A DNA stretch of 64,000 nt from Halobaculum sp. MBLA0143 (GTDB taxonomy: Archaea; Halobacteriota; Halobacteria; Halobacteriales; Haloferacaceae): positions 620,001-684,000 of the forward strand of contig NZ_JBGKAC010000001.1 in the NCBI RefSeq assembly GCF_041361465.1. Direction: 5' to 3'. Under the pieces are notes generated by a model. The model ran no database searches, was not told the origin of the DNA, and saw only the letters and a list, made by a program, of their open reading frames with translations. This document shows, one piece after another, positions 1 to 64,000 of the stretch; within the stretch, counting starts at the first letter, position 1; every line of letters begins with the position of its first letter. Made by a program: the position numbers and the translations under genes.

Positions 1-2
1 CC

Positions 3-1382
3 ATCGAGTACGTCTCCGCGACGAAACAGTACACGGAGCAGGTCGGCGCCGAGACGTTCGACTGGGGCGAGGCGTGGGGGGTACCCGAGGCCGACGGCGG
101 CTTCGAGCCGTTCGCGTCGCCGGAGACGGCCAACGACGGCGGGGAGATCGTCCACGTCATCGGCCGGGACATCATCCAACACCACACCGTGTTCTGGCCC
201 GCGATGTTGCGGGGCGTGGGCTACGGTGAGCCCCGGGCGGTGATGGCCAGCGGCTTCATGACGCTCGACGGCGAGGGCTTCTCCACCTCGCGTGACCGCG
301 CCGTCTGGGCCCAAGAGTACCTCGAGGAGGGGTTCCACCCGGACCTGTTGCGCTACTACCTCGCCACCAACGGAGCGTTCCAACGGGACGTGGACTTCTC
401 CTGGGAGAAGTTCCGCGAACGGGTGAACACGGAGCTGGTCGGCACGGTCGGCAACTTCCTCTACCGGTCGTTGCTGTTCGCGTACCGCAACTTCGACGGC
501 GTGCCGGACGCGACCGCCTCGGAGCCCGTCCGCGCGGAGATCGAAGACGCCGTAGACGCCGTCCGGGACGGGGTGAACGACTACTCCGTCCGGCAGGTGG
601 GCGAGGCGGTGACGGATCTCGCACGCTTCGGCAACGAGTACATCCAGCGGGAGGAGCCGTGGAACCTCACGGACGACGACCCCGACCGGGCCGCACAGGT
701 GATCTTCGACTGTGTCCAGCTGGCCCGTGCGGTGGCGGTGTTGTTCGAGCCGGTGGCACCCGGGAAGGCGGAGGAGCTGTGGACACAGCTCGACGAGGAC
801 GGGTCGGTCCACGACACGACCGTCGAGGACGCGACCCGGGCACCGTCCGGCGACCTCCGGGAGCCGACGGAGCTGTTCGAGAAGATCGAAGACGAGCGGG
901 TCGAGGAACTCAACGAGAAGCTGGAAGAACGGGTGGCCGCCGCGACGGACGGTGACGAGACGGACGGAGACGACGCGGACGCGGCAGAGACGGACGAGAC
1001 CGAAACTGACGAGACCGCCGCGGCCGACGGCTCGGACGTGACCGATCTCGACCCCGTCGCCGAGGACCGCATCGGCTTCGACCAGTTCCAGGAACTCGAC
1101 TTGCGTGTCGGGGAGATTCTCGTCGCCGATCCCGTCGAGGACGCGGACGACCTCGTCCGTCTCGAAGTGGACGTCGGCGTCGAGGAACGCCAGATCGTCG
1201 CCGGGATCAAACGGCTCCACGACACGGACGACCTGCCGGGCACCCGAGTCGTGATCGTCGCCAACCTGGAGCCGACGGAGCTGTTCGGCCTGGAGTCGAA
1301 CGGAATGCTGCTCGCGGCCGGCGAGGAGGCGGACCTGTTGACCACCCAAGGGGACGCCGTCCCGGGGACACAGGTGCGGTAG
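3..1382 (+). CDS. metG: Methionine--tRNA ligase, C-terminal part (5' end outside window)
   Basis: Class I aminoacyl-tRNA synthetase that charges tRNA-Met in the cytoplasm. The open frame runs in from the window edge; 459 codons are visible. The start shows the end of the catalytic core (IEYVSATKQ) and the KMSKS loop in the archaeal form FSTSR at 279-293. An alpha-helical anticodon-binding domain follows to about 930. A very acidic Asp/Glu/Thr linker lies at about 940-1070. The last ~100 residues, from FDQFQELDLRVGEI onward, form an EMAPII/Trbp111-like tRNA-binding OB fold that raises tRNA affinity or dimerises. Fusion of this domain is common in MetG; the long acidic linker is typical of salt-adapted proteins. 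Identification is secure; only the N-terminal HIGH half is missing because of the window edge. Confidence 0.96.
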   Translation: MEYVSATKQYTEQVGAETFDWGEAWGVPEADGGFEPFASPETANDGGEIVHVIGRDIIQHHTVFWPAMLRGVGYGEPRAVMASGFMTLDGEGFSTSRDRAVWAQEYLEEGFHPDLLRYYLATNGAFQRDVDFSWEKFRERVNTELVGTVGNFLYRSLLFAYRNFDGVPDATASEPVRAEIEDAVDAVRDGVNDYSVRQVGEAVTDLARFGNEYIQREEPWNLTDDDPDRAAQVIFDCVQLARAVAVLFEPVAPGKAEELWTQLDEDGSVHDTTVEDATRAPSGDLREPTELFEKIEDERVEELNEKLEERVAAATDGDETDGDDADAAETDETETDETAAADGSDVTDLDPVAEDRIGFDQFQELDLRVGEILVADPVEDADDLVRLEVDVGVEERQIVAGIKRLHDTDDLPGTRVVIVANLEPTELFGLESNGMLLAAGEEADLLTTQGDAVPGTQVR

Positions 1383-1440
1383 ACTACCCGGTCTGCCGTC
1401 TGTGCGGTCCGTAGTCTGTGCCGTCACCTCTGTCCGGACG

Positions 1441-1447
1441 TTTATCC
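1441..1447 (+). promoter_or_regulatory. TATA box of the zinc-ribbon microprotein gene
   Basis: TTTATCC is centred about 27 bases before the ATG at 1471, in otherwise GC-rich DNA. This spacing places transcription start at or next to the start codon (leaderless mRNA) and supports ATG 1471 rather than an upstream in-frame start. Confidence 0.5.
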
Positions 1448-1470
1448 TCCGGGGGAGCGTAAGCGAGGGT

Positions 1471-1641
1471 ATGGAGAGCGTGCGGAAGGGGCTGCGGAGA
1501 GGAGATCTGGCGAAGGACAACTACGAGCGGCTCCAGTGCGCGAACTGTGACGAGAACCTGAAGACGGAGAACGACCCGGACGAGGTGTTCACGCGACGGG
1601 TCTGTCCGGAGTGTGGCGGGGAGTGGAAGGAGATCGGGTAG
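1471..1641 (+). CDS. Small zinc-ribbon protein (HVO_0758-like)
   Basis: A 56-residue protein with two knuckles, C23-x2-C26 (CANC) and C45-x2-C48 (CPEC), the classic four-Cys zinc ribbon of haloarchaeal microproteins. It is basic at the N-terminus (MESVRKGLRRG) and ends in GEWKEIG. I recognise it as the HVO_0758-like zinc finger family; its function is unknown, and a nucleic-acid or protein interaction role is only inferred. The ATG at 1471 is chosen because it follows a TATA box by 27 bases; a longer frame from 1402 has non-coding-like codons. It is convergent with the aldo/keto reductase, whose stop begins 5 bases downstream. Confidence 0.88.
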   Translation: MESVRKGLRRGDLAKDNYERLQCANCDENLKTENDPDEVFTRRVCPECGGEWKEIG

Positions 1642-1645
1642 CCTA

Positions 1646-2740
1646 CTACTCGAACACTTCGTCGAACTGGCCCGCGCCCATCGGGTCGAACGTGCCCGCA
1701 GCGACGTTCTCGCGGAGGTGGTCGACCCGTCTGGCGCCGACGAGCGCCGCCGTCACCGCCGGCGCCGACCGAGCGAAGTTGAGCGCACGCTGTGCCGGCG
1801 TGTCACCCTCTAGCCTCGCGTCGACGGCCGGCGGGGTCGACCCCTCCGTCGTCAGCTCCCCCTGTGCGAGGCTGGCGCTCGTGAACACGGACAGCCCCTC
1901 GCGGTGGGCGAACTCCAGGGCACTCACCCGGTCGCCGTCGTGGTCGTGGGCGGCGACGGTGAACGCGTCGGCCATCCGGACGTTGAACGGGAGCTGAACG
2001 GCCGCGAAGCCGTGGTCGTCGGCGCCGACGGTGTCGGCGGCGGCCCGCGCCCGGGTGAGAATCTCCCCCAGGTCCAGGTGGGCCTCGGCCGACGGCGGGA
2101 CGCGGAGGGCGTCCCAGGTGGCGACGCCGTACCGGCCCAGGTCGCCGGCGGCGCGGCGCCGCTCCAACAGCTCGAAAGCGGCCTCGATCTGGTCGTAGAC
2201 GGCCGCACGGTCGCGGACGGCCAACTGCGTCTCCGGGTTGTGGAGGTAGTAACAGTCGACACGGTCGACACCCAGCCGGGACACCGAGCGGTCGAGTTGA
2301 TCGGCGAGGAAGGCGGGGGTCAGGGCGTGGCTGCCACGCGCCAGGTCGCCGGGCGCCAGGGGGCCGTCGTCGACGAACTCCCGGCGGACGTACGCGGCGG
2401 GGTCGTCCGGCCGCTCCCCGTCGAACGGGACGAACCCGCCTTTGGTGGCGACGACGACCGCCTCGCGGGGGGTGTCGCTGTCGGCGAGCGCGTCGCCGAC
2501 CACCCGTTCGCTGCGGCCGGCGCGGTAGTTGCTCGCGGTGTCGAGGAGGTTCACCCCCGTGCCGAGCGCGGTCTCGAGGCTCTCGCGGTAGCGGTCGTCG
2601 TCGTCGTCCGTCGGGTCACCGAGGTAGGTGCCGACGCCGACGCTGGAGACGACGCCCGGGCCGAACCGTCTGAAGTAGGTGCGACCGAACTCCTCGCCGA
2701 AGCGGTCGCGGAACCGCCAGGTGTCGTCTGCGGTGGCCAT
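1646..2740 (-). CDS. Aldo/keto reductase family oxidoreductase
   Basis: A 364-residue NAD(P)H-dependent aldo/keto reductase with a (beta/alpha)8 barrel. The catalytic tetrad is visible: D67 and Y72 in LLDTASNYRAGRSE, K100 in VVVATKGGF, and H167 in DCYYLHNPE. The N-terminal SSVGVGTYLGDPTD motif and the C-terminal ALVGARRVDHLREN cofactor loop resemble the group that includes L-galactose and D-arabinose-type dehydrogenases. Start ATG 2740 follows an acidic N-terminus and is the first in the frame. The substrate cannot be told from sequence, and the neighbours give no pathway clue. Confidence 0.88.
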   Translation of the reverse strand: MATADDTWRFRDRFGEEFGRTYFRRFGPGVVSSVGVGTYLGDPTDDDDDRYRESLETALGTGVNLLDTASNYRAGRSERVVGDALADSDTPREAVVVATKGGFVPFDGERPDDPAAYVRREFVDDGPLAPGDLARGSHALTPAFLADQLDRSVSRLGVDRVDCYYLHNPETQLAVRDRAAVYDQIEAAFELLERRRAAGDLGRYGVATWDALRVPPSAEAHLDLGEILTRARAAADTVGADDHGFAAVQLPFNVRMADAFTVAAHDHDGDRVSALEFAHREGLSVFTSASLAQGELTTEGSTPPAVDARLEGDTPAQRALNFARSAPAVTAALVGARRVDHLRENVAAGTFDPMGAGQFDEVFE

Positions 2741-2774
2741 ACGGCGGGTTCGCCCGGCCGGGTGTTGAACCGTT

Positions 2775-2838
2775 CGCTCGCCGGCTCGTCGACCCGGCGG
2801 CTCGCCCGCTCGCCGGCTCGTCGACGCGGCGGCTCACC
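2775..2838. repeat. Two-copy 32-bp tandem repeat
   Basis: Units 2775-2806 and 2807-2838 are directly adjacent and differ at two positions. They fill the gap between the aldo/keto reductase start (2740) and the glycosyltransferase stop (2842), ending 3 bases from that stop. There is no spacer, so this is not CRISPR. Confidence 0.85.
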
Positions 2839-2841
2839 GAC

Positions 2842-3963
2842 TCACCGCACGTCGTCGTACACGTCCGCCAACACGTCGACGGCGTGGTCGGCACTGGCGA
2901 CGGAGCGGTCGTCCAGACAGTTCCGTCGGAGCCGTTCGCGGTTCGCCAGCGCTCGGTCGACGGCGTCGGCGAACGCGGCGGTGTCGCCGGGCGGGAAGTG
3001 GAGGCCGTTGTGGCCGTCGTCGACGGTGTCGGCGAGGGCGCCGGCGTCGACGCCGACGACGGGGGTGCCGCAGGCGGTCGCCTCCAGCGCGACGAGCCCC
3101 TGCGTCTCGACGGGCGAGGGGAACAGGAACGCGTCCAGCGCGGAGTAGAACGTCGGCAGTTCCTCGCGGTCGAGGAAGCCGAGGAACCGGGTGTCGACGC
3201 CGTGGTCGTCGGCGGCGGCCGCGACGGCCTCTCGTGCGGGCCCCTCCCCGCCGAACACGAGCGTCGCGTCCGTCTCGGCGGCCGCGACCGCCGGCGGAAT
3301 CGCATCGAGCTCCTTCTCGAACCCGTGGCGCCCCGTGTAGCCGACGAGCGGACCGTCGGGGAGGTCGTGGCGCTCGCGGAAGGCGGCCACGGCGTCGTCG
3401 CCGGCCGGGGAGAAGAACGCCGCGTCCACGCCGTTGGGGACGATCCGGACGGGGCTGTCCACGCCGATCTCGCGGAGGTGTTCGCGGGCGGGCTCGCTGG
3501 GGGCGACGACCACGTCCGCGCGGTTCATGAACCACCGTTCGTACCGACGGGCGGACCCCTCCACGACGGACGCGACCGGGCCGCGGGCGAGGTAGTCGGC
3601 GTACTCCGCAGTCGGGGTGTGGTAGGAGGCGACCAACGGAGCGTCGATCCGGCGCGCGAGGTACAGTGCCGACAACCCCAGCCCGAACGGGGTGTGGGCG
3701 TGGACCACCTCTGGCTCCGGCCGTCGGACGGAGTCGGGCACGCCCGGCAGCCCGAACCGGAACCCCTCGTAGAAGGGGAACCCGAAGCTGCGGGTAGGGT
3801 GTTCGCCCGCACCGCGGTCCGGGTCGTAGCTGGGCGCCTCCGGGAACACTACGTCCATCCGTCCGCCGCGGTCGAGCCACCGGTCGCGCCAGGTACTGAC
3901 AGTGTAGGTGACGCCGTTCACCGTCGGGAGGTACGTGTCGGTGAAGGCGGCGACACTGTGCAT
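2842..3963 (-). CDS. Glycosyltransferase family 4 (GT-B fold)
   Basis: A 373-residue cytosolic or membrane-peripheral glycosyltransferase. The N-terminal acceptor half begins FTDTYLPTVNGVTYT, the hallmark of GT4 enzymes acting on lipid acceptors (PimB/MgtA/DGD type). The C-terminal donor half begins near GYTGRHGFEKELD and contains the E-x7-E nucleotide-sugar motif in SPVETQGLVALEATACGTP. Such enzymes in haloarchaea make glycolipids or glycans; the acceptor is not known here. Start ATG 3963 gives the conserved N-terminus directly. A 32-bp tandem repeat lies just past its stop. Confidence 0.9.
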   Translation of the reverse strand: MHSVAAFTDTYLPTVNGVTYTVSTWRDRWLDRGGRMDVVFPEAPSYDPDRGAGEHPTRSFGFPFYEGFRFGLPGVPDSVRRPEPEVVHAHTPFGLGLSALYLARRIDAPLVASYHTPTAEYADYLARGPVASVVEGSARRYERWFMNRADVVVAPSEPAREHLREIGVDSPVRIVPNGVDAAFFSPAGDDAVAAFRERHDLPDGPLVGYTGRHGFEKELDAIPPAVAAAETDATLVFGGEGPAREAVAAAADDHGVDTRFLGFLDREELPTFYSALDAFLFPSPVETQGLVALEATACGTPVVGVDAGALADTVDDGHNGLHFPPGDTAAFADAVDRALANRERLRRNCLDDRSVASADHAVDVLADVYDDVR

Positions 3964-4092
3964 CCGGGCGGGGGTATCCCGCCTCGCCTGTAAACCGTTG
4001 TGATACGCGACGACGACGCCGACACGACACTCCCGCGGAGTAGTTCACGAACCACACAACACTTTTTGCCGGGGGTGGCGTACCCTCGGGGG

Positions 4093-4494
4093 ATGCCGGA
4101 CGCTATGAGCGACTACCTCGGCCGGGAGATGACGTGTGAGGGGTTGTTGGACTGTTTTCACGGGCTGAAGGATCTCGACCGAGAGGTGTTCGAGGTGCTC
4201 GCGGCCGCCGAGACGGCGATGACCGTCGACGACGTCGCCGAGGCGGTCGACCGGGAGCGTTCGACCGCCTACCGCTCCGTACGCCGACTCGTCGAGGCGG
4301 GTGTGGTGGAGCGTGAACAGATCAACTACGACGACGGCGGGTACTACCACGTGTTCGCCCCCCGGCCGGCCGACGAGGTGGCCGACGAGATGCAACGGAT
4401 GCTCAACGAGTGTTACGCCAAGATGGGCCAGCTCATCGGGGAGTTCCGCGAGGAGTACGACGAGGCCGACGCGCCCGTACCAGCGGAACACTGA
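4093..4494 (+). CDS. Winged-helix transcriptional regulator (TrmB-like HTH)
   Basis: A 133-residue protein (127 if ATG 4105 is used) with a winged HTH at about residues 35-85: LDREVFEVLAAAETAMTVDDVAEAV followed by the recognition helix DRERSTAYRSVRRLVEAG and a wing ending in YYHVFAP. The C-terminus (ADEMQRMLNECYAKMGQLIGEF) is helical and probably dimerises. This is the short TrmB/MarR-like type common in haloarchaea. It sits 42 bases before a DUF2892 membrane protein on the same strand and may be cotranscribed with it. Two ATG codons 12 bases apart are both plausible starts; the effector is unknown. Confidence 0.8.
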   Translation: MPDAMSDYLGREMTCEGLLDCFHGLKDLDREVFEVLAAAETAMTVDDVAEAVDRERSTAYRSVRRLVEAGVVEREQINYDDGGYYHVFAPRPADEVADEMQRMLNECYAKMGQLIGEFREEYDEADAPVPAEH

Positions 4495-4536
4495 GCCACC
4501 CCAACACTGACTACCCTCCAGGCAGTATTGTGCAGT

Positions 4537-4752
4537 GTGCAACAGAACGTCGGAGAGACGGACGGGCTCGCTCGCGTACTGGTCGGCGCCGTCGCCGGGG
4601 CCGTGTCGCTCGCAACACTCGTCGGCACGACCGGACTGCCGGCGCTCGTCGCCCCGGTCGCGGGGCTGGCCGCCGCGATCATGTTGTTCACCGGGCTGAC
4701 GAGCAGCTGCCCGGCGTACAGTCTGTTGGGCGTGAACACGCTCCGCCGGTAG
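4537..4752 (+). CDS. DUF2892 (YgaP-like) small membrane protein
   Basis: A 71-residue protein with two transmembrane helices (about 17-35 and 38-55) and the DUF2892 signature: N-terminal Gln/Asn-Val-Gly, then TGLTSSCPAYSLLGVNT with the conserved single Cys. In bacteria this domain is often the membrane anchor of rhodaneses such as YgaP, which suggests a role in sulfur or persulfide handling; no rhodanese is fused or adjacent here. GTG 4537 (MQQNVGETDG) is preferred to the TTG at 4528. It is probably cotranscribed with the HTH gene upstream and converges with the halocyanin at 4753 with no gap. Confidence 0.82.
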   Translation: MQQNVGETDGLARVLVGAVAGAVSLATLVGTTGLPALVAPVAGLAAAIMLFTGLTSSCPAYSLLGVNTLRR

Positions 4753-5184
4753 CTAGACCACCTCGACGACGCCGAGCATCCCCGCGCCGCGGTGGGGGGC
4801 GCAGTAGTACTCCACGACGCCAGTCTCTTCGAAGGTGTGTTCGTACGTCTTCCCCTCGACGACGTAGTAGCTGCTGGACAGCGTCCCGTCTTCGGCGGCG
4901 ACGTTGTGTCGGCCGCCCTGGCCGGTCCACTCCCAGCGGACGGTCGTGCCGGTCGTCACCGTCACTGCCGCGGGGTCGAACGCCAGCCCCTGCCCGGCCC
5001 CGACGGCCACCGTGACCGTGTCCGTGTCCGTGCGGTCGGTGACGCCGTCGAACCCGTTCGCGTCCGCGAGGTAGCCGCCGTACGGTCCCTCGTTCGTCGA
5101 CTCCAGACAGCCGGCCGCGGGGACGGCGACGGTCAGCGCCGCCAACAGTCGCCGCCGCGTCGGCCCCGTCTCCGTGTCTCTCAT
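4753..5184 (-). CDS. Halocyanin-domain blue copper protein (exported, lipobox)
   Basis: A 143-residue type-1 copper electron carrier exported to the outer face of the membrane. The N-terminus MRDTETGPTRRRLLAALTVAVPAAGC combines a twin-arginine motif, a hydrophobic stretch and a lipobox Cys (C26), so a Tat-exported lipoprotein is likely. The copper site is visible: His in GGRHNVAAED, then Cys, His and Met in YYCAPHRGAGM at the C-terminus. The ATG at 5184 is chosen because it gives this signal; the frame stays open far upstream but only as a shadow of the acyl-CoA ligase on the other strand. A close paralog is encoded at 15913-16419. Confidence 0.93.
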   Translation of the reverse strand: MRDTETGPTRRRLLAALTVAVPAAGCLESTNEGPYGGYLADANGFDGVTDRTDTDTVTVAVGAGQGLAFDPAAVTVTTGTTVRWEWTGQGGRHNVAAEDGTLSSSYYVVEGKTYEHTFEETGVVEYYCAPHRGAGMLGVVEVV

Positions 5185-5283
5185 CGACCGTGTTACGGCC
5201 GCGACGGGCTTCACTCCCGTGGTGTCGTCTCGTGGCTTCCGGCGCGCGAAAGCTTTTGACAGACGCTGTCGTGTCACACACAC

Positions 5284-6846
5284 ATGGTGAATCTCGTCAC
5301 CGAGGTGGCGGCGACGGCCGAAGCGCACCCGGACGCCCCGGCGGTCGCGTTCGACGGCCAGGAGTTCGACTACCGGGCGCTGTGGGGGCGGATCGGCGCG
5401 TTCGCGTCCGGGCTGGCGGACGCCGGCGTCGCCGCCGACGACCGGGTGGCGCTGTACCTGCCGAACCTCCCGCAGTTCGTCGTCGGCTTCCACGGCACCC
5501 TCCGAGCGGGCGCCGCGGTCGTTCCGACGAACCCCCAGTACAAGAGCCGGGAGATCGAGCACATCTTCGCCGACTCCGGCGCGAGTGTGGTGGTCACGCT
5601 CCCGGATCTGGTGCCGTTCGTGGAGGAGGTGCGCGAGGACACCCCGGTGGAGACGGTCGTCACCGTCGGCGACGAGACCGAGACCGGCGAGTCGTTCGAG
5701 TCGTTCCTCGGCGACCCGGGGTTCGAGACGGTCGCGCGCGACGACGACGACGTGGCGTGTCAGCCGTACACCTCCGGCACGACCGGCCAGCCGAAGGGTG
5801 TCCTCCTGAGCCACGAGAACCTCCGGTCGAACGCGGCGGTGTCGACGACGCTCGCACCCGACGACGGGATACGGTCGTCCGACCGGATGCTGGGCGTCCT
5901 CCCCCTGTTCCACATCTACGGCATGACTGTGACCATGAACGCCACGTTGTTCGCCGGCGGGACGTACGCCCCGTTGCCCGCCTGGGACGTCGAACAGGCG
6001 TTGTCGACGATTCAGGCGACCGGCGTGACGGTGTTCCACGGCGTGCCGGCGATGTACAACGACATCGTCACGACGGACGGGGGCGAGGCGGACCTCTCCG
6101 GGCTCCGGCTGTGTGGCGTCGGCGGCTCCGGCATCCCCGAGGAGGTGCTCCGGCGGTTCGAGGAACTGTACGACGCGGAGATCTACGAGGGGTACGGGCT
6201 GACGGAGACGAGCCCGGTGACACACTTCAACACCCCCGACGCGGGGCGTCGCGTCGGCTCCATCGGTAAGTCACTCCCGGGGATCGACGCACGCGTCGTC
6301 GACGAGTCGTTCGACGCCGTCGCCCCCGTGTCGGAGGGGCCCGTCGACGAGTCCGAGACGGATCTGGACGGCGTCACCGGGGAGATCGTCGTCAGCGGGC
6401 CGAACGTCTGTCTGGGCTACCACGACCGACCGGCGGCCAACGAGACATCGTTCACGGAGGCGGACGGCGAGCGGTGGTTCCACACGGGTGACGTGGGCTA
6501 CCACGACGAGGACGGCTTCTTCTACGTCGTCGACCGCGAGAAACACGTCATCGTCACCGGCGGCTACAACGTCTACCCCCGCGAGGTGGAAGAGCTGTTG
6601 TTCGAACACGAGGCGGTCGCGGACGCGGCCGTCGTCGGCGTCCCGGACGAGCGCCGCGGGGAGACGGTTCGGGCGTTCGTCGTGCCGACGCCCGACGCCG
6701 AGGCGACGCCAGAGGAGCTGAAACAGTACTGCCTCGACAGCCTCGCGGAGTACAAACACCCCCGCGAGATCGAGTTCGTCGAGGAGCTCCCCCGCACCAC
6801 GACCGGGAAGGTCCAGAAGTTCGAGCTGGTCGAGGAGTCGGAGTGA
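5284..6846 (+). CDS. Long-chain acyl-CoA synthetase (AMP-forming)
   Basis: A 520-residue ANL-superfamily ligase that activates a carboxylic acid as acyl-AMP and transfers it to CoA. The phosphate-binding motif TSGTTGQPKG is at about residues 162-171, the aromatic motif YGLTETSP near 304, the hinge motif VDREKHVIVTGGYNVYPREVEE near 417, and the C-terminal catalytic Lys in TTTGKVQKFE. The size is typical for fatty-acid CoA ligases. Start ATG 5284 follows a GAAAGCTTTT stretch about 30 bases upstream that may serve as TATA box. An enoyl-CoA hydratase lies 660 bases downstream on the same strand, consistent with fatty-acid or aromatic-acid catabolism; the substrate is unassigned. Confidence 0.92.
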   Translation: MVNLVTEVAATAEAHPDAPAVAFDGQEFDYRALWGRIGAFASGLADAGVAADDRVALYLPNLPQFVVGFHGTLRAGAAVVPTNPQYKSREIEHIFADSGASVVVTLPDLVPFVEEVREDTPVETVVTVGDETETGESFESFLGDPGFETVARDDDDVACQPYTSGTTGQPKGVLLSHENLRSNAAVSTTLAPDDGIRSSDRMLGVLPLFHIYGMTVTMNATLFAGGTYAPLPAWDVEQALSTIQATGVTVFHGVPAMYNDIVTTDGGEADLSGLRLCGVGGSGIPEEVLRRFEELYDAEIYEGYGLTETSPVTHFNTPDAGRRVGSIGKSLPGIDARVVDESFDAVAPVSEGPVDESETDLDGVTGEIVVSGPNVCLGYHDRPAANETSFTEADGERWFHTGDVGYHDEDGFFYVVDREKHVIVTGGYNVYPREVEELLFEHEAVADAAVVGVPDERRGETVRAFVVPTPDAEATPEELKQYCLDSLAEYKHPREIEFVEELPRTTTGKVQKFELVEESE

Positions 6847-6894
6847 ACGGACGACGGCAAGCCTGAAGTACAGTGCCGGGACCACTCCGGTCCC

Positions 6895-7461
6895 GTGGAC
6901 GACTCGGACACGACGCCGGAGGACGACGAGCCGCACGGTGACGACACAGGGGGTGACGGAAACAGAGAGACCCGGCTCCGAGACGTTCGACGGGCGGCCG
7001 TCGTGGCAGTTTCGACGGTCGTCGGGCTGTGCGTCGACTGGGTCGAACGCCGGAGCCGTCTCTCGCAGTTGTTGCTCGGCGGTCTGATAGCCGTCTCGTC
7101 GGAAGCGACGGTCCCGGTCCTCCAACGGCTCGGTGCGCTCGCGCTGGCGAACCTCTCGTCGGTGACCGCGACCAGTTGGCTCTCGATGCTCGTCGGGACG
7201 CAGATCGGACAGACTGTGGTTCAGATGCAGAAACTTGATAAGATAGGTGAAGAAATGGAGGCTATGGAGGCGGACACGGGAACCACGGAGACGGACGGTG
7301 GCCGCCCCGCCCGCTCGTGGCGAACCGGCGGCGGGATCATCGGCGGTGCCATCGCTGGGGCCGGCTTCGGCTCGTCGTTCGGAACACGGGGACTCTTCGT
7401 CGGACTGGCCGTCGGTATCGTACTGGGCGACACCTTCGAGGAGTGGCTGTTGTCGTCGTGA
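6895..7461 (+). CDS. Hypothetical membrane protein with C-terminal glycine zipper
   Basis: A 188-residue protein of unknown function. An acidic N-terminal tail (residues 1-25) is followed by hydrophobic segments at about 33-48, 58-75 and 85-102, a short charged linker, and a C-terminal segment GGGIIGGAIAGAGFGSSFGTRG...VGLAVGIVLGDTF of the glycine-zipper type that packs helices tightly in membranes. A few AT-rich codons at 7237-7262 (AAACTTGATAAGATAGGTGAAGAA) stand out from the GC-rich neighbours. GTG 6895 is the first start, 48 bases after the ligase stop, so read-through from that gene is possible. No family was recognised. Confidence 0.7.
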   Translation: MDDSDTTPEDDEPHGDDTGGDGNRETRLRDVRRAAVVAVSTVVGLCVDWVERRSRLSQLLLGGLIAVSSEATVPVLQRLGALALANLSSVTATSWLSMLVGTQIGQTVVQMQKLDKIGEEMEAMEADTGTTETDGGRPARSWRTGGGIIGGAIAGAGFGSSFGTRGLFVGLAVGIVLGDTFEEWLLSS

Positions 7462-7509
7462 CCGACGACTCCGGCAGAGGCAAGTCCCCCCGCGACCACC
7501 CGCCTGACG

Positions 7510-8343
7510 ATGGCGACCGACGAGATTCCCGACGAGACGGACCACACCGGCACCGACCGCGTCGAACTCACCCGCGACCCGGAGAGCCGGATCGCGCGCG
7601 TCACGCTGACTGACCCGGATCGACGCAACGCCCTGTCGACGGAGCTGGCGAGCGGCGTCGTCGCCGCCTTAGACCGCTTGGAGGGGACGGACACTCGGTG
7701 TGTCGTCGTCGCGGGTGAGGAGTCGGCGTTCTCCGCCGGCGGCGACGTGGAGGCGATGGTGGAACGCGCCGACGCCGACGAGCCGTTGGACGACGCCGTC
7801 AGACACGTGATCCAGGACACCGGGCGGTGTGTCCGGCGGCTGTACGAGTCGGAGTTCCCGACCGTGGCGAAGGTGACCGGGCCGGCGTTCGGCGCCGGGG
7901 CGAACCTGGCCATCGCCGCCGACGTGCTCCTGTTCCACGCCGACGCCCGGATCGGCTTCGGCTTCCGCAACGTCGGACTGGCGGTGGACTCCGGCACCTC
8001 CTTCCTCCTGCCGCGGCTCGTCGGCGACAACGTCGCCGCCGAACTGGTGTACACGGGTGAACTGCTGGACGCCGACCGCGCGCTGGAGCTCGGGATCGCC
8101 AACCACGTCTTCGACGCCGAGACGTTCGAGCGGGAGGCGGAGGCGCTGATCGAGGAGATCGCGTCCGGGCCCTCCGTCGCCTTACGTACCTCGAAGCGAC
8201 TGCTCCGGGCCGACAGCCCGTCGCTCGGGCAGGCGATCCGCAACGAGGCGAGCGCGCAGGCGGCCGTGTTCGACACCCAAGACCACGCCGAGGGGGTCTC
8301 GGCGTTCGTGGAGAAACGAGAGCCGGAGTTCGAGGGGCGTTAG
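7510..8343 (+). CDS. Enoyl-CoA hydratase/isomerase (crotonase) family protein
   Basis: A 277-residue crotonase-fold protein. The family core is visible: RRNALSTELASGVVAAL, then the oxyanion-hole segment SAFSAGGDVEAM, the second loop GPAFGAGANLAIAADVLLFHADARIGFGFRNVGLAVDSGTSFLLPRLV (shown here in parts by its landmarks), and a C-terminal ELGIANHV stretch. The Glu pair of true hydratases is not obvious, so isomerase or hydratase cannot be separated. About 25 N-terminal residues are an acidic extension. It lies on the same strand as the acyl-CoA ligase and probably acts in beta-oxidation-like chemistry. Start ATG 7510 precedes the acidic extension; a later internal start is possible. Confidence 0.88.
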   Translation: MATDEIPDETDHTGTDRVELTRDPESRIARVTLTDPDRRNALSTELASGVVAALDRLEGTDTRCVVVAGEESAFSAGGDVEAMVERADADEPLDDAVRHVIQDTGRCVRRLYESEFPTVAKVTGPAFGAGANLAIAADVLLFHADARIGFGFRNVGLAVDSGTSFLLPRLVGDNVAAELVYTGELLDADRALELGIANHVFDAETFEREAEALIEEIASGPSVALRTSKRLLRADSPSLGQAIRNEASAQAAVFDTQDHAEGVSAFVEKREPEFEGR

Positions 8344-8381
8344 CCGAAACTGATAGTTGGTGTCCGTCCGGCTAGAACGGT

Positions 8382-9650
8382 GTGGGCAAGAAGATCTCCT
8401 CGAATCAGGCGCTGGAACAACGTTCCCGGACGGAACTGAAGTCGGCGTTCGAGGGCTGGGCCGTTAACGACTTAGAGAACGACTTCGGGCTCGACTTCGT
8501 CGTTCAACTGGCGAGCCCGGCCAGGCGAGAGGAGGAACAGCACACCGAACTGACACCGTTCAGCTGTTATGTCCAACTGAAGGCCGCCGAGTCGTTCGAC
8601 GGCGGAGAGTCCGTCAGCCGTTCGATCAGCACCGATCTGTTCGACTCCTACTGGGGGAGTCCGGTCCCGATCGCCTTCGTGTTCTACGAAGACTCGACAG
8701 GGGACCTCTACTACCAGTTCCTGCAAGACATCGTCTGGACCGACCTCTGGGAGTCGACACCGACGTGGCGGACACAGGAGACGGTGACCGTTCGGATCGA
8801 CAGGGACCGACAGCTGACGGACAGAGACGACTTCGGGGAGGCGGTCGAGGCGTGCCAGCGACGGATCGAGACACGTCGGTACAGGCAGCAGTTGGTCGAA
8901 TCGGCGCTTAGCGAGCGTGTCGGTGGAAGAGGGGCCCTCGCCGGAACAGAGCATGTAATGGCCTACTTCGCTAACATCGTTGACAACGGTCCTCTTCCAT
9001 ACGAACTGAAACCGATACGACAATGTCTGAGCGAACTCGCCCCGCTTGACTTTCACACCACCGTCACGGGATGTGATCCGGCTGCACCGTTGTTCACCCT
9101 GTACGACTGCTGCCGGGTGGCGGCCCGCATTTGCACGGACGAAGTCCCAGAGATGGCCGAGTTCTTCTCGGGGTACGCAGACCGAACCCGCGCGTCCCTA
9201 CGACACTGGCTCGTCGGGAACGTCTACCTGAACTGTGAGATAGACGAGACGTTCGTGATGCTCGACGTGTACGAACTCACCCAGGAACCGACCGAATTCG
9301 GTCTCTGGATGGCAACACAGCAGTACGAGGACGGAGTGTTCTGGGACGAGAACCCACGATCGATCTGCAACACACCGACCTACAAGCTCGTTGAACAGGT
9401 CCCGTACGAGGAGGCGACTGCTCCACACAACGCCTGTGAGGAGGGCGACCACGAGATGATCGTCACAAGCCCAGACGGTATCGATCCGTTTCTCTCCTGT
9501 GAGCGCTGCGGCCTCTCGATGGATGTTCTGTGTGAAACCCCGTGCCATGTGCCTGAACTGACGTGTAACCGATGCGGTGAGAACACCCTCGGAGAAGTAG
9601 TCGACGAGTCGGGGGTATACTGTAATGCCTGTGCGGCCAATCGGCGCTAA
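8382..9650 (+). CDS. DUF4365-type nuclease-like protein with C-terminal zinc ribbons
   Basis: A 422-residue protein. Residues 1-150 match the DUF4365 pattern: an N-terminal Gln-rich helix (SSNQALEQRSRTEL), then D38 in NDFGLDFVVQL, and Q65-x-K67 in CYVQLKA, the spacing of a PD-(D/E)xK nuclease core. The middle (about 170-330) is helical with no recognised domain. The last 60 residues hold Cys pairs (CERCG, CNRCG, CNAC), likely two zinc ribbons. From about 8930 on, AT-ending codons are more frequent than in neighbours, suggesting horizontal transfer. GTG 8382 begins with MGKKISSNQAL. DUF4365 proteins are often found in defence or mobile contexts; no defence partner is adjacent. It overlaps the convergent ASCH gene by 4 bases. 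Confidence 0.75.
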   Translation: MGKKISSNQALEQRSRTELKSAFEGWAVNDLENDFGLDFVVQLASPARREEEQHTELTPFSCYVQLKAAESFDGGESVSRSISTDLFDSYWGSPVPIAFVFYEDSTGDLYYQFLQDIVWTDLWESTPTWRTQETVTVRIDRDRQLTDRDDFGEAVEACQRRIETRRYRQQLVESALSERVGGRGALAGTEHVMAYFANIVDNGPLPYELKPIRQCLSELAPLDFHTTVTGCDPAAPLFTLYDCCRVAARICTDEVPEMAEFFSGYADRTRASLRHWLVGNVYLNCEIDETFVMLDVYELTQEPTEFGLWMATQQYEDGVFWDENPRSICNTPTYKLVEQVPYEEATAPHNACEEGDHEMIVTSPDGIDPFLSCERCGLSMDVLCETPCHVPELTCNRCGENTLGEVVDESGVYCNACAANRR

Positions 9651-9961
9651 ACCGCCTCGAAGGCGTGCCGGACGACCTCGCTGTCGTCGTCCCACTCGAA
9701 GTTGCCGCCGTGGACCATCTTCATCCGGCGCTTGTACGCCTCTAAGTCCTCGGAGCCTTCCGCCTGTGCGTCCTCGTCGGTGAGGTCGCCCAGGGTGCGG
9801 TGGGTGATATCCGTCACCTCGAAGGTGGTGCCGTCGATCTCGAAGGTGTCACCCTCCTCCGCGTAGGCGTGGCCGCGGTGGAGCTGTGTCACCTCGCCGT
9901 CGGCCGCCATCTGTTGGACGCGCTCGTTGGGCAGCATTTCGCCGGGGTCGATCTCTGCCAT
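9647..9961 (-). CDS. ASCH-domain protein
   Basis: A 104-residue protein with an ASCH fold, a PUA-related RNA-binding or nuclease-like domain. Family landmarks are the basic residue plus turn RGHAYAEEGDTFEIDGTTFEV, then ITHRTLGDLTDEDAQAEG, and the C-terminal EWDDDSEVVRHAFE strand. Its substrate is unknown. ATG 9961 is chosen since it gives a complete domain without the Ser/Arg-rich extension upstream. The gene is divergent from the ferredoxin at 10084, with 122 bases between the starts, and overlaps the DUF4365 gene tail by 4 bases. Confidence 0.82.
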   Translation of the reverse strand: MAEIDPGEMLPNERVQQMAADGEVTQLHRGHAYAEEGDTFEIDGTTFEVTDITHRTLGDLTDEDAQAEGSEDLEAYKRRMKMVHGGNFEWDDDSEVVRHAFEAV

Positions 9962-10083
9962 ACGTTCGTCTGTGGGCTCCGGCACCGAAACGGTGTCGCC
10001 ACGCGACGGGATCGGCGCCGTGGGGCGATCCCGACGCGAGCGGGATAACAAGGTTTTCGGGGGGACCACACCACCGAGAGAGT

Positions 10084-10422
10084 ATGACCGACTACACCGT
10101 GGAGTTCGTCGGGACCGGCGAGGAGATCACGGTCTCGGACACGGAGACGATCCTCGCGGCGTGTCTCGACGCCGGGATCGCCCAGGAGTACTCCTGTCGC
10201 GTCGGTATGTGTCTGGCGTGTTCCGCGGAGATCGTCGAGGGCGAGGTGAACCAACGGGTCGCCGTCGCGCGGGCGCTCACGGAGGAGGAAGCAGAGGAGT
10301 ACGCTCTGACGTGTATGGCGCGACCGGCGTCGGACCTGAAGCTGGACCGCGGGACGTACCCCCCGAGCATCGAGGGCGACGGCCGCGTCGAAGGCGAGGA
10401 GACGGCGGCCGCCGACGACTGA
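10084..10422 (+). CDS. 2Fe-2S plant-type ferredoxin
   Basis: A 112-residue electron carrier. The cluster ligands are C38, C43, C46 (CRVGMCLAC) and C77 (LTCMA), the C-x4-C-x2-C...C pattern of plant-type ferredoxins. The protein is acidic and ends in a disordered Glu/Ala tail, as usual in haloarchaea, but lacks the N-terminal acidic insertion of the main halobacterial ferredoxin. ATG 10084 is the only well-placed start. Its redox partner is not shown by the context; the neighbours are a divergent ASCH protein and a convergent sulfur-related rhodanese/hydrolase fusion. Confidence 0.92.
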   Translation: MTDYTVEFVGTGEEITVSDTETILAACLDAGIAQEYSCRVGMCLACSAEIVEGEVNQRVAVARALTEEEAEEYALTCMARPASDLKLDRGTYPPSIEGDGRVEGEETAAADD

Positions 10423-10436
10423 TCCGGTTCGGGCCC

Positions 10437-10472
10437 GGAGTCGACGCCAGTCTCGGAGTCGACGCCAGTCTC
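10437..10472. repeat. Perfect two-copy 18-bp tandem repeat
   Basis: Units 10437-10454 and 10455-10472 are identical and lie between the convergent ferredoxin stop (10422) and the rhodanese/hydrolase stop (10477). Nothing else is seen in this 54-base gap. Confidence 0.88.
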
Positions 10473-10476
10473 GAAC

Positions 10477-11691
10477 TCAATCCCCGGCGACGGCGCAGTT
10501 GTTCGGCCCGAGTTCCGCCTCGAACGCGTGGTCGTCGTCCATCGACCGCCGGCCGAGGTTGGTCGCCACAATCTCCGAGAAGTTGCTCGGCCGCGGCGGC
10601 AGCTCCGCGGAGACGGCGTCGACGAACGCCCCACGAGAGAGCGACAGGAGATCGAAGCCGAGATCGCCGACGCGGGCGGTGAAGGCACCGTCGCGGGTGT
10701 TCGCCACGTCGGCGGCGTGTCCCGGCGCGAGGACGGTGTGGTCGGGAACGGCCAGCAGTCGGTCGTGGAGGCTGTCGTAGGCGGCGGCCGCGAGGTCGCG
10801 GGCGGGCTCGCCGGCGCCCGCCTCCAGGTCCGGCCGGCCGACGCTCGTCGTGAACAGTGCGTCGCCGGAGAACAGGTGTTCGAGGCCGACGAGCGCGACG
10901 TGTTCGTGGGTGTGGCCGGGGGTGTGACGCACCCGGAGCGTCCGGTCGCCGACGGCGACTGTGTCGCCGTCCTCCAGCAGCCGTGTCTCCGGCGTCGCGT
11001 CGAGTCCCCGCTCCGTCGCGCCGGCGGGGACGGCCGGCGTCGCGCCGGTCGCGGCCGCTAGCGCCGGGACGCCCGAGACGTGGTCGGCGTGGACGTGAGT
11101 GTCGACGACCGTCCGGACCTCGACGCCGAGACCGGCCGCGTCTCCGCGGTAGCGGTCGACGAACGCCCGCAGTGGGTCGACGACGACTGCGTCCCCGTCG
11201 GCTTCGGTGTCTCCAGAGTCGCCGCCCTCGGCGCCGAGGTCACCGCCGACGGCGACGAGGTAGGAGAGACAGCCGGACGCCGGACGCTGGTACTGTCTGA
11301 CCGTGACGCCCGTCGGCGCCGGGAGGTCGGTCGCCAGCAGCGTCTCGGCGTACGCCGCCGTGCCGCCGACGAGGTTGACCGCCCGTCGACCGTGTTCGCG
11401 GAGGGTCGCGGCGACGTCGTCGGAGGCGGCGCCGCGGGCACAGACGACGACGACGGGATCGGCGAGGTCGTCGGGCAGGGGGTCGAGCGGGTCGCCGGTC
11501 ACGCCGGCGGCGACGAACTCGACGTGTGGCACCTGCCGGGCCGTGACGCCGGCGGCGTCGACGCCCCACGCCTCGAACTCGTCGCGGTCGCGGAGGTCGA
11601 GGACGGAGACGCTCGCGCCGTCGCGCAGCGCTCGTGCCAGCGTCTCGGCCGTCACGCTGTCGCCGGCCAACGAGTCGGGGGTGTCGTCCAT
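10477..11691 (-). CDS. Rhodanese / metallo-beta-lactamase-fold fusion (persulfide dioxygenase-like)
   Basis: A 404-residue two-domain enzyme. The N-terminal rhodanese (about 15-115) carries the active Cys in VVCARGAASDD. The metallo-beta-lactamase domain (about 125-370) has the metal motif THVHADH, then HTPGHTHEH and LAPGH. The tail RPSNFSEIVATN is typical of ETHE1/CstB persulfide dioxygenases. This suggests oxidation of persulfide or glutathione-like persulfides to sulfite with sulfur transfer by the rhodanese; this is inferred from family features. The domain order is reversed relative to bacterial fusions that end in rhodanese. ATG 11691 starts with an acidic stretch and is the natural start; the divergent neighbour starts 59 bases away. 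Confidence 0.87.
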   Translation of the reverse strand: MDDTPDSLAGDSVTAETLARALRDGASVSVLDLRDRDEFEAWGVDAAGVTARQVPHVEFVAAGVTGDPLDPLPDDLADPVVVVCARGAASDDVAATLREHGRRAVNLVGGTAAYAETLLATDLPAPTGVTVRQYQRPASGCLSYLVAVGGDLGAEGGDSGDTEADGDAVVVDPLRAFVDRYRGDAAGLGVEVRTVVDTHVHADHVSGVPALAAATGATPAVPAGATERGLDATPETRLLEDGDTVAVGDRTLRVRHTPGHTHEHVALVGLEHLFSGDALFTTSVGRPDLEAGAGEPARDLAAAAYDSLHDRLLAVPDHTVLAPGHAADVANTRDGAFTARVGDLGFDLLSLSRGAFVDAVSAELPPRPSNFSEIVATNLGRRSMDDDHAFEAELGPNNCAVAGD

Positions 11692-11750
11692 GCCCTCACT
11701 CGGCGGGGGGACGGGGAAACGTTAACGCCCGGACACGCCGAGGGTGAAAC

Positions 11751-12392
11751 ATGGACGCAGAGACGTTCCAGACGGATCTAGAGTCGGCGAAACGGACGGA
11801 GTTGGACCGACTCGCCTCGAACAAACTGCTGATCGCGCTGACGGACGCCACACTGGAACGGACGGCGGTGTTGTCGGCGGCCGCCGACAGCGAACACGCC
11901 GCCCACGAGACCTTCCGGACGTGGGCCGACGCCGAGACGGACCCGGAGGCGGCCGAGGCGTTCGCCTGGACCCGCGACCGGGAACTGGAGCACCGCGACC
12001 GCGTGGTGTCGTCGCTCGCGGCCGACGACACGGACCACGACCCGGCCGACGGCGGCCCGTTGCACACGTACCTCCGCGAGCGGACGGACACGGTCGAACG
12101 GGTCGCCGCGGGGCTGGTCGCCCGGCCGCTCGTCTCCGAGAGGACCCACACGCAGGTGATCTCCTTCTTCGTCAACGACGCCGACGAGACCCGCGCGAAT
12201 CTGTTCCGAGAGCTGAAGTCGGAGACCAGAGAGGAGTTAGAACGCGGACTGACGCTGTTAGAGTCGTCGTGCGACGGCGACGACGACTGGGAGCGCGCCC
12301 GGATGGTGGCGGAGTACACGATCCAGGTGGCGTACGACGACTACGCCGACGGGCTGGCGGGTGTCGGAGTGGACCCGAAGCCGATCTGTTAG
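11751..12392 (+). CDS. Ferritin-like / rubrerythrin-family helical protein
   Basis: A 213-residue all-helical protein. Features compatible with a ferritin-like four-helix bundle are the regularly spaced acidic and His residues: ERTAVLSAAADSEHAAHETF, TRDRELEHRDRVV and HTQVISFFVNDADETRANLF. The haloarchaeal rubrerythrin-family proteins of this length have this look, but a full set of two ExxH motifs is only partly visible (ELEH, and none clear in the last helix), so metal binding is unproved. ATG 11751 is 59 bases from the divergent rhodanese fusion, and a shared control region for redox-related genes is possible. Confidence 0.68.
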   Translation: MDAETFQTDLESAKRTELDRLASNKLLIALTDATLERTAVLSAAADSEHAAHETFRTWADAETDPEAAEAFAWTRDRELEHRDRVVSSLAADDTDHDPADGGPLHTYLRERTDTVERVAAGLVARPLVSERTHTQVISFFVNDADETRANLFRELKSETREELERGLTLLESSCDGDDDWERARMVAEYTIQVAYDDYADGLAGVGVDPKPIC

Positions 12393-12468
12393 CACCTCCA
12401 ACGGCCGAACTCTCCGGTGTACGGACAGTCGCGGCGCGGTTCTGACGGCCGAACCGAGGCACAGTTCG

Positions 12469-13077
12469 TCAACGGCCGAACCGGCGCTGGCGTCGTTCGT
12501 ACGCCAACACCGCCCGGAGGTAGTCGCGCCGCCGGAAGTCGCGCCAGTTCACGTCCGTGAAGTACAGCTCCGAGTAGACGGACTGCCAGATCATGAAGTC
12601 CGACAGTCGTTCGGCGCCGGTCTTGACGACCAGGTCCGGCTCCTCCGGGAACACGAGCCGCCGCTCTACGTCCTCGGCGTCGATCTCGTCGGGCTCTAAC
12701 TCCCCCGCCTCCACGCCCTCGGCGATCTCTCTGACGGCGGCGGCGAACTCCCGTTTGCCGCCGAGACCGATGTTGACCTGGATGGGGGCGTCCGCTCGCT
12801 CCGTGTCGTCCGGTCGGCGGACGGTGAGCGGCCGCGGGGCCTCCACCCCCTCCAGTTCGCGTGCGAGCGTCTCGACGACCGCCTCGTCCAAGACGGACAC
12901 GGAGACGGTCACGCGGCTGGCGCCGTAGTCGAACGCCCACGAGAGCACGTCCGAGAGGGTGTCGTAGGCTCCCTGTTCCAACAGGTCCCGCTCCGTGAGG
13001 ACGACCGCGACGTGGTCCGGCGGGTCGGCGTCCTCCAGCCGGTGACGGACGGCGAGGTAGATGTCGTACAGCCCCAC
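12469..13077 (-). CDS. Degenerate cis-prenyltransferase (UppS-family, probably noncatalytic subunit)
   Basis: A 202-residue protein of the undecaprenyl diphosphate synthase family. The C-terminal half is well conserved: PDLVVKTGAERLSDFMIWQ, then YSELYFTDVNWRDF and the helix to the end. The N-terminal catalytic loop, normally D-G-N-R-R/R-W, reads LTERDLLEQG, so the essential Asp is missing, and the protein is about 40 residues shorter than active UppS. The last residues RRFGR contain an R-x-G. This pattern matches NgBR/Nus1-type accessory subunits rather than an active synthase. GTG 13077 (MGLYDIYLAVRHR) is preferred to the TTG at 13104. It should act in polyprenol (dolichol) synthesis for protein glycosylation. 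Confidence 0.82.
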   Translation of the reverse strand: MGLYDIYLAVRHRLEDADPPDHVAVVLTERDLLEQGAYDTLSDVLSWAFDYGASRVTVSVSVLDEAVVETLARELEGVEAPRPLTVRRPDDTERADAPIQVNIGLGGKREFAAAVREIAEGVEAGELEPDEIDAEDVERRLVFPEEPDLVVKTGAERLSDFMIWQSVYSELYFTDVNWRDFRRRDYLRAVLAYERRQRRFGR

Positions 13078-13147
13078 GCGCTCCGCTGTGTCGCCGGGAG
13101 ACAAAAGCCGACCGGCTCGTCGGCCGCGTGGCCCCCCGACTCCGTGG

Positions 13148-13155
13148 ATTTATAG
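13148..13155 (+). promoter_or_regulatory. TATA box of the HTH regulator gene
   Basis: ATTTATAG centred about 29 bases before ATG 13181, consistent with a leaderless or very short leader transcript. Confidence 0.55.
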
Positions 13156-13180
13156 CTACAGGCGAGCAACTCTGGTGCAA

Positions 13181-13714
13181 ATGTCGTCTATCGAACTCAC
13201 GTCGAGCCAGCGTGACATCCTGTCTGCGCTGGTCGACCTCCACCGGGAGCGGGAGGACTCGGTCAAAGGAGAGACCATCGCCGGGGAGGTGGGGCGCAAC
13301 GCCGGCACCATCCGCAACCAGATGCAGAGCCTGAAGGCGCTCCAACTCGTCGAGGGAGTACCCGGGCCGAAGGGTGGATACCGACCGACGACGAAGGCGT
13401 TCGAGGCGTTGGACGTCCAACAGATGGACGACCCGGCGTCGACGCCGTTGGCGCTGGAAGGGGAACACCAGGAGAGCCTGAACGTCCAGGAGATCGACCT
13501 CACCTCCGTCCACCACCCGGAGCTGTGTCGCGCGGAGGTGACGGCACAGGGATCGATCCGTCACATCAGCGACGGCGACAGCGTCACCGTCGGCCCGACG
13601 CCGTTGTCGAAGCTCGTCATCGAGGGGACCGTCGACGGGAAAGAGGAGGCCGCCAACACGCTCGTGTTGAAGATCGACGGGATGCGAGCACCCGCGGGAG
13701 AGTCGTCACACTAG
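13181..13714 (+). CDS. HTH transcriptional regulator with conserved C-terminal domain
   Basis: A 177-residue protein. The winged HTH is at about residues 5-70: SSQRDILSALVDLHREREDSVKGETIAGEVGRN, the recognition helix NAGTIRNQMQSLKALQLVEG, and a wing GPKGGYRPTTKAFEAL. A beta-rich C-terminal domain (about 95-175) with EVTAQGSIRHISDGDSVTVGPTP and EGTVDGKEEAANTLVLKIDGM may bind a small ligand. I recognise this as a conserved archaeal regulator layout (Rrf2/TrmB-like HTH) but cannot name its target. The TATA box 29 bases upstream supports ATG 13181. It is divergent from the cis-prenyltransferase, starts about 100 bases apart. Confidence 0.78.
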   Translation: MSSIELTSSQRDILSALVDLHREREDSVKGETIAGEVGRNAGTIRNQMQSLKALQLVEGVPGPKGGYRPTTKAFEALDVQQMDDPASTPLALEGEHQESLNVQEIDLTSVHHPELCRAEVTAQGSIRHISDGDSVTVGPTPLSKLVIEGTVDGKEEAANTLVLKIDGMRAPAGESSH

Positions 13715-13735
13715 CCCGTCGCTCGTGGCCCGGGG

Positions 13736-13984
13736 TCAGGTTCGGTCGTCGAGGAAGTCCGTCGAGAAGGCGAGGTACGCCAACGCGGAACAGAAGAGGA
13801 TCGGCGGGAGGATCATGAACCCCCACAGTGGGTTGATCCCCCACCACAGCAGGAGGAGCACGTCCGCGAGCCCGAGCGCGAGAAACGGGGCGACGTACAA
13901 CACCGCCCGGCGACGCCGAGTCCTGTCGGTTCCCAGATCCGGATCGAGATTCGGGCCGTCGTCGACTGCGGCCTCGTCGCTCAT
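13736..13984 (-). CDS. Small two-helix membrane protein (DUF3311-like)
   Basis: An 82-residue protein with an acidic N-terminus, a basic RTRRRR stop-transfer signal, and two hydrophobic helices (about 28-48 and 54-75: YVAPFLALGLADVLLLLWWGINP and ILPPILFCSALAYLAF as landmarks). The two-helix hairpin with a GINP turn looks like small DUF3311-type proteins that sit next to solute symporters, but no symporter is present here, so the family is a guess. ATG 13984 gives the full N-terminus. It lies 47 bases downstream of the membrane protein at 14032-14328 on the same strand and may be cotranscribed. Confidence 0.7.
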   Translation of the reverse strand: MSDEAAVDDGPNLDPDLGTDRTRRRRAVLYVAPFLALGLADVLLLLWWGINPLWGFMILPPILFCSALAYLAFSTDFLDDRT

Positions 13985-14031
13985 ACGCGCGGTTCGTCCC
14001 CCTGGGACAAAAGCGGCCCGACGCGTCGCCG

Positions 14032-14328
14032 TCACTCGGCTGCGTCGTCGAACCGCGACAGCACCCGAACGACGGTGAACAGCCCGGTCACGACGACGCC
14101 GGCGAGGGCGACGCCGTAGGCCGCGAGCGAGAGGCCGCTGACGGGCAACACGAGCACGCTGAGCAGTCTGACAGTCTCTGCGGGGCTGTTCGAGCCGAGG
14201 GTGTAGCCGGCGATTCCGGCGAACACCACGACTGTCGCGGCCGCTCCCAGGAGGTAGCGTCGGCCGTTGCCGCCCGGTTGGATCTCGTCGGGCCGGAGCG
14301 GCCGGTCCGTCTCGTCGGTCACAGCCAC
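14032..14328 (-). CDS. Hypothetical membrane protein (three hydrophobic segments)
   Basis: A 98-residue protein of unknown function. The N-terminal 22 residues are polar (DETDRPLRPDEIQPGGNGRR); hydrophobic segments follow at about 25-43, 53-70 and 72-88. No known family was recognised. It is divergent from cytidine deaminase (start 14405), and the GTTTTTGC stretch near 14373 may serve one of the two promoters. GTG/ATG choice: 14328 is used because it gives the usual MAVTDET haloarchaeal N-terminus. Confidence 0.7.
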   Translation of the reverse strand: MAVTDETDRPLRPDEIQPGGNGRRYLLGAAATVVVFAGIAGYTLGSNSPAETVRLLSVLVLPVSGLSLAAYGVALAGVVVTGLFTVVRVLSRFDDAAE

Positions 14329-14404
14329 ACTCTGAGCCGCGGCGGCTTGTCGCTGTCGAACCCCGTCTCGGTGTGTTTTTGCCCCGACCCGGGTAACCCC
14401 CGGT

Positions 14405-14812
14405 ATGGACGAGGAGGTAGCCGACCTGTTCGAGGCCGCCGAGACGGCGATGGAGTCTGCACACGTCCCCTACTCGGAGTACCCGGTCGGGGCCGCACTG
14501 GAGACGGCCGACGGCGAGGTGTTCGTCGGCTGTAACGTGGAGAACGCGAACTACTCCAACTCGCTGCACGCCGAGGAGGTGGCCGTCGGCGAGGCTGTCA
14601 AGCGAGGACACACGGCGTTCTCGCGGCTGGCGGTCGTGTCGGCGGCCCGCGACGGCGTCACGCCGTGCGGGATGTGTCGCCAGACGCTGGCAGAGTTCTG
14701 TGCCGAGTCGCTGCCGGTGTTCTGTCTGGACGGTGAGACGGTCGTCGAGTACAGCCTCGGAGAACTCCTGCCGGCGGCGATCAGCGAGGAGACGCTGTCG
14801 GACAGTCGGTAG
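14405..14812 (+). CDS. cdd: Cytidine deaminase
   Basis: A 135-residue zinc enzyme that deaminates cytidine and deoxycytidine to uridine in pyrimidine salvage. The zinc site is visible: H55-A-E57 (NSLHAEEVA, with E57 as proton shuttle) and C88-x2-C91 (PCGMC). The substrate loop NVENANYSNS lies just before. The first ligand is His as in dimeric enzymes, although the length fits the tetrameric class; this combination is also seen in other haloarchaeal homologs as far as I recall. ATG 14405 is the only good start. An 18-bp tandem repeat array begins 3 bases after the stop. Confidence 0.94.
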   Translation: MDEEVADLFEAAETAMESAHVPYSEYPVGAALETADGEVFVGCNVENANYSNSLHAEEVAVGEAVKRGHTAFSRLAVVSAARDGVTPCGMCRQTLAEFCAESLPVFCLDGETVVEYSLGELLPAAISEETLSDSR

Positions 14813-14814
14813 CT

Positions 14815-14904
14815 GCGCCGACGCTGTCGATTGCGCCAGCTCTGCCGATTGCGTCAGCACTGTCGATTGGGCCAGCTCTGCCGACTGCGTCGGCGTTGCC
14901 GGCT
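14815..14904. repeat. Five-copy 18-bp tandem repeat array
   Basis: Five contiguous degenerate units start at 14815, 14833, 14851, 14869 and 14887, of the form G-C-G-C/T-C-A/G-G-C-N-C/T-T-G-C/T-C-G-A-T-T. The array fills the gap between the cdd stop and the stop codon of the convergent gene (14903-14905), which lies at its end. There are no spacers. Confidence 0.88.
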
Positions 14905-15748
14905 ACGCCGTGTCGTCGTCGGGGAACCGGTGGATCACCGCCCCACAGTCGGCACACGCCAACACGTCGTCCGCCAGCGAGCCGTAGACGCCCCCGGCGC
15001 CGCCACAACACTCCGCCTGGGTAGTCTCCTCCACGTCGCCGCCACAGACGGGACACTCCGGGAGGAACAGCCGGAGCGGCCGTGTCGCCGGCTGCCAGTA
15101 GCGTGGCGGGACGCCCGCCGACGACAGCGCCTCCACGCTGGCGGTGTCCGTGATCGCCGCCGGCCGCGACAGCGCTGTCCCCGTCGGCCCGCCCACCTGG
15201 ACGCCGTCGGCGACGACCGTCGCCTCGTCGGTGAAGCCGGCGGCGTCGGCGACCCGCGCCGCGAGCGTCTCGTCGCCGGCCGCCCGTAGCTCTCGGACCG
15301 CGTCGAGCCACTCCCGCTCGAACGACTCCCCGAGGTGGAGCCGTTCCTCGCCGGTCAACACGCCGGCCGACAGCAACGCCCGTGTCACCTCGTCGCCACT
15401 CGGCGCCTCGTCGTCGGCCGCCTCGCGGTCCGCGTCCGCGAGGGTGGTCTTGGGGTCGGCGCCGTCGCCGCTCCCGCCCCCTCCACCGCTCCCGCCGCCG
15501 CCGTGGTCGAACCGGATCGGCAGCCACGCGGCGACGGCCGGGGCGAACTGCGGCGTGTACGGGACGACGTACCCTCGGAGCGCGACCAGCGCCAGCCCGA
15601 CCCCGACCGCGAGGCCGGCGACGACCGGCGAGACGACGGCCAGACCGGCCCCAGCGAGCGCCACGAGCGCGACGTTGACGACAGTGCAGGGAGTACACCG
15701 GTTCTCGCCGGTGTACTCCGGTCGGCGGATGGCGGAGACGACGGACAT
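14903..15748 (-). CDS. Hypothetical membrane-anchored protein with zinc-ribbon tail
   Basis: A 281-residue protein of unknown function. Two N-terminal hydrophobic helices (about 22-60, TVVNVALVALAGAGLAVV and a second) anchor it. A Gly/Ser-rich flexible linker at about 82-100 (GGGGSGGGGGSG) is followed by a soluble helical region with LLSAGVLTGEERLHLGESFEREW. The C-terminal ~50 residues hold Cys pairs CPVCGG and CCGGAGG...CADCG that form a zinc ribbon facing the cytoplasm, or outside, depending on topology. ATG 15748 is chosen over an upstream open frame without good codon use. It is divergent from the halocyanin gene at 15913, so they may share a 164-base control region. Confidence 0.72.
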   Translation of the reverse strand: MSVVSAIRRPEYTGENRCTPCTVVNVALVALAGAGLAVVSPVVAGLAVGVGLALVALRGYVVPYTPQFAPAVAAWLPIRFDHGGGGSGGGGGSGDGADPKTTLADADREAADDEAPSGDEVTRALLSAGVLTGEERLHLGESFEREWLDAVRELRAAGDETLAARVADAAGFTDEATVVADGVQVGGPTGTALSRPAAITDTASVEALSSAGVPPRYWQPATRPLRLFLPECPVCGGDVEETTQAECCGGAGGVYGSLADDVLACADCGAVIHRFPDDDTA

Positions 15749-15912
15749 CGACAGTCGGTTGGTGACGGAGCCGCCTGAGAGTTTCGCAGGCGGCGAAGTC
15801 GCCTCGGCGACGGTGTCACTCGACGGCCGGGCCGGTCCCCTGCCCGATCTCTTCCCGTGCGTCGGGAACGCGCGAGAGCGACTTGCCCGCCGGTCGCCTA
15901 CCGACCGAGTCG

Positions 15913-16419
15913 ATGCACGGAGAGCACGCGCGACGGGAGGCGCTCCGGGTCGGAGGCACGGCCGTGGCGGTCGCACTCGCCGGGTGCTCCGGCGGCGGCG
16001 ACGGAACGGAGACAGCCGGCGGTAGCGGCAGTGGCGGTAGTGCCGGGGCCGCGAGCGGCGACGACGGCGGCGAGCAGTTCGACGGCTACCTCTCGGACGT
16101 CGAGAACTTCGACGGGGTCGTCGACCGCACCGGATCGGACCGGACGACGGTGAAAGTCGGCGTGGAGAACGGCAGCGGCGCGTTCGGGTTCGGGCCGGCG
16201 GCGATCCGGGTGTCGGCCGGGACGGAGGTCGTGTGGGAGTGGACCGGCCGCGGCGCCTCGCACAACGTCGTCGCCGAGGACGCCGCCTTCGAGAGTCGAC
16301 TCACCGCGACGGAGGGACACACGTACTCGCGGTCGTTCGACGACCCGGGGACAGTGAACTACTACTGCCAGCCGCATCGGTCCATCGGAATGAAGGGCGT
16401 CGTCGTCGTCGTCGAGTGA
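15913..16419 (+). CDS. Halocyanin-domain blue copper protein
   Basis: A 168-residue exported type-1 copper protein, paralog of the one at 4753-5184. The N-terminus MHGEHARREALRVGGTAVAVALAGC is a Tat-like signal (RRE variant of the twin arginine) with a lipobox Cys. A Gly/Ser linker is followed by the plastocyanin-like domain; copper ligands are His in GASHNVVAED and Cys, His, Met in YYCQPHRSIGM. It ends 3 bases from the stop of the convergent copper operon (16422), and the conserved neighbourhood suggests that it either receives electrons from or delivers copper or electrons to the oxidase served by that operon. ATG 15913 is chosen because the signal begins there. Confidence 0.93.
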   Translation: MHGEHARREALRVGGTAVAVALAGCSGGGDGTETAGGSGSGGSAGAASGDDGGEQFDGYLSDVENFDGVVDRTGSDRTTVKVGVENGSGAFGFGPAAIRVSAGTEVVWEWTGRGASHNVVAEDAAFESRLTATEGHTYSRSFDDPGTVNYYCQPHRSIGMKGVVVVVE

Positions 16420-16421
16420 GG

Positions 16422-17117
16422 CTACGACGGCGACGTCCGGGCCAGGAGTCCGTCCAGCCAGCGGGCGAGTCGGCGACGCCAGACGAGCGCGGCGACCGCC
16501 AGGAGGTACGAGGCGGTCGCCAGGAGGTACGTGGACAGTCCGAGTCCGCCGACAGCGAGCCCGGCGGACCCGAGTCCGGCGCCCAACGACGCCACCACGG
16601 GCAGCGAGCAGCCGGCACACGACGCGACGGCGACGGCGCCGCCGGCGGCCGAGCAGACACCGGTCCCGTTGCTCTCGTGGCCCGCGAGCGTCTCCGCGGC
16701 CGCGACGGCGACGAGGTAGCCGACCGCGAGGTAGCCGGCGACGCGGTACGGCAGCAGCCGTGCGGCGACGAACGGGCCGTCCCAGCCCACGGCCGGCCCC
16801 CAGCCCGGAGGGAGCGTGAAGAGGTGGAGTTCGGCGGCGTCGCCGGTGGACACGGAGACGAGCCCGGTGAGCCACGCCAGCCCGAGGGTGTAGCCGGCCC
16901 CGACGACGGCCGCGACGACGCCGACACGGCGGGAGACCGACGGCGTGTCGACGACCCGGACCGCGGTCGCGGCGGCCGTCAGCCAGACGAACGGCACCGC
17001 GAGCGTCGTCGGCGCCGCCAGCCCGGCGTCCGTCGCCAGGAGGTACACCAGCGCCGACCCCGCCTGGAGCCCACAGACGCTCACGAGGAACCGACTGCGT
17101 CGGCCACGACCGATCAC
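16422..17117 (-). CDS. Polytopic membrane protein with CAGC motif, last gene of copper operon
   Basis: A 231-residue protein with about six transmembrane helices. A Cys motif, C167-A-G-C170 (VASCAGCSLP), lies at the start of a Gly-rich helix pair GAGLGSAGLAVGGLGLSTY. The N-terminus is basic (GRGRRSR). It starts at GTG 17117, whose GTGA overlaps the stop of the copper ATPase, which implies translational coupling. The CxxC motif in a membrane helix beside a copper exporter suggests metal or thiol chemistry, perhaps copper handover, but no named family was recognised. The halocyanin gene converges 3 bases away. Confidence 0.75.
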   Translation of the reverse strand: MIGRGRRSRFLVSVCGLQAGSALVYLLATDAGLAAPTTLAVPFVWLTAAATAVRVVDTPSVSRRVGVVAAVVGAGYTLGLAWLTGLVSVSTGDAAELHLFTLPPGWGPAVGWDGPFVAARLLPYRVAGYLAVGYLVAVAAAETLAGHESNGTGVCSAAGGAVAVASCAGCSLPVVASLGAGLGSAGLAVGGLGLSTYLLATASYLLAVAALVWRRRLARWLDGLLARTSPS

Positions 17118-19783
17118 GGTGACACCTCGGTCTCTGTGTCGGGCGTGTCCCTCGTACCGTTCGTGTCTCTCGTCTCGTCTGTGTCCCCCGTACCGTCCGT
17201 GTCTCTCGTCTCGTCCGTGTCCCCGAGCGACCGAGTGGAGTTGGCGACGACGAGCAGGCTGGAGGCGGCCATCGCCACGGCCGCGAGCAACGGCGTGACG
17301 ACGCCCAGCACGGCCGCGGGGACGGCGACGGCGTTGTAGCCGAACGCCCACGCCAGGTTCTCTCGAACCCGACGCCGGGTGTCCGAGAGGATCGACAGCG
17401 CGTCCTCGACCGCCCGGAGATCCGGGCGGACGACGACGGCGTCGGCGGCGTCTGCGGCCAACTCCGTTCCGGTGGCGACGGCGACTCCGAGGTCGGCGGC
17501 CGCCAGCGCCGGCGCGTCGTTGCTGCCGTCGCCGACCATCGCCACCGTCCCGTCCTCGCTCAGCCGGCGGACGGTCTCCGTCTTCGCCTCCGGCGGGAGC
17601 CCGGCGTACACCTCGTCGACGGCGTCCGCGTCGGCGACTCGGTCCGCGGCCGCGCCGTCGTCCCCGGTCAACACGACGATCCGACGGCCGTCGTCGCCGC
17701 CGGCCGCGATCTCCGACAGCGCCGTCTCCCACCCCTCGCGGTGGTCGTCGCGGGCGACGACCACCCCGTGGACCCGTGGTGTCGCCGTCGCCGGCTCGTC
17801 GGGGGCCGTCCAGCCCACGTACGCCGCGAGGTCGCCGTCGTCGTCCGCCCCGTGGTAGGCCCGGCGGAGGCGTTCGGGGACGGTCGCGTCCGCGAACAAC
17901 GACGCCCCGCCGACCCGCACCCGACGACCGTCGACCCGGCCGCCGACGCCGCGCCCGGGGTGGACCTGGAACGAGTCGACCGTCGCGCCCGGGCCACCGA
18001 CGGGAACGGACCCGAACCGCCCGTCGCGTGCCGCGTCCACGACCGCGTCCGCGACCGGGTGGTCGGAGTGTGCCTCGACGGCCGCGGCGTACCCGAGGAC
18101 CGTGCCGGCGTCCGGCCGCTCGGCGGTGTCGTCGCCCGTGGCCGCGACCCCGCCGTCCGCCGTCGGCTCGCGGGCCGTCACGAGGTCGGTCACGCGCATC
18201 TCCCCGGCCGTGAGCGTGCCGGTCTTGTCGAACGCCACGGTGTCGACGTCGGCGGCCGCCTCGACGGCGCTGCCGTCCGCGAGGACGACCCCCGAGGCGA
18301 GCAGGTCCCGCGTGCCGGCCGCGGTCGCCAACGGCGTCGCCAGCCCCAGCGCACACGGACAGGAGACGACCAACACCGCGAGCCCGGTCAGCAACGCGGC
18401 CGTCGGCGTCGCGCCGAGCGCGAGGTGGACGGCGAACGCCAGCACGCCCAGACACAGCACCACCGGGACGAACACGGTCGCCAGCGCGTCCGCGAGCCGC
18501 TGTGGCGTGCCGCCGTCCCCCCGGGCGTCCCACAGCAGCGACACCACCCGGTCCAGCGTCCGCTCGCCGGCCTCGTCGGCGACGACGACGAGCCGGCCGT
18601 CCGTGACGAGCGTGCCCCCCCGGACCGGGTCGCCGGGACCCCGTCGGACGGGCAGCGACTCCCCGGTGACGAGCGACTCGTCGACGCCGGCCTCCCCGTC
18701 GAGAATCTCGCCGTCCGTCGGCAGCCGTTCGCCCGGCTTCACCACCAGCTCGTCGCCGCCGGACACCTCGGCGACCGGGACGGTCTCGGTCCCGTCGGCC
18801 GTCCGGCGACGCGCCTCCGTCACCCGTTCGCGGGTGAGGTCCGTCAGCTCCGACACCGCCCGCGACTTGACGCGGCGCTCGTAGTAGCTCCCGACCGTCA
18901 CCGCGACGACGACCACGACGCTCACGTCGTAGTACACCTCCACGCGCCCGGCCAACAGAGCGACCGTGCTGTAGAGGTACGCCGTCACAGCCGCGAGCGA
19001 CACGAGTAAGTCCATGTTCGGCTCTCCCGTCCGGACGGCGACGTACGCGCCGCGCAACAACGGCGCGCCGGTGTAGCCCAAGACGACACTCGTGAGCGCC
19101 CAGACGTTCGCCAACAGGAACCCGCCGGCTCCGCCCCGGAGGTCGAACAACAACGCGTCCGACGGCAGTCCGAAGTAGGTGGGGTACAGGAACAGGACGT
19201 ACCACCCCATCACCATCATCCCGAAGAAGCCGCCCACGAGGATACGCCCCAGGGTCTCCGAGGCGGCGTCGTCAGTCGCTCCCGCGCCGTCCAACGGCTC
19301 GGCCGCGTAGCCGACGCCGGACACCCGGTCTGCGACCGTCTCCGGGTCCACGTCCGCGTCGTCGTCGACCGTCAGCCGCATCGCGTCGGCCGGGTAGCTG
19401 GCGTCGGCGGCGGCGACCCCGTCGACGGCCGCCGCCCGCGACTCCAGGAACGACTCACACGACGCACAGTGCATCCCCGTCACTCGGAGGTACGCCTCCT
19501 CGCCGTCTACGGACGCCGACGACGACTGCTCGCGCACCCGGTCGCGGGCGGCCGCGGCGTCCGTCCCGGCCGGGTCGTCCAGGGTGCGTGACACCTCCAG
19601 ACAGCCGCGACAACAGAACGACCCCGGAGCGTCCGCGTCCGTGACGGGCGGGTCCGGGGTCGCCAGCCCACACAGCGTGCAGGTCGCGTCGTCGACGGTG
19701 GTGGTGTCGCCAGGGGGGCTCTCGTCCCCCTCGCCGCGCGCGCCGGCGTCGCTCCCGTCACGGCCGTCGCTTCCGTCCGTCAC
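17114..19783 (-). CDS. Copper-translocating P1B-type ATPase, CcoI/FixI type
   Basis: An 889-residue membrane pump that moves Cu+ outward using ATP. Domains in order: an N-terminal FixI/CcoI-type metal-binding region with C35-x2-C38 and C57-C58-x2-C61 (FCCRGC); an HMA domain with C106-x2-C109 (GMHCASC); eight transmembrane helices with the CPC motif near residue 472 (SCPCALG); the TGES actuator loop; and DKTGT near 516 with the catalytic Asp. The N-terminal Cys cluster is diagnostic of ATPases that supply copper to haem-copper oxidases rather than detoxify. The C-terminal 30 residues are a Thr/Asp/Arg repeat (DTDETRDTDGTGDT...). GTG 19783 overlaps the stop of the SafE gene (GTGA). It is the central gene of a four-gene operon. 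Confidence 0.93.
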   Translation of the reverse strand: MTDGSDGRDGSDAGARGEGDESPPGDTTTVDDATCTLCGLATPDPPVTDADAPGSFCCRGCLEVSRTLDDPAGTDAAAARDRVREQSSSASVDGEEAYLRVTGMHCASCESFLESRAAAVDGVAAADASYPADAMRLTVDDDADVDPETVADRVSGVGYAAEPLDGAGATDDAASETLGRILVGGFFGMMVMGWYVLFLYPTYFGLPSDALLFDLRGGAGGFLLANVWALTSVVLGYTGAPLLRGAYVAVRTGEPNMDLLVSLAAVTAYLYSTVALLAGRVEVYYDVSVVVVVAVTVGSYYERRVKSRAVSELTDLTRERVTEARRRTADGTETVPVAEVSGGDELVVKPGERLPTDGEILDGEAGVDESLVTGESLPVRRGPGDPVRGGTLVTDGRLVVVADEAGERTLDRVVSLLWDARGDGGTPQRLADALATVFVPVVLCLGVLAFAVHLALGATPTAALLTGLAVLVVSCPCALGLATPLATAAGTRDLLASGVVLADGSAVEAAADVDTVAFDKTGTLTAGEMRVTDLVTAREPTADGGVAATGDDTAERPDAGTVLGYAAAVEAHSDHPVADAVVDAARDGRFGSVPVGGPGATVDSFQVHPGRGVGGRVDGRRVRVGGASLFADATVPERLRRAYHGADDDGDLAAYVGWTAPDEPATATPRVHGVVVARDDHREGWETALSEIAAGGDDGRRIVVLTGDDGAAADRVADADAVDEVYAGLPPEAKTETVRRLSEDGTVAMVGDGSNDAPALAAADLGVAVATGTELAADAADAVVVRPDLRAVEDALSILSDTRRRVRENLAWAFGYNAVAVPAAVLGVVTPLLAAVAMAASSLLVVANSTRSLGDTDETRDTDGTGDTDETRDTNGTRDTPDTETEVSP

Positions 19784-20559
19784 GGCGTCGGCACACCCCC
19801 GTAGTGTGGCAGGTGGAGCGTCGGCACCGGGGCGCCGAGCAGTGCGAGTCCGTGGAGCAACGGCGCCAGCCCGAGGAGGAGAAACGCGGCCCCGAGCGCG
19901 CGGTGGAGCCGCGACCGGTACCTGGCCGGCACCGCGCCGATCACGGTCGCGTACCCCACCATCGCCGGCGCGGTGCCGACGCCGAGCGCGGTCAGCGCCA
20001 CCGCCCCGGCGACGGGCGACCCGCGGGCGAAGGCGTACAGGTACGCGGGGTACAGCAACGGACACGGCAGTATCGAGTGGACGGTTCCCAGCAACGCCAC
20101 ACGCGGGCCGTCGGCCCAGGCGTCCGCTCGCCGGCCGACCGCCCGGCCGACCCGCGCGAACGCGCCGCCGACGCCCGGCAGCGGCAGCCTGCCGGGATCC
20201 AACGGTCGGCCGCGGAGGTAGCCGACGCCGATTGCCAGCACCGCCACCCCCGCGAGCACGCCCACCGTGCCTCGGAGACTGTCGACGGCGACGAACAGCC
20301 CGCCGCCGCGGACGACGGCGTCGCCGAGCGCGCCGAACGCCGCGCCCCACGCCGCGTACGCGGCGATCCGACCCAGGGTGAACAGTCCCTGTTGGCGCAC
20401 GTCCCGGAGCGTCACTCGGCCGTCTGGGCCGCCGCCGGCAGCCGCGTACCGCGTCACCAACGGGCCACACATCCCGAGACAGTGGGCACCACCCAGGAGA
20501 CCGACGAGCGCGAACGCACCCACCTCCACTCCGACGCCCAGGAGACTCACGCTCGTCAC
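19780..20559 (-). CDS. TauE/SafE-family (UreH/DsbD-like) membrane protein
   Basis: A 259-residue polytopic protein with about six helices. The family signature HCLGMCGP is at residues 26-33 with the pair C27 and C31, as in DsbD-beta/SafE-like membrane proteins. The database name 'sulfite exporter' is misleading: in bacteria genes of this family commonly follow ccoI-ccoS in cytochrome oxidase assembly loci, and a copper or thiol role is more likely. It starts at GTG 20559, 5 bases after the small gene upstream, and its TGA overlaps the GTG of the copper ATPase. The operon order here is small membrane protein, SafE-like, CcoI-like, CAGC membrane protein. Confidence 0.85.
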   Translation of the reverse strand: MTSVSLLGVGVEVGAFALVGLLGGAHCLGMCGPLVTRYAAAGGGPDGRVTLRDVRQQGLFTLGRIAAYAAWGAAFGALGDAVVRGGGLFVAVDSLRGTVGVLAGVAVLAIGVGYLRGRPLDPGRLPLPGVGGAFARVGRAVGRRADAWADGPRVALLGTVHSILPCPLLYPAYLYAFARGSPVAGAVALTALGVGTAPAMVGYATVIGAVPARYRSRLHRALGAAFLLLGLAPLLHGLALLGAPVPTLHLPHYGGVPTP

Positions 20560-20563
20560 CCCG

Positions 20564-20755
20564 TCACAGCGCGTGGCCGTCCTCGTTCGTCTCCTCGCTG
20601 CCCCCGAACATGAGGTACAGCGACGCCACGACGACGGCCACGGAGACGGCCGACGAGACGGCCGTCACCGAGCTACTCAACACCGCCAGCGCGTACAGCG
20701 TCGCGGGACCGACCACGACCAGCCCCAGCGCCGCGAGTGAGCTCGTCTTCACCAT
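20564..20755 (-). CDS. Small two-helix membrane protein at head of copper operon (CcoS position)
   Basis: A 63-residue protein with two hydrophobic helices (about 4-24 and 30-50) and a polar acidic tail ending in EDGHAL. ATG 20755 is the natural start. It occupies the position that ccoS has in bacterial ccoGHIS loci, but no sequence match to CcoS is visible, so this is positional inference only. It lies 4 bases from the SafE-like gene and is probably the first gene of the operon. Confidence 0.7.
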   Translation of the reverse strand: MVKTSSLAALGLVVVGPATLYALAVLSSSVTAVSSAVSVAVVVASLYLMFGGSEETNEDGHAL

Positions 20756-20795
20756 AGCCGACGGTTCGTCTACACCGACTAATCCCTTCACTCCG

Positions 20796-20814
20796 GTTCC
20801 CGCAGTTCGGGAAC
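20796..20814. terminator. Hairpin between dtdA and the copper operon
   Basis: GTTCCCG (20796-20802), a 5-base loop and CGGGAAC (20808-20814) form a perfect 7-bp stem. It lies about 70 bases past the dtdA stop and 41 bases upstream of the copper operon start. It could act in dtdA 3' end formation or as a binding palindrome; no T tract follows. Confidence 0.35.
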
Positions 20815-20826
20815 GCGCCGTTCGCG

Positions 20827-20893
20827 TCTCGTCACAGGCTGCAACTCGTCACGAACCGCGGCCCGTCACGGGTCGCGTCCCGTCACAGGTCGC
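20827..20893. repeat. Four-copy 17-bp tandem repeat at the 3' end of dtdA
   Basis: The core GTCAC recurs at 20831, 20848, 20865 and 20882, exactly 17 bases apart, within degenerate units. The last copy contains the dtdA stop codon on the minus strand. Confidence 0.75.
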
Positions 20894-22331
20894 GGTCGAC
20901 GGGGAACGTCTCCCGTTCCGTCGTCGACACGGCCCCCGGCGTGACGGTCTCGCCGTCGACCTCGACGGGCTGGCCGTTCGCCAGCCGACCGAACGCCGGC
21001 CCCTCCGGGACGCCACGCTCGCGGGCCGCGGCGGGGTCGAACGACGTCTTCGTCGCCGTCACCGTCCCCTCGGCGCGCTCGACCTCGTCGTACCCTTCGC
21101 GCAACACCGTCACGAGTGCGTCGACGACGGCGTCGTACGCCGTAGCGGCGGTCACGTCGTCACTCCCGTCCGGGAGGGCGGCCCGGTCGCCGACGCGGTT
21201 GCCGTTCTCTCTGGTCTCGACGGCGACGGCGTGGTCGAACACGACCTCACGGGCCGCCTCGGCGTCGACGCGGCGCGCAGCCGAGAGGAGTTCCGTCGGT
21301 AGCTCGACGACGGCGAACCCGTCCGGGTCGGTGCGTCGGGCGCCAAATCGGAGCCCGTCTGCGACCGGCCGGAGCGCAGACTCGACGGCGTCGACGAACG
21401 GGAGCGCTCGGTCGTCGACCGTCCGCACCCAGGTCTCCGAGACGACCCGGACGCCGGCGTCGGTGTCGGCGAGCGCGTCGACGGCGTCGTCGCCGCCGGC
21501 GTCCGCGAGCACCGCGACGGCGTCGCTGGCGGCGACCGCCCGTCGGAGCGTGTCGACGTTCGCCTCGGGGTCGCCGAGCTCCGACAGCTGCCACTCGGAG
21601 GCGACGTGACCGACGCCCCAGGCCGTCTCCCGGAGGACTCGCTCGAACCGCGGGGCGTAGTGGCCGCCGCCGACGCCGAGCAGGTGCCGGGGTGTCTCGC
21701 CGACCGCGGGCGACGCCGCCGACCCCGTGACGGCGTCCGTCGCCAGCGACCGGATCGCCCGCGCGACCGCCGCGGCGCCCGCGGGGTCGTCCCACGCCGC
21801 CTCGTCACTCCCGAGCTCGGCGAACAGGGACGGCACGGACACGTCCGTCGGGCCGTGGTGGGTACACTCCACGCCGACGCCGTACGCCTCGGGCGCGTAG
21901 GCGTCGAACGCGGCCACGAGGTCCCGCTGAACCCCCGGCGCCGCCGGCGCGAACGCGCGGTCGTCGCCGCCGTACTCCGCGTCGCCGAAGTTCCCGGTGA
22001 AGTGACACGTCAGGAGCCGGCCGGTGTCGCCGGAGTGACGCGACGCGAACACGAGCAGTCGTGGCGTCGCGGAGAAGGCGTCTCCGGGCGCCGCGAGCCG
22101 GAGGTGGAGGTCGGCGAACGTCCGCACCTCCAGGGGAACTACCGTGTCGACGGCGCGGTGGTAGACGCCACCCCCCTGGTCGCTCGGGCGGTCGCCGTCC
22201 TCGTGCGTCTCCCACTCGCCCAGATCTAGCAGTTGCTCGCCGACGTGCTCGGACGCCCGGTCGGCCTCGGAGACGACGACCGCGACGGGTGCCTCGCCGC
22301 TGTCGTCGCTGCCGTCGTTCTCGGCGGTCAC
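20883..22331 (-). CDS. dtdA: D-aminoacyl-tRNA deacylase, archaeal GEK1 type
   Basis: A 482-residue zinc-dependent enzyme that removes D-amino acids mis-attached to tRNA. Archaeal DtdA landmarks are VVVSEADRASEHV near the N-terminus, TCHFTGNFGDA, VECTHHGPTDV and GVGGGHYAPRF, which supply the zinc and active-site His residues. A C-terminal ~200-residue extension (DAVDALADTDAGVRVVSETWVRT and onward) beyond the ~270-residue core is usual in haloarchaea. ATG/GTG at 22331 overlaps by 4 bases the stop of the upstream antiporter, so the two genes are likely cotranscribed and coupled, although no functional link is obvious. Confidence 0.92.
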   Translation of the reverse strand: MTAENDGSDDSGEAPVAVVVSEADRASEHVGEQLLDLGEWETHEDGDRPSDQGGGVYHRAVDTVVPLEVRTFADLHLRLAAPGDAFSATPRLLVFASRHSGDTGRLLTCHFTGNFGDAEYGGDDRAFAPAAPGVQRDLVAAFDAYAPEAYGVGVECTHHGPTDVSVPSLFAELGSDEAAWDDPAGAAAVARAIRSLATDAVTGSAASPAVGETPRHLLGVGGGHYAPRFERVLRETAWGVGHVASEWQLSELGDPEANVDTLRRAVAASDAVAVLADAGGDDAVDALADTDAGVRVVSETWVRTVDDRALPFVDAVESALRPVADGLRFGARRTDPDGFAVVELPTELLSAARRVDAEAAREVVFDHAVAVETRENGNRVGDRAALPDGSDDVTAATAYDAVVDALVTVLREGYDEVERAEGTVTATKTSFDPAAARERGVPEGPAFGRLANGQPVEVDGETVTPGAVSTTERETFPVDRDL

Positions 22332-23659
22332 TCCGCTCCACCCCCGTCTGCCGCGAGACTCTCGCCACGGACTGCCCGGACGGTGAGTCGGCCGAGTCGG
22401 CCGAAGTCGTCGCGTCTGACCACCACCAGCCCGAGCGTGGCGAGAGCGTAGACGACCGTGTACCCGGCCAACAGCCAGATGGAGTAGGTGGTCTCTACGC
22501 CCAGCAGGCTCGCGGTCGCCGACTCTCCGACGGTCTGTACGACGACGAACTCACCCACGACCTGGGTGACGAACAACACGAGGATCGCCAGCGCCTCGGG
22601 CACGGAGATCCGGAAGTCGACGAGCACGGCCAGCGCGAAGAGGCTCTGTGCGGCCGTCAGCCAGATCTCCGCCGACTGCTTCAGGTCGAAGGCCAACACG
22701 CCGTACTGTCCGCGCGAGACGCTGTACACGACCGCGAGCGTCCCGATCAGCAGCGTCCACTGGTTCAGCTTCGAGGAGATCAGGGCGTTGAACGCCGCGG
22801 TCGAGCGCGCCTTGTCGACGAGGTACGCCGTGACGATCAGCTCCGGCGACTCGCTGGCCAACGGCGCGAACCACTGGATCATAAAGAACTCCGGGATGCC
22901 GAGCGCGAGCCCCAGTTCCTCTAACCCGTGTGCGAACGGCTCGACGGCGGTGAAGATCAGGAACCCGGAGTAGGCGAACAGGGTCAGGACGGCCGTCACC
23001 CGGGGGCCACGCGGCAACTGTTGGAGGTAGGCGGGCACCCCCACCTGTTCGTCGTGTTCCGCCACGTCTCCCCGGAGGATCACGGCGATGTAGCCGACGT
23101 ACAGTCCGACGAGCACGAGCGTGTCGACGCCGCCGATGCCGCCGCCCAACGGGACGAAGAAGGCGAAGATCGTAGCGAGGAACAAGAACAGGATCTCCGT
23201 GGCGATTCCGCGGTCCAGTTCCACGTAGCTCGTGGTCGCGCCGGCGTCGTCGCCGCCGGAGCGACGCGCCCGGAGGATGGAGAAGATAGCGATCCCGGAC
23301 CACCCCAGCCCGATCAGAATGCGATTCGCGCCGGTCATGTTGGCGACGGCGAGGTTGCCGGCCTGTGGATCGCCCGCGCCGGCCTGCCAGGCGTACAGCG
23401 CGTCGACGGCGTACTCCGGCGCGACCGCCAGCACCGCCAACACCGCCAGCGCGAACGCCCGCGGCACGTCCTTCTCGGCCGTCTCTGCGCCCCACGCCAG
23501 GAGGAACGACGCGCCCAGCACCGCCAGCCCGGCCACGAGAACGACCGTCACGGGGGCGAACCCGGCCGCGCCCCCCGTGGCCCACGACCCGACCCACGGG
23601 AGGGTCGACACGACACCGAAGAGAACCGCCACGAGCGGGTGACGCAAGCCTCGACTCAT
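22328..23659 (-). CDS. Sodium/calcium antiporter-like membrane protein (CaCA superfamily)
   Basis: A 443-residue protein with 10-12 helices. The two inverted halves with acidic alpha-repeat signatures are seen as AVAPEYAVDALYAW and ASESPELIVTAYLVDKARS, where the conserved Glu and Pro match CaCA exchangers (the G-N-S-x-P-E and A-x-x-S-x-P-E variants). This protein is longer and more diverged than its neighbour at 23705, with an extended cytoplasmic segment after the first half. It probably exchanges Ca2+ for Na+ or H+. ATG 23659 is the first in frame. Its stop overlaps the dtdA start. Confidence 0.83.
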   Translation of the reverse strand: MSRGLRHPLVAVLFGVVSTLPWVGSWATGGAAGFAPVTVVLVAGLAVLGASFLLAWGAETAEKDVPRAFALAVLAVLAVAPEYAVDALYAWQAGAGDPQAGNLAVANMTGANRILIGLGWSGIAIFSILRARRSGGDDAGATTSYVELDRGIATEILFLFLATIFAFFVPLGGGIGGVDTLVLVGLYVGYIAVILRGDVAEHDEQVGVPAYLQQLPRGPRVTAVLTLFAYSGFLIFTAVEPFAHGLEELGLALGIPEFFMIQWFAPLASESPELIVTAYLVDKARSTAAFNALISSKLNQWTLLIGTLAVVYSVSRGQYGVLAFDLKQSAEIWLTAAQSLFALAVLVDFRISVPEALAILVLFVTQVVGEFVVVQTVGESATASLLGVETTYSIWLLAGYTVVYALATLGLVVVRRDDFGRLGRLTVRAVRGESLAADGGGAE

Positions 23660-23704
23660 CGTCCGGTGGTGAGCAGGCTCCGTCGTATGTGTTGTGCTTG
23701 GCGG

Positions 23705-24763
23705 CTACAGGAGGAGTGCGACGTACAGCCCGTAACAACCCAACAGGACGACACCCTCCGGACGGCCGATCCGGCCGCGAGCGACGAACAACGCGGCCGC
23801 CACCCCGGTCACACCGATCAGGAACGGGAAGTCCGTCTGGACCATCGCCGCCGGTACGGAGGAGGGGGCGATCAACACGAGCACACCCACGACGGCGAGG
23901 ATGTTGTAGATGTTGGAGCCGACGACGTTGCCGACGCTGAAGTCGTCTTTCCCGCGAACCGCCGACACGACGGACGCCGCGAGCTCCGGCAGCGAGGTGC
24001 CGAGCGCCAACACGGTGAGCCCGACGAACCGGTCGCCGGCACCGATGTAGTACAGCGTCGTCCGCCCGCCCTGGATCAGCTGTCTAGCCCCGATCACGAG
24101 ACACAACAGGCCGACGACCAGGAACGCCACGTCACGCAGCCGGAACGGGAGTCGGTCGGTGACGACCGCGACGCCGCCGTCGACGGCGACGGCGTCGTCG
24201 TCGTCCGACTCCTCCAGTTCGTCCATCCCCTCGATCACGTCCGACTCCGTCGGGTCGCTCGTCCTGATCAGGACGACCGTGAACACGACGAGCGCGACCC
24301 CGAACAACGCACCCTCGAGGCGGCCGAACGCGCCGTCTGCGCCCATCCCGACGAACATGACGGCCGCGAGGATCATGAACGGGAGGTGGCGCCGGACCGT
24401 CTCGTCCGACACCTCCAACGGCGTGATGAGCGCCGACACGCCGAGCACGAGCCCGATGTTGGCGATGTTGGAGCCGACGATGGCGCCGTACCCCAGCGTC
24501 TCCCCGAAGTTCAGCCCGGACAACACGGCGACGGCCAACTCCGGCGCGGTCGTGGCGAAGGCGACCACGGTGACGCCGGCGATGGCCGCCCGCATTCCGA
24601 CGTCCGTCGCGAAACTGGAGGCGCCCTTGACCAACGCCTCCGCACCCACGTACAGCAGGACGAACCCAACGAGCATCTTCACTCCGGCGCCGCCGGAGAG
24701 GGCGGTCGTGATCGCGTCCCACCCCGTGTTCAGCTGTAGCCCGACCCCCGTCGCGTGAAACAT
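23705..24763 (-). CDS. Calcium/sodium antiporter (CaCA family)
   Basis: A 352-residue inner-membrane exchanger with 10 helices in two inverted repeats. Alpha-1 motif ATTAPELAVAVLSGL...GAIVGSNIANIGLVLG and alpha-2 motif GTSLPELAASVVSAV...VGNVVGSNIYNIL are both complete with the transport Glu residues (each shown by its landmarks). The central loop is very acidic (EGMDELEESDDDDA), a likely cation-sensing or salt-adaptive segment. It resembles YrbG/MJ0091-type exchangers. ATG 24763 (MFHATGVGLQLN) is chosen; upstream frame has poor codon use. Lies 45 bases upstream of the second antiporter, same strand. Confidence 0.93.
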   Translation of the reverse strand: MFHATGVGLQLNTGWDAITTALSGGAGVKMLVGFVLLYVGAEALVKGASSFATDVGMRAAIAGVTVVAFATTAPELAVAVLSGLNFGETLGYGAIVGSNIANIGLVLGVSALITPLEVSDETVRRHLPFMILAAVMFVGMGADGAFGRLEGALFGVALVVFTVVLIRTSDPTESDVIEGMDELEESDDDDAVAVDGGVAVVTDRLPFRLRDVAFLVVGLLCLVIGARQLIQGGRTTLYYIGAGDRFVGLTVLALGTSLPELAASVVSAVRGKDDFSVGNVVGSNIYNILAVVGVLVLIAPSSVPAAMVQTDFPFLIGVTGVAAALFVARGRIGRPEGVVLLGCYGLYVALLL

Positions 24764-24928
24764 ACCTCCCTCTCCGGGTAGGTCGCCACATAAGCCCCCT
24801 GATCCGTCGCCGCCGTGCCCCGTCTCGTCGCCGGCTGCTACCCGCCGACGTGGCGGGGCGTGTCGGTCAGTGCCACACGGCGGCACGGTGACCGCCGCGA
24901 CTTAGTGGCGCCCGCCCGCGGTGTCGGT

Positions 24929-25738
24929 ATGGACGTGTACGCGCTGATCGGGCGCCCGGTCGAGCACTCGCTGTCGCCGCCGATGCACGAGGCGGGCTAC
25001 GAGGCCACCGGGGTCGACGCCCGGTACGTCACCTTCGAGCCGTCGTCGGCGACGGACGCGGTGGCGGCCGCCGTCGACCTGGGGGTCGCCGGGCTCAACG
25101 TGACGGTGCCGTTCAAAGAGGAGGTGTTGCCGGCAGTCGAGCCGACGGAGCGGGCTCGTCGCGTCGGTGCCGTGAACACGGTGGACTTCGCCACGTCGCC
25201 GCCGACGGGTGACAACACCGACGTGGCGGGGGTGCGGCGGGCGTTCGAACACGCCGGCGTGTCGCTGTCGGACGTGCGGGCGGTCGTCGTCGGCGCCGGC
25301 GGCGCCGGGCGAGCGGCGACGGCCGCGCTCGGGGAGTCTGCCGCGAGCGTCCACGTCGCCAACCGGACGCTGTCGCGCGCCGAGGCGTTGGTCGCGGACC
25401 TGGACCCGGCGGTGCCGGCCACGCTGTCTGCCGGCCCGCTGTCGGACGTGGACGACCGAATCGCCGAGGCGGACGTGCTCGTCAACGCCACGAGCGTCGG
25501 GATGGAGGCCGACGAGACCCCCGTTCCGGCGGCTGCACTCCACGCCGACCTCGCGGTGTTGGACGCCGTCTACACCCCCCTGGAGACCCGACTGCTGCGA
25601 GACGCGGCCGCCGCCGGCGCGGAGACGGTCGACGGCGCCTGGATGCTGTTGTTCCAGGGTGTCGCCGCCTTCGAGCGGTGGACCGGCCGCGACGCCCCGG
25701 TCGACGCGATGAACGAGACGCTGCGGGCGCGACTGTAG
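24929..25738 (+). CDS. aroE: Shikimate dehydrogenase
   Basis: A 269-residue NADPH-dependent enzyme that reduces 3-dehydroshikimate to shikimate in aromatic amino acid synthesis. Substrate site: SLS at 14-16 ([10 protein letters not shown]), catalytic K63 (NVTVPFKEE) and D98 (DNTDVAG). The NADP-binding glycine loop GAGGAGRA is at 122-129, and the Q in [12 protein letters not shown] near the end is also conserved. ATG 24929 gives the canonical [11 protein letters not shown] start. It converges with the enolase-superfamily gene; a 24-bp tandem repeat starts inside its last codons and continues into the gap. Confidence 0.95.
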
Positions 25739-25812
25739 GCGGCGCTGCGCGTCCGACTCCGGAAGACGCTGCGGGCACGACCCCAGAGGACGCTGCGGCC
25801 CCGGGGCTAGAA
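25717..25812. repeat. Four-copy 24-bp tandem repeat overlapping aroE 3' end
   Basis: Units start at 25717, 25741, 25765 and 25789, each opening with G-A/G-C-G-C-T-G-C-G. The first contains the last codons and stop of aroE; the last runs into the stop of the convergent gene (25807). Confidence 0.82.
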
Positions 25813-26874
25813 GTCGAGTCCGAGAGCCCCCGAAGACGGCGCCAACGGACTCGCCGGCAGCCGTTCGGGCACCGTCTCACCGTTGTAGGCTGCGGGCGCC
25901 ACGTCGTTCGGCCCGGTCGGGTACAGCAGCGACGCCAGCGTCTGAACGTGGCTCCGGCCCACCCCCAACTCGAACTGTCCGCCGCCGTACAGCTCCACAC
26001 CCTCCGAGTCGGCCCACGCCAGCGTCTCGAACAACGACTCCAGGCTGCCGAACCGCGAGGGCTTGACGTTGAGCCAGGCCGACTCGAACGGGGCTTCACG
26101 GAGGTCGGCGAGGCTCTCGACGGGGGCGTCCCAGGCGATCCGGTCGGCCTCGTCGGCCAGCAACGCCTCCGTCTCCGGTACGACCGCGGGGTCTTCCACG
26201 ACGGCGTCCGGGAACGCCGTCAACACCCGTTCGTACAGCTCCGGGTCCGGCTCCTGGTCGACGACTGTGCCGTCGTAGTGGCCCTTGAAGTCGACCACTC
26301 GGACCCGGTCGGCCGGCAGGGCGTCGATCAACGCCGGCGTCCAGTCGCTCGTCGGATCCAGTTTCAACTCGACCCCGGGGGCGTGGTCCGTGGTGGTGTC
26401 GACCCGTTCCGTCGTCGGCGGGTCGCCCAACCGCATCGAGGCGACGAACCGGACGGGTTCCGGCGTCAGCCCCAACTGCTCGCCCAGGCTCGTGTCCGCC
26501 CGCCGCAGCGCCAGGTCCAACGCCGCGCTCTCGAAGGCCCACCGGCGGTAGTGGTGCGCGGCCGCCCGTTCGGGCTCGTGGGTCGGAAACAGGTCGATCT
26601 CGGCGAGTCGGTCGGAGAACTCGTCGACCGTCCACTCGCCGACGAGTTCGTCGAACCCGACCGCGACCGTCCCCGCGGCGGGGTCGTCGAACAACGCGTC
26701 GTGGTCGTCGGTGTCGTAACACACGTCCTCGCCGCGACCACGGTCACCAGGACCGTGGAGACTGACGGTCGTCGTCACCCGTTCGAAGCCGGAGGAGGTG
26801 TCTCTGCTCCGTCGTTCGAGGGCGACGGACTCCACGACGAACGGGAGGTCGGCGACGGCGTCGTAGTAGCTCAC
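25807..26874 (-). CDS. Enolase-superfamily protein (muconate-lactonizing/o-succinylbenzoate synthase-like)
   Basis: A 355-residue protein with the enolase-superfamily barrel. Metal-ligand landmarks are the Lys and acidic pairs on successive strands: VELKLDP, VRVVDFKGHYDG, AVVEDPAVV, RIAWDAPV and the C-terminal strand AWLNVKPSRFGS, then LYGGGQFELGVGR. The capping domain (about 1-130) is diverged. GTG 26874 gives MSYYDAVADLPF. The haloarchaeal members of this group have no proved reaction; o-succinylbenzoate synthase in menaquinone synthesis is a possible role, but no men genes are nearby. Confidence 0.8.
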   Translation of the reverse strand: MSYYDAVADLPFVVESVALERRSRDTSSGFERVTTTVSLHGPGDRGRGEDVCYDTDDHDALFDDPAAGTVAVGFDELVGEWTVDEFSDRLAEIDLFPTHEPERAAAHHYRRWAFESAALDLALRRADTSLGEQLGLTPEPVRFVASMRLGDPPTTERVDTTTDHAPGVELKLDPTSDWTPALIDALPADRVRVVDFKGHYDGTVVDQEPDPELYERVLTAFPDAVVEDPAVVPETEALLADEADRIAWDAPVESLADLREAPFESAWLNVKPSRFGSLESLFETLAWADSEGVELYGGGQFELGVGRSHVQTLASLLYPTGPNDVAPAAYNGETVPERLPASPLAPSSGALGLDF

Positions 26875-26899
26875 GGCCGGACGGAACAGCCCGAGAGAG

Positions 26900-27640
26900 T
26901 TAGCCCTGTGGGCGGCTCCGTGCGGTCGCCAGCGCGAGCGCGGCGCCGGTGACAGTGAGGAAGACGGCGCCGGCTGCGGCGATCTCGTGGGTCGGCGACG
27001 GGTGGGTGAACCCGAACCCCTCGGCCAGCCGGGCCTGCCCGGGGACGAGCGTGTGGTGTGGCGTCCCGACGATCGGCAGGAAGTAGTCGACGACGTCGTT
27101 CAGGACATACCACCCGACGGCGACGGCGACCGCCCGGCGCGGGAACGTCGAGACCCGGTACAACAGGAACCCCTCCACCGCCATCCCGAGGTGCGAGACG
27201 AACAGGAACAGGTACATCGGCAGCGGTGTCGTCGCCAGGAAGCCGTCTGCGAACGCCACGAGCACGAACGGCGTCCACAGCCCCAGCTTCCAACACCCGA
27301 GAAACGCCAGGGCGGTGACGTAGTCGTTCTGGCGGTCGACGAGCCACAGCCCCAAGGCGAGTGCGATGAACCCCGTCGCCACCGGGCTGTCCGGCACGAA
27401 CACCCACATCGCCGGCGGCGTGCCCGCGAACTGCCAGACGATCGGCGGGTCCGAGAGCGGCAACGGGTGGAAGCCGTAGTACCAGAAGCCGAACGCCGTT
27501 CCGACGAGGTTGACCACCACGATCGGCAGCGCGAACCGGAGTCCGACCGACTCCAGCCACGCCGGCAGCGGGGCGACGTACCGGGGGACGGACGGCCGGG
27601 CGGGCGGCGACGGCAGCCACGAGGTCGACCTGTCGCTCAT
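26900..27640 (-). CDS. DUF1405 membrane protein
   Basis: A 246-residue protein with about six hydrophobic helices and the DUF1405 pattern: N-terminal VVNLVGTAFGFWYYG, the loop WVFVPDSPVATGF, LAFLGCWKLGLWTPFVL and HLGMAVEGFLLYR. The family occurs in Firmicutes and haloarchaea; its function is unknown, and the conserved Pro-Asp loop and Glu suggest a channel or enzyme-like site. ATG 27640 is chosen because the upstream frame has poor codon use. It starts 50 bases from the stop of the upstream hypothetical gene (27691). Confidence 0.86.
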   Translation of the reverse strand: MSDRSTSWLPSPPARPSVPRYVAPLPAWLESVGLRFALPIVVVNLVGTAFGFWYYGFHPLPLSDPPIVWQFAGTPPAMWVFVPDSPVATGFIALALGLWLVDRQNDYVTALAFLGCWKLGLWTPFVLVAFADGFLATTPLPMYLFLFVSHLGMAVEGFLLYRVSTFPRRAVAVAVGWYVLNDVVDYFLPIVGTPHHTLVPGQARLAEGFGFTHPSPTHEIAAAGAVFLTVTGAALALATARSRPQG

Positions 27641-27690
27641 CGAGCGGTGTACCGCCCCGTCGGTCAAATGAGTGGTGGTCCCGGGTGTCG

Positions 27691-27990
27691 CTACGCGTTC
27701 AGGTCCGTCTCGTCGCCGACGGCCCGGACGCCGAACTGCTCGTAGCCGCCGTAGGCGGTCTCCAACGAGCCGATCCACCAGTTCCACCGCTCGACCACGT
27801 CGGAGCCGTCCGGCGCGTCTGCGAGGTCGTCGGCGATTCCGTCGGCGGTCACCGGCGTCCCGCGGTCGTCGGCGAGTCGGCCGGCGTCCGCCAGATCGCG
27901 GGCCTGTCTGGCCACCACGCGACGCTGCTCGTCCGTCCCCTCGAACTGCTCTAGTGCCGGGCGGATCTCTGTCGCGTCCACACCACCCAT
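27691..27990 (-). CDS. Conserved haloarchaeal hypothetical protein
   Basis: A 99-residue acidic helical protein, MGGVDATEIRPALEQFEG at the start, ARQARDLADAGRLADDRG in the middle, and RWNWWIGSLETAYGGYEQFGV near the end; the Trp cluster and Tyr-rich C-terminus probably form a small hydrophobic core. No domain was recognised. ATG 27990 is chosen over an upstream GTG/ATG frame that contains arginine-rich noncoding-like codons. It is on the same strand as DUF1405 and may share its transcript. Confidence 0.68.
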   Translation of the reverse strand: MGGVDATEIRPALEQFEGTDEQRRVVARQARDLADAGRLADDRGTPVTADGIADDLADAPDGSDVVERWNWWIGSLETAYGGYEQFGVRAVGDETDLNA

Positions 27991-28113
27991 TCGGGCGCGA
28001 GCGGCTTGACTCCGTCGGGTCCGGCAGAGGTGGCCCCGGCCGTGACAGTCGCTACCAGTTGACACGGGCGAGAGGAGAGACGGCGTCTGGTGGCGCTGAC
28101 GCCCGGCGACGGG

Positions 28114-28404
28114 CTACTGGATGTGGCCCTCGTCGCGGAGCTGGTCGGCCTCGTTCTTCTCGTAGCGGAACGTCACGTCGGCTTTCTCGTCTTGCCAGTC
28201 CCACGGCTCGACGAGCACCACGTCCCCCTCGCGGATCCAGACGCGTTTCTGCATCCGGCCGGGAATTCGAGCGGTTCGTTCCTCGCCGTCGACACAGCGA
28301 ACCTGGATCCGGTTGGCGCCCAGCATGTTCGTCACCTCGGCGAACACCTCGTCGTCGTCTGGCATCCGGAGGTTCCTGCGCCCGTTTGACTCGCCGTCGC
28401 TCAT
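28114..28404 (-). CDS. eif1a: Translation initiation factor aIF1A
   Basis: A 96-residue OB-fold protein that binds the 30S A site during start selection. The core [21 protein letters not shown], then [20 protein letters not shown] and the tail [19 protein letters not shown] are typical of aIF1A. ATG 28404 gives the canonical start. A TATA-like CTTTATGCC lies about 28 bases upstream on the minus strand, indicating a leaderless mRNA, which is notable for a translation factor. Confidence 0.95.
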
Positions 28405-28427
28405 CGTCGGCCGTTGGCCCGCTCCGG

Positions 28428-28436
28428 GCATAAAGC
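28428..28436 (-). promoter_or_regulatory. TATA box of aIF1A gene
   Basis: Reads CTTTATGCC on the minus strand, centred about 28 bases before ATG 28404; consistent with a leaderless transcript. Confidence 0.5.
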
Positions 28437-28500
28437 CGGTGGAGCCGAGCCGGCGGCGCCAGACCGCGGACGTTTTGACCGCCGGCGACGACGCTCCGGT

Positions 28501-28680
28501 ATGCTGAAACGTCTCGGGACGCTCGGCGTGGTCGGCCTGTTGCTGGCTCTCGCCGGGCTCGGTCTCGTCGCCTACGTCGCGCCGCTCGTGGCCGCCGGCC
28601 TCGCGTTGACCCTCGCCGGCGTCGCTCTCGTGGTCAAGGGGCTCCTCGACGGACTGATGGCACAGTTCGGGTTCGCGTAG
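28501..28680 (+). CDS. Small two-helix membrane protein (DUF7470-like)
   Basis: A 59-residue protein made of two hydrophobic helices (about 8-26 and 30-48) with a basic N-terminus MLKRLG and a short polar tail [14 protein letters not shown] recognise it as the haloarchaeal family that often flanks aIF1A and tyrS, annotated as DUF7470; the role is unknown. ATG 28501 has a GACGTTTTGAC stretch about 28 bases upstream as a weak TATA. It converges with tyrS, whose stop begins 8 bases past its own. Confidence 0.75.
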
Positions 28681-28687
28681 CGCCTCG

Positions 28688-29698
28688 TCACTCCCGCGCC
28701 CGGATCTTCTCTCGTCCGGGCGCGATCAGCTCGTCCAGGTACGACGCGAGCGCCGGCTTGGCGTCCGCGGGGTGGAGGTCACCGGACTCCAACGCCTCCG
28801 CGAGCCCCTCGTACGTCTCGTAGGTGAGGTTGCCGCCGTACTCCTCCGGGCGCTCGATCTCGACGGTCTCGAACCGCGGGAAGACGTGGTACTGGAACAG
28901 CTCCAACACGGGGTTCTCTCGTTCTTCCCCGTCGTCCGTCGGCTCCGGGTCCCGCGTCGGCGGGCAGTAGGCGTCGTTCACCTTCGACTCGATGTCTCCG
29001 GCCGAGTCCTCCATCGAGATCGTCACCCCGGACGAGGAGGACATCTTGCCGACGCCGGTCCCGAGGTCCGCCAGGATCGGCGTGTGAATACACGGCCGCG
29101 ACTCGTAGCCCAAGCTCTCGATCTCCTCGCGGTGGAGGACGTGGACCTTCCGTTGGTCCAGCCCACCGACCGCCAGGTCCAGATCCAGGTACTCGATGTC
29201 CAACGCCTGCATCAACGGGTAGACGACGTGGCTCACCTTCGCGGTGTCGCCGCTCTGGATCTCCGCCATCGCGCGCTGGGCACGATTGAGCGTCGTCGAC
29301 AGCTCCAGTTCGTGGAGGTCCAGCACGTACTCCTCGTCCGTCTGGAACTCCGAGCCGTAGACGAACTCCGTCTGGTCCGGATCCAACCCGTACGCGAGGA
29401 ACTGCTCGCGCATCCGTTCGCCCGTCTCGCGGATCTCCTCGAAGCTGCCCTTGTCGTTGAGGTAGGCGTGGACGTCCGCCAGCAGGATCACGACCTCCAT
29501 CCCGGCCGCCTGGAGGTCCAACAGCTTGTTCGCCGTCAGCATGTGCCCGAGGTGGAGCACCCCGGACGGCTCGTAGCCGACGTACGCCCGCTTCCCCTCG
29601 GGGTCGTCGGCGAGCGCGCGCAGCTCCTCGTCGGTGATGCCCTCCGTGGCCCGCCGGGTGAGCAGGTCGTAGGGGTCCGCGTCCGTGTCGGTGGTCAC
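28688..29698 (-). CDS. tyrS: Tyrosine--tRNA ligase
   Basis: A 336-residue class I synthetase of the archaeal/eukaryotic TyrRS type that charges tRNA-Tyr. The HIGH motif is HLGH at 49-52 ([13 protein letters not shown]), and KMSKS is KMSSS near 218. Tyr-binding residues occur in [21 protein letters not shown]. Length fits archaeal TyrRS. GTG 29698 ([13 protein letters not shown]) is the natural start. Located opposite the small membrane gene; the next upstream gene, a LolA-like protein, starts on the same strand 1.1 kb away. Confidence 0.96.
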
Positions 29699-29752
29699 AC
29701 CGTCACGTCTCCCGTGGAGCGATTACGTCTTTCGGAAACCGGGAGAGAACTG

Positions 29753-30847
29753 TCAGCCCTCGATCAGATCTGCCGCGACGGCCAGCAGCGTCTCGCGGTC
29801 CGTGTCCGCGACCACGCCGTAACGGGTGTCTCCCTCGGTCCACCAGACGGCCAGTCCGCGGTCCGTCTCGGCGACGGAGACGGTCGTGTCGGCGACGGTC
29901 GTCTCCGTGACGTTCTCGGCGGATGCGGTCTCGCCGGGCGCCCGGTCGGCGTCAGTCGTGACGACGGTCAGGTCGGCCGGCCCGGTGTACTGCTGGACCG
30001 CGACGACGCTGTCGCCGTACGCGACCGTCGACCCGCGGTCGAACGCGAACCGGTCGTCGGTCGGGGCCGGCAGCGTCAGGTCGGTCGTCTGCCTGAGCGC
30101 GTCCAGCGACTCGACGGTCTCGCCGACGGTCGGAGCGTCGTCCGTCGGCGGCTGGAACGTGCTGTCGGCGACGGAAGCGTCGAACTCCGTCCGCGTCACG
30201 TCCACGACGACCGTCCCGTTCGGCCCGGCCAGCTCCTGGCGCACCACCGTCGAGTCCTCCGTCGTGACCCAGACGGTCAGCTCACCCTCGGTGTCGTCGG
30301 CCGGGGTCACCCGGACGACGTACGCCTCGGTGCCGTCGACGGTCTCCGTGCCGATCCGTTCGACCGTCGCGTTCTCTCGGCTCCAGTCGTACAGCTTCGC
30401 GCGGTCGCTCGCGTCCCAGGAGGTGTTCTCCTCCCAGGCCGCACGGCGCTCTTCGGACTTCGCCTCCACCTCGGACTCGTCGTACACCCGAGTCAAGCCG
30501 GTCGCCTCGTCGTGGACCCAGGCGACCGTCCCGTTCGTGCCGAACACGTAGGTACCGTTGTCGCCGGTCACGGACACCCGCGACTCGTTGTCGCCGGTCG
30601 CCGCGAACGACACCTCGTACTCGCTGGTCGTCGTGTCGTTCTCGACAGTGACGACCGCCGCGCCGACGATCGACTCTGCCGACTCGTAGCGGTCTGCCGT
30701 GTCGTTCAGGATCGTGTCGCCGGTCGGGGCGTTCGGGGCCGCGATGCCGACGCCCGCCAGTCCGGCGGCCACGAGGGCCGCCAGCGCGAGCGCGATCACC
30801 GCGCCGTTCCGTGTCAGCCCACGGTCGCCGGCCTCGTCTGTTGCCAT
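29753..30847 (-). CDS. LolA/RseB-like extracytoplasmic protein with N-terminal anchor
   Basis: A 364-residue exported or membrane-anchored protein. Residues 14-36 ([25 protein letters not shown]) form the signal/anchor helix. The rest is beta-rich with repeated phrases ([39 protein letters not shown] and [17 protein letters not shown] as landmarks) typical of the LolA-like half-barrel that binds a lipid or a peptide. Haloarchaea have several such proteins, whose cargo is unknown; a second lipid-binding half (about 200-350) may be a DUF4367-like repeat. ATG 30847 begins [15 protein letters not shown]. The gene faces away from the DJ-1 family gene, with 110 bases between starts. Confidence 0.75.
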
Positions 30848-30957
30848 CGTCTATTGTGGGTGCCAGACGGTCAAAGGTGCTTCGCTCACCCCGTCGCCCG
30901 AGAGCGTCGTCACTGCCGGCCGGAGAGACTAAATCCAGTCCGGGAGACACGTCGGGT

Positions 30958-31554
30958 ATGGCAGGCAAGAAGCTCCTGATGATCGTCGGCGACTTCGGGG
31001 AGGACTACGAGATCATGGTGCCGTTCCAGGCGTTCCAGGCGGTCGGCCACGAGGTCGACGCCGTCTGTCCGGAACGGGAGAGCGGCGAGGTCGTCAAGAC
31101 CGCGATCCACGACTTCCGGGGCGACCAGACGTACTTGGAGGAACGCGGCCACGACTTCGAGCTGACGGCGACGTTCGAGGAGGTCGACCCGGCGGACTAC
31201 GACGGGCTCGTCGTCCCGGGCGGCCGGGCGCCGGAGTACCTCCGCGGCTACGACGCGGTGTTGGAGACGGTGCGACACTTCTTCGAGACGGACAAGCCCG
31301 TCGCGGCGCTGTGTCACGGCCCGCAGATCCTGGCGGCCGCCGGCGTGTTGGACGGCTACGAGGCGACCGCCTACCCGGCACTCCAGCCGGAGGTGGAGGC
31401 GGCCGGCTGCACTTGGACGGACGAGGTGACGACCGACGGCAACCTCGTCACCGGCCAGGCGTGGCCCGACCACCCGGAGTGGATCGCACAGTTCCTCGAC
31501 CTCCTCGGGACGGAGGTGGACCACGGGTCGGCCGCGGTGCCCGCGGACGACTGA
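30958..31554 (+). CDS. DJ-1/PfpI family protein
   Basis: A 198-residue flavodoxin-like protein. The nucleophile C119 sits in ALCHGPQ with H120, and E18 (FGEDYE) supports the Cys, the arrangement of PfpI-type proteases/glyoxalase-III-like enzymes. The N-terminal [17 protein letters not shown] and the loop [11 protein letters not shown] are typical. In haloarchaea these are thought to handle methylglyoxal or protein glycation; the reaction is unproved. ATG 30958 follows a short AT-rich GACTAAATCC stretch that may be the promoter about 28 bases upstream. Confidence 0.9.
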
Positions 31555-31559
31555 GCCTC

Positions 31560-31756
31560 GCGACTCGGCGGCCGTCTCGCGGCGCGCGGTCGGCGACGCC
31601 GGCGCCGGCCCGAAGAACCCGAAGCCGACCTCGTCGGGGGGCTCGCCGAACACCTCCACGAACGGGGTGTGTGCGTTCGAGCCCGGCGAGGGTGTCGGTC
31701 GTCTCGCCGTCGCCGAGGAACTCGTCGCGCGCGGCGTCGAGACTCGTGTCGTTCAC
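31560..31756 (-). pseudogene. Decayed small coding region with probable frameshift
   Basis: Two reading frames on the minus strand show G/C-ending codons in succession. The first runs from GTG 31756 (MNDTSLDAARDEFLGDG...TDTLAGLERTH) to about 31670; the second continues from about 31668 (TPFVEVFGEPPDEVG, FGFFGPAPASPTARRE) to about 31560. The switch falls in a CACACACCCC stretch, a natural slip site. Neither frame alone has a plausible end, and the second has no stop before running antisense into the DJ-1 gene. I read this as a truncated, frameshifted small gene of unknown family; a sequencing error at the C run is the alternative. It is the only content seen in the 318-base gap 31555-31872. 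Confidence 0.45.
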
Positions 31757-31872
31757 CCGTCGACACAGCCGACCCCGGCAGGTAACTCCACCACTCGGTC
31801 GCCACTCCGTAAGAATGTCTTGACCGCCGACACCACCCGAGGATTGACCACGCTGGTGGCACAAGCCGGGGT

Positions 31873-32859
31873 GTGTACGAGACGATCCTCATGCCGACCG
31901 ACGGCAGTTCTCACTCGCGTCGCGCCGCCGACCACGCGTTGACGCTGGGGCGGGCGTTCGACGCCACCGTCCGGGCCGTCTCCGTGGTCGATGTCCAGGG
32001 CGCCGCGGGCGTGTTCGGGGCCGGCGGCGTCGGCTCGGAGTTCCGCGACCAGCTCACCGACGAGGCGAACGCCGCGCTCGACGCCGTCCGAGAGCGGGCC
32101 GACGACGCCGACTTGGAGACGGCGGTGTTGGACGGCGACCCCGCGACGGCGATCCTAGACGACGCCGTCGACTGTGACGCCGACCTCGTGGTGATGGGCA
32201 CCCACGGTCGCACCGGGATCCACCGCTACGTCGCCGGCAGCGTCACCGAACAGGTCGTCCGTCGGGCGCCCGTCCCGGTGTTGACGGCCCACGCGTACGA
32301 CGACGACGACGGTCCGGCGCCGGAGCCTGGGCGCTTCGACCGGGTGTTGTTGCCGACGGATCGGAGCCCCGCCGCCGAGGCGAGTGTCCCTCACGCGATC
32401 GCGTTCGCCGAGATCGCCGACGCCGAGGTCAACGTGCTCAACGTCGTCGACGTGTCCAACACGACCGGCGGGGCGACCGTCGCGGTGGACCCGTCCGACG
32501 AGTTCCACGAGGCTGGCGAAGCGGCGACGGAACGGATCGCCGACCGCGTCCGCGAGGCCGGGCTGTCGGCGACGACGACTGTCGTCGACGGGTTCCCGGC
32601 TCGCGACGTGTTGTCGTACGCGGACGACAACCCCGTCGATCTGATCGTCATGGGCACTCACGGCCGGACGGGCGTGAGTCGGTTCCTGCTGGGGTCGACG
32701 ACGGAGCGGGCGATCAGACACGCCGACGCCCCGGTGTTGGCGGTAAACACGCGGGAGGAGGCAGAGGAGACGGCGGACGACGAGACGGTGACCGGACGAG
32801 AGCGGGGCGACGAGACGATACCCGGGGAGACGGGCGTCGCCGACCGCGACGACTCGTGA
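31873..32859 (+). CDS. Tandem universal stress protein (two UspA domains)
   Basis: A 328-residue protein with two Usp domains (about 1-145 and 155-300). Each has the beta-1 motif (ETILMPTDGS, DRVLLPTDRS) and the ATP-binding motif G-x2-G-x9-G-S/T (GTHGRTGIHRYVAGS and GTHGRTGVSRFLLGS), so both are likely ATP-binding. An acidic Glu-rich tail ends the protein. Such doubles occur widely in haloarchaea and respond to stress, but the exact role is unknown. GTG 31873 gives a clean MYETILMPTDG start. It lies 46 bases before nop5 on the same strand. Confidence 0.92.
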   Translation: MYETILMPTDGSSHSRRAADHALTLGRAFDATVRAVSVVDVQGAAGVFGAGGVGSEFRDQLTDEANAALDAVRERADDADLETAVLDGDPATAILDDAVDCDADLVVMGTHGRTGIHRYVAGSVTEQVVRRAPVPVLTAHAYDDDDGPAPEPGRFDRVLLPTDRSPAAEASVPHAIAFAEIADAEVNVLNVVDVSNTTGGATVAVDPSDEFHEAGEAATERIADRVREAGLSATTTVVDGFPARDVLSYADDNPVDLIVMGTHGRTGVSRFLLGSTTERAIRHADAPVLAVNTREEAEETADDETVTGRERGDETIPGETGVADRDDS

Positions 32860-32905
32860 ACCCGGAGCCGACAGCGCTTACTGCCGTCGCCCGCTCGCAC
32901 CGAGC

Positions 32906-33787
32906 GTGACCGACAGAGACGATCCGGCGGCGGCAGCCTGGTTCGCCGCCGACGGGGAGACGGAACGCGCCGCCGCCGTGCGCGAGGGGACGGCGGCGGC
33001 GCCGGCAGACTGGCCGGCGTTGGCCGTCGAGACGGGCGTCGCCGACGACGAGGCCGACTACGAGACGGCGCTGCGGGCGGCGACGCTGTCGGCGGCCCGC
33101 GACACCGTCCGGGAGCGGGAGCGAGCGGACGACCGACAGCTGATCCACGCGGTCCGGGCGGCCGACGACGCCCGCCGGACGGCCAACGAACTCGCCGAGC
33201 GGGTCGCGGAGTGGGGCGGCAGTCTGTTCGAGTTGGACGACACAGACGACACCCGAGCAGAGGACGCAGACGCCGGTGTCGCCTACGCCCGCGAACTGGC
33301 GGCCCGCGAGCCAGACGGCCCAGCGGAGACCCGGGCCGTCTCGCTGGCCCAGCGGGTCGTCGACCTCCACGAGGAGGCCGAGCGGCTGGAGGCGTCCGTC
33401 GCCGACAACGCGCCGGCGGTGGCGCCGAACCTCGCCGCGCTTGCGGGGCCGACGCTCGCGGCGCGACTGCTCTCGCTGTCGGGCGGGCTGGAGTCGTTGG
33501 CGAAGAAGCCCTCCGGGACACTCCAGGTGTTGGGCGCCGAAGACGCCCTGTTCGCGCACCTCCGGGGTGACGCCCCGTCGCCGAAACACGGCGTGATCTA
33601 CACGCACGACTACGTCCGCAACACCCACCCCGCAGAGCGCGGGTCGGCCGCCCGGGCGCTCGCCGGCAAGCTCACGATCGCCGCCCGGATCGACCACTAC
33701 AGCGGGGACAGACGGCCGGAACTGGAGGCAGAGCTGGACGAACGGATCGAGACGATCCGCGCCCGCCGGGGTGGTGACGGTGACTGA
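32906..33787 (+). CDS. Nop5 (NOP56/58 family) C/D-box RNP protein
   Basis: A 293-residue scaffold of the box C/D ribonucleoprotein that guides 2'-O-methylation of rRNA and tRNA. The C-terminal NOP domain is clear: LSLSGGLESLAKKPSGTLQVLGAEDALF, then KHGVIYTHDYVRN and KLTIAARIDHYSG. The N-terminal fibrillarin-binding part is much reduced and Glu/Asp/Ala rich compared with Nop5 of other archaea, a haloarchaeal trait. GTG 32906 gives MTDRDDPAAAAWF. Its TGA overlaps the start of the fibrillarin gene, so the two partner proteins are made in coupled fashion. Confidence 0.93.
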   Translation: MTDRDDPAAAAWFAADGETERAAAVREGTAAAPADWPALAVETGVADDEADYETALRAATLSAARDTVRERERADDRQLIHAVRAADDARRTANELAERVAEWGGSLFELDDTDDTRAEDADAGVAYARELAAREPDGPAETRAVSLAQRVVDLHEEAERLEASVADNAPAVAPNLAALAGPTLAARLLSLSGGLESLAKKPSGTLQVLGAEDALFAHLRGDAPSPKHGVIYTHDYVRNTHPAERGSAARALAGKLTIAARIDHYSGDRRPELEAELDERIETIRARRGGDGD

Positions 33788-34418
33788 CGACGACCTCCCG
33801 GCGGGGGTGCGTCGTCGGCCGTTCGACGGCACGGAGTCGTTGGCGACCCGCGGCGAGCCGGTCTACGGCGAGCCGACGGACGGCGACTGGCGGGCGTGGG
33901 ACCCCCACCGGTCGAAGCTGGCGGCGACGTTCGAGGCCGGCCTGGACACGGGCCTCGCGGGCGACGACACCGTGCTGTATCTGGGGGCCGCCAACGGGAC
34001 GACCGTGAGCCACGTCGCCGACTTCGCCGGCCGGACGTACGCGGTGGAGTTCGCCGCCCGGCCGGTCCGGGACCTGTTGACGGTGTGTGAGAGCCGCCCG
34101 CGACTGTTCCCGCTCGTGAAAGACGCCCGCGAGCCGGCGACGTACGCACACGTCGTCGAGAGCGGCGTGGACGCCGTGATCCAGGACGTGGCGACCCGCG
34201 ACCAGGCGGCCGTCGCCGCCCGGAACGCGCAGTTCCTCGCCGACGACGGCCGGCTCGTGCTCGCGGTGAAGGCCCGCAGCGAGGACGTGGCCCGCGAGCC
34301 GGCGGCGGTGTTCGAGGAGGTGCGAGCGGAGCTGCGGGAGACGTACGAGATCCTGGCGGAGACCCGTCTGGAGCCGTACCACGACGACCACCTCGCCGTC
34401 GTCGCCCGGCCGAAGTAA
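33780..34418 (+). CDS. flpA: Fibrillarin-like rRNA/tRNA 2'-O-methyltransferase
   Basis: A 212-residue SAM-dependent methyltransferase of the C/D-box RNP. SAM motif I is YLGAANGTTVSHVAD, followed by VYAVEF-like YAVEFA and the DAREP motif (VKDAREPATYAHVV), and the catalytic Lys in LAVKARSED. The N-terminal ~55 residues with VRRRPFDGTESLATRG match archaeal fibrillarins. GTG 33780 (MTDDDLPAG) is chosen because it overlaps the Nop5 stop by a few bases; GTGs at 33771 and 33774 are alternatives. The convergent XPB helicase ends at the next base. Confidence 0.95.
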   Translation: MTDDDLPAGVRRRPFDGTESLATRGEPVYGEPTDGDWRAWDPHRSKLAATFEAGLDTGLAGDDTVLYLGAANGTTVSHVADFAGRTYAVEFAARPVRDLLTVCESRPRLFPLVKDAREPATYAHVVESGVDAVIQDVATRDQAAVAARNAQFLADDGRLVLAVKARSEDVAREPAAVFEEVRAELRETYEILAETRLEPYHDDHLAVVARPK

Positions 34419-36236
34419 CTACTCGACGGTGCGTTCTCGTACCCGAATCCCCTTCTCGGAGAGGTGTTGCATCCGGCGGCGGGCGAACTCCTCTTCGGTC
34501 GTCCCGCGGGTCGCCAGAACGTACACGAGCGCCGACCCGGACGGGCGCATCGTCCGACCGGCCCGTTGTGTGCCCTGCCGGCGGCTCCCGCCCAACCCGG
34601 ACGCGACGATCGCCAGCTCCGCGTTCGGGAGATCCAACCCCTCGTCCGCGATCCGGGAGACGATCAGCGCCTCCAACTCCCCCTGCCGGAACTGCTCGAA
34701 CAGCCGTTCCCGCTCGCGGTGGCGGGTCTCCCCGGAGACGAACGGGACGCCGAGCGAGGCCTCCAGGTCTCGACCCTGATCCAGGTAGTCGACGAACACG
34801 AGCGTGCGGGCGTCCGGGTGGGCCTCGCGCAGCCGGCGGACGGCGCCCACCTTCGCGGGGTTGGTCGCGGCGATCTGGCGCTGCTCGCGGCGGTCTGCGG
34901 CCGCGAACTCCGTCTCGGCCGTCTCGTCCCAGGGGACGTACCGGATCTCCACCTCCGGCTCCACGACGTGGCCGGCGTCGAACAACGCCCCCCAGTCCGT
35001 CCCCAGGGGCGGACCGATCAGGGTGAAGATCTCCTCCTCGCGGTCGTCCTCGCGGACGGCGGAGGCGGTCGTGCCGAGCCGGTGGCGGCTCTGGAGGTCC
35101 GCCGTCCGGCGGAACACGTCCGACGGCAGCCGGTGACACTCGTCGAAGATCAACAGTCCCCACTCTCGAGAGTCGAACAACGAGCGGTGACGGTCCATCC
35201 CGGCGGTCTGGTAGGTGGTGATCGTCACCGGCCGCTCCTCCTTGCGCCCGCCGTGGTACTCCCCGACCTGATCGTCGTCTAAGTCGGTGTGTGCCAGCAG
35301 TTCGTCGTGCCACTGCCCGGCGAGCTCCCGCGAGGGAACCAGGATCAGCGTCTCGCCGCCCACCTCGCTCAACACTCCGATGGCGGCGATGGTCTTCCCG
35401 GAGCCCGGCGGCGCCGTGAGTACGCCCGACTGGCGTTCGAGGAACCGGTCGACCCACTCCCGTTGGTAGTCGCGCAGTTCCGTCTCCAGTTCGACCGTCA
35501 GCGGCTCTCCGGACTCCAGATTACGGTCGTCGCGGACGGGGTAGCCGGCGTCGTACAGCGTGCGCTTGATCGCGCCGACGGCCGCCTCGTTCACCCACGA
35601 CTCCGTGTCGGAGATGGCCGCCCGGAGGTGGTCGTCGGCCAGCTTCTGGCGGGCGACGTTGCCCATCAGCTCCTCGCGGTCGGCCCGGAGCACGACGTAG
35701 CCGTCCTCGTGGGTGTCGAGGACGAACTGGTTGGCGCGCTTCCACTGCTCGCCGATCCACGACTCCAGGTCCGGCACCTGGCGCGGCAGGACGGACCGTA
35801 CCCGGTCCAGCAGGGCGTCGAGTTCGTCGAACGGCGCCGCCCAGACGTCCTCCGGGCGGATCTCGTAGAGGTAGCCCCGCGTCCCCGGCTCCGTCCGCGT
35901 GGAGTCGACGAGGTGGGCGAACTGCGCCAGCGACGCTCGAGTGTACTGTGTGGGCCTGTCGGCGACGATCTCCCGCCGGTCCGGGAACACGACGAGCCGC
36001 TCGCGGTCGGCGAGGTCGCCCCACGACTGGGGGTAGTAGACGACGGGGTCGGCGTCCGTCTCCACCCGCGCCACGTCGCCGTCGGCCGCGAGTTCGTCCA
36101 GCGCCTCGGTAGCCGTGGCCTGCGAGCGCCCCGTCTCTCTGGCCACGGTCGTCGCCGTCACGACCGGGCTGCCGGCCGCCTCCACCGTGTCGTACAGTTC
36201 GTCGAGAGAGAGATCCGTCGCGTCGTCGTCGGTCAT
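34419..36236 (-). CDS. XPB/Rad25-type DNA helicase
   Basis: A 605-residue superfamily 2 helicase related to the eukaryotic repair and transcription factor XPB. Walker A APPGSGKT is near 275, DECH (FDECHRLPS) near 363, motif III TTASA, and motif VI QRAGRTMRPSG near 560. An N-terminal winged helix domain (about 1-70, ATTVARETGRSQATATEALDEL) and a middle DNA-damage-recognition-like region precede the helicase core, matching archaeal XPB (Rad25). It probably works in nucleotide excision repair or transcription-coupled repair. ATG 36236 is the natural start. It converges exactly on flpA. Confidence 0.92.
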   Translation of the reverse strand: MTDDDATDLSLDELYDTVEAAGSPVVTATTVARETGRSQATATEALDELAADGDVARVETDADPVVYYPQSWGDLADRERLVVFPDRREIVADRPTQYTRASLAQFAHLVDSTRTEPGTRGYLYEIRPEDVWAAPFDELDALLDRVRSVLPRQVPDLESWIGEQWKRANQFVLDTHEDGYVVLRADREELMGNVARQKLADDHLRAAISDTESWVNEAAVGAIKRTLYDAGYPVRDDRNLESGEPLTVELETELRDYQREWVDRFLERQSGVLTAPPGSGKTIAAIGVLSEVGGETLILVPSRELAGQWHDELLAHTDLDDDQVGEYHGGRKEERPVTITTYQTAGMDRHRSLFDSREWGLLIFDECHRLPSDVFRRTADLQSRHRLGTTASAVREDDREEEIFTLIGPPLGTDWGALFDAGHVVEPEVEIRYVPWDETAETEFAAADRREQRQIAATNPAKVGAVRRLREAHPDARTLVFVDYLDQGRDLEASLGVPFVSGETRHRERERLFEQFRQGELEALIVSRIADEGLDLPNAELAIVASGLGGSRRQGTQRAGRTMRPSGSALVYVLATRGTTEEEFARRRMQHLSEKGIRVRERTVE

Positions 36237-36345
36237 CGTGTGTCGTTGGCGGTCGGGGTGTAAATGGGGTGTGTTCGGCTTGCACCGGGTTCGCGTCCCC
36301 TGTGCCGACAGCGACAGTCGCCGTCGCCGACGGCAGCCGAAGCGT

Positions 36346-36373
36346 TTGTATACGTCGTCTACACAGTATACAA
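36346..36373. promoter_or_regulatory. Palindromic operator over the toxin-antitoxin promoter
   Basis: TTGTATAC (36346-36353) and GTATACAA (36366-36373) are perfect inverted 8-base arms with a 12-base spacer. The left arm overlaps the TATA box about 25 bases upstream of ATG 36375, and the right arm ends one base before the start codon. This is the expected place for binding by the ribbon-helix-helix-like UPF0175 antitoxin, giving autoregulation. Confidence 0.7.
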
Positions 36374-36374
36374 C

Positions 36375-36665
36375 ATGGGAACCGTCTCTGCGCGTCTCCC
36401 CGAGGAGATCGAGTCCGAACTGGAGACGTACCTCGACGCAGAACAGCTCGATCAGAGCACGGCCGTCCGCCGGCTCCTCGCGGACGGGCTGGAGCAGTGG
36501 CGGAGACAGCGGGCGCTCGAACAGTTAGATGCGGGTGAGGTGAGCTTCACCCGTGCAGCGGAGTTGGCCGACGTGTCGCCGTGGGAGTTCGCTCGCCTCG
36601 CGGAGAAACACGACGTGACCTGGGTGAGCGGCGACGGCCTCGACGCCGATCTCGACGCGTTGTGA
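36375..36665 (+). CDS. UPF0175 family antitoxin
   Basis: A 96-residue DNA-binding antitoxin. The N-terminal part TVSARLPEEIESELETYLD is ribbon-helix-helix-like (beta strand then helices), and the second part VSFTRAAELADVSPWEFARLAEKHDV is the UPF0175 helix-turn-helix that also contacts the toxin. It is followed directly, with no gap, by the DUF3368 PIN toxin, the usual partner of this family. ATG 36375 is supported by the TATA box at 36345-36352. The palindromic operator suggests autoregulation. Confidence 0.92.
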   Translation: MGTVSARLPEEIESELETYLDAEQLDQSTAVRRLLADGLEQWRRQRALEQLDAGEVSFTRAAELADVSPWEFARLAEKHDVTWVSGDGLDADLDAL

Positions 36666-37193
36666 ATGTACGTTCTCGACGCGACACCGTTGATCTATCT
36701 CGGGAAGACACAGCGAGTCGGCGTTCTCGACAGCGTCCCGGAACGGTGTGTCGTTCCCGAGTCGGTGTACGAGGAGGTCGTGGTCGTCGGCCGCGAGGCG
36801 GGCCACCCGGACGCGCGGCGCGTCGAACGGGCTGTCGAGGACGGAACACTACCGACGGTCCCGACCCCCGAGACGGAGACCCGCGAACGGCTCCGTGAGA
36901 ACCGACGGTTGAGCGACCCCGACGCGGCGGTGCTGGCAGTCGCCGCCGACGCGGACGCGACCGCGGTGATGGACGAACAGTACGGCCGCGACGCCGCCAG
37001 CGCCGAGGGAGTCCCGACACGAGGAACGGCGTATCTGGTCTTATCGGCGCTGAAACACGGCGAACTCGACGGGGAGACGGCACGCGAGACGGTCGACGAG
37101 ATGGTCGACGCCGGGTGGTACTGTGCGCCCGACCTGTACGCGCGCCTCTGCCGGAAAATCGAGCGGCTGGCGGGCGAGTCGGGCAGCGAGTAA
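36666..37193 (+). CDS. DUF3368 family PIN-domain toxin
   Basis: A 175-residue ribonuclease toxin of the PIN fold (VapC relative). Acidic active-site residues are visible: D5 (MYVLDATPLIYLGK), a Glu in SVYEEVVV, the DPDAAVLAVAADADA strand, and MDEQYGRD. Such toxins cleave RNA, often tRNA or rRNA, when freed from the antitoxin. The start ATG 36666 directly follows the antitoxin stop (TGAATG), so the pair is translationally linked. The pair lies in a region rich in conserved housekeeping genes, so it may be a recent insertion near XPB. Confidence 0.92.
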   Translation: MYVLDATPLIYLGKTQRVGVLDSVPERCVVPESVYEEVVVVGREAGHPDARRVERAVEDGTLPTVPTPETETRERLRENRRLSDPDAAVLAVAADADATAVMDEQYGRDAASAEGVPTRGTAYLVLSALKHGELDGETARETVDEMVDAGWYCAPDLYARLCRKIERLAGESGSE

Positions 37194-37260
37194 CGGCTCG
37201 ACTCGAATCCCCGACACCCCCGGCGGAACCCACAAGCCCGCGGCGCTCGTACCCGACGGC

Positions 37261-37992
37261 ATGACAGACGCACTCCTGGCGGCGGGCGTGGAACAGTGTC
37301 GCCGCCGCGGCTACGAGGTCTCTCGCCCCGAGGACGGCGGGGAGCCTCCTGGGGTCGCGGTGCCGGGGACGGAGGCGGACCCGCCGTTCGGCCCCTCGCG
37401 GGCGCTCGGGCTGGAGCCGCTGGCGGAGGCGGACCCGACGACCGTCCTCTCGCGGCTGTGGACCAACCAGGAACACGACCGTGGCACCGTGTTCCTCGTC
37501 CCGGACGACCGGGTGGCGGCCGAGGTGGAGTCGATCCTGTCGGCGCCGGTCGGTGTCAGAGCCGACGACAACGGTCGGCTGTTCTACACCGGCCCGGACC
37601 GGGTGCCGTTGGCGGAGGGCGGCTACGCGGCCGTCCCGACCGGGACGGCGGTGGAGTGGCGCGAGACGGCGGCGTCGCTCCCGCCGGAGCTGACGGAGGA
37701 GGACTCGACGGACGGGCGGCTGGAACTGCGTGCCGACGGCGAGCCGTTGGCAGTGCTGTCGAGTGTCGACGCGCTGAACTGTCCGCCCCGCGAGCGGTTC
37801 CCGTACGCCTACGAGCGGGACGCGGACAAACGGATCAGGGTGCGGGACTACGCCGGGCGGCCGGTGGAGACGTTCTCCGGGGTGTCGGCGATGCGAACCG
37901 GCGGGTTCCGACCGGTCCCCGCGCCGCTCGTCCCCGAACACATGCTGAACGGCGACCCCACGGGGTGGTGGGGGGTCGTCGTCGCCGACTAA
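37261..37992 (+). CDS. Conserved haloarchaeal hypothetical protein
   Basis: A 243-residue soluble protein of unknown function. The middle shows GTVFLVPDDRVAAEVESIL and DDNGRLFYTGPDRVPLAEGGYA, with a C-terminal motif AMRTGGFRPVPAPLVPEHM and a Trp pair GWWGVVV at the end. The repeated beta-strand spacing suggests an alpha/beta fold, but I do not recognise a family. ATG 37261 is clear. It overlaps by 4 bases the stop of the convergent gene at 37989. Confidence 0.72.
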   Translation: MTDALLAAGVEQCRRRGYEVSRPEDGGEPPGVAVPGTEADPPFGPSRALGLEPLAEADPTTVLSRLWTNQEHDRGTVFLVPDDRVAAEVESILSAPVGVRADDNGRLFYTGPDRVPLAEGGYAAVPTGTAVEWRETAASLPPELTEEDSTDGRLELRADGEPLAVLSSVDALNCPPRERFPYAYERDADKRIRVRDYAGRPVETFSGVSAMRTGGFRPVPAPLVPEHMLNGDPTGWWGVVVAD

Positions 37993-38609
37993 CGGCGACA
38001 GCTCTTCTCGACGAGCGCACGCTTGGACCGGAAGCGGCCGCCACAGTCGTGACACTCCACGAAGCCGTCGCCGGACGCGGTGCTGACGCGGTGGTCGCCG
38101 AGTTCGAACGGTCGCGCGACCGTCCGGGGCCTGATCTCGCCGGGACACTGACGGTCGCTCTCGGACGCGAGCGCCGACCGGAGCGTGATGGTCTCGACGT
38201 CCAGCCGCGACCAACGGTCGCGTGCGAGTGCGGTCTCACGGTCGGCCACCTCCGTCCAGCCGGTGACGAGGACCGGCGAGTCCGTCCCGGTGTCGCTGAC
38301 CACGGTGACGAGTCTGACGCCGTCGATCACGGCCGCGAACCGCCAGCCGTCGGCGGAGTTGAATCGGAGTTGGCCCTCTCGAATCGTGTGTGCGACGAGC
38401 GGGAGCGAGAGGTACCGACCGGTCTGGCGCAGACGACGTCGGAAGTGGTCCGTCTGCGCGTACCGTGACGGCTCCCGGGGCGGCACCGACGCCGCCTGTC
38501 GGCGGTCGGTGGCCGCGGCGGGGTCGGCGGGGGCGTTCGTGAGCGACACGCCGTGTGAGTCGGTGGCCGACACGCCGTCGGTGTCGGGGCCGCCCTGTCG
38601 GGATGCCAC
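37989..38609 (-). CDS. Hypothetical protein with C-terminal Cys knuckle
   Basis: A 206-residue protein. The middle region RYAQTDHFRRRLRQTGRYLSLPLVAHTIREGQLRFN has basic helices, and RFAAVIDGVRLVTVVSDTG forms strands; near the end VECHDCGGRFRSKRALVEKSC is a CxxC...C knuckle that may bind zinc or iron. No family was recognised with confidence. GTG 38609 (MASRQGGPD) is preferred to a longer frame. It is convergent with the hypothetical gene at 37261 and overlaps it by 4 bases. Confidence 0.65.
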   Translation of the reverse strand: MASRQGGPDTDGVSATDSHGVSLTNAPADPAAATDRRQAASVPPREPSRYAQTDHFRRRLRQTGRYLSLPLVAHTIREGQLRFNSADGWRFAAVIDGVRLVTVVSDTGTDSPVLVTGWTEVADRETALARDRWSRLDVETITLRSALASESDRQCPGEIRPRTVARPFELGDHRVSTASGDGFVECHDCGGRFRSKRALVEKSCRR

Positions 38610-38687
38610 TACGACACGCTTGGGCGGTCCGATACAAGTGATTTGTGCCCGTGGCGAGGTATGACACACCTCACTGGGGAGCGACCG

Positions 38688-39248
38688 TCAGTTCAGCAGG
38701 CCCAGCGACTCGATCCGGTCGACGATCTCGCCGACCGCCTCCTCGGCGTCGTCCGTCCGCTTGCCGCCGGTGATGACGATCTTCCCGGAGCCGAACAGGA
38801 GGATCACCACGTCCGGCTCGTCCATCCGGTACACCAGCCCGGGGAACTGCTCGGGCTCGTACTCCACGTCCTCCAGCCCCAGGCCGATGGCCAGCGCGTT
38901 CAGGTTGAGCTGGTGGCCCAGGTCGGCCGACGAGACGATGTTCTGGACCGTGATGTCCGGGTCGTCGTCGACGGGGATCGAGAGGCCGCGCAGCTTCTCG
39001 AAGATGATCCCCAGCGCGTCGTGGACGTCGTCGATGCTCTTGGCGCCAGTACAGACGATCTTCCCCGACCGGAAGATCAGTGCCGCGGCCTTCGGGTCCT
39101 GGGTGCGGTAGACGAGACCGGGGAAGTTGTCCGGGTTGAAGTCCGCCCCCGGGAGGTCCTCCGCCAGCGCCTCGAGGTCGAGCTCCTGCCCGATTCCCGT
39201 CGATGCGACCACGTTCTGAATCTCGATGGAGTCTGCCGGGTCCGTCAT
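38688..39248 (-). CDS. tbp: TATA-box-binding protein
   Basis: A 186-residue general transcription factor that binds the TATA box and recruits TFB and RNA polymerase. Two direct repeats of the saddle are visible: repeat 1 IEIQNVVASTGIGQELDLEAL...GLVYRTQDPKAAALIFRSGKIVCTGAKS and repeat 2 ITVQNIVSSADLGHQLNLNAL...GLVYRMDEPDVVILLFGSGKIVITGGK (landmarks only). DNA-contact residues VVAST, LIFRSGK and IVITG are intact. ATG 39248 gives MTDPADSIE; an upstream in-frame start at 39266 is unlikely. Two palindromic TATA boxes lie upstream, so the gene may be autoregulated. Haloarchaea often have several TBPs. Confidence 0.97.
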   Translation of the reverse strand: MTDPADSIEIQNVVASTGIGQELDLEALAEDLPGADFNPDNFPGLVYRTQDPKAAALIFRSGKIVCTGAKSIDDVHDALGIIFEKLRGLSIPVDDDPDITVQNIVSSADLGHQLNLNALAIGLGLEDVEYEPEQFPGLVYRMDEPDVVILLFGSGKIVITGGKRTDDAEEAVGEIVDRIESLGLLN

Positions 39249-39267
39249 TCGTTCTTCCTCGTCCACG

Positions 39268-39290
39268 TTTATAAACCGACGGTTTATAAA
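39268..39290 (-). promoter_or_regulatory. Two palindromic TATA boxes of the tbp gene
   Basis: TTTATAAA occurs at 39268-39275 and 39283-39290, 15 bases apart and identical on both strands. For ATG 39248 the distal copy gives a start point about 12 bases upstream; the proximal copy is too close for a normal leader. The two copies could be alternative promoters or a TBP autoregulatory site. Confidence 0.65.
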
Positions 39291-39419
39291 GACGGGGGCT
39301 CCGGGGCGAGACCGAGCGCCGATTCGGCGCCGACGGAGGGACTTTCCGGCGCGAACCGGGCGAGCCGTGGGTTTATGAGGGTCGCGGCCGTTTCGCTCGA
39401 CGACTCTGTCTTTATTTCC

Positions 39420-39824
39420 TCACGTTCTGTCACTGGTACTGTCCTCGTCGCCGCAGTGGCTCGGGAGTCGGCGGGCGACGCGCGCGACTGTCTCCGGCGG
39501 CGTGTCGGCGACGGCCGCGACGCGGGTCAGCGGCGCGTCGAACCGGCGACAGGCGACTGCGGCGCCGACCACGACCGGCGCCGCCTCGGCCACCGGGTCA
39601 CCCGGGGTCGCCGGCGACGGCGGCGTCGGCGGCGGTTCGCGTGCGGCGGCGACCGACACGAGCGCGACCGTCAGGTCGTCGACTGCACCCGGGCTGGCGG
39701 CACACGCCGTCCGTTCCAACAGCCCGGTCAGTCGGAGCCCGACCGCGTCGCCGTCTGCGGTGAGTGCGCGGTCGACCGCGGCCGACTGGACCGTCGTGAG
39801 CGGAGTCTCTCGGTCCGTCGTCAC
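39420..39824 (-). CDS. Hypothetical protein, possibly cyclin-box-like
   Basis: A 134-residue, Ala/Val/Pro-rich protein of unknown function. The stretch ...GAAVACRRFDAPLTRVAAVADTPPETVARVARRL resembles the helix pattern of a single TFB/cyclin repeat ending in a recognition-helix-like ETVARVARRL, which is suggestive next to tbp but may be coincidence. GTG 39824 begins MTTDRETPLTT. The Pro-rich centre (EPPPTPPSPATPGD) separates two helical halves. Codon use is normal for the genome. Confidence 0.55.
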   Translation of the reverse strand: MTTDRETPLTTVQSAAVDRALTADGDAVGLRLTGLLERTACAASPGAVDDLTVALVSVAAAREPPPTPPSPATPGDPVAEAAPVVVGAAVACRRFDAPLTRVAAVADTPPETVARVARRLPSHCGDEDSTSDRT

Positions 39825-39929
39825 TACACTCGAGTGGGGGCTGGAGCGTAAAAACCGCCTCGATAGCGTTGCTCACCGGACTTCTCTACGGATTCGCACG
39901 ATTGTCTGACGGGATGAGACGTTCCGGCA

Positions 39930-39940
39930 ATTTTATAATG
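39930..39940 (+). promoter_or_regulatory. TATA box of the gene at 39963
   Basis: ATTTTATAATG centred about 28 bases before ATG 39963 in an AT-rich patch; supports leaderless transcription from the ATG. Confidence 0.6.
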
Positions 39941-39962
39941 GTAGAATACGTTGTAAAACCAC

Positions 39963-40808
39963 ATGGCACTGGAGGGGAACGGACGGGGGGAAACCGTTCT
40001 TCACGCCGACGTCGACTCGCTGGCTCACGCGACGGGCACAGCGGAAGGGCGTCACGTGGGGATACTCTCCGACTACTCCGTCCAAGAGTGGCAGCGTCGT
40101 ATCGACAGCACACCGTCACCCGCCGACGACCGGCACTTCCTCAAGCTCGGCGGGAAGCTCCGGAGTGCGACCGCGACCGCGGGCGGCATCCAGACTCGCC
40201 CGATGGGTCCGAACCTGGACGTCACCGTCGTCGAAGAGGCGACGACGGACGACCTCGAGGACGCACTCGACACGGCACTCGGCGACGCCGACGGGGGCGT
40301 CCTCGCGGTCGAGGACCCGTCGTTCCTGTTCACGCAGGAGACGGACGCCGGCGAACGGCTCGACGAGTTCATCGAGCTGGCGACGGAACGGTGTGACACG
40401 GTCCACGCCAGAGTACCCAACGAGCCACGGGCGATCACGACGCTGGCCCGCCGGTTCGAGTTCGCGGACGACCGCTGTCGTCGGTGGATCGCGGAGACCG
40501 GCGTCACCCAACTCCGCGAGGACGACCCGACGAACTTCGGCTACCTCCGCAGCAACTGGCGGGAGGCCCGCCGCGGACTGGAGACCGTCGACATGGCGTA
40601 CCCACAGTCCAAACAGATCCACGAGGCCATTCCCGACCCCGAGACGACCCCCCGGACGCTGGGAGCCGCGCTCCAGGCGTTCGTCGAACTGGGCGCGCTC
40701 GGCGTCTGGGGCGACACGGTCGCGGCGAACCGCTACGACATGACCGGCTACGACCCGGAGATGATCTCGGCCATCGGCCGCGCGGTCGAACAGCTCCACG
40801 ACGAGTAG
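39963..40808 (+). CDS. Haloarchaeal hypothetical protein (DUF7504-like)
   Basis: A 281-residue protein. The central part GGVLAVEDPSFLFTQETDAGERLDEFIELA and ITTLARRFEFADDRCRRWI has an alpha/beta arrangement reminiscent of the haloarchaeal DUF7504 family, itself related to RecA/KaiC-like folds without clear Walker motifs. The C-terminal third (LGAALQAFVELGALGVWGDTVAANRYDM) is helical, probably a winged helix. The function is unknown, and a regulatory or signalling role is speculation. ATG 39963 has a clear TATA box. It converges with the next gene, 5 bases between stops. Confidence 0.6.
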   Translation: MALEGNGRGETVLHADVDSLAHATGTAEGRHVGILSDYSVQEWQRRIDSTPSPADDRHFLKLGGKLRSATATAGGIQTRPMGPNLDVTVVEEATTDDLEDALDTALGDADGGVLAVEDPSFLFTQETDAGERLDEFIELATERCDTVHARVPNEPRAITTLARRFEFADDRCRRWIAETGVTQLREDDPTNFGYLRSNWREARRGLETVDMAYPQSKQIHEAIPDPETTPRTLGAALQAFVELGALGVWGDTVAANRYDMTGYDPEMISAIGRAVEQLHDE

Positions 40809-40813
40809 CCCGG

Positions 40814-41110
40814 TTACTCCGTCTTCGGCCGCGACAGTGACTCCGCAGTCACCTCACCGTCCGGCCGCATCGTCACCGTCCCCAGTCCGACAGTGTCGCC
40901 CGTCTCCGCGAGGGACGCGACCGCCGCCAGCGTCGCTTCCCGGTCCAACTGCTCCCAGGTGTACGACTCGATCTGTCGTTGGAACGTCTCCGGGTCCGTC
41001 CACCCGGCGTCGATCTCCGAGGGGACGTGGACGACGAGCCGGAACTCTGCGTCCGTCACCCGGATGCCGACGCCGAACGTGTCGCCGTCGGCCGCCGTGT
41101 CGTCTGTCAC
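40814..41110 (-). CDS. Conserved haloarchaeal hypothetical protein
   Basis: A 98-residue acidic protein: MTDDTAADGDTFGVGIRVTDAEFRLVVHVPSEI as N-terminal landmark, a helical middle ETFQRQIESYTWEQLDREATLAAVA and a C-terminal strand GLGTVTMRPDGEV. No family was recognised. GTG 41110 is preferred because upstream codons (CTA, AAA, TCT) look noncoding; a GTG at 41152 would give 14 more residues and overlap the DUF655 stop as GTGA. It follows DUF655 on the same strand and may be coexpressed with it. Confidence 0.68.
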   Translation of the reverse strand: MTDDTAADGDTFGVGIRVTDAEFRLVVHVPSEIDAGWTDPETFQRQIESYTWEQLDREATLAAVASLAETGDTVGLGTVTMRPDGEVTAESLSRPKTE

Positions 41111-41148
41111 GCAGTGTAGTTTCCCCCCCGCAGAGAAAGGCCCGTCGC

Positions 41149-41748
41149 TCACTCCTCTGCGTCGACGAACGTCTGGTACTTCAGGTCGTCCTCGCGGATC
41201 TCCTCGACGATCCGGTCGGTCAGGAGCTCGCAGGGGTTGTGGAGCCCGGACACCCGTTCTTCGATGTCGTCGAACGACTCGAACGGCCCGCGCTTTCGCT
41301 CGTCCAACACGTTGTTGCGGAGCTTCTTCCCGATCCCGGGCAGGAGATTGAGCTGGTGGAGCCGCAGCGTGATCGGCTGTGCGTCGTTGTAGAAGTCGAC
41401 GAACCGGCGTTCGTCCCGTTCGACGATCTCCTCGACGGCGTACTCCAGCTCCTGACGAGCGCCGCGAGTGAGGTCGTCGAACTCGATGGTCCGCGACCGG
41501 GCGACCGCGGTCTGTTCTTCGGCCGGCTCCACGACGAGTCGGTCGCCGATGCCGACGCGGTCGTCCGTGTCCAGCGTGAGTTCGTACAGCCGGAAGTCGG
41601 CCTCTCCCAGCGCGTGTGCCAGCGGCGACTTCTGGTACTGCGGCCGGTCGTCGTCCGGGTGGCCGTGTGCGAGGTAGTCCAGGACGACCGTGTGACTCGC
41701 AGTCTCTCCGTCGGGCGGCTCACTGTCGCCGGTCGACTCGTCTGTCAT
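41149..41748 (-). CDS. DUF655 helix-hairpin-helix protein
   Basis: A 199-residue putative nucleic-acid-binding protein. An OB-like N-terminal part (DFRLYELTLDTDDRVGIGDRLVV) is followed by the DUF655 hairpin LHQLNLLPGIGKKLRNNVLDERKRGPF (two landmarks: NLLPGIGKKL and RKRGPFESF) and a C-terminal helix ELLTDRIVEEI. In other archaea this gene sits near rpl21e, rpoF and ksgA, suggesting a role in translation or ribosome biogenesis; those genes are not seen here. ATG 41748 is the natural start. The protein is acidic but keeps the basic KKLRNN loop for RNA or DNA contact. Confidence 0.9.
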   Translation of the reverse strand: MTDESTGDSEPPDGETASHTVVLDYLAHGHPDDDRPQYQKSPLAHALGEADFRLYELTLDTDDRVGIGDRLVVEPAEEQTAVARSRTIEFDDLTRGARQELEYAVEEIVERDERRFVDFYNDAQPITLRLHQLNLLPGIGKKLRNNVLDERKRGPFESFDDIEERVSGLHNPCELLTDRIVEEIREDDLKYQTFVDAEE

Positions 41749-41877
41749 ACGGTGGCGTTGTGTGCCCGGCCTCTTAAACGCCGACCTCGGCTCCCGGCGG
41801 TGACGCCGCTCGCGTTGAGGTCGGAAGACGGCAGAGTCAGGGGTGTTACAACCGCGCGAACGTCGTCAGCGAGGGCG

Positions 41878-42051
41878 TTACAGCCGTGCGAACGCCGTCG
41901 CGAGGGCGAAGCCGGCGACGACGCCGACCGCGGCGGCGGGGTACGCGATCGCCAACAAGACGGCGACCGGGAGGGCTGCCGCGACTGCGGTGGCGGTCAG
42001 TGTCGGCTCGGTGTGGTGCGGCTCGTGTGTCGGGGTTAGTGACTGGTACAT
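41878..42051 (-). CDS. Small two-helix membrane protein
   Basis: A 57-residue protein with a short polar N-terminus (MYQSLTPTHEPHHTEPT) that contains a His pair, followed by two hydrophobic helices (LTATAVAAALPVAVLLAIAYP and VGVVAGFALATAFARL as landmarks). Function unknown. ATG 42051 is chosen because the longer frame upstream is arginine-rich and overlaps the microprotein at 42129. It could belong to the same transcript as that microprotein, 77 bases upstream on the same strand. Confidence 0.68.
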   Translation of the reverse strand: MYQSLTPTHEPHHTEPTLTATAVAAALPVAVLLAIAYPAAAVGVVAGFALATAFARL

Positions 42052-42128
42052 CGTGTGGTGTGTGGGGGACAGTCGGAACGCGGTACAGGAGTCGACGGAC
42101 AGACAGGAGGGCGAACGCAGTCGAACGG

Positions 42129-42236
42129 TTACGGCGCCGTGACGACGCGGCCGTCGATCCACGTCGTGGCGACGCCGGGCCGAGTCGGCCCGTCGCAGTC
42201 GCCGCGCGAACACAGAACTTCGGTGTTGCAGATCAT
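42129..42236 (-). CDS. 35-residue Cys-containing microprotein with strong Shine-Dalgarno
   Basis: The minus strand reads MICNTEVLCSRGDCDGPTRP and then 15 more residues ending in DGRVVTAP, then TAA. Codons end in G or C at about 30 of 34 positions, as for real genes here. The ATG is preceded by GGAGGTGA with 4 bases between, a near-perfect Shine-Dalgarno, rare in this otherwise leaderless genome. Three Cys (3, 9 and 14) could bind metal, as in other haloarchaeal microproteins. No longer open frame explains the composition. Function unknown; a regulatory leader peptide for the downstream gene is an alternative. Confidence 0.62.
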   Translation of the reverse strand: MICNTEVLCSRGDCDGPTRPGVATTWIDGRVVTAP

Positions 42237-42240
42237 GTCG

Positions 42241-42248
42241 TCACCTCC
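42241..42248 (-). promoter_or_regulatory. Shine-Dalgarno of the 35-residue microprotein
   Basis: GGAGGTGA on the minus strand, four bases before ATG 42236; an almost full match to the 16S 3' end. It is the clearest such site noticed in the window. Confidence 0.65.
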
Positions 42249-42427
42249 ACTCTCTCGTAGGGGCGCCGACTACTTCAGTCTCTCGCGCACACGGTACCAA
42301 CCCACACGGGACCGAGACACACTCTACCGAGAGAGAGGCTCACACGGAAGACTGGGCGACGCCGGTACAAAACCAGTGTGGAACGATACAGAAAACTAAT
42401 CCGACCCTCTCGGTGTCGTCGCGGCCG

Positions 42428-43366
42428 TCACTCCACGTAGGTGAACCACTCCTCGTGGTCGTCCGTCTCCCGGTCCACGAGCTCGAAGAACGCCGTCTGG
42501 AGCTCCTCCGTCACCGGGCCGCGGCCGCCGTTCCCGATCTCGACGTTGTCCACCTGGCGGATCGGCGTCACCTCGGCCGCGGAGCCGGTGAAGAACAGCT
42601 CGTCGGCGGTGTGGAGCTCACCCCGCGAGATCGACACGTCGTCGTGGACCTCGTAGCCGCGCTCCTCGGCGAGCGTGATCAGGGTGTCGCGCGTGATCCC
42701 GCCCAGGATCGACTCCGACAGCCCGGGGGTGTACAGCTCCCCGTCGCGGACGAGGAAGATGTTCTCGCCGGGGCCCTCGGCGACGTTCCCCTCCTTGTTG
42801 AGGACGATCGCCTCCGTGTAGCCGTTGCGACGGGCCTCCTCGCCCGCGAGCATGGAGTTGACGTACAGCCCGGTGGTCTTCGCGTTCGTCGGGATCTGGC
42901 TGGAGGCGTGCTTCCGCCACGAGGAGACCATCACCTCGACCCCGTTCTCCAACGCCTCCTCGCCCAGGTACGCGCCCCACGGCCACGCGCCGATCACCAC
43001 GTCCGTCGGGCAGTCACCCGGAGACACGCCCAGCGAATCGTAGCCGTAGTAGGCGATGGGCCGGACGTAGGCGCTGTCGAGATCGTTCCGGCGGATCACC
43101 TCCATCGCCGCCTCCGTCAGCTCCGCCGGCTCGTGTTCGATCTCTAAGTCGTACGGCTTCGCGGACTCGTACAGCCGTTCTAAGTGCTCTTCCCACCGGA
43201 ACACCGCCGTCCCCTTCTCCGTGTCGTACGCCCGGACCCCCTCGAACACGCCGGACCCGTAATGGAGCGCGTGGGTCATGACGTGGGTAGTCGCGTTCTC
43301 CCACTCGACGAACTCGCCGTTCATCCAGACGACGCCGTCCTCCTCCATCTCCTCGAAGGCACTCAT
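42428..43366 (-). CDS. ilvE: Branched-chain amino acid aminotransferase
   Basis: A 312-residue PLP fold-type IV enzyme that makes Leu, Ile and Val from their 2-oxo acids. The Schiff-base lysine is K163 (PTNAKTTGLYVNSMLA); other landmarks are HALHYGSGVFEGVRAY, ATVRP-like AYVRPIAYYG, NVAEGPGENIFLV and TRDTLITLAEERGYEV. A TATA box (TTTATACC at 43389-43396, minus strand) 26 bases before ATG 43366 fixes the start and implies a leaderless mRNA; upstream in-frame starts are ruled out by it. No leuABCD or ilv genes are in the window. Confidence 0.95.
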   Translation of the reverse strand: MSAFEEMEEDGVVWMNGEFVEWENATTHVMTHALHYGSGVFEGVRAYDTEKGTAVFRWEEHLERLYESAKPYDLEIEHEPAELTEAAMEVIRRNDLDSAYVRPIAYYGYDSLGVSPGDCPTDVVIGAWPWGAYLGEEALENGVEVMVSSWRKHASSQIPTNAKTTGLYVNSMLAGEEARRNGYTEAIVLNKEGNVAEGPGENIFLVRDGELYTPGLSESILGGITRDTLITLAEERGYEVHDDVSISRGELHTADELFFTGSAAEVTPIRQVDNVEIGNGGRGPVTEELQTAFFELVDRETDDHEEWFTYVE

Positions 43367-43388
43367 ACTCTCTGGTGACACCCCGACG

Positions 43389-43396
43389 GGTATAAA
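43389..43396 (-). promoter_or_regulatory. TATA box of ilvE
   Basis: TTTATACC on the minus strand, 26 bases upstream of ATG 43366; the classical leaderless haloarchaeal arrangement. Confidence 0.65.
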
Positions 43397-43651
43397 TTGC
43401 CACGGATTGCGGTCTCTCCGGGGAAATCTGTCACTCAGATCCGAGTTGTCGAGCGTGGACGTGACAGCGGGAAGCTCACCACGCTGGGCGTCGACGGAAG
43501 CCGACCCGATGCTCGCCTGTTCTATCGGCATCGACGGCCGGGTTCACGTCGTTCCCGCAGTTGCCGTCGGCCGGTGCCGATCCTCTCCGCGAGACGGCCG
43601 ACGGCAACGACTGCGTCGGACTCTGGGCGTACGAGCTACTGACCAGCTACT

Positions 43652-44449
43652 CTAGCTGAGACGGTTCGGGTGTGTGGGGGCCGGCAGGACAGTCTGTAGC
43701 TCACCCTTGCTCTGGTGATAGCCGCCGCCGATCTGCGCCCCGTACAGGGTCTGTGTGTAGCCGAAAGCAGACTTGTCGAACTCGATTGCTCCGAACGTGA
43801 GGGTGTACGTGTTCGTCACGTACGCTGCGAGACCCCCGACGAGGGCGATTGCCCCGGAGATGAGTGCCGTCAGACCGCCACTGAGCGCAGACGACCCGAC
43901 GAGCGCGATGAGTGCCGTGCTGATAGCTCCCCACCCGATGTCACCGACTTTGTTGGGGAACTCGGCAGTGATCCCGACCCACTTGTGTGTGTAGTCGTAC
44001 GCATTACAGCTGCCGTTGGTGTCCGTGTACACGTCCGAGCGCTCGATGATGTCCTTCGCCTGGACCGTGACACCGTTCGCAGACACCTGCACACCGTCGT
44101 CGGTAGCCGTCGTCTCTACGGCCTCGTTGGCCGTCACTCTGTCTTCATCAGCGAGTGATGCCATTGCCTGGAACTTCTCCTTACTGACCTCACTCACACT
44201 GGCTGTGTCTGCTCTGTTGTCGACGACGGCGACGAACCGCTTGCGTTCCCGCTTCTCCTTGTTGGTGACGTCGACGACGTGGACATCCTTGCTCCCGCTG
44301 TCGGCGATGATCGCCTTCTTGTGGATGTCCAGAACCTTTTCCGCCGACCGGTCGCTGTCGCTGCTGGCTGCGGCGACACCTGGGAGACCGGCCATTCCGA
44401 TGCCTGCACCACATCCGCGAAGGAGTTGCCTCCGGTTCAGATCTGTCAT
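43652..44449 (-). CDS. Tat-exported protein with hydrophobic helical hairpin (candidate halocin-like precursor)
   Basis: A 265-residue protein of unknown family. The N-terminus MTDLNRRQLLRGCGAGIGMAG is a twin-arginine signal with hydrophobic stretch ending at AAASS. A polar, acidic middle (about 30-150) is followed by a hydrophobic Gly/Ala/Ser-rich stretch (about 163-215): WGAISTALIALVGSS, then GGLTALISGAIALVGGLAAY as landmarks, two helices with small-residue packing, and a polar tail ending GGYHQSKGELQTVLPAP. This precursor layout (Tat signal, long pro-region, hydrophobic C-terminal part) is like that of halocin C8, though without its Cys-rich core and with no sequence match seen. A small membrane gene lies 357 bases upstream. 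ATG 44449 starts the signal. Codons are less GC-rich than neighbours. Confidence 0.6.
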   Translation of the reverse strand: MTDLNRRQLLRGCGAGIGMAGLPGVAAASSDSDRSAEKVLDIHKKAIIADSGSKDVHVVDVTNKEKRERKRFVAVVDNRADTASVSEVSKEKFQAMASLADEDRVTANEAVETTATDDGVQVSANGVTVQAKDIIERSDVYTDTNGSCNAYDYTHKWVGITAEFPNKVGDIGWGAISTALIALVGSSALSGGLTALISGAIALVGGLAAYVTNTYTLTFGAIEFDKSAFGYTQTLYGAQIGGGYHQSKGELQTVLPAPTHPNRLS

Positions 44450-44548
44450 GGGTTTGTACCCGACACATGGTTTCTCCCGAGACAAAATAAACCAACCGAT
44501 TTTAGCTTGGTGTAACTCACACAGATAAATTTCCTGTGGCAGAAAGTG

Positions 44549-44563
44549 CTATCTACTAGATAG
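44549..44563. promoter_or_regulatory. Palindrome in AT-rich control region
   Basis: CTATCT (44549-44554), ACT, AGATAG (44558-44563): perfect 6-base inverted arms, 100 bases upstream of the Tat-exported protein start. The 357-base stretch 44450-44806 is AT-rich and holds no gene; this palindrome and runs such as TAAGTATAATATAG (about 44593-44606) suggest promoter and regulator sites. Confidence 0.45.
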
Positions 44564-44806
44564 ACAGAGAACGACTACTCGCAACGAAGTGTTAAGTATA
44601 ATATAGTCAAAAGAAAGACTTTGAGCCGCCGTCCGAACCGGATTCGCTAATATCGTCTATCTGTTTCCTGGACCTTCGTGCTCGGGGCGTCGTCGCAGGA
44701 CGCAGTTGTTGACGTTCCACCTGTAGTAGACCCCCCCAGCGTCTCGGATCGGCGAGGCAACTGTACGTGCACGGACACGGCCTACCCACCGACAGTGCAG
44801 TGCCCC

Positions 44807-45169
44807 TCACTCGGCCAACGAGAGCGTAAAGGCAGCACCGACCGCGCTTCCGAGGCCGATTCCGACAGCAACTCCGAGGATAATCTCCGGCGCAACCACT
44901 CCGTAGACGAACAGAAACGTGACTGCGATAGCCCCAATCGTGACGAGCCACTGCCCACGCTCGAACACGGCCTGTAACGGGCCAACCCGCTCGGCGACAG
45001 CAGTTACGGTTGCGAACCCACCTCCGAGGACGACGCCGACGGGTGACGCCGACCACACGGTGAGATCACTCGCCACCACTGCCACGCCCGCAGCAGTGAC
45101 GGTGACGACACCGACGAGTAGCCGCAACAACACGCCTTCGAACCTTTCTCTTCGACTGATAGCACTCAT
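44807..45169 (-). CDS. Small polytopic membrane protein next to the exported protein
   Basis: A 120-residue protein with about four hydrophobic helices (landmarks LLRLLVGVVTVTAAGVAVV, SPVGVVLGGGFATVTAV, WLVTIGAIAVTFLFVYGVV, EIILGVAVGIGLGSAVGAAF) and a basic N-terminus MSAISRRERFEG. No family was recognised. ATG 45169 is preferred to GTG 45184. Gene order and size are compatible with an immunity protein for the neighbouring exported hydrophobic protein, but that is inference from context only. Confidence 0.68.
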   Translation of the reverse strand: MSAISRRERFEGVLLRLLVGVVTVTAAGVAVVASDLTVWSASPVGVVLGGGFATVTAVAERVGPLQAVFERGQWLVTIGAIAVTFLFVYGVVAPEIILGVAVGIGLGSAVGAAFTLSLAE

Positions 45170-45462
45170 CTTGTCGAGGTCCACCCCAGCGACGTGGTGT
45201 GTTTACGGGCGAGGTTGCGTGTGTATTCAATTGTCTGTAGATTAGTCGAGCGCATTTGTCACCAGCACGTACCCCCGGGAGAGGTATATGTTTGTCTCTT
45301 ACGCTCCCACATAAGGCAAACCAGAGGCAGTCCTGACGCTTCAGAGTCGCGTGTCCGGTGGCCCAGGTGTGAACAGGCGACCTACTGCACCCCGGTCGAC
45401 GACATACCTAGGAGTGCCGACTTCCGTCTCCTCTTGTTCGTCGCCGTCGAACCCCCAGACGG
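45170..45462. other. Intergenic region without recognised gene
   Basis: About 290 bases, moderately AT-rich, between divergent genes. A GTATATGT stretch near 45285 and TTCAATTG near 45228 may be promoter elements; no coding frame with genome-like codon use was seen. Confidence 0.5.
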
Positions 45463-46674
45463 ATGTCGTCCGGACTGATTGCGAGGACACGCACACGGCT
45501 CCGACGACTCGCCGGCTTCGACGCCCTCCTGTTGTCGGCGGCGATCTGGTTCCTGGCGAAGTTCCTGCGGTACGCCTTCCCGCCGTTGTTCCCGACGTTC
45601 GGGGAGACGTTCGCGGCCTCGAACGCAGAGTTGGGCGCCGCCTTCACCGCGATGATGACGGTGTACGCCGCGATGCAGTTCCCGAGTGGTGCGCTCGCGG
45701 ATCGAGTCGGTGCCGTCCGCGTCGTCGTCGCGGGCGCGGTCGTCGCCGCGGTCGGCGCGCTCGTGCTCGTCGTCCCGTCTCCGTTCGCGGCGCTCGTGGG
45801 TGCGATGCTGCTCGTCGGGTTCGGGACGGGCGCGCACAAGACCGTCGCCGTCCGACTCCTGTCGCGCACCTACCCCACACACACCGGGCGAGCGCTGGGA
45901 GTGTTGGACACGTTCGGCGCGCTCGGCGGCGTCGCGGCGCCCGCGGCGGTCGTCGTCGCGCTCGCCCGGGCCGACTGGCACACCCTGTTCGCGGTCGCCG
46001 GCGCCGTCGGGCTGGCGCTGGCGGTCGCCTTCGCCGTCCGGGCCCCTCGACGCGTGCCGCCGCCGGCCGAGGACGCCGGCGACGACGCCGGACTCCGGAC
46101 GTACCTCGGGCTGTTGACCGACCCGTTGTTCGCGGCGTTCGTCGGCGTTACGCTCGCCTTCTCGTTCGCGTACAACGGTGTCGTCGCCTTCCTCCCGTTG
46201 TACCTCGCGGAGCGAGGCGGGCTGTCGTCGGCGACGGCGTCGCTCGTCTACAGCGGCCTGTTCGCCGTCAGTCTGGTCCAGCTCGTCACCGGTGACCTCT
46301 CGGACCGGGTCGGTCGACTGCCGGTGATCGGCGTCACGCTCGGGCTGGCGGCCGTCGGGCTGACGGCGTTGGTCGCGGTCGGGACCGCGCCGCTCGCGGT
46401 CCTGGGGGCGGCGGTCGTGGCCGTCGGGCTCGGCAGCCACGGCTTCCGACCGGTCCGGGGAGCGTACCTCGCGGCAGTGATCCCCGAGACGGCCGCCGGC
46501 GGCGGACTGGGTGTCGTCCGGACGTTGTTGATGGGGGCGGGCGCGGTCGCGCCGGCGGTCGTGGGCGTCGTCTCCGAGCGGGCCGGCTTCGGGGTCGCGT
46601 TCGGGCTGTTGGCGGCGTCGATGTGCCTCGCGGTCGTCGGGGTCGGGGTGGTCGCGGTGTTGGACCGGCGGTGA
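45463..46674 (+). CDS. MFS transporter (12 helices)
   Basis: A 403-residue major facilitator with 12 predicted helices. The motif A region between helices 2 and 3 is FPSGALADRVGAVRVVV; a second partial motif A occurs in the C-terminal half (DLSDRVGRLPVIGV). The fold half-boundary is the charged loop with RAPRRVPPPAEDAGDDAG. Substrate unknown; the type resembles small-molecule exporters of the MFS_1 family. ATG 45463 precedes the basic cap ARTRTRLRRLAG. A 28-bp tandem repeat lies just past its stop. Confidence 0.88.
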   Translation: MSSGLIARTRTRLRRLAGFDALLLSAAIWFLAKFLRYAFPPLFPTFGETFAASNAELGAAFTAMMTVYAAMQFPSGALADRVGAVRVVVAGAVVAAVGALVLVVPSPFAALVGAMLLVGFGTGAHKTVAVRLLSRTYPTHTGRALGVLDTFGALGGVAAPAAVVVALARADWHTLFAVAGAVGLALAVAFAVRAPRRVPPPAEDAGDDAGLRTYLGLLTDPLFAAFVGVTLAFSFAYNGVVAFLPLYLAERGGLSSATASLVYSGLFAVSLVQLVTGDLSDRVGRLPVIGVTLGLAAVGLTALVAVGTAPLAVLGAAVVAVGLGSHGFRPVRGAYLAAVIPETAAGGGLGVVRTLLMGAGAVAPAVVGVVSERAGFGVAFGLLAASMCLAVVGVGVVAVLDRR

Positions 46675-46681
46675 CCTGCGC

Positions 46682-46736
46682 CGCGCCGGCGAGGGTCTGC
46701 GCCGTGCCGCGCGCCGGCGAGGGTCTGCGCCGTGCC
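46682..46736. repeat. Two-copy direct repeat, period 28
   Basis: A 27-base unit at 46682-46708 recurs at 46710-46736 with one base between. It begins 8 bases after the MFS stop codon. Confidence 0.85.
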
Positions 46737-46894
46737 AAAATCTCTCCCGCGTGCGGACACGGAAACGAACCGACCACGACCCGTGGTGTTTTCACCCTGG
46801 CTCCCTCAATCCAACGTAGAGGCACGGGCGTGTCGTGGGCCGCGGTCGGCCGTGGTGCCACGGACGCCCGAACCACGACGCACCCGCCACAACG

Positions 46895-49120
46895 ATGAAC
46901 GAAGTTCAACTCGAAGTTGCGAAGGCGTACCCGAACGACTCGGGGCGCGGTATCGCTCGGCTCGACCCCGACACCTTGCTGCACCTGAAGCTGTCGCCCG
47001 GCGACATCATCGAGATCGAGGGCGCAGAGACGACGGCCGCCAAGGTGTGGCGGGCCGACCGGCAGGACTGGAACACGGACACCGTCCGCATCGACGGGTT
47101 CACCCGCCAGAACGCGGACGTCGGGATCGGCGAACGAGTCACGATCCGGAAGGCCGAAGCGGAGAAAGCAGAGAGCCTGACGCTGGCACCCCCGGAGGAG
47201 GCGTCCGTCCAGTTCGGCTCCGACGCCGCGGGGATGGTGAAACGCCAGATCCTCAAGCGGCCGGTCGTCGAACGCGACATCGTCCCGGTGATGTCCTCCA
47301 CGAACCACCCGTTCATGCGCTCGCCGGGGCAGGCCATCCCGTTGATCGCCGTCGAGACGGAGCCGGAGGGGGTCGTCCTCGTCACGGAGGACACGGACGT
47401 GGAGCTCCGCGAGGAACCCATCTCCGGGTTCGAGAAGACCGGCGGTGGGATCACTTACGAGGACATCGGTGGGCTCCAGGGGGAGATCCAACGGGTCCGC
47501 GAGATGGTCGAGCTGCCGATGAAGCACCCCCAGATCTTCAAGAAGCTGGGGATCGAGCCGCCCAGCGGCGTGCTCTTACACGGCCCGCCGGGTACTGGAA
47601 AGACGCTGTTGGCGAAGGCCGTCGCCAACGAGACCTCGGCGTCGTTCTTCTCCATCGCCGGGCCGGAGATCATCTCGAAGTACTACGGGGAGTCGGAACA
47701 ACAGCTCCGGGAGGTGTTCGAGGACGCCAAAGACGAGTCGCCGTCGATCATCTTCATCGACGAACTGGACTCCATCGCGCCGAAACGCGAGGACGTGACC
47801 GGCGAGGTGGAGCGTCGGGTCGTCGCCCAGCTCCTGACGATGATGGACGGGCTGGAGTCGCGCGGCCAGGTCGTCGTGATCGCGGCGACGAACCGCGTGG
47901 ACTCCGTCGACCCGGCGCTGCGCCGGCCCGGTCGCTTCGACCGCGAGATCGAGATCGGCGTCCCGGACGAGGCGGGCCGCAAGGAGATCCTCCAGATCCA
48001 CACCCGCGGGATGCCCCTGTCGGACGACGTGGACCTGGGACGGCTCGCAGACGAGACCCACGGGTTCGTCGGCGCAGACATCGAGAGTCTGACGAAGGAG
48101 TCTGCGATGAAGGCACTGCGGCGTTACCTCCCGGAGATCGACTTAGACGAGGAGGACATCCCGCCGAGCCTGATCGACCGGATGATCATCAAGCGCCAGG
48201 ACTTCTCCGGCGCGCTCGCGGAGGTGGAGCCGTCGGCGATGCGGGAGGTGCTCGTCGAGCTCCCGAAGATCACCTGGGACGACGTGGGCGGGCTGTCCGA
48301 CGCCCAACAACAGGTCAAAGAGGCCGTCGAGTGGCCTCTCACGTCACCCGAGAAGTTCGAACGGATGGGCGTGGAGGCGCCGAAGGGGGTGCTCCTGTAC
48401 GGTCCGCCCGGCACCGGCAAGACCCTGATGGCGAAGGCGGTCGCCAACGAGACGAACGCCAACTTCATCTCCGTGCGCGGCCCGCAGCTGCTGTCGAAGT
48501 GGGTCGGCGAGTCGGAGAAGGCGATCCGCCAGACGTTCCGGAAGGCGCGGCAGGTGTCGCCGACCGTCATCTTCTTCGACGAACTGGACTCGCTGGCGCC
48601 CAGCCGCGGCCAGGAGATGGGCAACAACGTCTCCGAGCGGGTCGTCAACCAGCTCCTGACGGAGTTAGACGGCCTCGAAGAGATGGGTGACGTGATGGTG
48701 ATCGGTGCCACCAACCGCCCGGACATGATCGACCCGGCGCTGATCCGGTCGGGCCGCTTCGACCGGCTCGTGATGATCGGCGAGCCGGACGCCGAGGGGC
48801 GCGAGCAGATCCTGAAGATCCACACCCGGGACACGCCGTTGGCACCGGACGTGAGCCTCCGCGAACTGGCGGAGCTGACGGACGGCTACGTCGGCTCCGA
48901 CCTGGAGTCGATCGCCCGGGAAGCCGCCATCGAGGCGCTCCGGGAGACGGACGACGCCGAACACGTCGGGATGACTCACTTCGACCGGGCGATGGAGAGC
49001 GTCCGGCCGACCGTCACCGAGGAGATCCAGGAGTACTACGAGAACGTGGAAGACCAGTTCCAGTCCGGCTCTCGCGAGCAGCTCCGGCGCGACGCCGGCG
49101 GGCCGGTCGGGTTCCAGTAA
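46895..49120 (+). CDS. cdc48: Cdc48/VCP-type AAA+ ATPase
   Basis: A 741-residue double-AAA unfoldase that extracts or unfolds proteins for the proteasome. The N domain (about 1-180, [20 protein letters not shown] with double-psi barrel) is complete; D1 has Walker A GPPGTGKT near 229 and Walker B FIDELDS near 285; D2 has Walker A GPPGTGKT near 504 and Walker B FFDELDS near 558. Arginine fingers and the C-terminal [17 protein letters not shown] tail are present. ATG 46895 is the natural start. Immediately downstream lies a large inverted-repeat region. Confidence 0.97.
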
Positions 49121-49121
49121 T

Positions 49122-49260
49122 ACGACCTTTTTGCTCCTCGGGTGAGCGCGCTACGCGCGCTCACCGCTCGGAGCAAAAATGTCGATCAAAAAGGCGCTCG
49201 CTCGGTCGCTCCGCTCCCTCGCTCGCGTCCGAATCCTAGTGCCGCACCGCCCCGCACCGC
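49122..49260 (+). repeat. Left arm of inverted-repeat element
   Basis: The arm begins 2 bases after the cdc48 stop. It holds a long hairpin: TTTTT-GCTCC, then an 11-bp stem GGTGAGCGCGC (49141-49151), loop TAC, GCGCGCTCACC (49155-49165), then GGAGC-AAAAA. A conserved ~78-base tract (about 49181-49258) follows that is nearly identical, in reverse orientation, to the right arm. It could be partly a cdc48 terminator (T and A tracts flank the stem). Confidence 0.75.
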
Positions 49261-49410
49261 AGGGTTTGGCCCTCGGCCGTCGCTCGTGCACTGGATCGCA
49301 GTGCCGAACCGCAACCGCTCTGCAGGACTTGCTCTTTGGCTCTCGCCTGCGTCCGAACTCTGGTGCCCTACCGCTCCGCTTTGCAGTGTCTGGCCTACCC
49401 CTCTCGCTCG
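49225..49410. repeat. Three-copy 62-bp degenerate tandem repeat
   Basis: Copies at 49225-49286, 49287-49348 and 49349-49410 share the spaced pattern GTGCC, ACCGC and TGCAG at matching offsets; copies 1 and 3 open with GCGTCCGAA. They lie inside the gene-free interval. Confidence 0.6.
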
Positions 49411-49806
49411 TCCTTCGAGCGGACGACCCGCGCCCACCGGTGGGTGGTTGGCGCACGACGCCGCTGAAGCAGTCCGCGCGTACGCGAAACTGCGCCCGCG
49501 CGACTCACAGTGACTACTCTACTCTGCTCGCGCCCGTCGACGGCGTGTTGGACGACTGACAAGCTACCGGTGGCGGTGGCACGTCGTCGCCGACGAGTGA
49601 CCGACCTCGAACGGATCGAACCCAACAGACTCGGCGCCGTCGTGGTGCGGAACGGCAGCGGAGGAGAACGGCTCGACACGGGCGGCAGGTGGACTGGCGA
49701 CAGGAACCAGACAGCAGCAGAGGGCAGTGTGGACGATCTAACGTCCAATTCGAGCGTGAGCGGCCCTCTTCCTCGCAAAATCTCCCAATTGTGGTCGCGG
49801 TGCGGG
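49411..49806. other. Centre of the gene-free interval
   Basis: About 400 bases between the tandem repeats and the right arm. Open frames are short, overlap on both strands, and lack the G/C-ending codon pattern. I see no gene, tRNA or CRISPR here; an unrecognised noncoding RNA cannot be excluded. Confidence 0.5.
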
Positions 49807-49973
49807 GGCGGTGCGGTCGCGGTACGGCACTACGATTCGGAACGCGAGCGAGGGAGCGGAGCGACCGAGCGAGCGCCTTTTTCATCGACGTTTTTTCCTC
49901 GGGTGGCCCGCCGAGGCGGGGCCGAAGGCCCCGCCGCAGGGAGGCCACCCGAGGAGTGAAAAAGGTCGTGCGG
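49807..49973 (-). repeat. Right arm of inverted-repeat element
   Basis: Reverse complement of this arm reads like the left arm: (C/T)ACGACCTTTTT, hairpin, then the shared CGCTCGCTCGGTCGCTCCG tract and TCCGAAT...GTGCCG. Its own hairpin is CCTCGGGTGGCC (49897-49908) pairing with GGCCACCCGAGG (49943-49954), with an inner stem CGGGGCC-GAA-GGCCCCG (49917-49933). Ends 87 bases before the MoxR start. Confidence 0.75.
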
Positions 49974-50059
49974 CAGCGTTAGGTTCCTCCAGAACGAGTG
50001 TCGGAGTGTGACTCACTGCCACCACGGTCGCGTGCCGTTCGGTGGGGTGGGCTGTTACC

Positions 50060-51025
50060 ATGAGTGAGAGCGACGTCGACGTAGACGGAGCCGAGCGCAC
50101 CGCCCTCCCCGTGGACGAGGCCGCGGCCCTCGTCGAGCGGGTGAGCGACAACGTCGCAGACGTGATCGTCGGGCACGACGACGCAATCGAACACGTCCTG
50201 GTGACCGTGTTGGCGCGCGGCCACCTCCTGCTGGAGGACGTGCCCGGCGTCGGGAAGACGATGCTGGCACGCTCTATCGCGCGGTCAGTGGAGTGTGAGT
50301 TCAAGCGCGTCCAGTTCACCCCGGACCTACTGCCGGCGGACGTGACCGGGTCGAACGTGTTCAACCAGAAGACCCAGGAGTTCGAGTTCCGGCCGGGGCC
50401 GGTGTTCGCGAACGTCGTCTTGGGCGACGAGATCAACCGTGCGCCGCCGAAGACACAGTCGGCGCTGCTGGAGGCGATGGAGGAGACACAGGTGACGGTC
50501 GACGGCGACACGCGGTCACTCCAGGAGCCGTTCACCGTCATCGCCACACAGAACGACGTAGAGCCGGGCCGGACGTACGAACTGCCGATGGCGGAGATCG
50601 ACCGGTTCATGAAGAAGCTCCGGCTGGGCTACCCGGACTCCGCAGAGGAGACGGAGATGCTGGACCGGACGGCCGGCGACCACCCCATCGAGGCGTTGGA
50701 GTCGGTCGCCACCACGTCGGACCTCCGGCGGGCGCGTCGGACGGTCGGCGACACCGAAGTGTCGGAGCCGGTGCGGTCGTACGTGACCGAGCTGGCGAAC
50801 TACACCCGCGAGGAGGCGCAGTTGGGGGTCAGCCCGCGCGGGAGTATCGCGTTGATTCGGGCGTCACAGGCGCGGGCCGTCGTCGACGGCCGCGGGTACG
50901 TCACTCCGGACGACGTCCAGACGGAGGTTCGGACGGTGTTCCCCCACCGGATCAGGCCGCGCACCGGCAGCGAGACCGGACTGGACGTGACCGAGGACGC
51001 GCTGGAGGCCGTCCCGGTCGAGTGA
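50060..51025 (+). CDS. MoxR-family AAA+ ATPase
   Basis: A 321-residue AAA+ chaperone-like ATPase. Walker A is EDVPGVGKT near residue 60, Walker [23 protein letters not shown] with the family's NRAPPK loop, sensor 1 [26 protein letters not shown], and a C-terminal lid ([25 protein letters not shown]). MoxR proteins assemble or activate protein complexes, often together with DUF58 and transglutaminase genes, as here: DUF58 starts 4 bases after its stop. ATG 50060 is chosen over GTG 50042. Confidence 0.93.
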
Positions 51026-51029
51026 CGGA

Positions 51030-52103
51030 ATGCGACTCACACGACGCGGCAAGACGGTGGTCGCCGTCTGTCTGGTCGCGGTCGCCTCCGGCGTGACCTT
51101 CGGCCCGCGGTCGTTGGACGCGGTCGTCGTGCCGGGTGTGCTGGCGCTCGCGGCCGCCTACGTCCAGGTGTCGCGGACGGAGACGCCGACGGCCGTGCGG
51201 GAGACGCCCGCGGACGGCCACGTCGGCCGGGGCGGGACGGCCTCGCTGTCGTTCGTGGAGCGGGACGGCGCCGGCGCGGGGTCGGATCCGTTGTCCCGGC
51301 CGTTCCTCGGGCGCGTCGAGGAGACGGTGTCGGACGGGGTCGCGGTGGAGACGACGACCTACGAAGTGGTCGTCGGCGCGGAGCCGGCCGACTACGAGGT
51401 GACCTACGAGGCGCGCGGCCAGCACACGCTCGGGCCGGCGACCGTCTGGATCCGAGACGTGCTCGGGCTGTTGGAGGAGCGACGCTCCTGTCCGGGGACG
51501 GACACGGTGTTGGCGTACCCGGAGCCGAGAGCCATCGCGGCGTGGGCCAGACGCGACCTGCGGGCGCTGCACGAGACCGGCGTCCACGAGGAACGGTCGC
51601 AGTTCGACCGGCTCCGGGAGTACACGGACGGCGACTCGCTGCGTGACGTTCACTGGAAGACGACGGCCAAGCGCGACGAGCTGATCGTCAAGGAGTTCGC
51701 GGCCGAGGCGGAGACGGAGGCGGTGTCGCTGTCGGCGGGCGCGACCTCCGGCGGCGCAGACGGGATGGCTGTCGCGGCCGCGAGTCTGGCGCTGGCACTG
51801 ATCGAGGACGGCGTCCCGGTGAGCGTGACGCTCCCCGACGGGACGGTGGAGGCCGGCCCGGACCGCGGGAGTCGAGTGCGGCTGTTGGAACGGCTCGCGC
51901 TCGTCGGCCCGGGGCGGACCGGCACGGACGACGCGGACATCGTCGTGTTCGGCGAGCCCGGGGAGACGACCGTCACGGTCGGAGAGACGGAGACGACGTT
52001 CGACTCGCTGACGGCAGACAGACTCCCGGCGTACCGCACGGTCGGGGACCACACGGCGCCGGAGCCGGACAACGACCGCCGAGAACGCGAGGTGGCCGCG
52101 TGA
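51030..52103 (+). CDS. DUF58 domain protein
   Basis: A 357-residue membrane-anchored protein. Two hydrophobic helices at about 7-45 are followed by a beta domain and then the DUF58 core SQFDRLREYTDGDSLRDVHWKTTAKRDELIVKEF (landmarks: REYTDGDSLRDVHWK), a von Willebrand-A-like fold with incomplete MIDAS. DUF58 proteins partner MoxR ATPases. ATG 51030 lies 4 bases after the MoxR stop, and its TGA overlaps the GTG of the transglutaminase gene (GTGA), so the three genes form one operon. Function unknown, probably assembly or secretion of surface proteins. Confidence 0.92.
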   Translation: MRLTRRGKTVVAVCLVAVASGVTFGPRSLDAVVVPGVLALAAAYVQVSRTETPTAVRETPADGHVGRGGTASLSFVERDGAGAGSDPLSRPFLGRVEETVSDGVAVETTTYEVVVGAEPADYEVTYEARGQHTLGPATVWIRDVLGLLEERRSCPGTDTVLAYPEPRAIAAWARRDLRALHETGVHEERSQFDRLREYTDGDSLRDVHWKTTAKRDELIVKEFAAEAETEAVSLSAGATSGGADGMAVAAASLALALIEDGVPVSVTLPDGTVEAGPDRGSRVRLLERLALVGPGRTGTDDADIVVFGEPGETTVTVGETETTFDSLTADRLPAYRTVGDHTAPEPDNDRREREVAA

Positions 52104-54418
52104 GCGGCACGACCCGCGGCGGCGGCGCGGGCGCCAGCGTCGGCGGTCGGATCGGGAAGCCACCGGGCGCGGACGACGGGGCGTCCGTCGGCTCGCTGCG
52201 TGAGCGACTGTCGACCCCGGCGACCGCCGGCGTCGTGGCGGCGACACTGGCGTACCTCTCCGTGTTCTACCACGTCACCGACGTGGTCGGCGGGGTCGTC
52301 CCGCTGGGCTTCGAGATCGCCGTCGCGGTCGGACTGGGACTGGCCGGCGCGGTCACCCTCCGCGAACGGACGGCGCTGGCGGTCGCACTCGTCGGCTTCG
52401 CGGCCGCGCTGGGTGCGTACGTCCTCTCCGTGCCGGAGAGTCAACGGGCGTTGTTCACGGTCGGCCGACTCGCCCGGGACCTGCTCGCGTTGGCCTCCGG
52501 ACTGTCGGTGCTCAGACTCGTCAACGCGGGAGCGTGGGCGCTGTCTCTGGCGCCGGTGCCGACGTTCGTCGTCGCGTACCTGACCGGGCGTGGGCGACAC
52601 GTCTGGGCGGCGACGCTCGCGGCGGCAGCGACCGGCTTCTTCGTCCTGACGGGCGACGCCGGCCTGGGAGCGACGCTCGCGGGCGCGGTCGGGCTGACGG
52701 CCGCAGTCGGGCTGGCCGGGCTCGCCGCCGGCGGGCGGCGCGGGCTGGCGGGACAGTGGGACACGGTCGTCGTGATCGTGACGGCGATGGTGGTCGTCAC
52801 CTCGCTCGTGACGGTCGTCCCCGGGAGCGCACAGAGTCCGATCGTCCCCGGCGGCGGTGCGCCGTCGGTGGAGTCGAGTCTGGTGTCGAACGACCAACGA
52901 GTGGCGGTGTTGGGGAGTATCTCGCTGTCGCCGTCCGTGCGGTTCACCGTCGAGTCCAACCGTCCGGCCTACTGGCGTGTCGGCGCGTACGACCGCTACA
53001 CTGGTGGTGGCTGGGTCAGGACCGGAGAGTCGTCGCCGTACCGCGGGGCCGTCGAGGGCCCACCCGGCGAGAGCGTCCGCGTCGAGCAGACGTACACCGT
53101 CCGGACGAAGTTCGACGCCGTCCCGGCGGCGTACAAGCCGGTCCGGATCCGTGGGGAGACACGCCAGATCGCCCAGGTGACGAGCAACGGCGGGTTCGCC
53201 CCGGCGACGACGCTCGCGGAGAACGAGTCGTACACGGTGATCTCGCGGCAGCCGTCGGCGACGACTGCCGAACTCCGGCGCACGGGCGTCGACTACCCGG
53301 CGGGGATCCAGAGCCGGTACACGCAGCTGCCCGGCTCCACCCCGGATCGGGTGCGCGACCGCACCCAACAGGTGTTGCAACAAGCGGACGCGAGCACGCC
53401 GTACGACGCCGCGGTCGCCGTCGAGCGGTACCTGGAGTCGACGAAGGAGTACTCGCTGAACGTCCCCAACCCGGACGGGAGCATCGCCGACAGCTTCCTG
53501 TTCGAGATGGAGTCGGGCTACTGCACCTACTACGCGACGACGATGGTGACGATGCTCCGGTCACAGGGGATTCCCGCACGGTTCGTCACCGGCTACACGA
53601 CCGGCCAACGGGTCGGTCCCGACGAGTACGTCGTCCGCGGGCTCGACTCACACGCCTGGGTCGAGGTGTACTTCCCGGACGTCGGCTGGGTGCGGTTCGA
53701 CCCGACGCCGGCGGCCGAGCGGACGGACGCCGAGCGGTCGACCGTCGCCGAGGCCCGGGAGGCGGGTGCGTCGAACGTCGACACGGCCGGCTCCGCCGAC
53801 GGGGTGTACACCACGCCGGCACCGACGTTCGAGGAGACGGCAGACATCGGGGGCGCGAACGGGACGGACCCGAACCAGGTCGGGGCGATCGCCTCCCCCG
53901 GGCGTGCAGTCGACAACGGCACGCTGGCCGACAACCCGTTCGGCACCGCGCCGGGCGGTGGCGGCGGCAACGCGACGACCGGCGGCAGCGGTGACGGTGC
54001 CGGCGACGGCGGCGGCGGCCTCCCGTCCAGACGCGAGACAGTGCTCGGCGTGACGGCACTCGCCGGTGTCGTCGCCGGCGCCCGTCGTCTGGGGTTGACC
54101 GCCAGAGGGTACCGACTCCTGTGGACGGCGTACCAGCCGTCGGGCGACGACCCGACTGCGGCGGCGGAACGTGCCTACCGTCGCCTGGAGGCGACTGCCA
54201 CGCGGCGCTACCGCGAACGGCGTCCGGGCGAGACACCGCGCCAGTACGTCGACAACGTCGTCCGGCGCGGGCTGGACGAGGACGCCCAGGCGGTCGCCCG
54301 GGCGTACGAACTGGCCCACTACGGTCCGGGAGTCGACGAGACGACGGCCGCGGAGACCGTAGCGACGGTCGACCGCATCGTCCGTGACGGGCTGCCGGTG
54401 ATCCGTCGGCTGCGGTGA
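52100..54418 (+). CDS. Transglutaminase-like membrane protein (TgpA type)
   Basis: A 772-residue protein with about 6 N-terminal helices (to residue ~215), an extracellular beta region, and a transglutaminase core. The catalytic triad is Cys near 474 (SGYCTYYATTMVTMLR), His near 517 (DSHAWVEVYF), and Asp near 533 (RFDPTP). A second membrane segment near 650 and a helical DUF4129-like C-terminus (RLEATATRRYRERRPGETPRQYV) follow. Known TgpA-type proteins link a protease/amide-forming domain to MoxR-DUF58 partners. GTG 52100 is coupled to DUF58. Gly/Asn-rich linkers (about 610-640) are disordered. Confidence 0.92.
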   Translation: MSGTTRGGGAGASVGGRIGKPPGADDGASVGSLRERLSTPATAGVVAATLAYLSVFYHVTDVVGGVVPLGFEIAVAVGLGLAGAVTLRERTALAVALVGFAAALGAYVLSVPESQRALFTVGRLARDLLALASGLSVLRLVNAGAWALSLAPVPTFVVAYLTGRGRHVWAATLAAAATGFFVLTGDAGLGATLAGAVGLTAAVGLAGLAAGGRRGLAGQWDTVVVIVTAMVVVTSLVTVVPGSAQSPIVPGGGAPSVESSLVSNDQRVAVLGSISLSPSVRFTVESNRPAYWRVGAYDRYTGGGWVRTGESSPYRGAVEGPPGESVRVEQTYTVRTKFDAVPAAYKPVRIRGETRQIAQVTSNGGFAPATTLAENESYTVISRQPSATTAELRRTGVDYPAGIQSRYTQLPGSTPDRVRDRTQQVLQQADASTPYDAAVAVERYLESTKEYSLNVPNPDGSIADSFLFEMESGYCTYYATTMVTMLRSQGIPARFVTGYTTGQRVGPDEYVVRGLDSHAWVEVYFPDVGWVRFDPTPAAERTDAERSTVAEAREAGASNVDTAGSADGVYTTPAPTFEETADIGGANGTDPNQVGAIASPGRAVDNGTLADNPFGTAPGGGGGNATTGGSGDGAGDGGGGLPSRRETVLGVTALAGVVAGARRLGLTARGYRLLWTAYQPSGDDPTAAAERAYRRLEATATRRYRERRPGETPRQYVDNVVRRGLDEDAQAVARAYELAHYGPGVDETTAAETVATVDRIVRDGLPVIRRLR

Positions 54419-54582
54419 CCGCTCGCCCGATCGAAGACCGCGCGCGAGTCTCGTCGGGGGTCGACGCCGTCGTCACGCCGGCCACACTCCCCACAACCGG
54501 TCGTGCGAGCGCCGGTTCGTTTAACACACGACGGTGACCGTCGCCCGCCACTCGGTCGAGTGCCGACGACTTGCGCCGTCTC

Positions 54583-54600
54583 CTGTCGGTTCTCCGACAG
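54583..54600. promoter_or_regulatory. Hairpin upstream of the aSUI1 gene
   Basis: CTGTCGG (54583-54589), TTCT, CCGACAG (54594-54600): perfect 7-bp stem, 24 bases before the TATA-like TATTTAATA. The 240-base gap 54419-54657 otherwise shows no gene; the hairpin could be a factor site. Confidence 0.4.
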
Positions 54601-54623
54601 CCGTTCGCGGGGGCTCCCGACAC

Positions 54624-54632
54624 TATTTAATA
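54624..54632 (+). promoter_or_regulatory. TATA box of the aSUI1 gene
   Basis: TATTTAATA, itself palindromic, centred 30 bases before ATG 54658; suggests leaderless or very short leader. Confidence 0.6.
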
Positions 54633-54657
54633 GGACGCCGCAGTACCTACGATCCGA

Positions 54658-54951
54658 ATGTCCGAGGTATGCTCGACGTGCGGACTGCCTGACGAACTCT
54701 GCGTCTGCGAGGACGTGGCAAAGGAGTCTCAGGAGATCGAAGTCCGCATCGACGAGCGCAGGTACGGCAAGGAGGTAACGATCATCGAGGGATTCGACCC
54801 GGGCGACGTGGACATGGACTCGCTGTCGTCGGACCTGAAGTCGAAGTTCGCCTGTGGCGGCACCGTCGAGGACGGCTCGATCGAACTCCAGGGCAACCAC
54901 ACCGGCCGCGTGGAGGACTTCCTCCGCGACAAGGGGTACAACGTCGCGTGA
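54658..54951 (+). CDS. Translation initiation factor aSUI1 (aIF1)
   Basis: A 97-residue homolog of eukaryotic eIF1 that controls start-codon choice on the small subunit. The N-terminal [15 protein letters not shown] holds C-x2-C and C-x-C Cys, often seen as a zinc knuckle in archaeal SUI1. The core [37 protein letters not shown] and [11 protein letters not shown] is typical. ATG 54658 is 30 bases past TATTTAATA. Confidence 0.95.
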
Positions 54952-55076
54952 CCGTCCGTACCTGACTCCCGCACGTCGAGCCTCGCTCGCTCGGCGACTC
55001 CACACACCGCTCACAGTTCCCCAGTGGCGTCGCCGTGACCGCCGGACGTATCACCCGGTCGTGTGAAGCTGTCACT

Positions 55077-57329
55077 GTGTTGCGTGGACTGACAGCGCTG
55101 CTCGTCGCGCTCCTCGCAGTCGGTGCCGTCGCCGGCGTGGCGTCACCCGCCCCGGCCCCGACGGCTGGCGAGACGAACGCGACAGAGACGACCGACGGTA
55201 AGGCCCCGACGGCTGGCGAGACGAACGCGACAGAGACGACCGACGAGGAGACACTGACGGCCGGCGGGACGAACGCGACGACCGTGGTCGCCGACGAGAC
55301 ACCGACGACCGGAGCGGCGAGTGGACCCACCGAGGCGACGGTCGTGACAGCCGCGACTGCGACCGCGACGAGAACGGCCGACGCCGTGATCGAGCAACGG
55401 GTGACGCTCTCGCTGACGCCGGCGACGCCCGGCCGGATCAGGGTGCAGTACGGCTACGAGTTTCCGTCGTACCTGGGGGAGTTCCGGGTTCGACTGTCGA
55501 ACCGGACGACCCTCCAGTCGGCGACCGGGTTCGACCGGTCGAACGGGCAGTACGTCTGGGACGGGACGAGCGACCCCACGATCACGGTGACGTACGCGGC
55601 CAACCGGACGGCCCGCGAGACGGGCTCCGAGGCGTCGGCCGCAGACGGCGACCACGGGTTCCTGTTCACCGACCGTGGGCCGTGGGCGCTCGTCCAGGTG
55701 CCCGGCTACGAGGCGGCCTGGCGCTACGAGCGGGGCCGCGAGCCGCCGGAACTCGTCCAGCGTGTCCGGACGGACGGCCCCGGCGTCGCCGGCACGAAGG
55801 TGGCGTTCCTCGGCGCGCACACGGTCCACGAACGAGTGGCACACGGGCAACGACTGCGGCTGGTCGTCCCGGGGGCGGCGACGCTCCGCCCGTCGCCGAC
55901 GGCGGTGTTGAACGCCACGGCGACCGCGAGCGACGCGCTCCGGGTCGGCGACCGCGACGAGTCCGTCTGGCTGTTCGCGGCGCCGACGAGCGTCGACTGG
56001 GCCGTCCGCGGGCTCCAGACCGGGCCGACGGACGCCTGGGTCCAGGCCGACACGCCGGTGACGACGCCCGACAACGTCTGGATCCACGAGTACGTCCACA
56101 CCCGGCAGTCGTTCACCCCCGCGAGCGAGACGGCGTGGCTGACGGAGGGGTCGGCGGACTACTACGCGGCGGCGCTGTCGCTGCGGGCCGGTACCGTCGA
56201 GTTCGACGCCGTCGCCGACACGCTCCGGCGTGGTCGGGCGCCACGAGTCGGCGACACGGTGCTCACCCGACCGGAGACGTGGGGCCAGTACGGCGCCTAC
56301 CACGTCGGCGCACTCGTCGCCGGCGAGCTCGACCGTCGGCTACGGGCCGACGGTGACTCTCTCGACACGGTCCTGGCGGCCGCCAACGCCGCCGACGACA
56401 CGTTCACGCCAGCCGACTTGGAGGCGACGCTGTCGGCCGCCGGCGACGACGACCTCGTCGCGGCCGCGACCCGCTACACCACCACGACGGAGCGACCGAC
56501 GGTGTGGAACCGGTCCGTCCACGCGGCGACGTTCGGCGGCGTCGCCGCCTTCGAGACGGCGACGACCACACGTGTCGCCGGTCCGTACCGCGAGGGCCCG
56601 CTGTCGTCACCCGTGGTCACGGGCGAGACGGTCGTCGTCGACACCCGGGTGCAGAACACCGGCGACACGGCCGGCGACTACCGGCTCGTCGTGAGTGTGG
56701 ACGGCGTCCGGACGGGAACTCGGACGGGCCGACTCCGCCCCGGGGAGTCGACGACCGTCACCGTGAACCGGACGTTCGAGACCGCCGGTGACCACACCGT
56801 CGTCGTCGGCGACGAACGCGTGACAGTCTCGGTCCGGACGCCGGCGAGCCCCCGCGTCGACGAGCTCACTGTCCCGTCGCAGGTCGCCGTGGGCGACGAG
56901 ATTCCGGTCCGTGTCGGCGTGTCGAACCCGATGTCGTACCCTGCCGTCGGCAACGTCACCGTCGCCGTCGACGGCCGGGCGACGGCGACCCGCCGGGTGA
57001 CGCTCCCGCCGAACGGGACGGCGACGCTCTCGGTAGCCGTCGCGGCGCCGGACGGCGGCGACCCGACGATCACCGCCGGCAACCGGACGGCGACCGTGAC
57101 GGTGACGACACCGACACCGACGAGCTCTCCGACGGCGACGAGGGGAACGCCACGGGCGACCAGAACGCCACAGAGGACACCGACGGCGGAGACGACCGTG
57201 CCGGCCGGGACGGCGACCTCGTCGCCGTCGGCCGGCACGACACGCTCTGCGGCGCCCGTGCTCGGTGTGGCCGGGACACTCCTCGCTGTGGCACTGGCGG
57301 TCGTGGCGGTGTGGCGCCGCCGAGCGTGA
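55077..57329 (+). CDS. Secreted/surface HExxH metallopeptidase with C-terminal anchor
   Basis: A 750-residue cell-surface protein. MLRGLTALLVALLAVGAVAG is the signal peptide. A Thr-rich part with 16-residue repeats (APTAGETNATETTD, about 25-70) precedes a beta-rich domain. The zinc site is H337-E-Y-V-H341 with E357 (LTEGSADYY) as a likely third ligand, the gluzincin pattern. Two CARDB-like domains (about 505-590 and 600-680) follow, then a Thr/Pro-rich stalk and a transmembrane helix with RRRA, giving a surface anchor. GTG 55077 starts the signal; GTG 55035 would add a nonhydrophobic extension. No closer peptidase family was recognised. N-glycosylation sequons are many. Confidence 0.83.
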   Translation: MLRGLTALLVALLAVGAVAGVASPAPAPTAGETNATETTDGKAPTAGETNATETTDEETLTAGGTNATTVVADETPTTGAASGPTEATVVTAATATATRTADAVIEQRVTLSLTPATPGRIRVQYGYEFPSYLGEFRVRLSNRTTLQSATGFDRSNGQYVWDGTSDPTITVTYAANRTARETGSEASAADGDHGFLFTDRGPWALVQVPGYEAAWRYERGREPPELVQRVRTDGPGVAGTKVAFLGAHTVHERVAHGQRLRLVVPGAATLRPSPTAVLNATATASDALRVGDRDESVWLFAAPTSVDWAVRGLQTGPTDAWVQADTPVTTPDNVWIHEYVHTRQSFTPASETAWLTEGSADYYAAALSLRAGTVEFDAVADTLRRGRAPRVGDTVLTRPETWGQYGAYHVGALVAGELDRRLRADGDSLDTVLAAANAADDTFTPADLEATLSAAGDDDLVAAATRYTTTTERPTVWNRSVHAATFGGVAAFETATTTRVAGPYREGPLSSPVVTGETVVVDTRVQNTGDTAGDYRLVVSVDGVRTGTRTGRLRPGESTTVTVNRTFETAGDHTVVVGDERVTVSVRTPASPRVDELTVPSQVAVGDEIPVRVGVSNPMSYPAVGNVTVAVDGRATATRRVTLPPNGTATLSVAVAAPDGGDPTITAGNRTATVTVTTPTPTSSPTATRGTPRATRTPQRTPTAETTVPAGTATSSPSAGTTRSAAPVLGVAGTLLAVALAVVAVWRRRA
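55154..55288 (+). repeat. 48-bp tandem repeats within the metallopeptidase gene
   Basis: Unit starts at 55154 and 55202 are near-identical for about 43 bases, with a third degenerate unit from about 55250. They encode the 16-residue Thr-rich repeats of the stalk. Confidence 0.75.
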
Positions 57330-57340
57330 GGTAGCGTCGG

Positions 57341-57706
57341 CTAGAACGGAGCGTCCTCGGTGCCGTCGGGCGAGGCGGCCGTGTCGGCCTCGGCCAGCGG
57401 GCCGTCCCAGGCCTCCAGCCCGCCCGCGAGGCTCTCGACGGTCGCGTCGGCCGACCCCTCGAACGAGCCGATCAGTCGTGCGGCCCGGACGCTCGCCTTC
57501 CCGTGTGGACACACCGTGACGACGTGGTCGGCGCCCGCGAGGTCGGCGACGCGATCCGGCAGCGCCTCCAACGGGACGTTCTCTGCGCCGGGGATGTGTC
57601 CACGCCGGAACGACCGCGGGTTCCTGATGTCGACGATCCGGCGATCGGTGTCGTCGCCGTCGTCGAGACACTCGGCCAGCTCGCTCGGCTCGATTTCGCC
57701 GTCCAT
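57341..57706 (-). CDS. Rhodanese-like domain protein
   Basis: A 121-residue single-domain sulfurtransferase. The active Cys is in VVTVCPHGKAS (CPHGKAS loop), preceded by RIVDIRNPRSFRRGHIPGAENVPL. The loop's length (six residues) fits sulfur, not phosphate, substrates. ATG 57706 is the natural start. It converges with the metallopeptidase and lies 78 bases from the NUDIX gene upstream on the same strand. Confidence 0.92.
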   Translation of the reverse strand: MDGEIEPSELAECLDDGDDTDRRIVDIRNPRSFRRGHIPGAENVPLEALPDRVADLAGADHVVTVCPHGKASVRAARLIGSFEGSADATVESLAGGLEAWDGPLAEADTAASPDGTEDAPF

Positions 57707-57783
57707 ACCGGTTGCTGGGACGCCCCCGACAAGAGCCCGTCGTCACGAGGAGGCGGTGCCGTCACCGTCCTCCACTCTCGGAG

Positions 57784-58389
57784 TCACAACAGTCCCTCGT
57801 CGGCCGCGAGCAACACCCCTTCGACGGTGGCGTCGTTCGCCGGCTGCTCGCGGGCCACCGCGACCGCCTCCGACACGGGGACGCTCCGCGGCGTCAGGAA
57901 CTCGTTGTCGTCGAGTTCCTGGCCGACCGGCTCCAGCCCCTCCGCGAACACGAACCCCCGCTTGTGTCGGAGCAGTCCGGTCGTGCAGTCGACCGCCTGG
58001 AGCAGCGAGAGGCCGTCGGCGGCGAAGCCGGTCTCCTCGCGCAGTTCTCGTTCGGCCGCGGCGGTGAACGACTCGCCGGCTTCGACGATTCCCGCCGGCA
58101 GTTCCGTCTGTGTCGACCGGATCGTCGGACGGTACTGCTCCACGAACAACAGTTGGTCGTCCGTCCGCGCCAGGACGACGACCGCCGTCGCCAGCTCCGC
58201 CCAGTAGTAGCGCTTGCGCGTCCCGTCCGGCTGCTCGACGAGGTCGTAGCCCGCCTGGACCCAGCCCGTCTCGTACTCCGTCTCACTCTCGATCACGGGC
58301 CAGTCCGGGTGCGGCTCCCCTCGGGGGTCGTGTCGCCGGCCGTCGTCGAACGCGGGTGTCGTCGCCGGGTCGTCGGTGTCGTCTGTCAC
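57784..58389 (-). CDS. NUDIX hydrolase (ADP-ribose pyrophosphatase-like)
   Basis: A 201-residue hydrolase. The Nudix box G-x5-E-x7-R-E-U-x-E-E is complete: GIVEAGESFTAAAERELREETGF. Upstream GTRKRYYWAELATAVVVLA and EQYRPTIRSTQTELPAG match ADP-ribose/nucleoside-diphosphate-sugar hydrolases. GTG 58389 begins MTDDTDDPATTP, an acidic extension of about 35 residues. Role: clean-up of ADP-ribose or similar; unproved here. Confidence 0.92.
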   Translation of the reverse strand: MTDDTDDPATTPAFDDGRRHDPRGEPHPDWPVIESETEYETGWVQAGYDLVEQPDGTRKRYYWAELATAVVVLARTDDQLLFVEQYRPTIRSTQTELPAGIVEAGESFTAAAERELREETGFAADGLSLLQAVDCTTGLLRHKRGFVFAEGLEPVGQELDDNEFLTPRSVPVSEAVAVAREQPANDATVEGVLLAADEGLL

Positions 58390-58429
58390 GCTCCGTCGGT
58401 AGGTCGGGACGGGGCGTCGGGCTTTCGGT

Positions 58430-59710
58430 TCAGTCGGCCGACTCTGTCGCGGTCCCGAGGCCGATGTTGTCGTGGTCGAGATCCGCGACGCGGGGAAGTG
58501 TTCTGATTCGGCCGTTGGCCGCGAAGTACACCGCGAGCACCATGGTGGTGGCCGCTAACAGGTACAGTCCCGCGCCGGGACTGAACACGTCGCCGACGAT
58601 CCCTCCAATCAGACTCCCGACTGGCAGCGTGACCATCGTGAGACTGGAGAACGCCGAACTGACACGGCCGAGGTACTCCTGTTCGACCGCCGACTGGAGG
58701 AGCGACCCGAGGAGTACGTTGAACGCGCCGATGGGGAGGAACGCGACGGCGAGCGCGAGAGGGGTGACGATTGGCCCCTTGAACACGACTGCCACAAGTA
58801 CTCCGACGGCGGCCAGCCCGTACCCGAAGACGGCGAACAGCCCGTACGGCACGTCTTCGACGAGCCACGAGCCGGCGGAGCCGCCTAGGTTTCCGGCGAC
58901 GAGCGACGCCATGAGGATCCCGTACATCCCTGCCCCACCGATTGTGTCTGCGAACGCTGGGAAGATCGCAGTGACGACACCCGCCCCGAAGTTGGCGACC
59001 ATCCCACCGATGCCGATTGGGACGAACAGAGAGCCACGGAGGTAGCTCACGCCACCCTTCAGGTCCGACAGGTACTCGTCGGTGATGTCGCCCGGCTCCG
59101 GATCACTGTCCTCGCCGTCGTCCGTCTCTCCATCCGCGTGCGGGAGTTTCAGGCCGAGGAACATCAGGGTCGCAAAGGCGAACGTGATGGCGTCGAACAC
59201 GAACAGTGCAGTCGTTCCGATTGCGACGATGAGGAACCCCGACGCGGCGTTGAACGCGATGTCGGCGGACCGCCCCGCGAGTTTGAACAGTGAGTTTGCT
59301 CGGACGAGCTGCTCGTCCGAGACGATCTGTGGGAGCAGAGCGCTCTGTGCGGGGTACTGGAACCGCGAGACGGTCGCCAGTGTCGGGATCACGGCCAGGA
59401 GAACCCAGACACTGAGCCTGTCGAGGAAGCTAGCGACCGGGATCGTCAGGACGAACACGCCCTGTATCACCTGTGTGAGGACCAGCGTCCGCCGTCGGTT
59501 CCACCGGTCGACGAGCGGGCCGACGAGAAATTCGATCATCTGTGGGCCGCGCATCAGGAACCCGGCGACACCGGTGAACAACGTCGAACCGGTGAGATCG
59601 TGGACCAACCACAGTGCTCCGATGAGATAGAGACTGTCTCCGAGGTTCGTTGCGACTCTCCCGAGGAAGAACCTCACGAAGGGGATGTTTTTGTACAGTT
59701 TCTCAGTCAC
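58430..59710 (-). CDS. MFS transporter (MFS_3/enterobactin-exporter-like)
   Basis: A 426-residue protein with 12 helices. MFS_3 landmarks: GRVATNLGDSLYLIGALWLVHDLTGS, motif A-like GPLVDRWNRRRTLVL, NSLFKLAGRSADIAFN, and SAVEQEYLGRVSSAF, as in macrolide/enterobactin exporters. The long acidic loop between helices 6 and 7 (ADGETDDGEDSDPEPGD) is cytoplasmic. GTG 59710 (MTEKLYKNIPF) is chosen over a longer start at 59761 whose residues are not MFS-like. Codon use is less GC-rich than the surroundings, and AT-rich DNA lies upstream, so horizontal gain is possible. Confidence 0.88.
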   Translation of the reverse strand: MTEKLYKNIPFVRFFLGRVATNLGDSLYLIGALWLVHDLTGSTLFTGVAGFLMRGPQMIEFLVGPLVDRWNRRRTLVLTQVIQGVFVLTIPVASFLDRLSVWVLLAVIPTLATVSRFQYPAQSALLPQIVSDEQLVRANSLFKLAGRSADIAFNAASGFLIVAIGTTALFVFDAITFAFATLMFLGLKLPHADGETDDGEDSDPEPGDITDEYLSDLKGGVSYLRGSLFVPIGIGGMVANFGAGVVTAIFPAFADTIGGAGMYGILMASLVAGNLGGSAGSWLVEDVPYGLFAVFGYGLAAVGVLVAVVFKGPIVTPLALAVAFLPIGAFNVLLGSLLQSAVEQEYLGRVSSAFSSLTMVTLPVGSLIGGIVGDVFSPGAGLYLLAATTMVLAVYFAANGRIRTLPRVADLDHDNIGLGTATESAD

Positions 59711-59914
59711 TATTGGCCCGATAGAGAGAACACAGATATGTCTTTTGAACAAGAACAGCATTTAAAAATGAGATGTAGTCGAACACCAACGAGCGTCTAC
59801 ATACCCTCCCCGTCGCCGGCGTCGAGCCACGCGCACCGGTGGGAGAACTACCAGAAGCTGTTCGTCTGTCGAGCACGGACGACGAGGACGACTGAGACGC
59901 GCGGTCGAGACGCT

Positions 59915-60328
59915 CTAGTCGCCCTCGCCCGCCTGCACCACCTGCACTCGGTACCGCTGGCCGTCGAACTCCACGAACACGCTGTCGTCGACGGTGGCGT
60001 TCTGCGGGGCGAACGACCGGAACGACTCCATCTCGTCGAACGGGGAGTGGGTGAACGACTCCTTGATCCCGATCGATCCCTCGCGGTACGGCTTCGAGCG
60101 GCCGTCCGGAGCGTCGACGGCCGAGAAGAAGAACTGGAACCGTCTGCGCGTGAGATCGTCCGTCCCCTCGGCAGTGAGATTGTACGCCGGTCCCTCTGCC
60201 GCCGTCGGCTCGGCGGTCAGGTGGTACGGGTCGCCGCTGCCCAACAGCGACGGGAGAGCGCCCAGCGCCAACAACACGACCACGAGCGCGAGGAGGCCGT
60301 AGGCGAACTTCCGCGTGATCGGTCGCAC
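59915..60328 (-). CDS. Hypothetical membrane-anchored protein
   Basis: A 137-residue protein with an N-terminal hydrophobic helix (about 8-28, FAYGLLALVVVLLALGALP) and an extracellular polar rest: DPYHLTAEPTAAEGPAYNLTAEGTDD has a duplicated Tyr-x-Leu-Thr-Ala-Glu motif, and the C-terminus is FVEFDGQRYRVQVVQA. Function unknown. GTG 60328 (MRPITRKFAYG) gives the signal. The next upstream gene on the same strand starts about 30 bases away, so cotranscription is possible. Confidence 0.72.
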   Translation of the reverse strand: MRPITRKFAYGLLALVVVLLALGALPSLLGSGDPYHLTAEPTAAEGPAYNLTAEGTDDLTRRRFQFFFSAVDAPDGRSKPYREGSIGIKESFTHSPFDEMESFRSFAPQNATVDDSVFVEFDGQRYRVQVVQAGEGD

Positions 60329-60359
60329 GGTCGCCGTTCGAGCGGCGACGGTTAACCGA

Positions 60360-60920
60360 TTACGACCCGTCGCCGGCCCCGCCGTCGTCTGGGTCCACCT
60401 CGTTGCCGTCGCCGTCCGCCGCGTCGCCGACGTCGCCCGTCTCCACGCCGTCGTCTGCTCCGTCATCCTCGTCGACGACCCCCCGGTAGAGCCGTCCGAA
60501 CGCCTGTCGCCGGAGGGTGCCGACGGCGGCCTCCCGTTCGTCGGCGAACGTCGCCGCGACGACACTGTCGGCGAACCCCGGGGCGTGCCAGACGACCCGC
60601 GGGGCGTCGTCGTGCCCGACGAGGACGGTCTCGCGGCCGTCGTCGTCGGCCCACGCCTCGAACGTCTCCCGGTCGGCGACCTGCACCCGCAGCGACGAGG
60701 CGAAGACGGCGTCTCTGACCGTGCCGACCACGTCACTCGTCACGCGGCGCTCGTACTCCTCGCGGTCGAACGACATCGCCTTGGTCGCCTCGCGGGTCGC
60801 GGTCTTCGCCGTCGGCACGGCCTCGGCGTAGCGTTCGCGGGCCGCGGCGACGGTCGCCGGCGCGAGGTAGCCTTCCGTCTCGATATCGCCGTCTGCGTTC
60901 GTACCCGTGTCAGTCTCCAT
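60360..60920 (-). CDS. DUF5809-like haloarchaeal protein
   Basis: A 186-residue soluble protein. Landmarks LAPATVAAARERYAEAVPTAKTATREATKAMSFDREEYERRVTSDVVGTVRDAVFASSL (only the first part is diagnostic: PATVAAARERY, AKAMSFDREEY) match what I recall of DUF5809. The C-terminal 50 residues are an acidic disordered tail. Function unknown; DUF5809 and DUF5810 are often adjacent, but no DUF5810 is seen here. ATG 60920 is the natural start. Confidence 0.72.
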   Translation of the reverse strand: METDTGTNADGDIETEGYLAPATVAAARERYAEAVPTAKTATREATKAMSFDREEYERRVTSDVVGTVRDAVFASSLRVQVADRETFEAWADDDGRETVLVGHDDAPRVVWHAPGFADSVVAATFADEREAAVGTLRRQAFGRLYRGVVDEDDGADDGVETGDVGDAADGDGNEVDPDDGGAGDGS

Positions 60921-60961
60921 ACCGTCGTATCGGGCCGCCGGGGTGTCGTGTGTTGCGGTCC

Positions 60962-61414
60962 TCAGACCAGTCCGGAGCCGACGGCGACGACCGGGACCAA
61001 GACGGCGACGTAGACGGCCGCGGAGACGGCCCAGTCGCGGCCGACCCGGCTGCGTCGGTCCGGACTCAGCCCGTCGGGGCGGGGTAACACGACGACCACG
61101 AAGAAGGCGACCATCACGACGAACAGGACGGCCCCCGCGGCCGCGGTCGCGGCCACGCCGTCGAGCACGGACTCGGCGACGTACAGCGTGTAGACGAACA
61201 GGGGGCCGGTGAGCAGCCCGGCGAGGTAGTGGACGACGGACGCCAGCCGCGCCGGCGCCCGGTCCGGGTGGCTCCGGGTCAACACCCCGGCCGCGACCGT
61301 CGGCGGGGTCTCACCCTCTGGCAGTCTGGCCATCACGCGATCCATCACGAGCGTGGCGAGGACGGCGGCGGCCAGCCCCAACGGGAACCGGACCGCCGGC
61401 GAGACGATCTCCAT
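60962..61414 (-). CDS. Hypothetical polytopic membrane protein
   Basis: A 150-residue protein with four hydrophobic segments (about 8-26, 60-78, 88-108, 130-148). The loop between helices 1 and 2 contains DRVMARLPEGETPPTVAAG, which suggests a conserved small membrane enzyme-like family, but I do not recognise it. ATG 61414 is chosen over GTG 61423. It lies 57 bases downstream of the small protein at 61472-61642, same strand. Confidence 0.72.
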   Translation of the reverse strand: MEIVSPAVRFPLGLAAAVLATLVMDRVMARLPEGETPPTVAAGVLTRSHPDRAPARLASVVHYLAGLLTGPLFVYTLYVAESVLDGVAATAAAGAVLFVVMVAFFVVVVLPRPDGLSPDRRSRVGRDWAVSAAVYVAVLVPVVAVGSGLV

Positions 61415-61471
61415 CGGTGTCACACCGAGGGGTAGAGCCGAGCGCCCGTCAACCGTTCGAAGCGCCGGCGA

Positions 61472-61642
61472 TCACGTGGCCCGTCGGTAGCCGTCCGCGA
61501 CGAAGGCGACGACGACGGCAGCCGCCGCGGTGAAGAACAGGTCGAGACCGAACGCCCGGTGGCCGACGCTCGCAACCACGACACCGAGCAACACCGCCGC
61601 CAACACTTCGAGGAAGCCGGGGCCGGGGGCCGTGTCGAACAC
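61472..61642 (-). CDS. 56-residue two-helix membrane microprotein
   Basis: The minus strand reads MFDTAPGPGFLEVLAAVLLG, then VVVASVGHRAFGLDLFFTAA, then AAVVVAFVADGYRRAT, followed by TGA. Two hydrophobic helices with a basic tail. Codons end in G or C at nearly every position, and the frame fills an otherwise empty gap between larC and the membrane gene at 60962, which supports a real gene. GTG 61642 is the only good start. Function unknown. Confidence 0.65.
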   Translation of the reverse strand: MFDTAPGPGFLEVLAAVLLGVVVASVGHRAFGLDLFFTAAAAVVVAFVADGYRRAT

Positions 61643-61667
61643 GGTGGTCCGTCTCCTGCCGTCTCTC

Positions 61668-63080
61668 TCACTCTTCGGGTGTGTCTCGCCGGCTGCGAAC
61701 GGCAGTCTCTGCCCGGCGACACACCTCCCGCACCGGGAGCCCGGTCGCGTCCGCGACCGCGAGCGCCTCGTCGTACTCCGCGCTCTCGTCGTACGGCACT
61801 CCGTCCCCGGTCGTCGCCACCTTCACCGCGACGGTGTGTTCCTCGCCGTCGACGGACAGCGTCGCCTCCTCGAACCGGCGGTCGGCGATCCAGCGGTGGG
61901 TCGCGCCGGCCTGTCGGACGCCGAGCGTGCCGGTCTCGTGCGCGAGCAGTTCGGCGAGCCGGCCGGCGTCGTCCGGGTCACACAACACCTTCACGAGGTG
62001 GCCGGGGCGGGACTTCTTGGCGGCCGTCGGCACCACCGTCACGTCGTACGCCCCGGCGGCCGGCAGCGTCTCCTGGAGGCTACCCAACACCTCCGGGGTG
62101 GCGTCGTCCAGGTTCGTCTCCAAGACGGCCACATCGTCGTAGTGGAGGCCGTGCGAGTGACCGTCGTCGTGGTCGTGTCTACGGTCGTCGTCGTGGTCGT
62201 GTCCACGGCCGTCGTCGTGGTCGTGTTCGTGACCGCTGGCCGCCTCGCCGTCGTCGGCCGTCGTCTCGCCGACCGTCGCCCGCAGAACGTTCGGTCGCTC
62301 GTCCAGGTCGTACGCGCCGGCGCCGTAGCCGCTCGTGTCGACGGCCATCGACGGGAGTGTGTCGACGCCGTCCGCGACGGCAGCGAGAATCGCGGCGCCG
62401 GTCGGCGTCAACAGCTCCCGCGCGACCGGTCCACCCTCCAGCCGCCAGTCGGCAACGGCGGCGATCTCCGTCACCGCCGGGGTCGGCACCGGGTAGGTGC
62501 CGTGGCTGAACGTCGCCTCCCCGCCGCCGGCCGCGACGGGTGTCGTCACGACCCGGTCGGGCGCCAGGTCTGCCAACAGGAGACACGCGCCGACCACGTC
62601 CGCGATCGCGTCGTCCGTCCCCACCTCGTGGAACGTCGTCTCCCCCAGATCCGTGCCGTGGACGGCCGCCTCTGCCTCGCCCAACAGCCGGAAGGCCCGC
62701 TCCGCGTCTGCTCGCGCCCGCTCCGGGAGCGTCATCCCGGCGAGCACGTCTAACACGTCGTCGTACGTCCGTTCCGGGCCGGCACCTTCCGCGTCGACGT
62801 GGCCGTCGTCGCCGTGGTCGTGGGTGTGCGCGTGATCGTCGTGGTCACCGTCGTGGGTGTCGTCGTGACCCGGTCCGTCGCTCCTCTCGTCCCGCGTCGA
62901 CACCACCCGGGCGCGCGTCGCGGCGACGCCGCGTTCTTCGACGGACTCGAAGGCGTACTCGACGGGCAGTGCCTCGGTGACGGGAGCGAGCACGGCCGGA
63001 TCCGCGCCGGCGGCGACGAGTGTGCCCAGGATCACGTCGCCGGCGGCGCCGGTCCGGCCGTCGAAGGCGAGTGTTCGCAC
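61668..63080 (-). CDS. larC: Nickel pincer cofactor biosynthesis protein LarC
   Basis: A 470-residue LarC that inserts nickel into the pyridinium pincer cofactor of lactate racemase-type enzymes. The N-terminal half begins LAFDGRTGAAGDVILGTLV and has TTFHEVGTDDAIADVVG and FSHGTYPVP; the C-terminal half begins ETNLDDATPEVLG. It is a single frame, whereas some bacteria need a frameshift between LarC1 and LarC2. Two His-rich inserts (residues 72-94 with 8 His, and 284-313 with 10 His), the second at the LarC1/LarC2 border, probably bind nickel. GTG 63080 gives MRTLAFDG. No larA, larB or larE lies in the window. Confidence 0.94.
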   Translation of the reverse strand: MRTLAFDGRTGAAGDVILGTLVAAGADPAVLAPVTEALPVEYAFESVEERGVAATRARVVSTRDERSDGPGHDDTHDGDHDDHAHTHDHGDDGHVDAEGAGPERTYDDVLDVLAGMTLPERARADAERAFRLLGEAEAAVHGTDLGETTFHEVGTDDAIADVVGACLLLADLAPDRVVTTPVAAGGGEATFSHGTYPVPTPAVTEIAAVADWRLEGGPVARELLTPTGAAILAAVADGVDTLPSMAVDTSGYGAGAYDLDERPNVLRATVGETTADDGEAASGHEHDHDDGRGHDHDDDRRHDHDDGHSHGLHYDDVAVLETNLDDATPEVLGSLQETLPAAGAYDVTVVPTAAKKSRPGHLVKVLCDPDDAGRLAELLAHETGTLGVRQAGATHRWIADRRFEEATLSVDGEEHTVAVKVATTGDGVPYDESAEYDEALAVADATGLPVREVCRRAETAVRSRRDTPEE

Positions 63081-63225
63081 GTCTCTCTGGAGACGGCGGG
63101 GGTACAAGTGTGACGCGACCGCCCGGTGTCCGGTCGCCGGTGGCTCACAGCCGGACGAGGCGAGAGCCGACCCCTTTGGCGTGGATAGTTGACGTTTCAA
63201 GTTCCCCCACCGACACTGTTCACTC

Positions 63226-64000
63226 GTGAGTGAGTACGATCTGACACAGGTGACGGCGGGGCTCTCGCGGCGAGACTGGGACGACAGTCACGACGGGACA
63301 CTGCGATTCGCGCTCGTCGGACTGGGGTGGTGGACCCAGGAGTACGTCCAACCGGTGCTGTCGGAGTTGGACGCAGTGACGGTGACGGTGGCCGTCAGTG
63401 GGACGCCGGAGAAGCTGGCGACCGCCCGCGAGGAGTGGCCGGCCATCGAGGCGGCGGTCTCCTACGAGGCGTTCCAGGCGGGCGAGGCGACCGACCACTA
63501 CGACGCGGTGTACGTCTGCACGCCGAACGCGACCCACTTGGAGCACGCCGAGGCGGCCGCCGACCACGGGAAGGCGGTCCTGTGTGAGAAGCCGATGGAG
63601 GCGACGACGGAACGGGCGGCCGCGATGGTGGACGCCTGCGAGACGGCGGGCGTCCCGTTGCTCGTCGGCTACCGGATGCAGACGGACCCGGCCGTCCGAA
63701 CCGTTCGAGACGCGATCGCCGACGGGTTCCTCGGCGAACCCGTCCACGTCCAGGGCCACATGTCACAACGGATCGGCGACCTGTTCCCGGAGGGGAACTG
63801 GCGACTCGACCCGGAACTGGCCGGTGACGGCGCGTCCGTGACGGACCTGGGGATCTACCCACTCAACACGACACGGTTCCTGTTGGACGCGGAGCCGGTG
63901 TCTGTCCGTGCGACCGCGACGAGCGAGACGGAGCGGTTCGACGACGTGCCGGACGAGCACGCGACCTTCGAGGTGACGTTCGACGACGGGACGGTCGCCC
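63226..64000 (+). CDS. gfo6: Gfo/Idh/MocA oxidoreductase, D-xylose 1-dehydrogenase-like (3' end outside window)
   Basis: 258 codons visible. The N-terminal Rossmann motif LRFALVGLGWWTQEYVQPVL, then ATDHYDAVYVCTPNATHLEHA and the catalytic signature VLCEKPMEA are family landmarks; SVTDLGIYPLNTTRFLLDAEP lies near the visible end. The sequence closely follows haloarchaeal NADP-dependent D-xylose dehydrogenases that start the oxidative xylose pathway (Weimberg-type). GTG 63226 (MSEYDLTQV) is supported by a TTTCAAG stretch about 29 bases upstream. The gene is divergent from larC, and its end is beyond the window. Confidence 0.88.
   Translation, partial: MSEYDLTQVTAGLSRRDWDDSHDGTLRFALVGLGWWTQEYVQPVLSELDAVTVTVAVSGTPEKLATAREEWPAIEAAVSYEAFQAGEATDHYDAVYVCTPNATHLEHAEAAADHGKAVLCEKPMEATTERAAAMVDACETAGVPLLVGYRMQTDPAVRTVRDAIADGFLGEPVHVQGHMSQRIGDLFPEGNWRLDPELAGDGASVTDLGIYPLNTTRFLLDAEPVSVRATATSETERFDDVPDEHATFEVTFDDGTVA

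What the first reader, a model, noticed from the sequence alone, without database searches (positions are those of the whole stretch)
43652..45169. Candidate halocin-like exported toxin with membrane partner
A Tat-signal protein with a long polar pro-region and a two-helix Gly/Ala/Ser-rich hydrophobic part sits next to a small four-helix membrane gene in an AT-rich patch with a palindrome. In halocin C8 one precursor carries both immunity and toxin parts after a Tat signal. This may be a new family of archaeal antimicrobial protein.
Basis: inference. Interest (0 to 1): 0.65.

Follow-up and report, generated by a model that had tools for sequence, protein, structure and literature searches.

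The report
Haloarchaeal exported toxin–immunity pair candidate
A salt-loving archaeon carries a secreted protein with a membrane-inserting hairpin next to a small membrane protein, and dozens of relatives carry the same two-gene arrangement, which looks like an undescribed family of archaeal antimicrobial proteins with matching immunity proteins, although nobody has yet shown that it kills.

Summary
A 265-aa Tat-signal protein (44449-43652, minus) and a 120-aa four-helix membrane protein (45169-44807, minus) are intact and lie in an AT-rich patch. The palindrome is real but expected by chance (about 11%). Neither protein matches a described family. Profile searches place the Tat protein in a diverse family seen only in haloarchaea (36 or more loci read). 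It has a Tat signal, a variable pro-domain, a disordered linker and a C-terminal domain: a beta-sheet carrying a Gly/Ala-rich hydrophobic hairpin, near-invariant Cys148, His155 and His260, and no fold match in the PDB. The key result is gene context: 33 of 41 family genes have a small multi-TM gene directly downstream, against 7 of 188 control genes. Partners fall into over a dozen unrelated families, and partner type tracks toxin subfamily. Some partners are orphans, and some stay intact beside broken toxin genes. The host genome holds three such pairs with three partner types. This is the pattern of toxin plus cognate immunity. Best reading: a new family of halocin-like, membrane-acting proteins with separately encoded membrane immunity. 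It is not a halocin C8 relative, and C8-style self-immunity is not supported. Killing activity is untested.

The parts
43652..44449 (-). Tat-exported toxin candidate, 265 aa
   Evidence: Intact ORF; family of 36 or more haloarchaeal loci
44360..44449 (-). Tat signal region, residues 1-30 (NRRQLL)
   Evidence: RR motif in 32 of 35 members; Tat models sub-threshold for this protein
44141..44332 (-). Variable N-terminal domain, residues 40-103 (four strands plus helix), candidate pro-domain
   Evidence: AF2 model, pLDDT about 85
44060..44140 (-). Disordered linker, residues 104-130; candidate processing region (inferred)
   Evidence: pLDDT below 50
43655..44059 (-). C-terminal effector domain, residues 131-265
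   Evidence: AF2 of the domain alone: pLDDT 88, pTM 0.80; no PDB or viral fold match at E<=0.001
43817..43933 (-). Hydrophobic Gly/Ala-rich helical hairpin, residues 173-211
   Evidence: AF2; Gly-zipper Pfam hits in up to 4 relatives, not in this member
44006..44008 (-). Cys148, invariant in the 35-member alignment
43985..43987 (-). His155, 90% or more conserved
43670..43672 (-). His260, invariant
44807..45169 (-). Four-TM membrane protein, 120 aa; candidate cognate immunity protein
   Evidence: homologous partners beside homologous toxins; orphan copies
44450..44806 (-). AT-rich intergenic region (51% GC), likely promoter of the Tat gene
   Evidence: AT-rich upstream regions also in relatives (42-48% GC)
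44549..44563 (.). Perfect 7+1+7 palindrome CTATCTACTAGATAG
   Evidence: about 11% chance in shuffles
43560..43608 (.). Inverted repeat, 14-bp perfect arms with a 21-nt loop, downstream of the Tat gene; terminator candidate
   Evidence: single copy in the genome

Best explanation
The pair is a self-protected antagonism module. The Tat protein is exported folded and is probably activated outside the cell by proteolysis in the disordered linker, which frees the C-terminal domain from its pro-domain. That domain inserts its Gly/Ala-rich hydrophobic helical hairpin into the cytoplasmic membrane of related haloarchaea and damages it. The small four-TM protein sits in the producer's membrane and blocks the cognate toxin there. 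SHOWN computationally: the two genes, the conserved pairing, partner diversity that follows toxin subfamily, orphan partners, broken toxins beside intact partners, the domain layout and the patchy distribution. INFERRED: cleavage, membrane insertion, killing, immunity and the role of the Cys/His/His residues (possibly a metal site).
For: Pairing: 33 of 41 family genes have a small (<=160 aa) ORF with at least two TM segments on the same strand within 350 bp downstream, against 7 of 188 other long ORFs in the same loci (Fisher p about 2e-25). Other members have it on the opposite strand or upstream; the opposite-strand partners of L055 and L057 are homologous to each other, and the window has it upstream. 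Specificity: partners form about 17 sequence clusters; the four-TM cluster (window, L008, L043, L044, L046, L047, L050) matches the closest toxins, and the 2-TM cluster (L009, L010, L042, L045) the next clade; Mantel r = 0.70, p = 0.0002. Orphans: of 13 genomes with the window-type partner, 6 have it with no toxin in the flanks read. Broken toxins with intact partners: G205 (signal and hairpin deleted; partner 90% identical to its relative's, dN 0.056, dS 0.100), TuA4 (N-terminus lost beside an IS), G368 (truncated, two partners). Anatomy: Tat signal, pro-domain, disordered linker, hairpin in a confident domain; Gly-zipper hits in up to 4 relatives and Bacteriocin_IIc in one (E 0.004). Distribution: patchy and restricted to haloarchaea; the window toxin groups with members of other families; in the same-genus genome G160 a GNAT gene occupies this slot between ilvE and the MFS gene; the host has three pairs with three partner types. 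Precedent: HalH4 is activated by extracellular protease HlyR4, releasing an active C-terminal fragment (PMC12893001); the host encodes 7 subtilases.
Against: No killing or immunity has been measured for any member. In the window the partner is upstream with a 357-bp gap, unlike most relatives. Conserved Cys/His/His residues could mean a metal or redox function, which a simple pore-former does not need. The window protein itself has no significant Gly-zipper match. The Mantel signal comes from close relatives; the rank correlation over all pairs is not significant (Spearman 0.06). A small hydrophobic neighbour could also be a membrane anchor or chaperone.
Confidence: 0.72

Rival explanations
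1. The Tat protein is an exported metal- or redox-binding protein (Cys148/His155/His260) and the small membrane protein is its membrane anchor or electron/metal-transfer partner.
For: Cys and His positions are the most conserved in the family; Tat export suits folded, cofactor-bearing proteins (general knowledge).
Against: An obligate complex would not be expected to change partner family so often (about 17 clusters), nor to leave the partner as an orphan or intact beside a broken main gene. Very patchy distribution. No solved metalloprotein matches by sequence or fold.
Confidence: 0.1
2. Toxin and self-protection in one genetic unit, but used inside the population (cannibalism, programmed lysis or a fratricide/DNA-uptake role) rather than against other strains.
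For: Halocin H4 deletion alters DNA uptake in its producer (PMC6759562). Architecture and genetics are the same as for an antagonism module.
Against: Orphan partner genes in other genomes and spread across families fit defence against outside producers better.
Confidence: 0.1
3. Surface or structural protein pair, or an ordinary exported protein with a chance hydrophobic neighbour.
For: Function unknown; long polar region; no assay.
Against: The neighbour is conserved far above control (33/41 vs 7/188). Sequence diversification and gene loss are atypical of structural proteins. No surface-protein family matches convincingly.
Confidence: 0.05
4. Anti-virus system or toxin-antitoxin pair acting inside the cell.
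For: Two small genes, patchy, with IS elements near some copies.
Against: A Tat signal sends the protein out of the cell; no PADLOC match; no match in phage records or viral contigs.
Confidence: 0.03

Closest known systems
Halocin C8 (ProC8/HalI, Halobacterium AS7092 and others)
   Same: Tat-exported precursor from haloarchaea with an N-terminal part and a smaller C-terminal part; self-protection encoded with the toxin.
   Different: C8 is a Cys-rich 76-aa peptide and its immunity part HalI lies in the same precursor (Cys content from general knowledge). Here there is one conserved Cys, a beta-sheet plus hairpin domain and a separate membrane gene; hhalign finds no relation (C8 letters recalled from memory).
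Halocin H4 (HalH4, Haloferax mediterranei)
   Same: Tat precursor of similar size with a hydrophobic segment; active C-terminal fragment released by protease HlyR4 (PMC12893001).
   Different: hhalign finds only the Tat signal in common (H4 letters recalled from memory and not found in the collections). No dedicated membrane immunity gene is described for H4 in the papers held.
HmHapP/HFX_0892 of Haloferax mediterranei
   Same: Secreted haloarchaeal precursor activated by extracellular proteolysis; two alpha-helices needed for killing (PMC12893001).
   Different: Its N-terminal 45 residues are active, not the C-terminal domain. Sequence not compared here.
Pore-forming colicins and their integral-membrane immunity proteins (from general knowledge)
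   Same: Works-like: a hydrophobic helical hairpin inserts into the cytoplasmic membrane, and a small 3-4-TM immunity protein in the producer's membrane recognises the toxin.
   Different: No sequence or fold relation found; Tat secretion; beta-sheet scaffold; archaeal.
Sulfolobicins (SulA/SulB with immunity SulC, from general knowledge)
   Same: Secreted archaeal antimicrobial proteins with a separately encoded immunity protein.
   Different: Different lineage and sequence; not compared here.
Glycine-zipper families (PF13441, PF13488) and Bacteriocin_IIc (PF10439)
   Same: The hairpin of a few relatives matches these models weakly to moderately (E 3e-5 to 4e-3).
   Different: The window protein itself does not match; the hits reflect the Gly/Ala spacing of the hairpin only.

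Membership tests
Halocin C8 family | Cys-rich 76-aa C-terminal peptide | tested here: not met
   Only Cys148 follows the signal; hhalign prob 0.8% (reference letters and Cys count from memory)
Halocin C8 family | Immunity part inside the same precursor | tested here: inconclusive
   A separate membrane gene is conserved as partner, so self-immunity is not needed; an immunity role of the N-domain cannot be excluded
Halocin C8 family | Tat-exported precursor | tested here: met
   RR motif in 32 of 35 members; curated Tat models sub-threshold for the window protein
Halocin H4 family | Sequence homology to HalH4 | tested here: inconclusive
   Only the Tat signal aligns, but the HalH4 letters were recalled from memory and could not be confirmed
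Halocin (functional definition) | Secreted protein that inhibits other haloarchaea | not testable with these tools
   Needs a bench assay
Toxin plus cognate immunity pair | Conserved adjacency of the two genes | tested here: met
   33/41 vs 7/188
Toxin plus cognate immunity pair | Partner type follows toxin subtype | tested here: met
   Clusters, tree, Mantel p 0.0002; rank correlation over all pairs not significant
Toxin plus cognate immunity pair | Orphan immunity genes; immunity kept when toxin is lost | tested here: met
   6 of 13 genomes with orphan partner; G205, TuA4, G368
Toxin plus cognate immunity pair | Partner protects against the toxin | not testable with these tools
   Needs a bench assay
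Glycine-zipper membrane proteins | Match to a Gly-zipper model over its cut-off | tested here: not met
   Window protein: none; a few relatives match at E 3e-5 to 7e-3

The most novel reading that the evidence does not exclude
A large, undescribed, haloarchaea-wide family of Tat-exported, membrane-acting antagonists with a new fold, each paired with a dedicated small integral-membrane immunity protein drawn from many unrelated families: an archaeal polymorphic bacteriocin-like system with several variants per genome.
Probability: 0.65. Interest if true: 0.85.

Novelty: new variant of a known kind. Interest (0 to 1): 0.72.

Why it matters
Production of halocins is said to be almost universal among haloarchaea, yet only a handful have known genes and most cannot be found by sequence. 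This family gives a sequence-based handle: dozens of loci, with predicted cognate immunity genes and clean natural controls (orphan partners, broken toxins). It makes testable who antagonises whom among haloarchaea and how they avoid self-killing, and it offers an archaeal counterpart to pore-forming bacteriocin/immunity pairs with a fold not seen in solved structures.

Tried and rejected
Pfam, NCBIfam, PHROGs and PADLOC for both proteins: no family. Halocin H4 and C8 as relatives: nothing beyond the Tat signal, with reference letters from memory; H4 was not found in plasmids or the family's genomes, which shows nothing. Fold searches of the full protein and the C-terminal domain against PDB, and of the domain against viral models: nothing at E<=0.001. 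Palindrome as a special regulatory site: not above chance, and the same motif was not found upstream of the eight relatives checked. Inverted repeat as a mobile element: single copy. Prevalence (199 of 391 genomes) rejected because most hits are Tat signals only; about 33 genomes have matches over the C-terminal domain, a lower bound since few candidates per genome were scored.

Full report
OBSERVATION. Reading the window confirms a 265-aa ORF at 44449-43652 and a 120-aa ORF at 45169-44807, both on the minus strand, the small one upstream. The first has a twin-arginine start (NRRQLL...AAA), a polar stretch and a Gly/Ala/Ser-rich hydrophobic segment; the second has four hydrophobic segments. 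The genes are 61-62% GC and the stretch between them 51%, in a 69.8% GC window. The 15-bp palindrome (44549-44563) is there, but shuffles produce one as good in 11% of cases. A stronger 14-bp inverted repeat lies downstream of the Tat gene and is unique in the genome.

NO KNOWN FAMILY. Pfam, NCBIfam, PHROGs and PADLOC give nothing above chance for either protein. The plain protein finds only one relative in the 170 genomes of its own family, Natrinema mahii H13 in the genome collection, and a fragment on the TuA4 megaplasmid. Phage records and viral contigs are empty.

A FAMILY EMERGES. A three-sequence profile searched across 391 haloarchaeal genomes gave about 20 loci, and a 22-sequence profile more. 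Thirty-five were aligned. Outside the Tat signal the N-terminal half is hypervariable. The C-terminal domain keeps C148, H155 and H260 (the first and last invariant), an acidic position near 225, and a Gly/Ala-rich hydrophobic stretch. With the C-terminal domain alone, 295 genomes of the phylum gave no hit outside the haloarchaeal order. The searches also revealed two further members in the host genome itself (C1:2443195-2443875 and C1:2753418-2754173), so the host has three.

GENE CONTEXT. Every locus was read for small ORFs with two or more hydrophobic segments. By one fixed rule (same strand, within 350 bp downstream, at most 160 aa), 33 of 41 family genes have such a neighbour, against 7 of 188 other long ORFs in the same loci (Fisher p about 2e-25). 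Exceptions are informative: in L051, L054, L055, L057 and L090 a small TM gene lies close by on the opposite strand, and those of L055 and L057 are homologous; in the window it is upstream. Only L094 and L095 have none recognisable.

PARTNERS BEHAVE LIKE IMMUNITY GENES. Partners fall into about 17 unrelated clusters. The window's four-TM type belongs to the clade of the window toxin, and a 2-TM type to the neighbouring clade; partner and toxin similarity are correlated (Mantel r 0.70, p 0.0002; the signal is in the close pairs). The four-TM type occurs in 13 of 391 genomes; in six of these no toxin is seen in the DNA read around it (1.5 kb flanks, 14 kb for G056). In G205 the toxin has lost its signal and exactly the C...H-plus-hairpin part, while its partner is intact, 90% identical to its relative's, dN 0.056 and dS 0.100. 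In TuA4 the toxin's start is gone beside an IS-like ORF and the partner stands. In G368 a truncated toxin is followed by two partner copies. In G190 the toxin's end is fused to a transposase-like ORF.

STRUCTURE. AlphaFold2 with the family alignment gives an N-domain (40-103), a disordered linker (104-130) and a C-domain (131-260). The C-domain alone models well (pLDDT 88, pTM 0.80): two strands, a helical hairpin (173-186, 191-211), three strands. Foldseek finds no solved or viral structure at E<=0.001. Up to four relatives match Gly-zipper models (best 2.8e-5) and one matches Bacteriocin_IIc (0.004); the window protein does not.

MECHANISM (INFERRED). Export by Tat; activation outside the cell by proteolysis in the linker, as known for HalH4, whose C-terminal fragment is released by HlyR4 (PMC12893001); insertion of the hairpin into the membrane of related haloarchaea; protection of the producer by the cognate TM protein. 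The host encodes seven subtilases, so an activating protease is plausible. What the Cys/His/His set does is not known; a metal site that stabilises the domain is one guess.

NOT A C8. The C8 comparison that prompted the finding fails on sequence, cysteine content and placement of immunity. H4 shares only the Tat signal with the family. Both tests used reference letters recalled from memory, so they are leads; the absence of any Pfam or NCBIfam match is the stronger statement. I found no paper in the held library that describes this family; subscription papers are mostly not held.

LOCUS HISTORY. In the same-genus genome G160 the flanking ilvE and MFS genes are in place, but a GNAT gene sits where the window has the pair. 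With the mixed taxonomy of the toxin tree this fits gain and loss by exchange, although a tree of paralogues is no proof of transfer.

VERDICT. A real, conserved, undescribed two-gene system, most likely a halocin-like toxin with separate membrane immunity (confidence 0.72). The killing step is untested.

Noticed in passing
L087:5196-5873 and L129:4418-5173 (host genome C1): Two further family members in the host genome, each followed by a small 2-TM gene of a different family; the first partner carries a C-terminal coiled-coil-like stretch.
   Followed up: partly
L050:5056-5838: Toxin gene with the signal and the hairpin region deleted (in frame between short DTD repeats) beside an intact partner: a natural inactivation.
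   Followed up: yes
L102:3581-5290: Truncated toxin followed by two homologous partner genes, like an immunity gene array.
   Followed up: partly
L100:4708-5859: C-terminal half of a family member fused in frame to a transposase-like ORF.
   Followed up: no
window 43560-43608: Perfect 14-bp inverted repeat (GTTGCCGTCGGCCG) between the Tat gene and ilvE; single copy in the genome.
   Followed up: partly
L109:8508-9314: GNAT-like acetyltransferase ORF in the ilvE-MFS interval of a same-genus genome, where the window has the toxin pair: a variable slot.
   Followed up: partly
window 8382-9650: AT-richer 422-aa ORF with a zinc-ribbon-like C-terminus (CxxC pairs); its N-terminal half looks like a DUF4365-type protein, judged from memory.
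   Followed up: no
window 58430-59761: AT-richer patch whose upstream part covers the start of an MFS-type transporter gene.
   Followed up: no
alignment A4, window residues C148, H155, H260: Near-invariant Cys/His/His in a presumed membrane toxin; no explanation beyond a possible metal or redox site.
   Followed up: no
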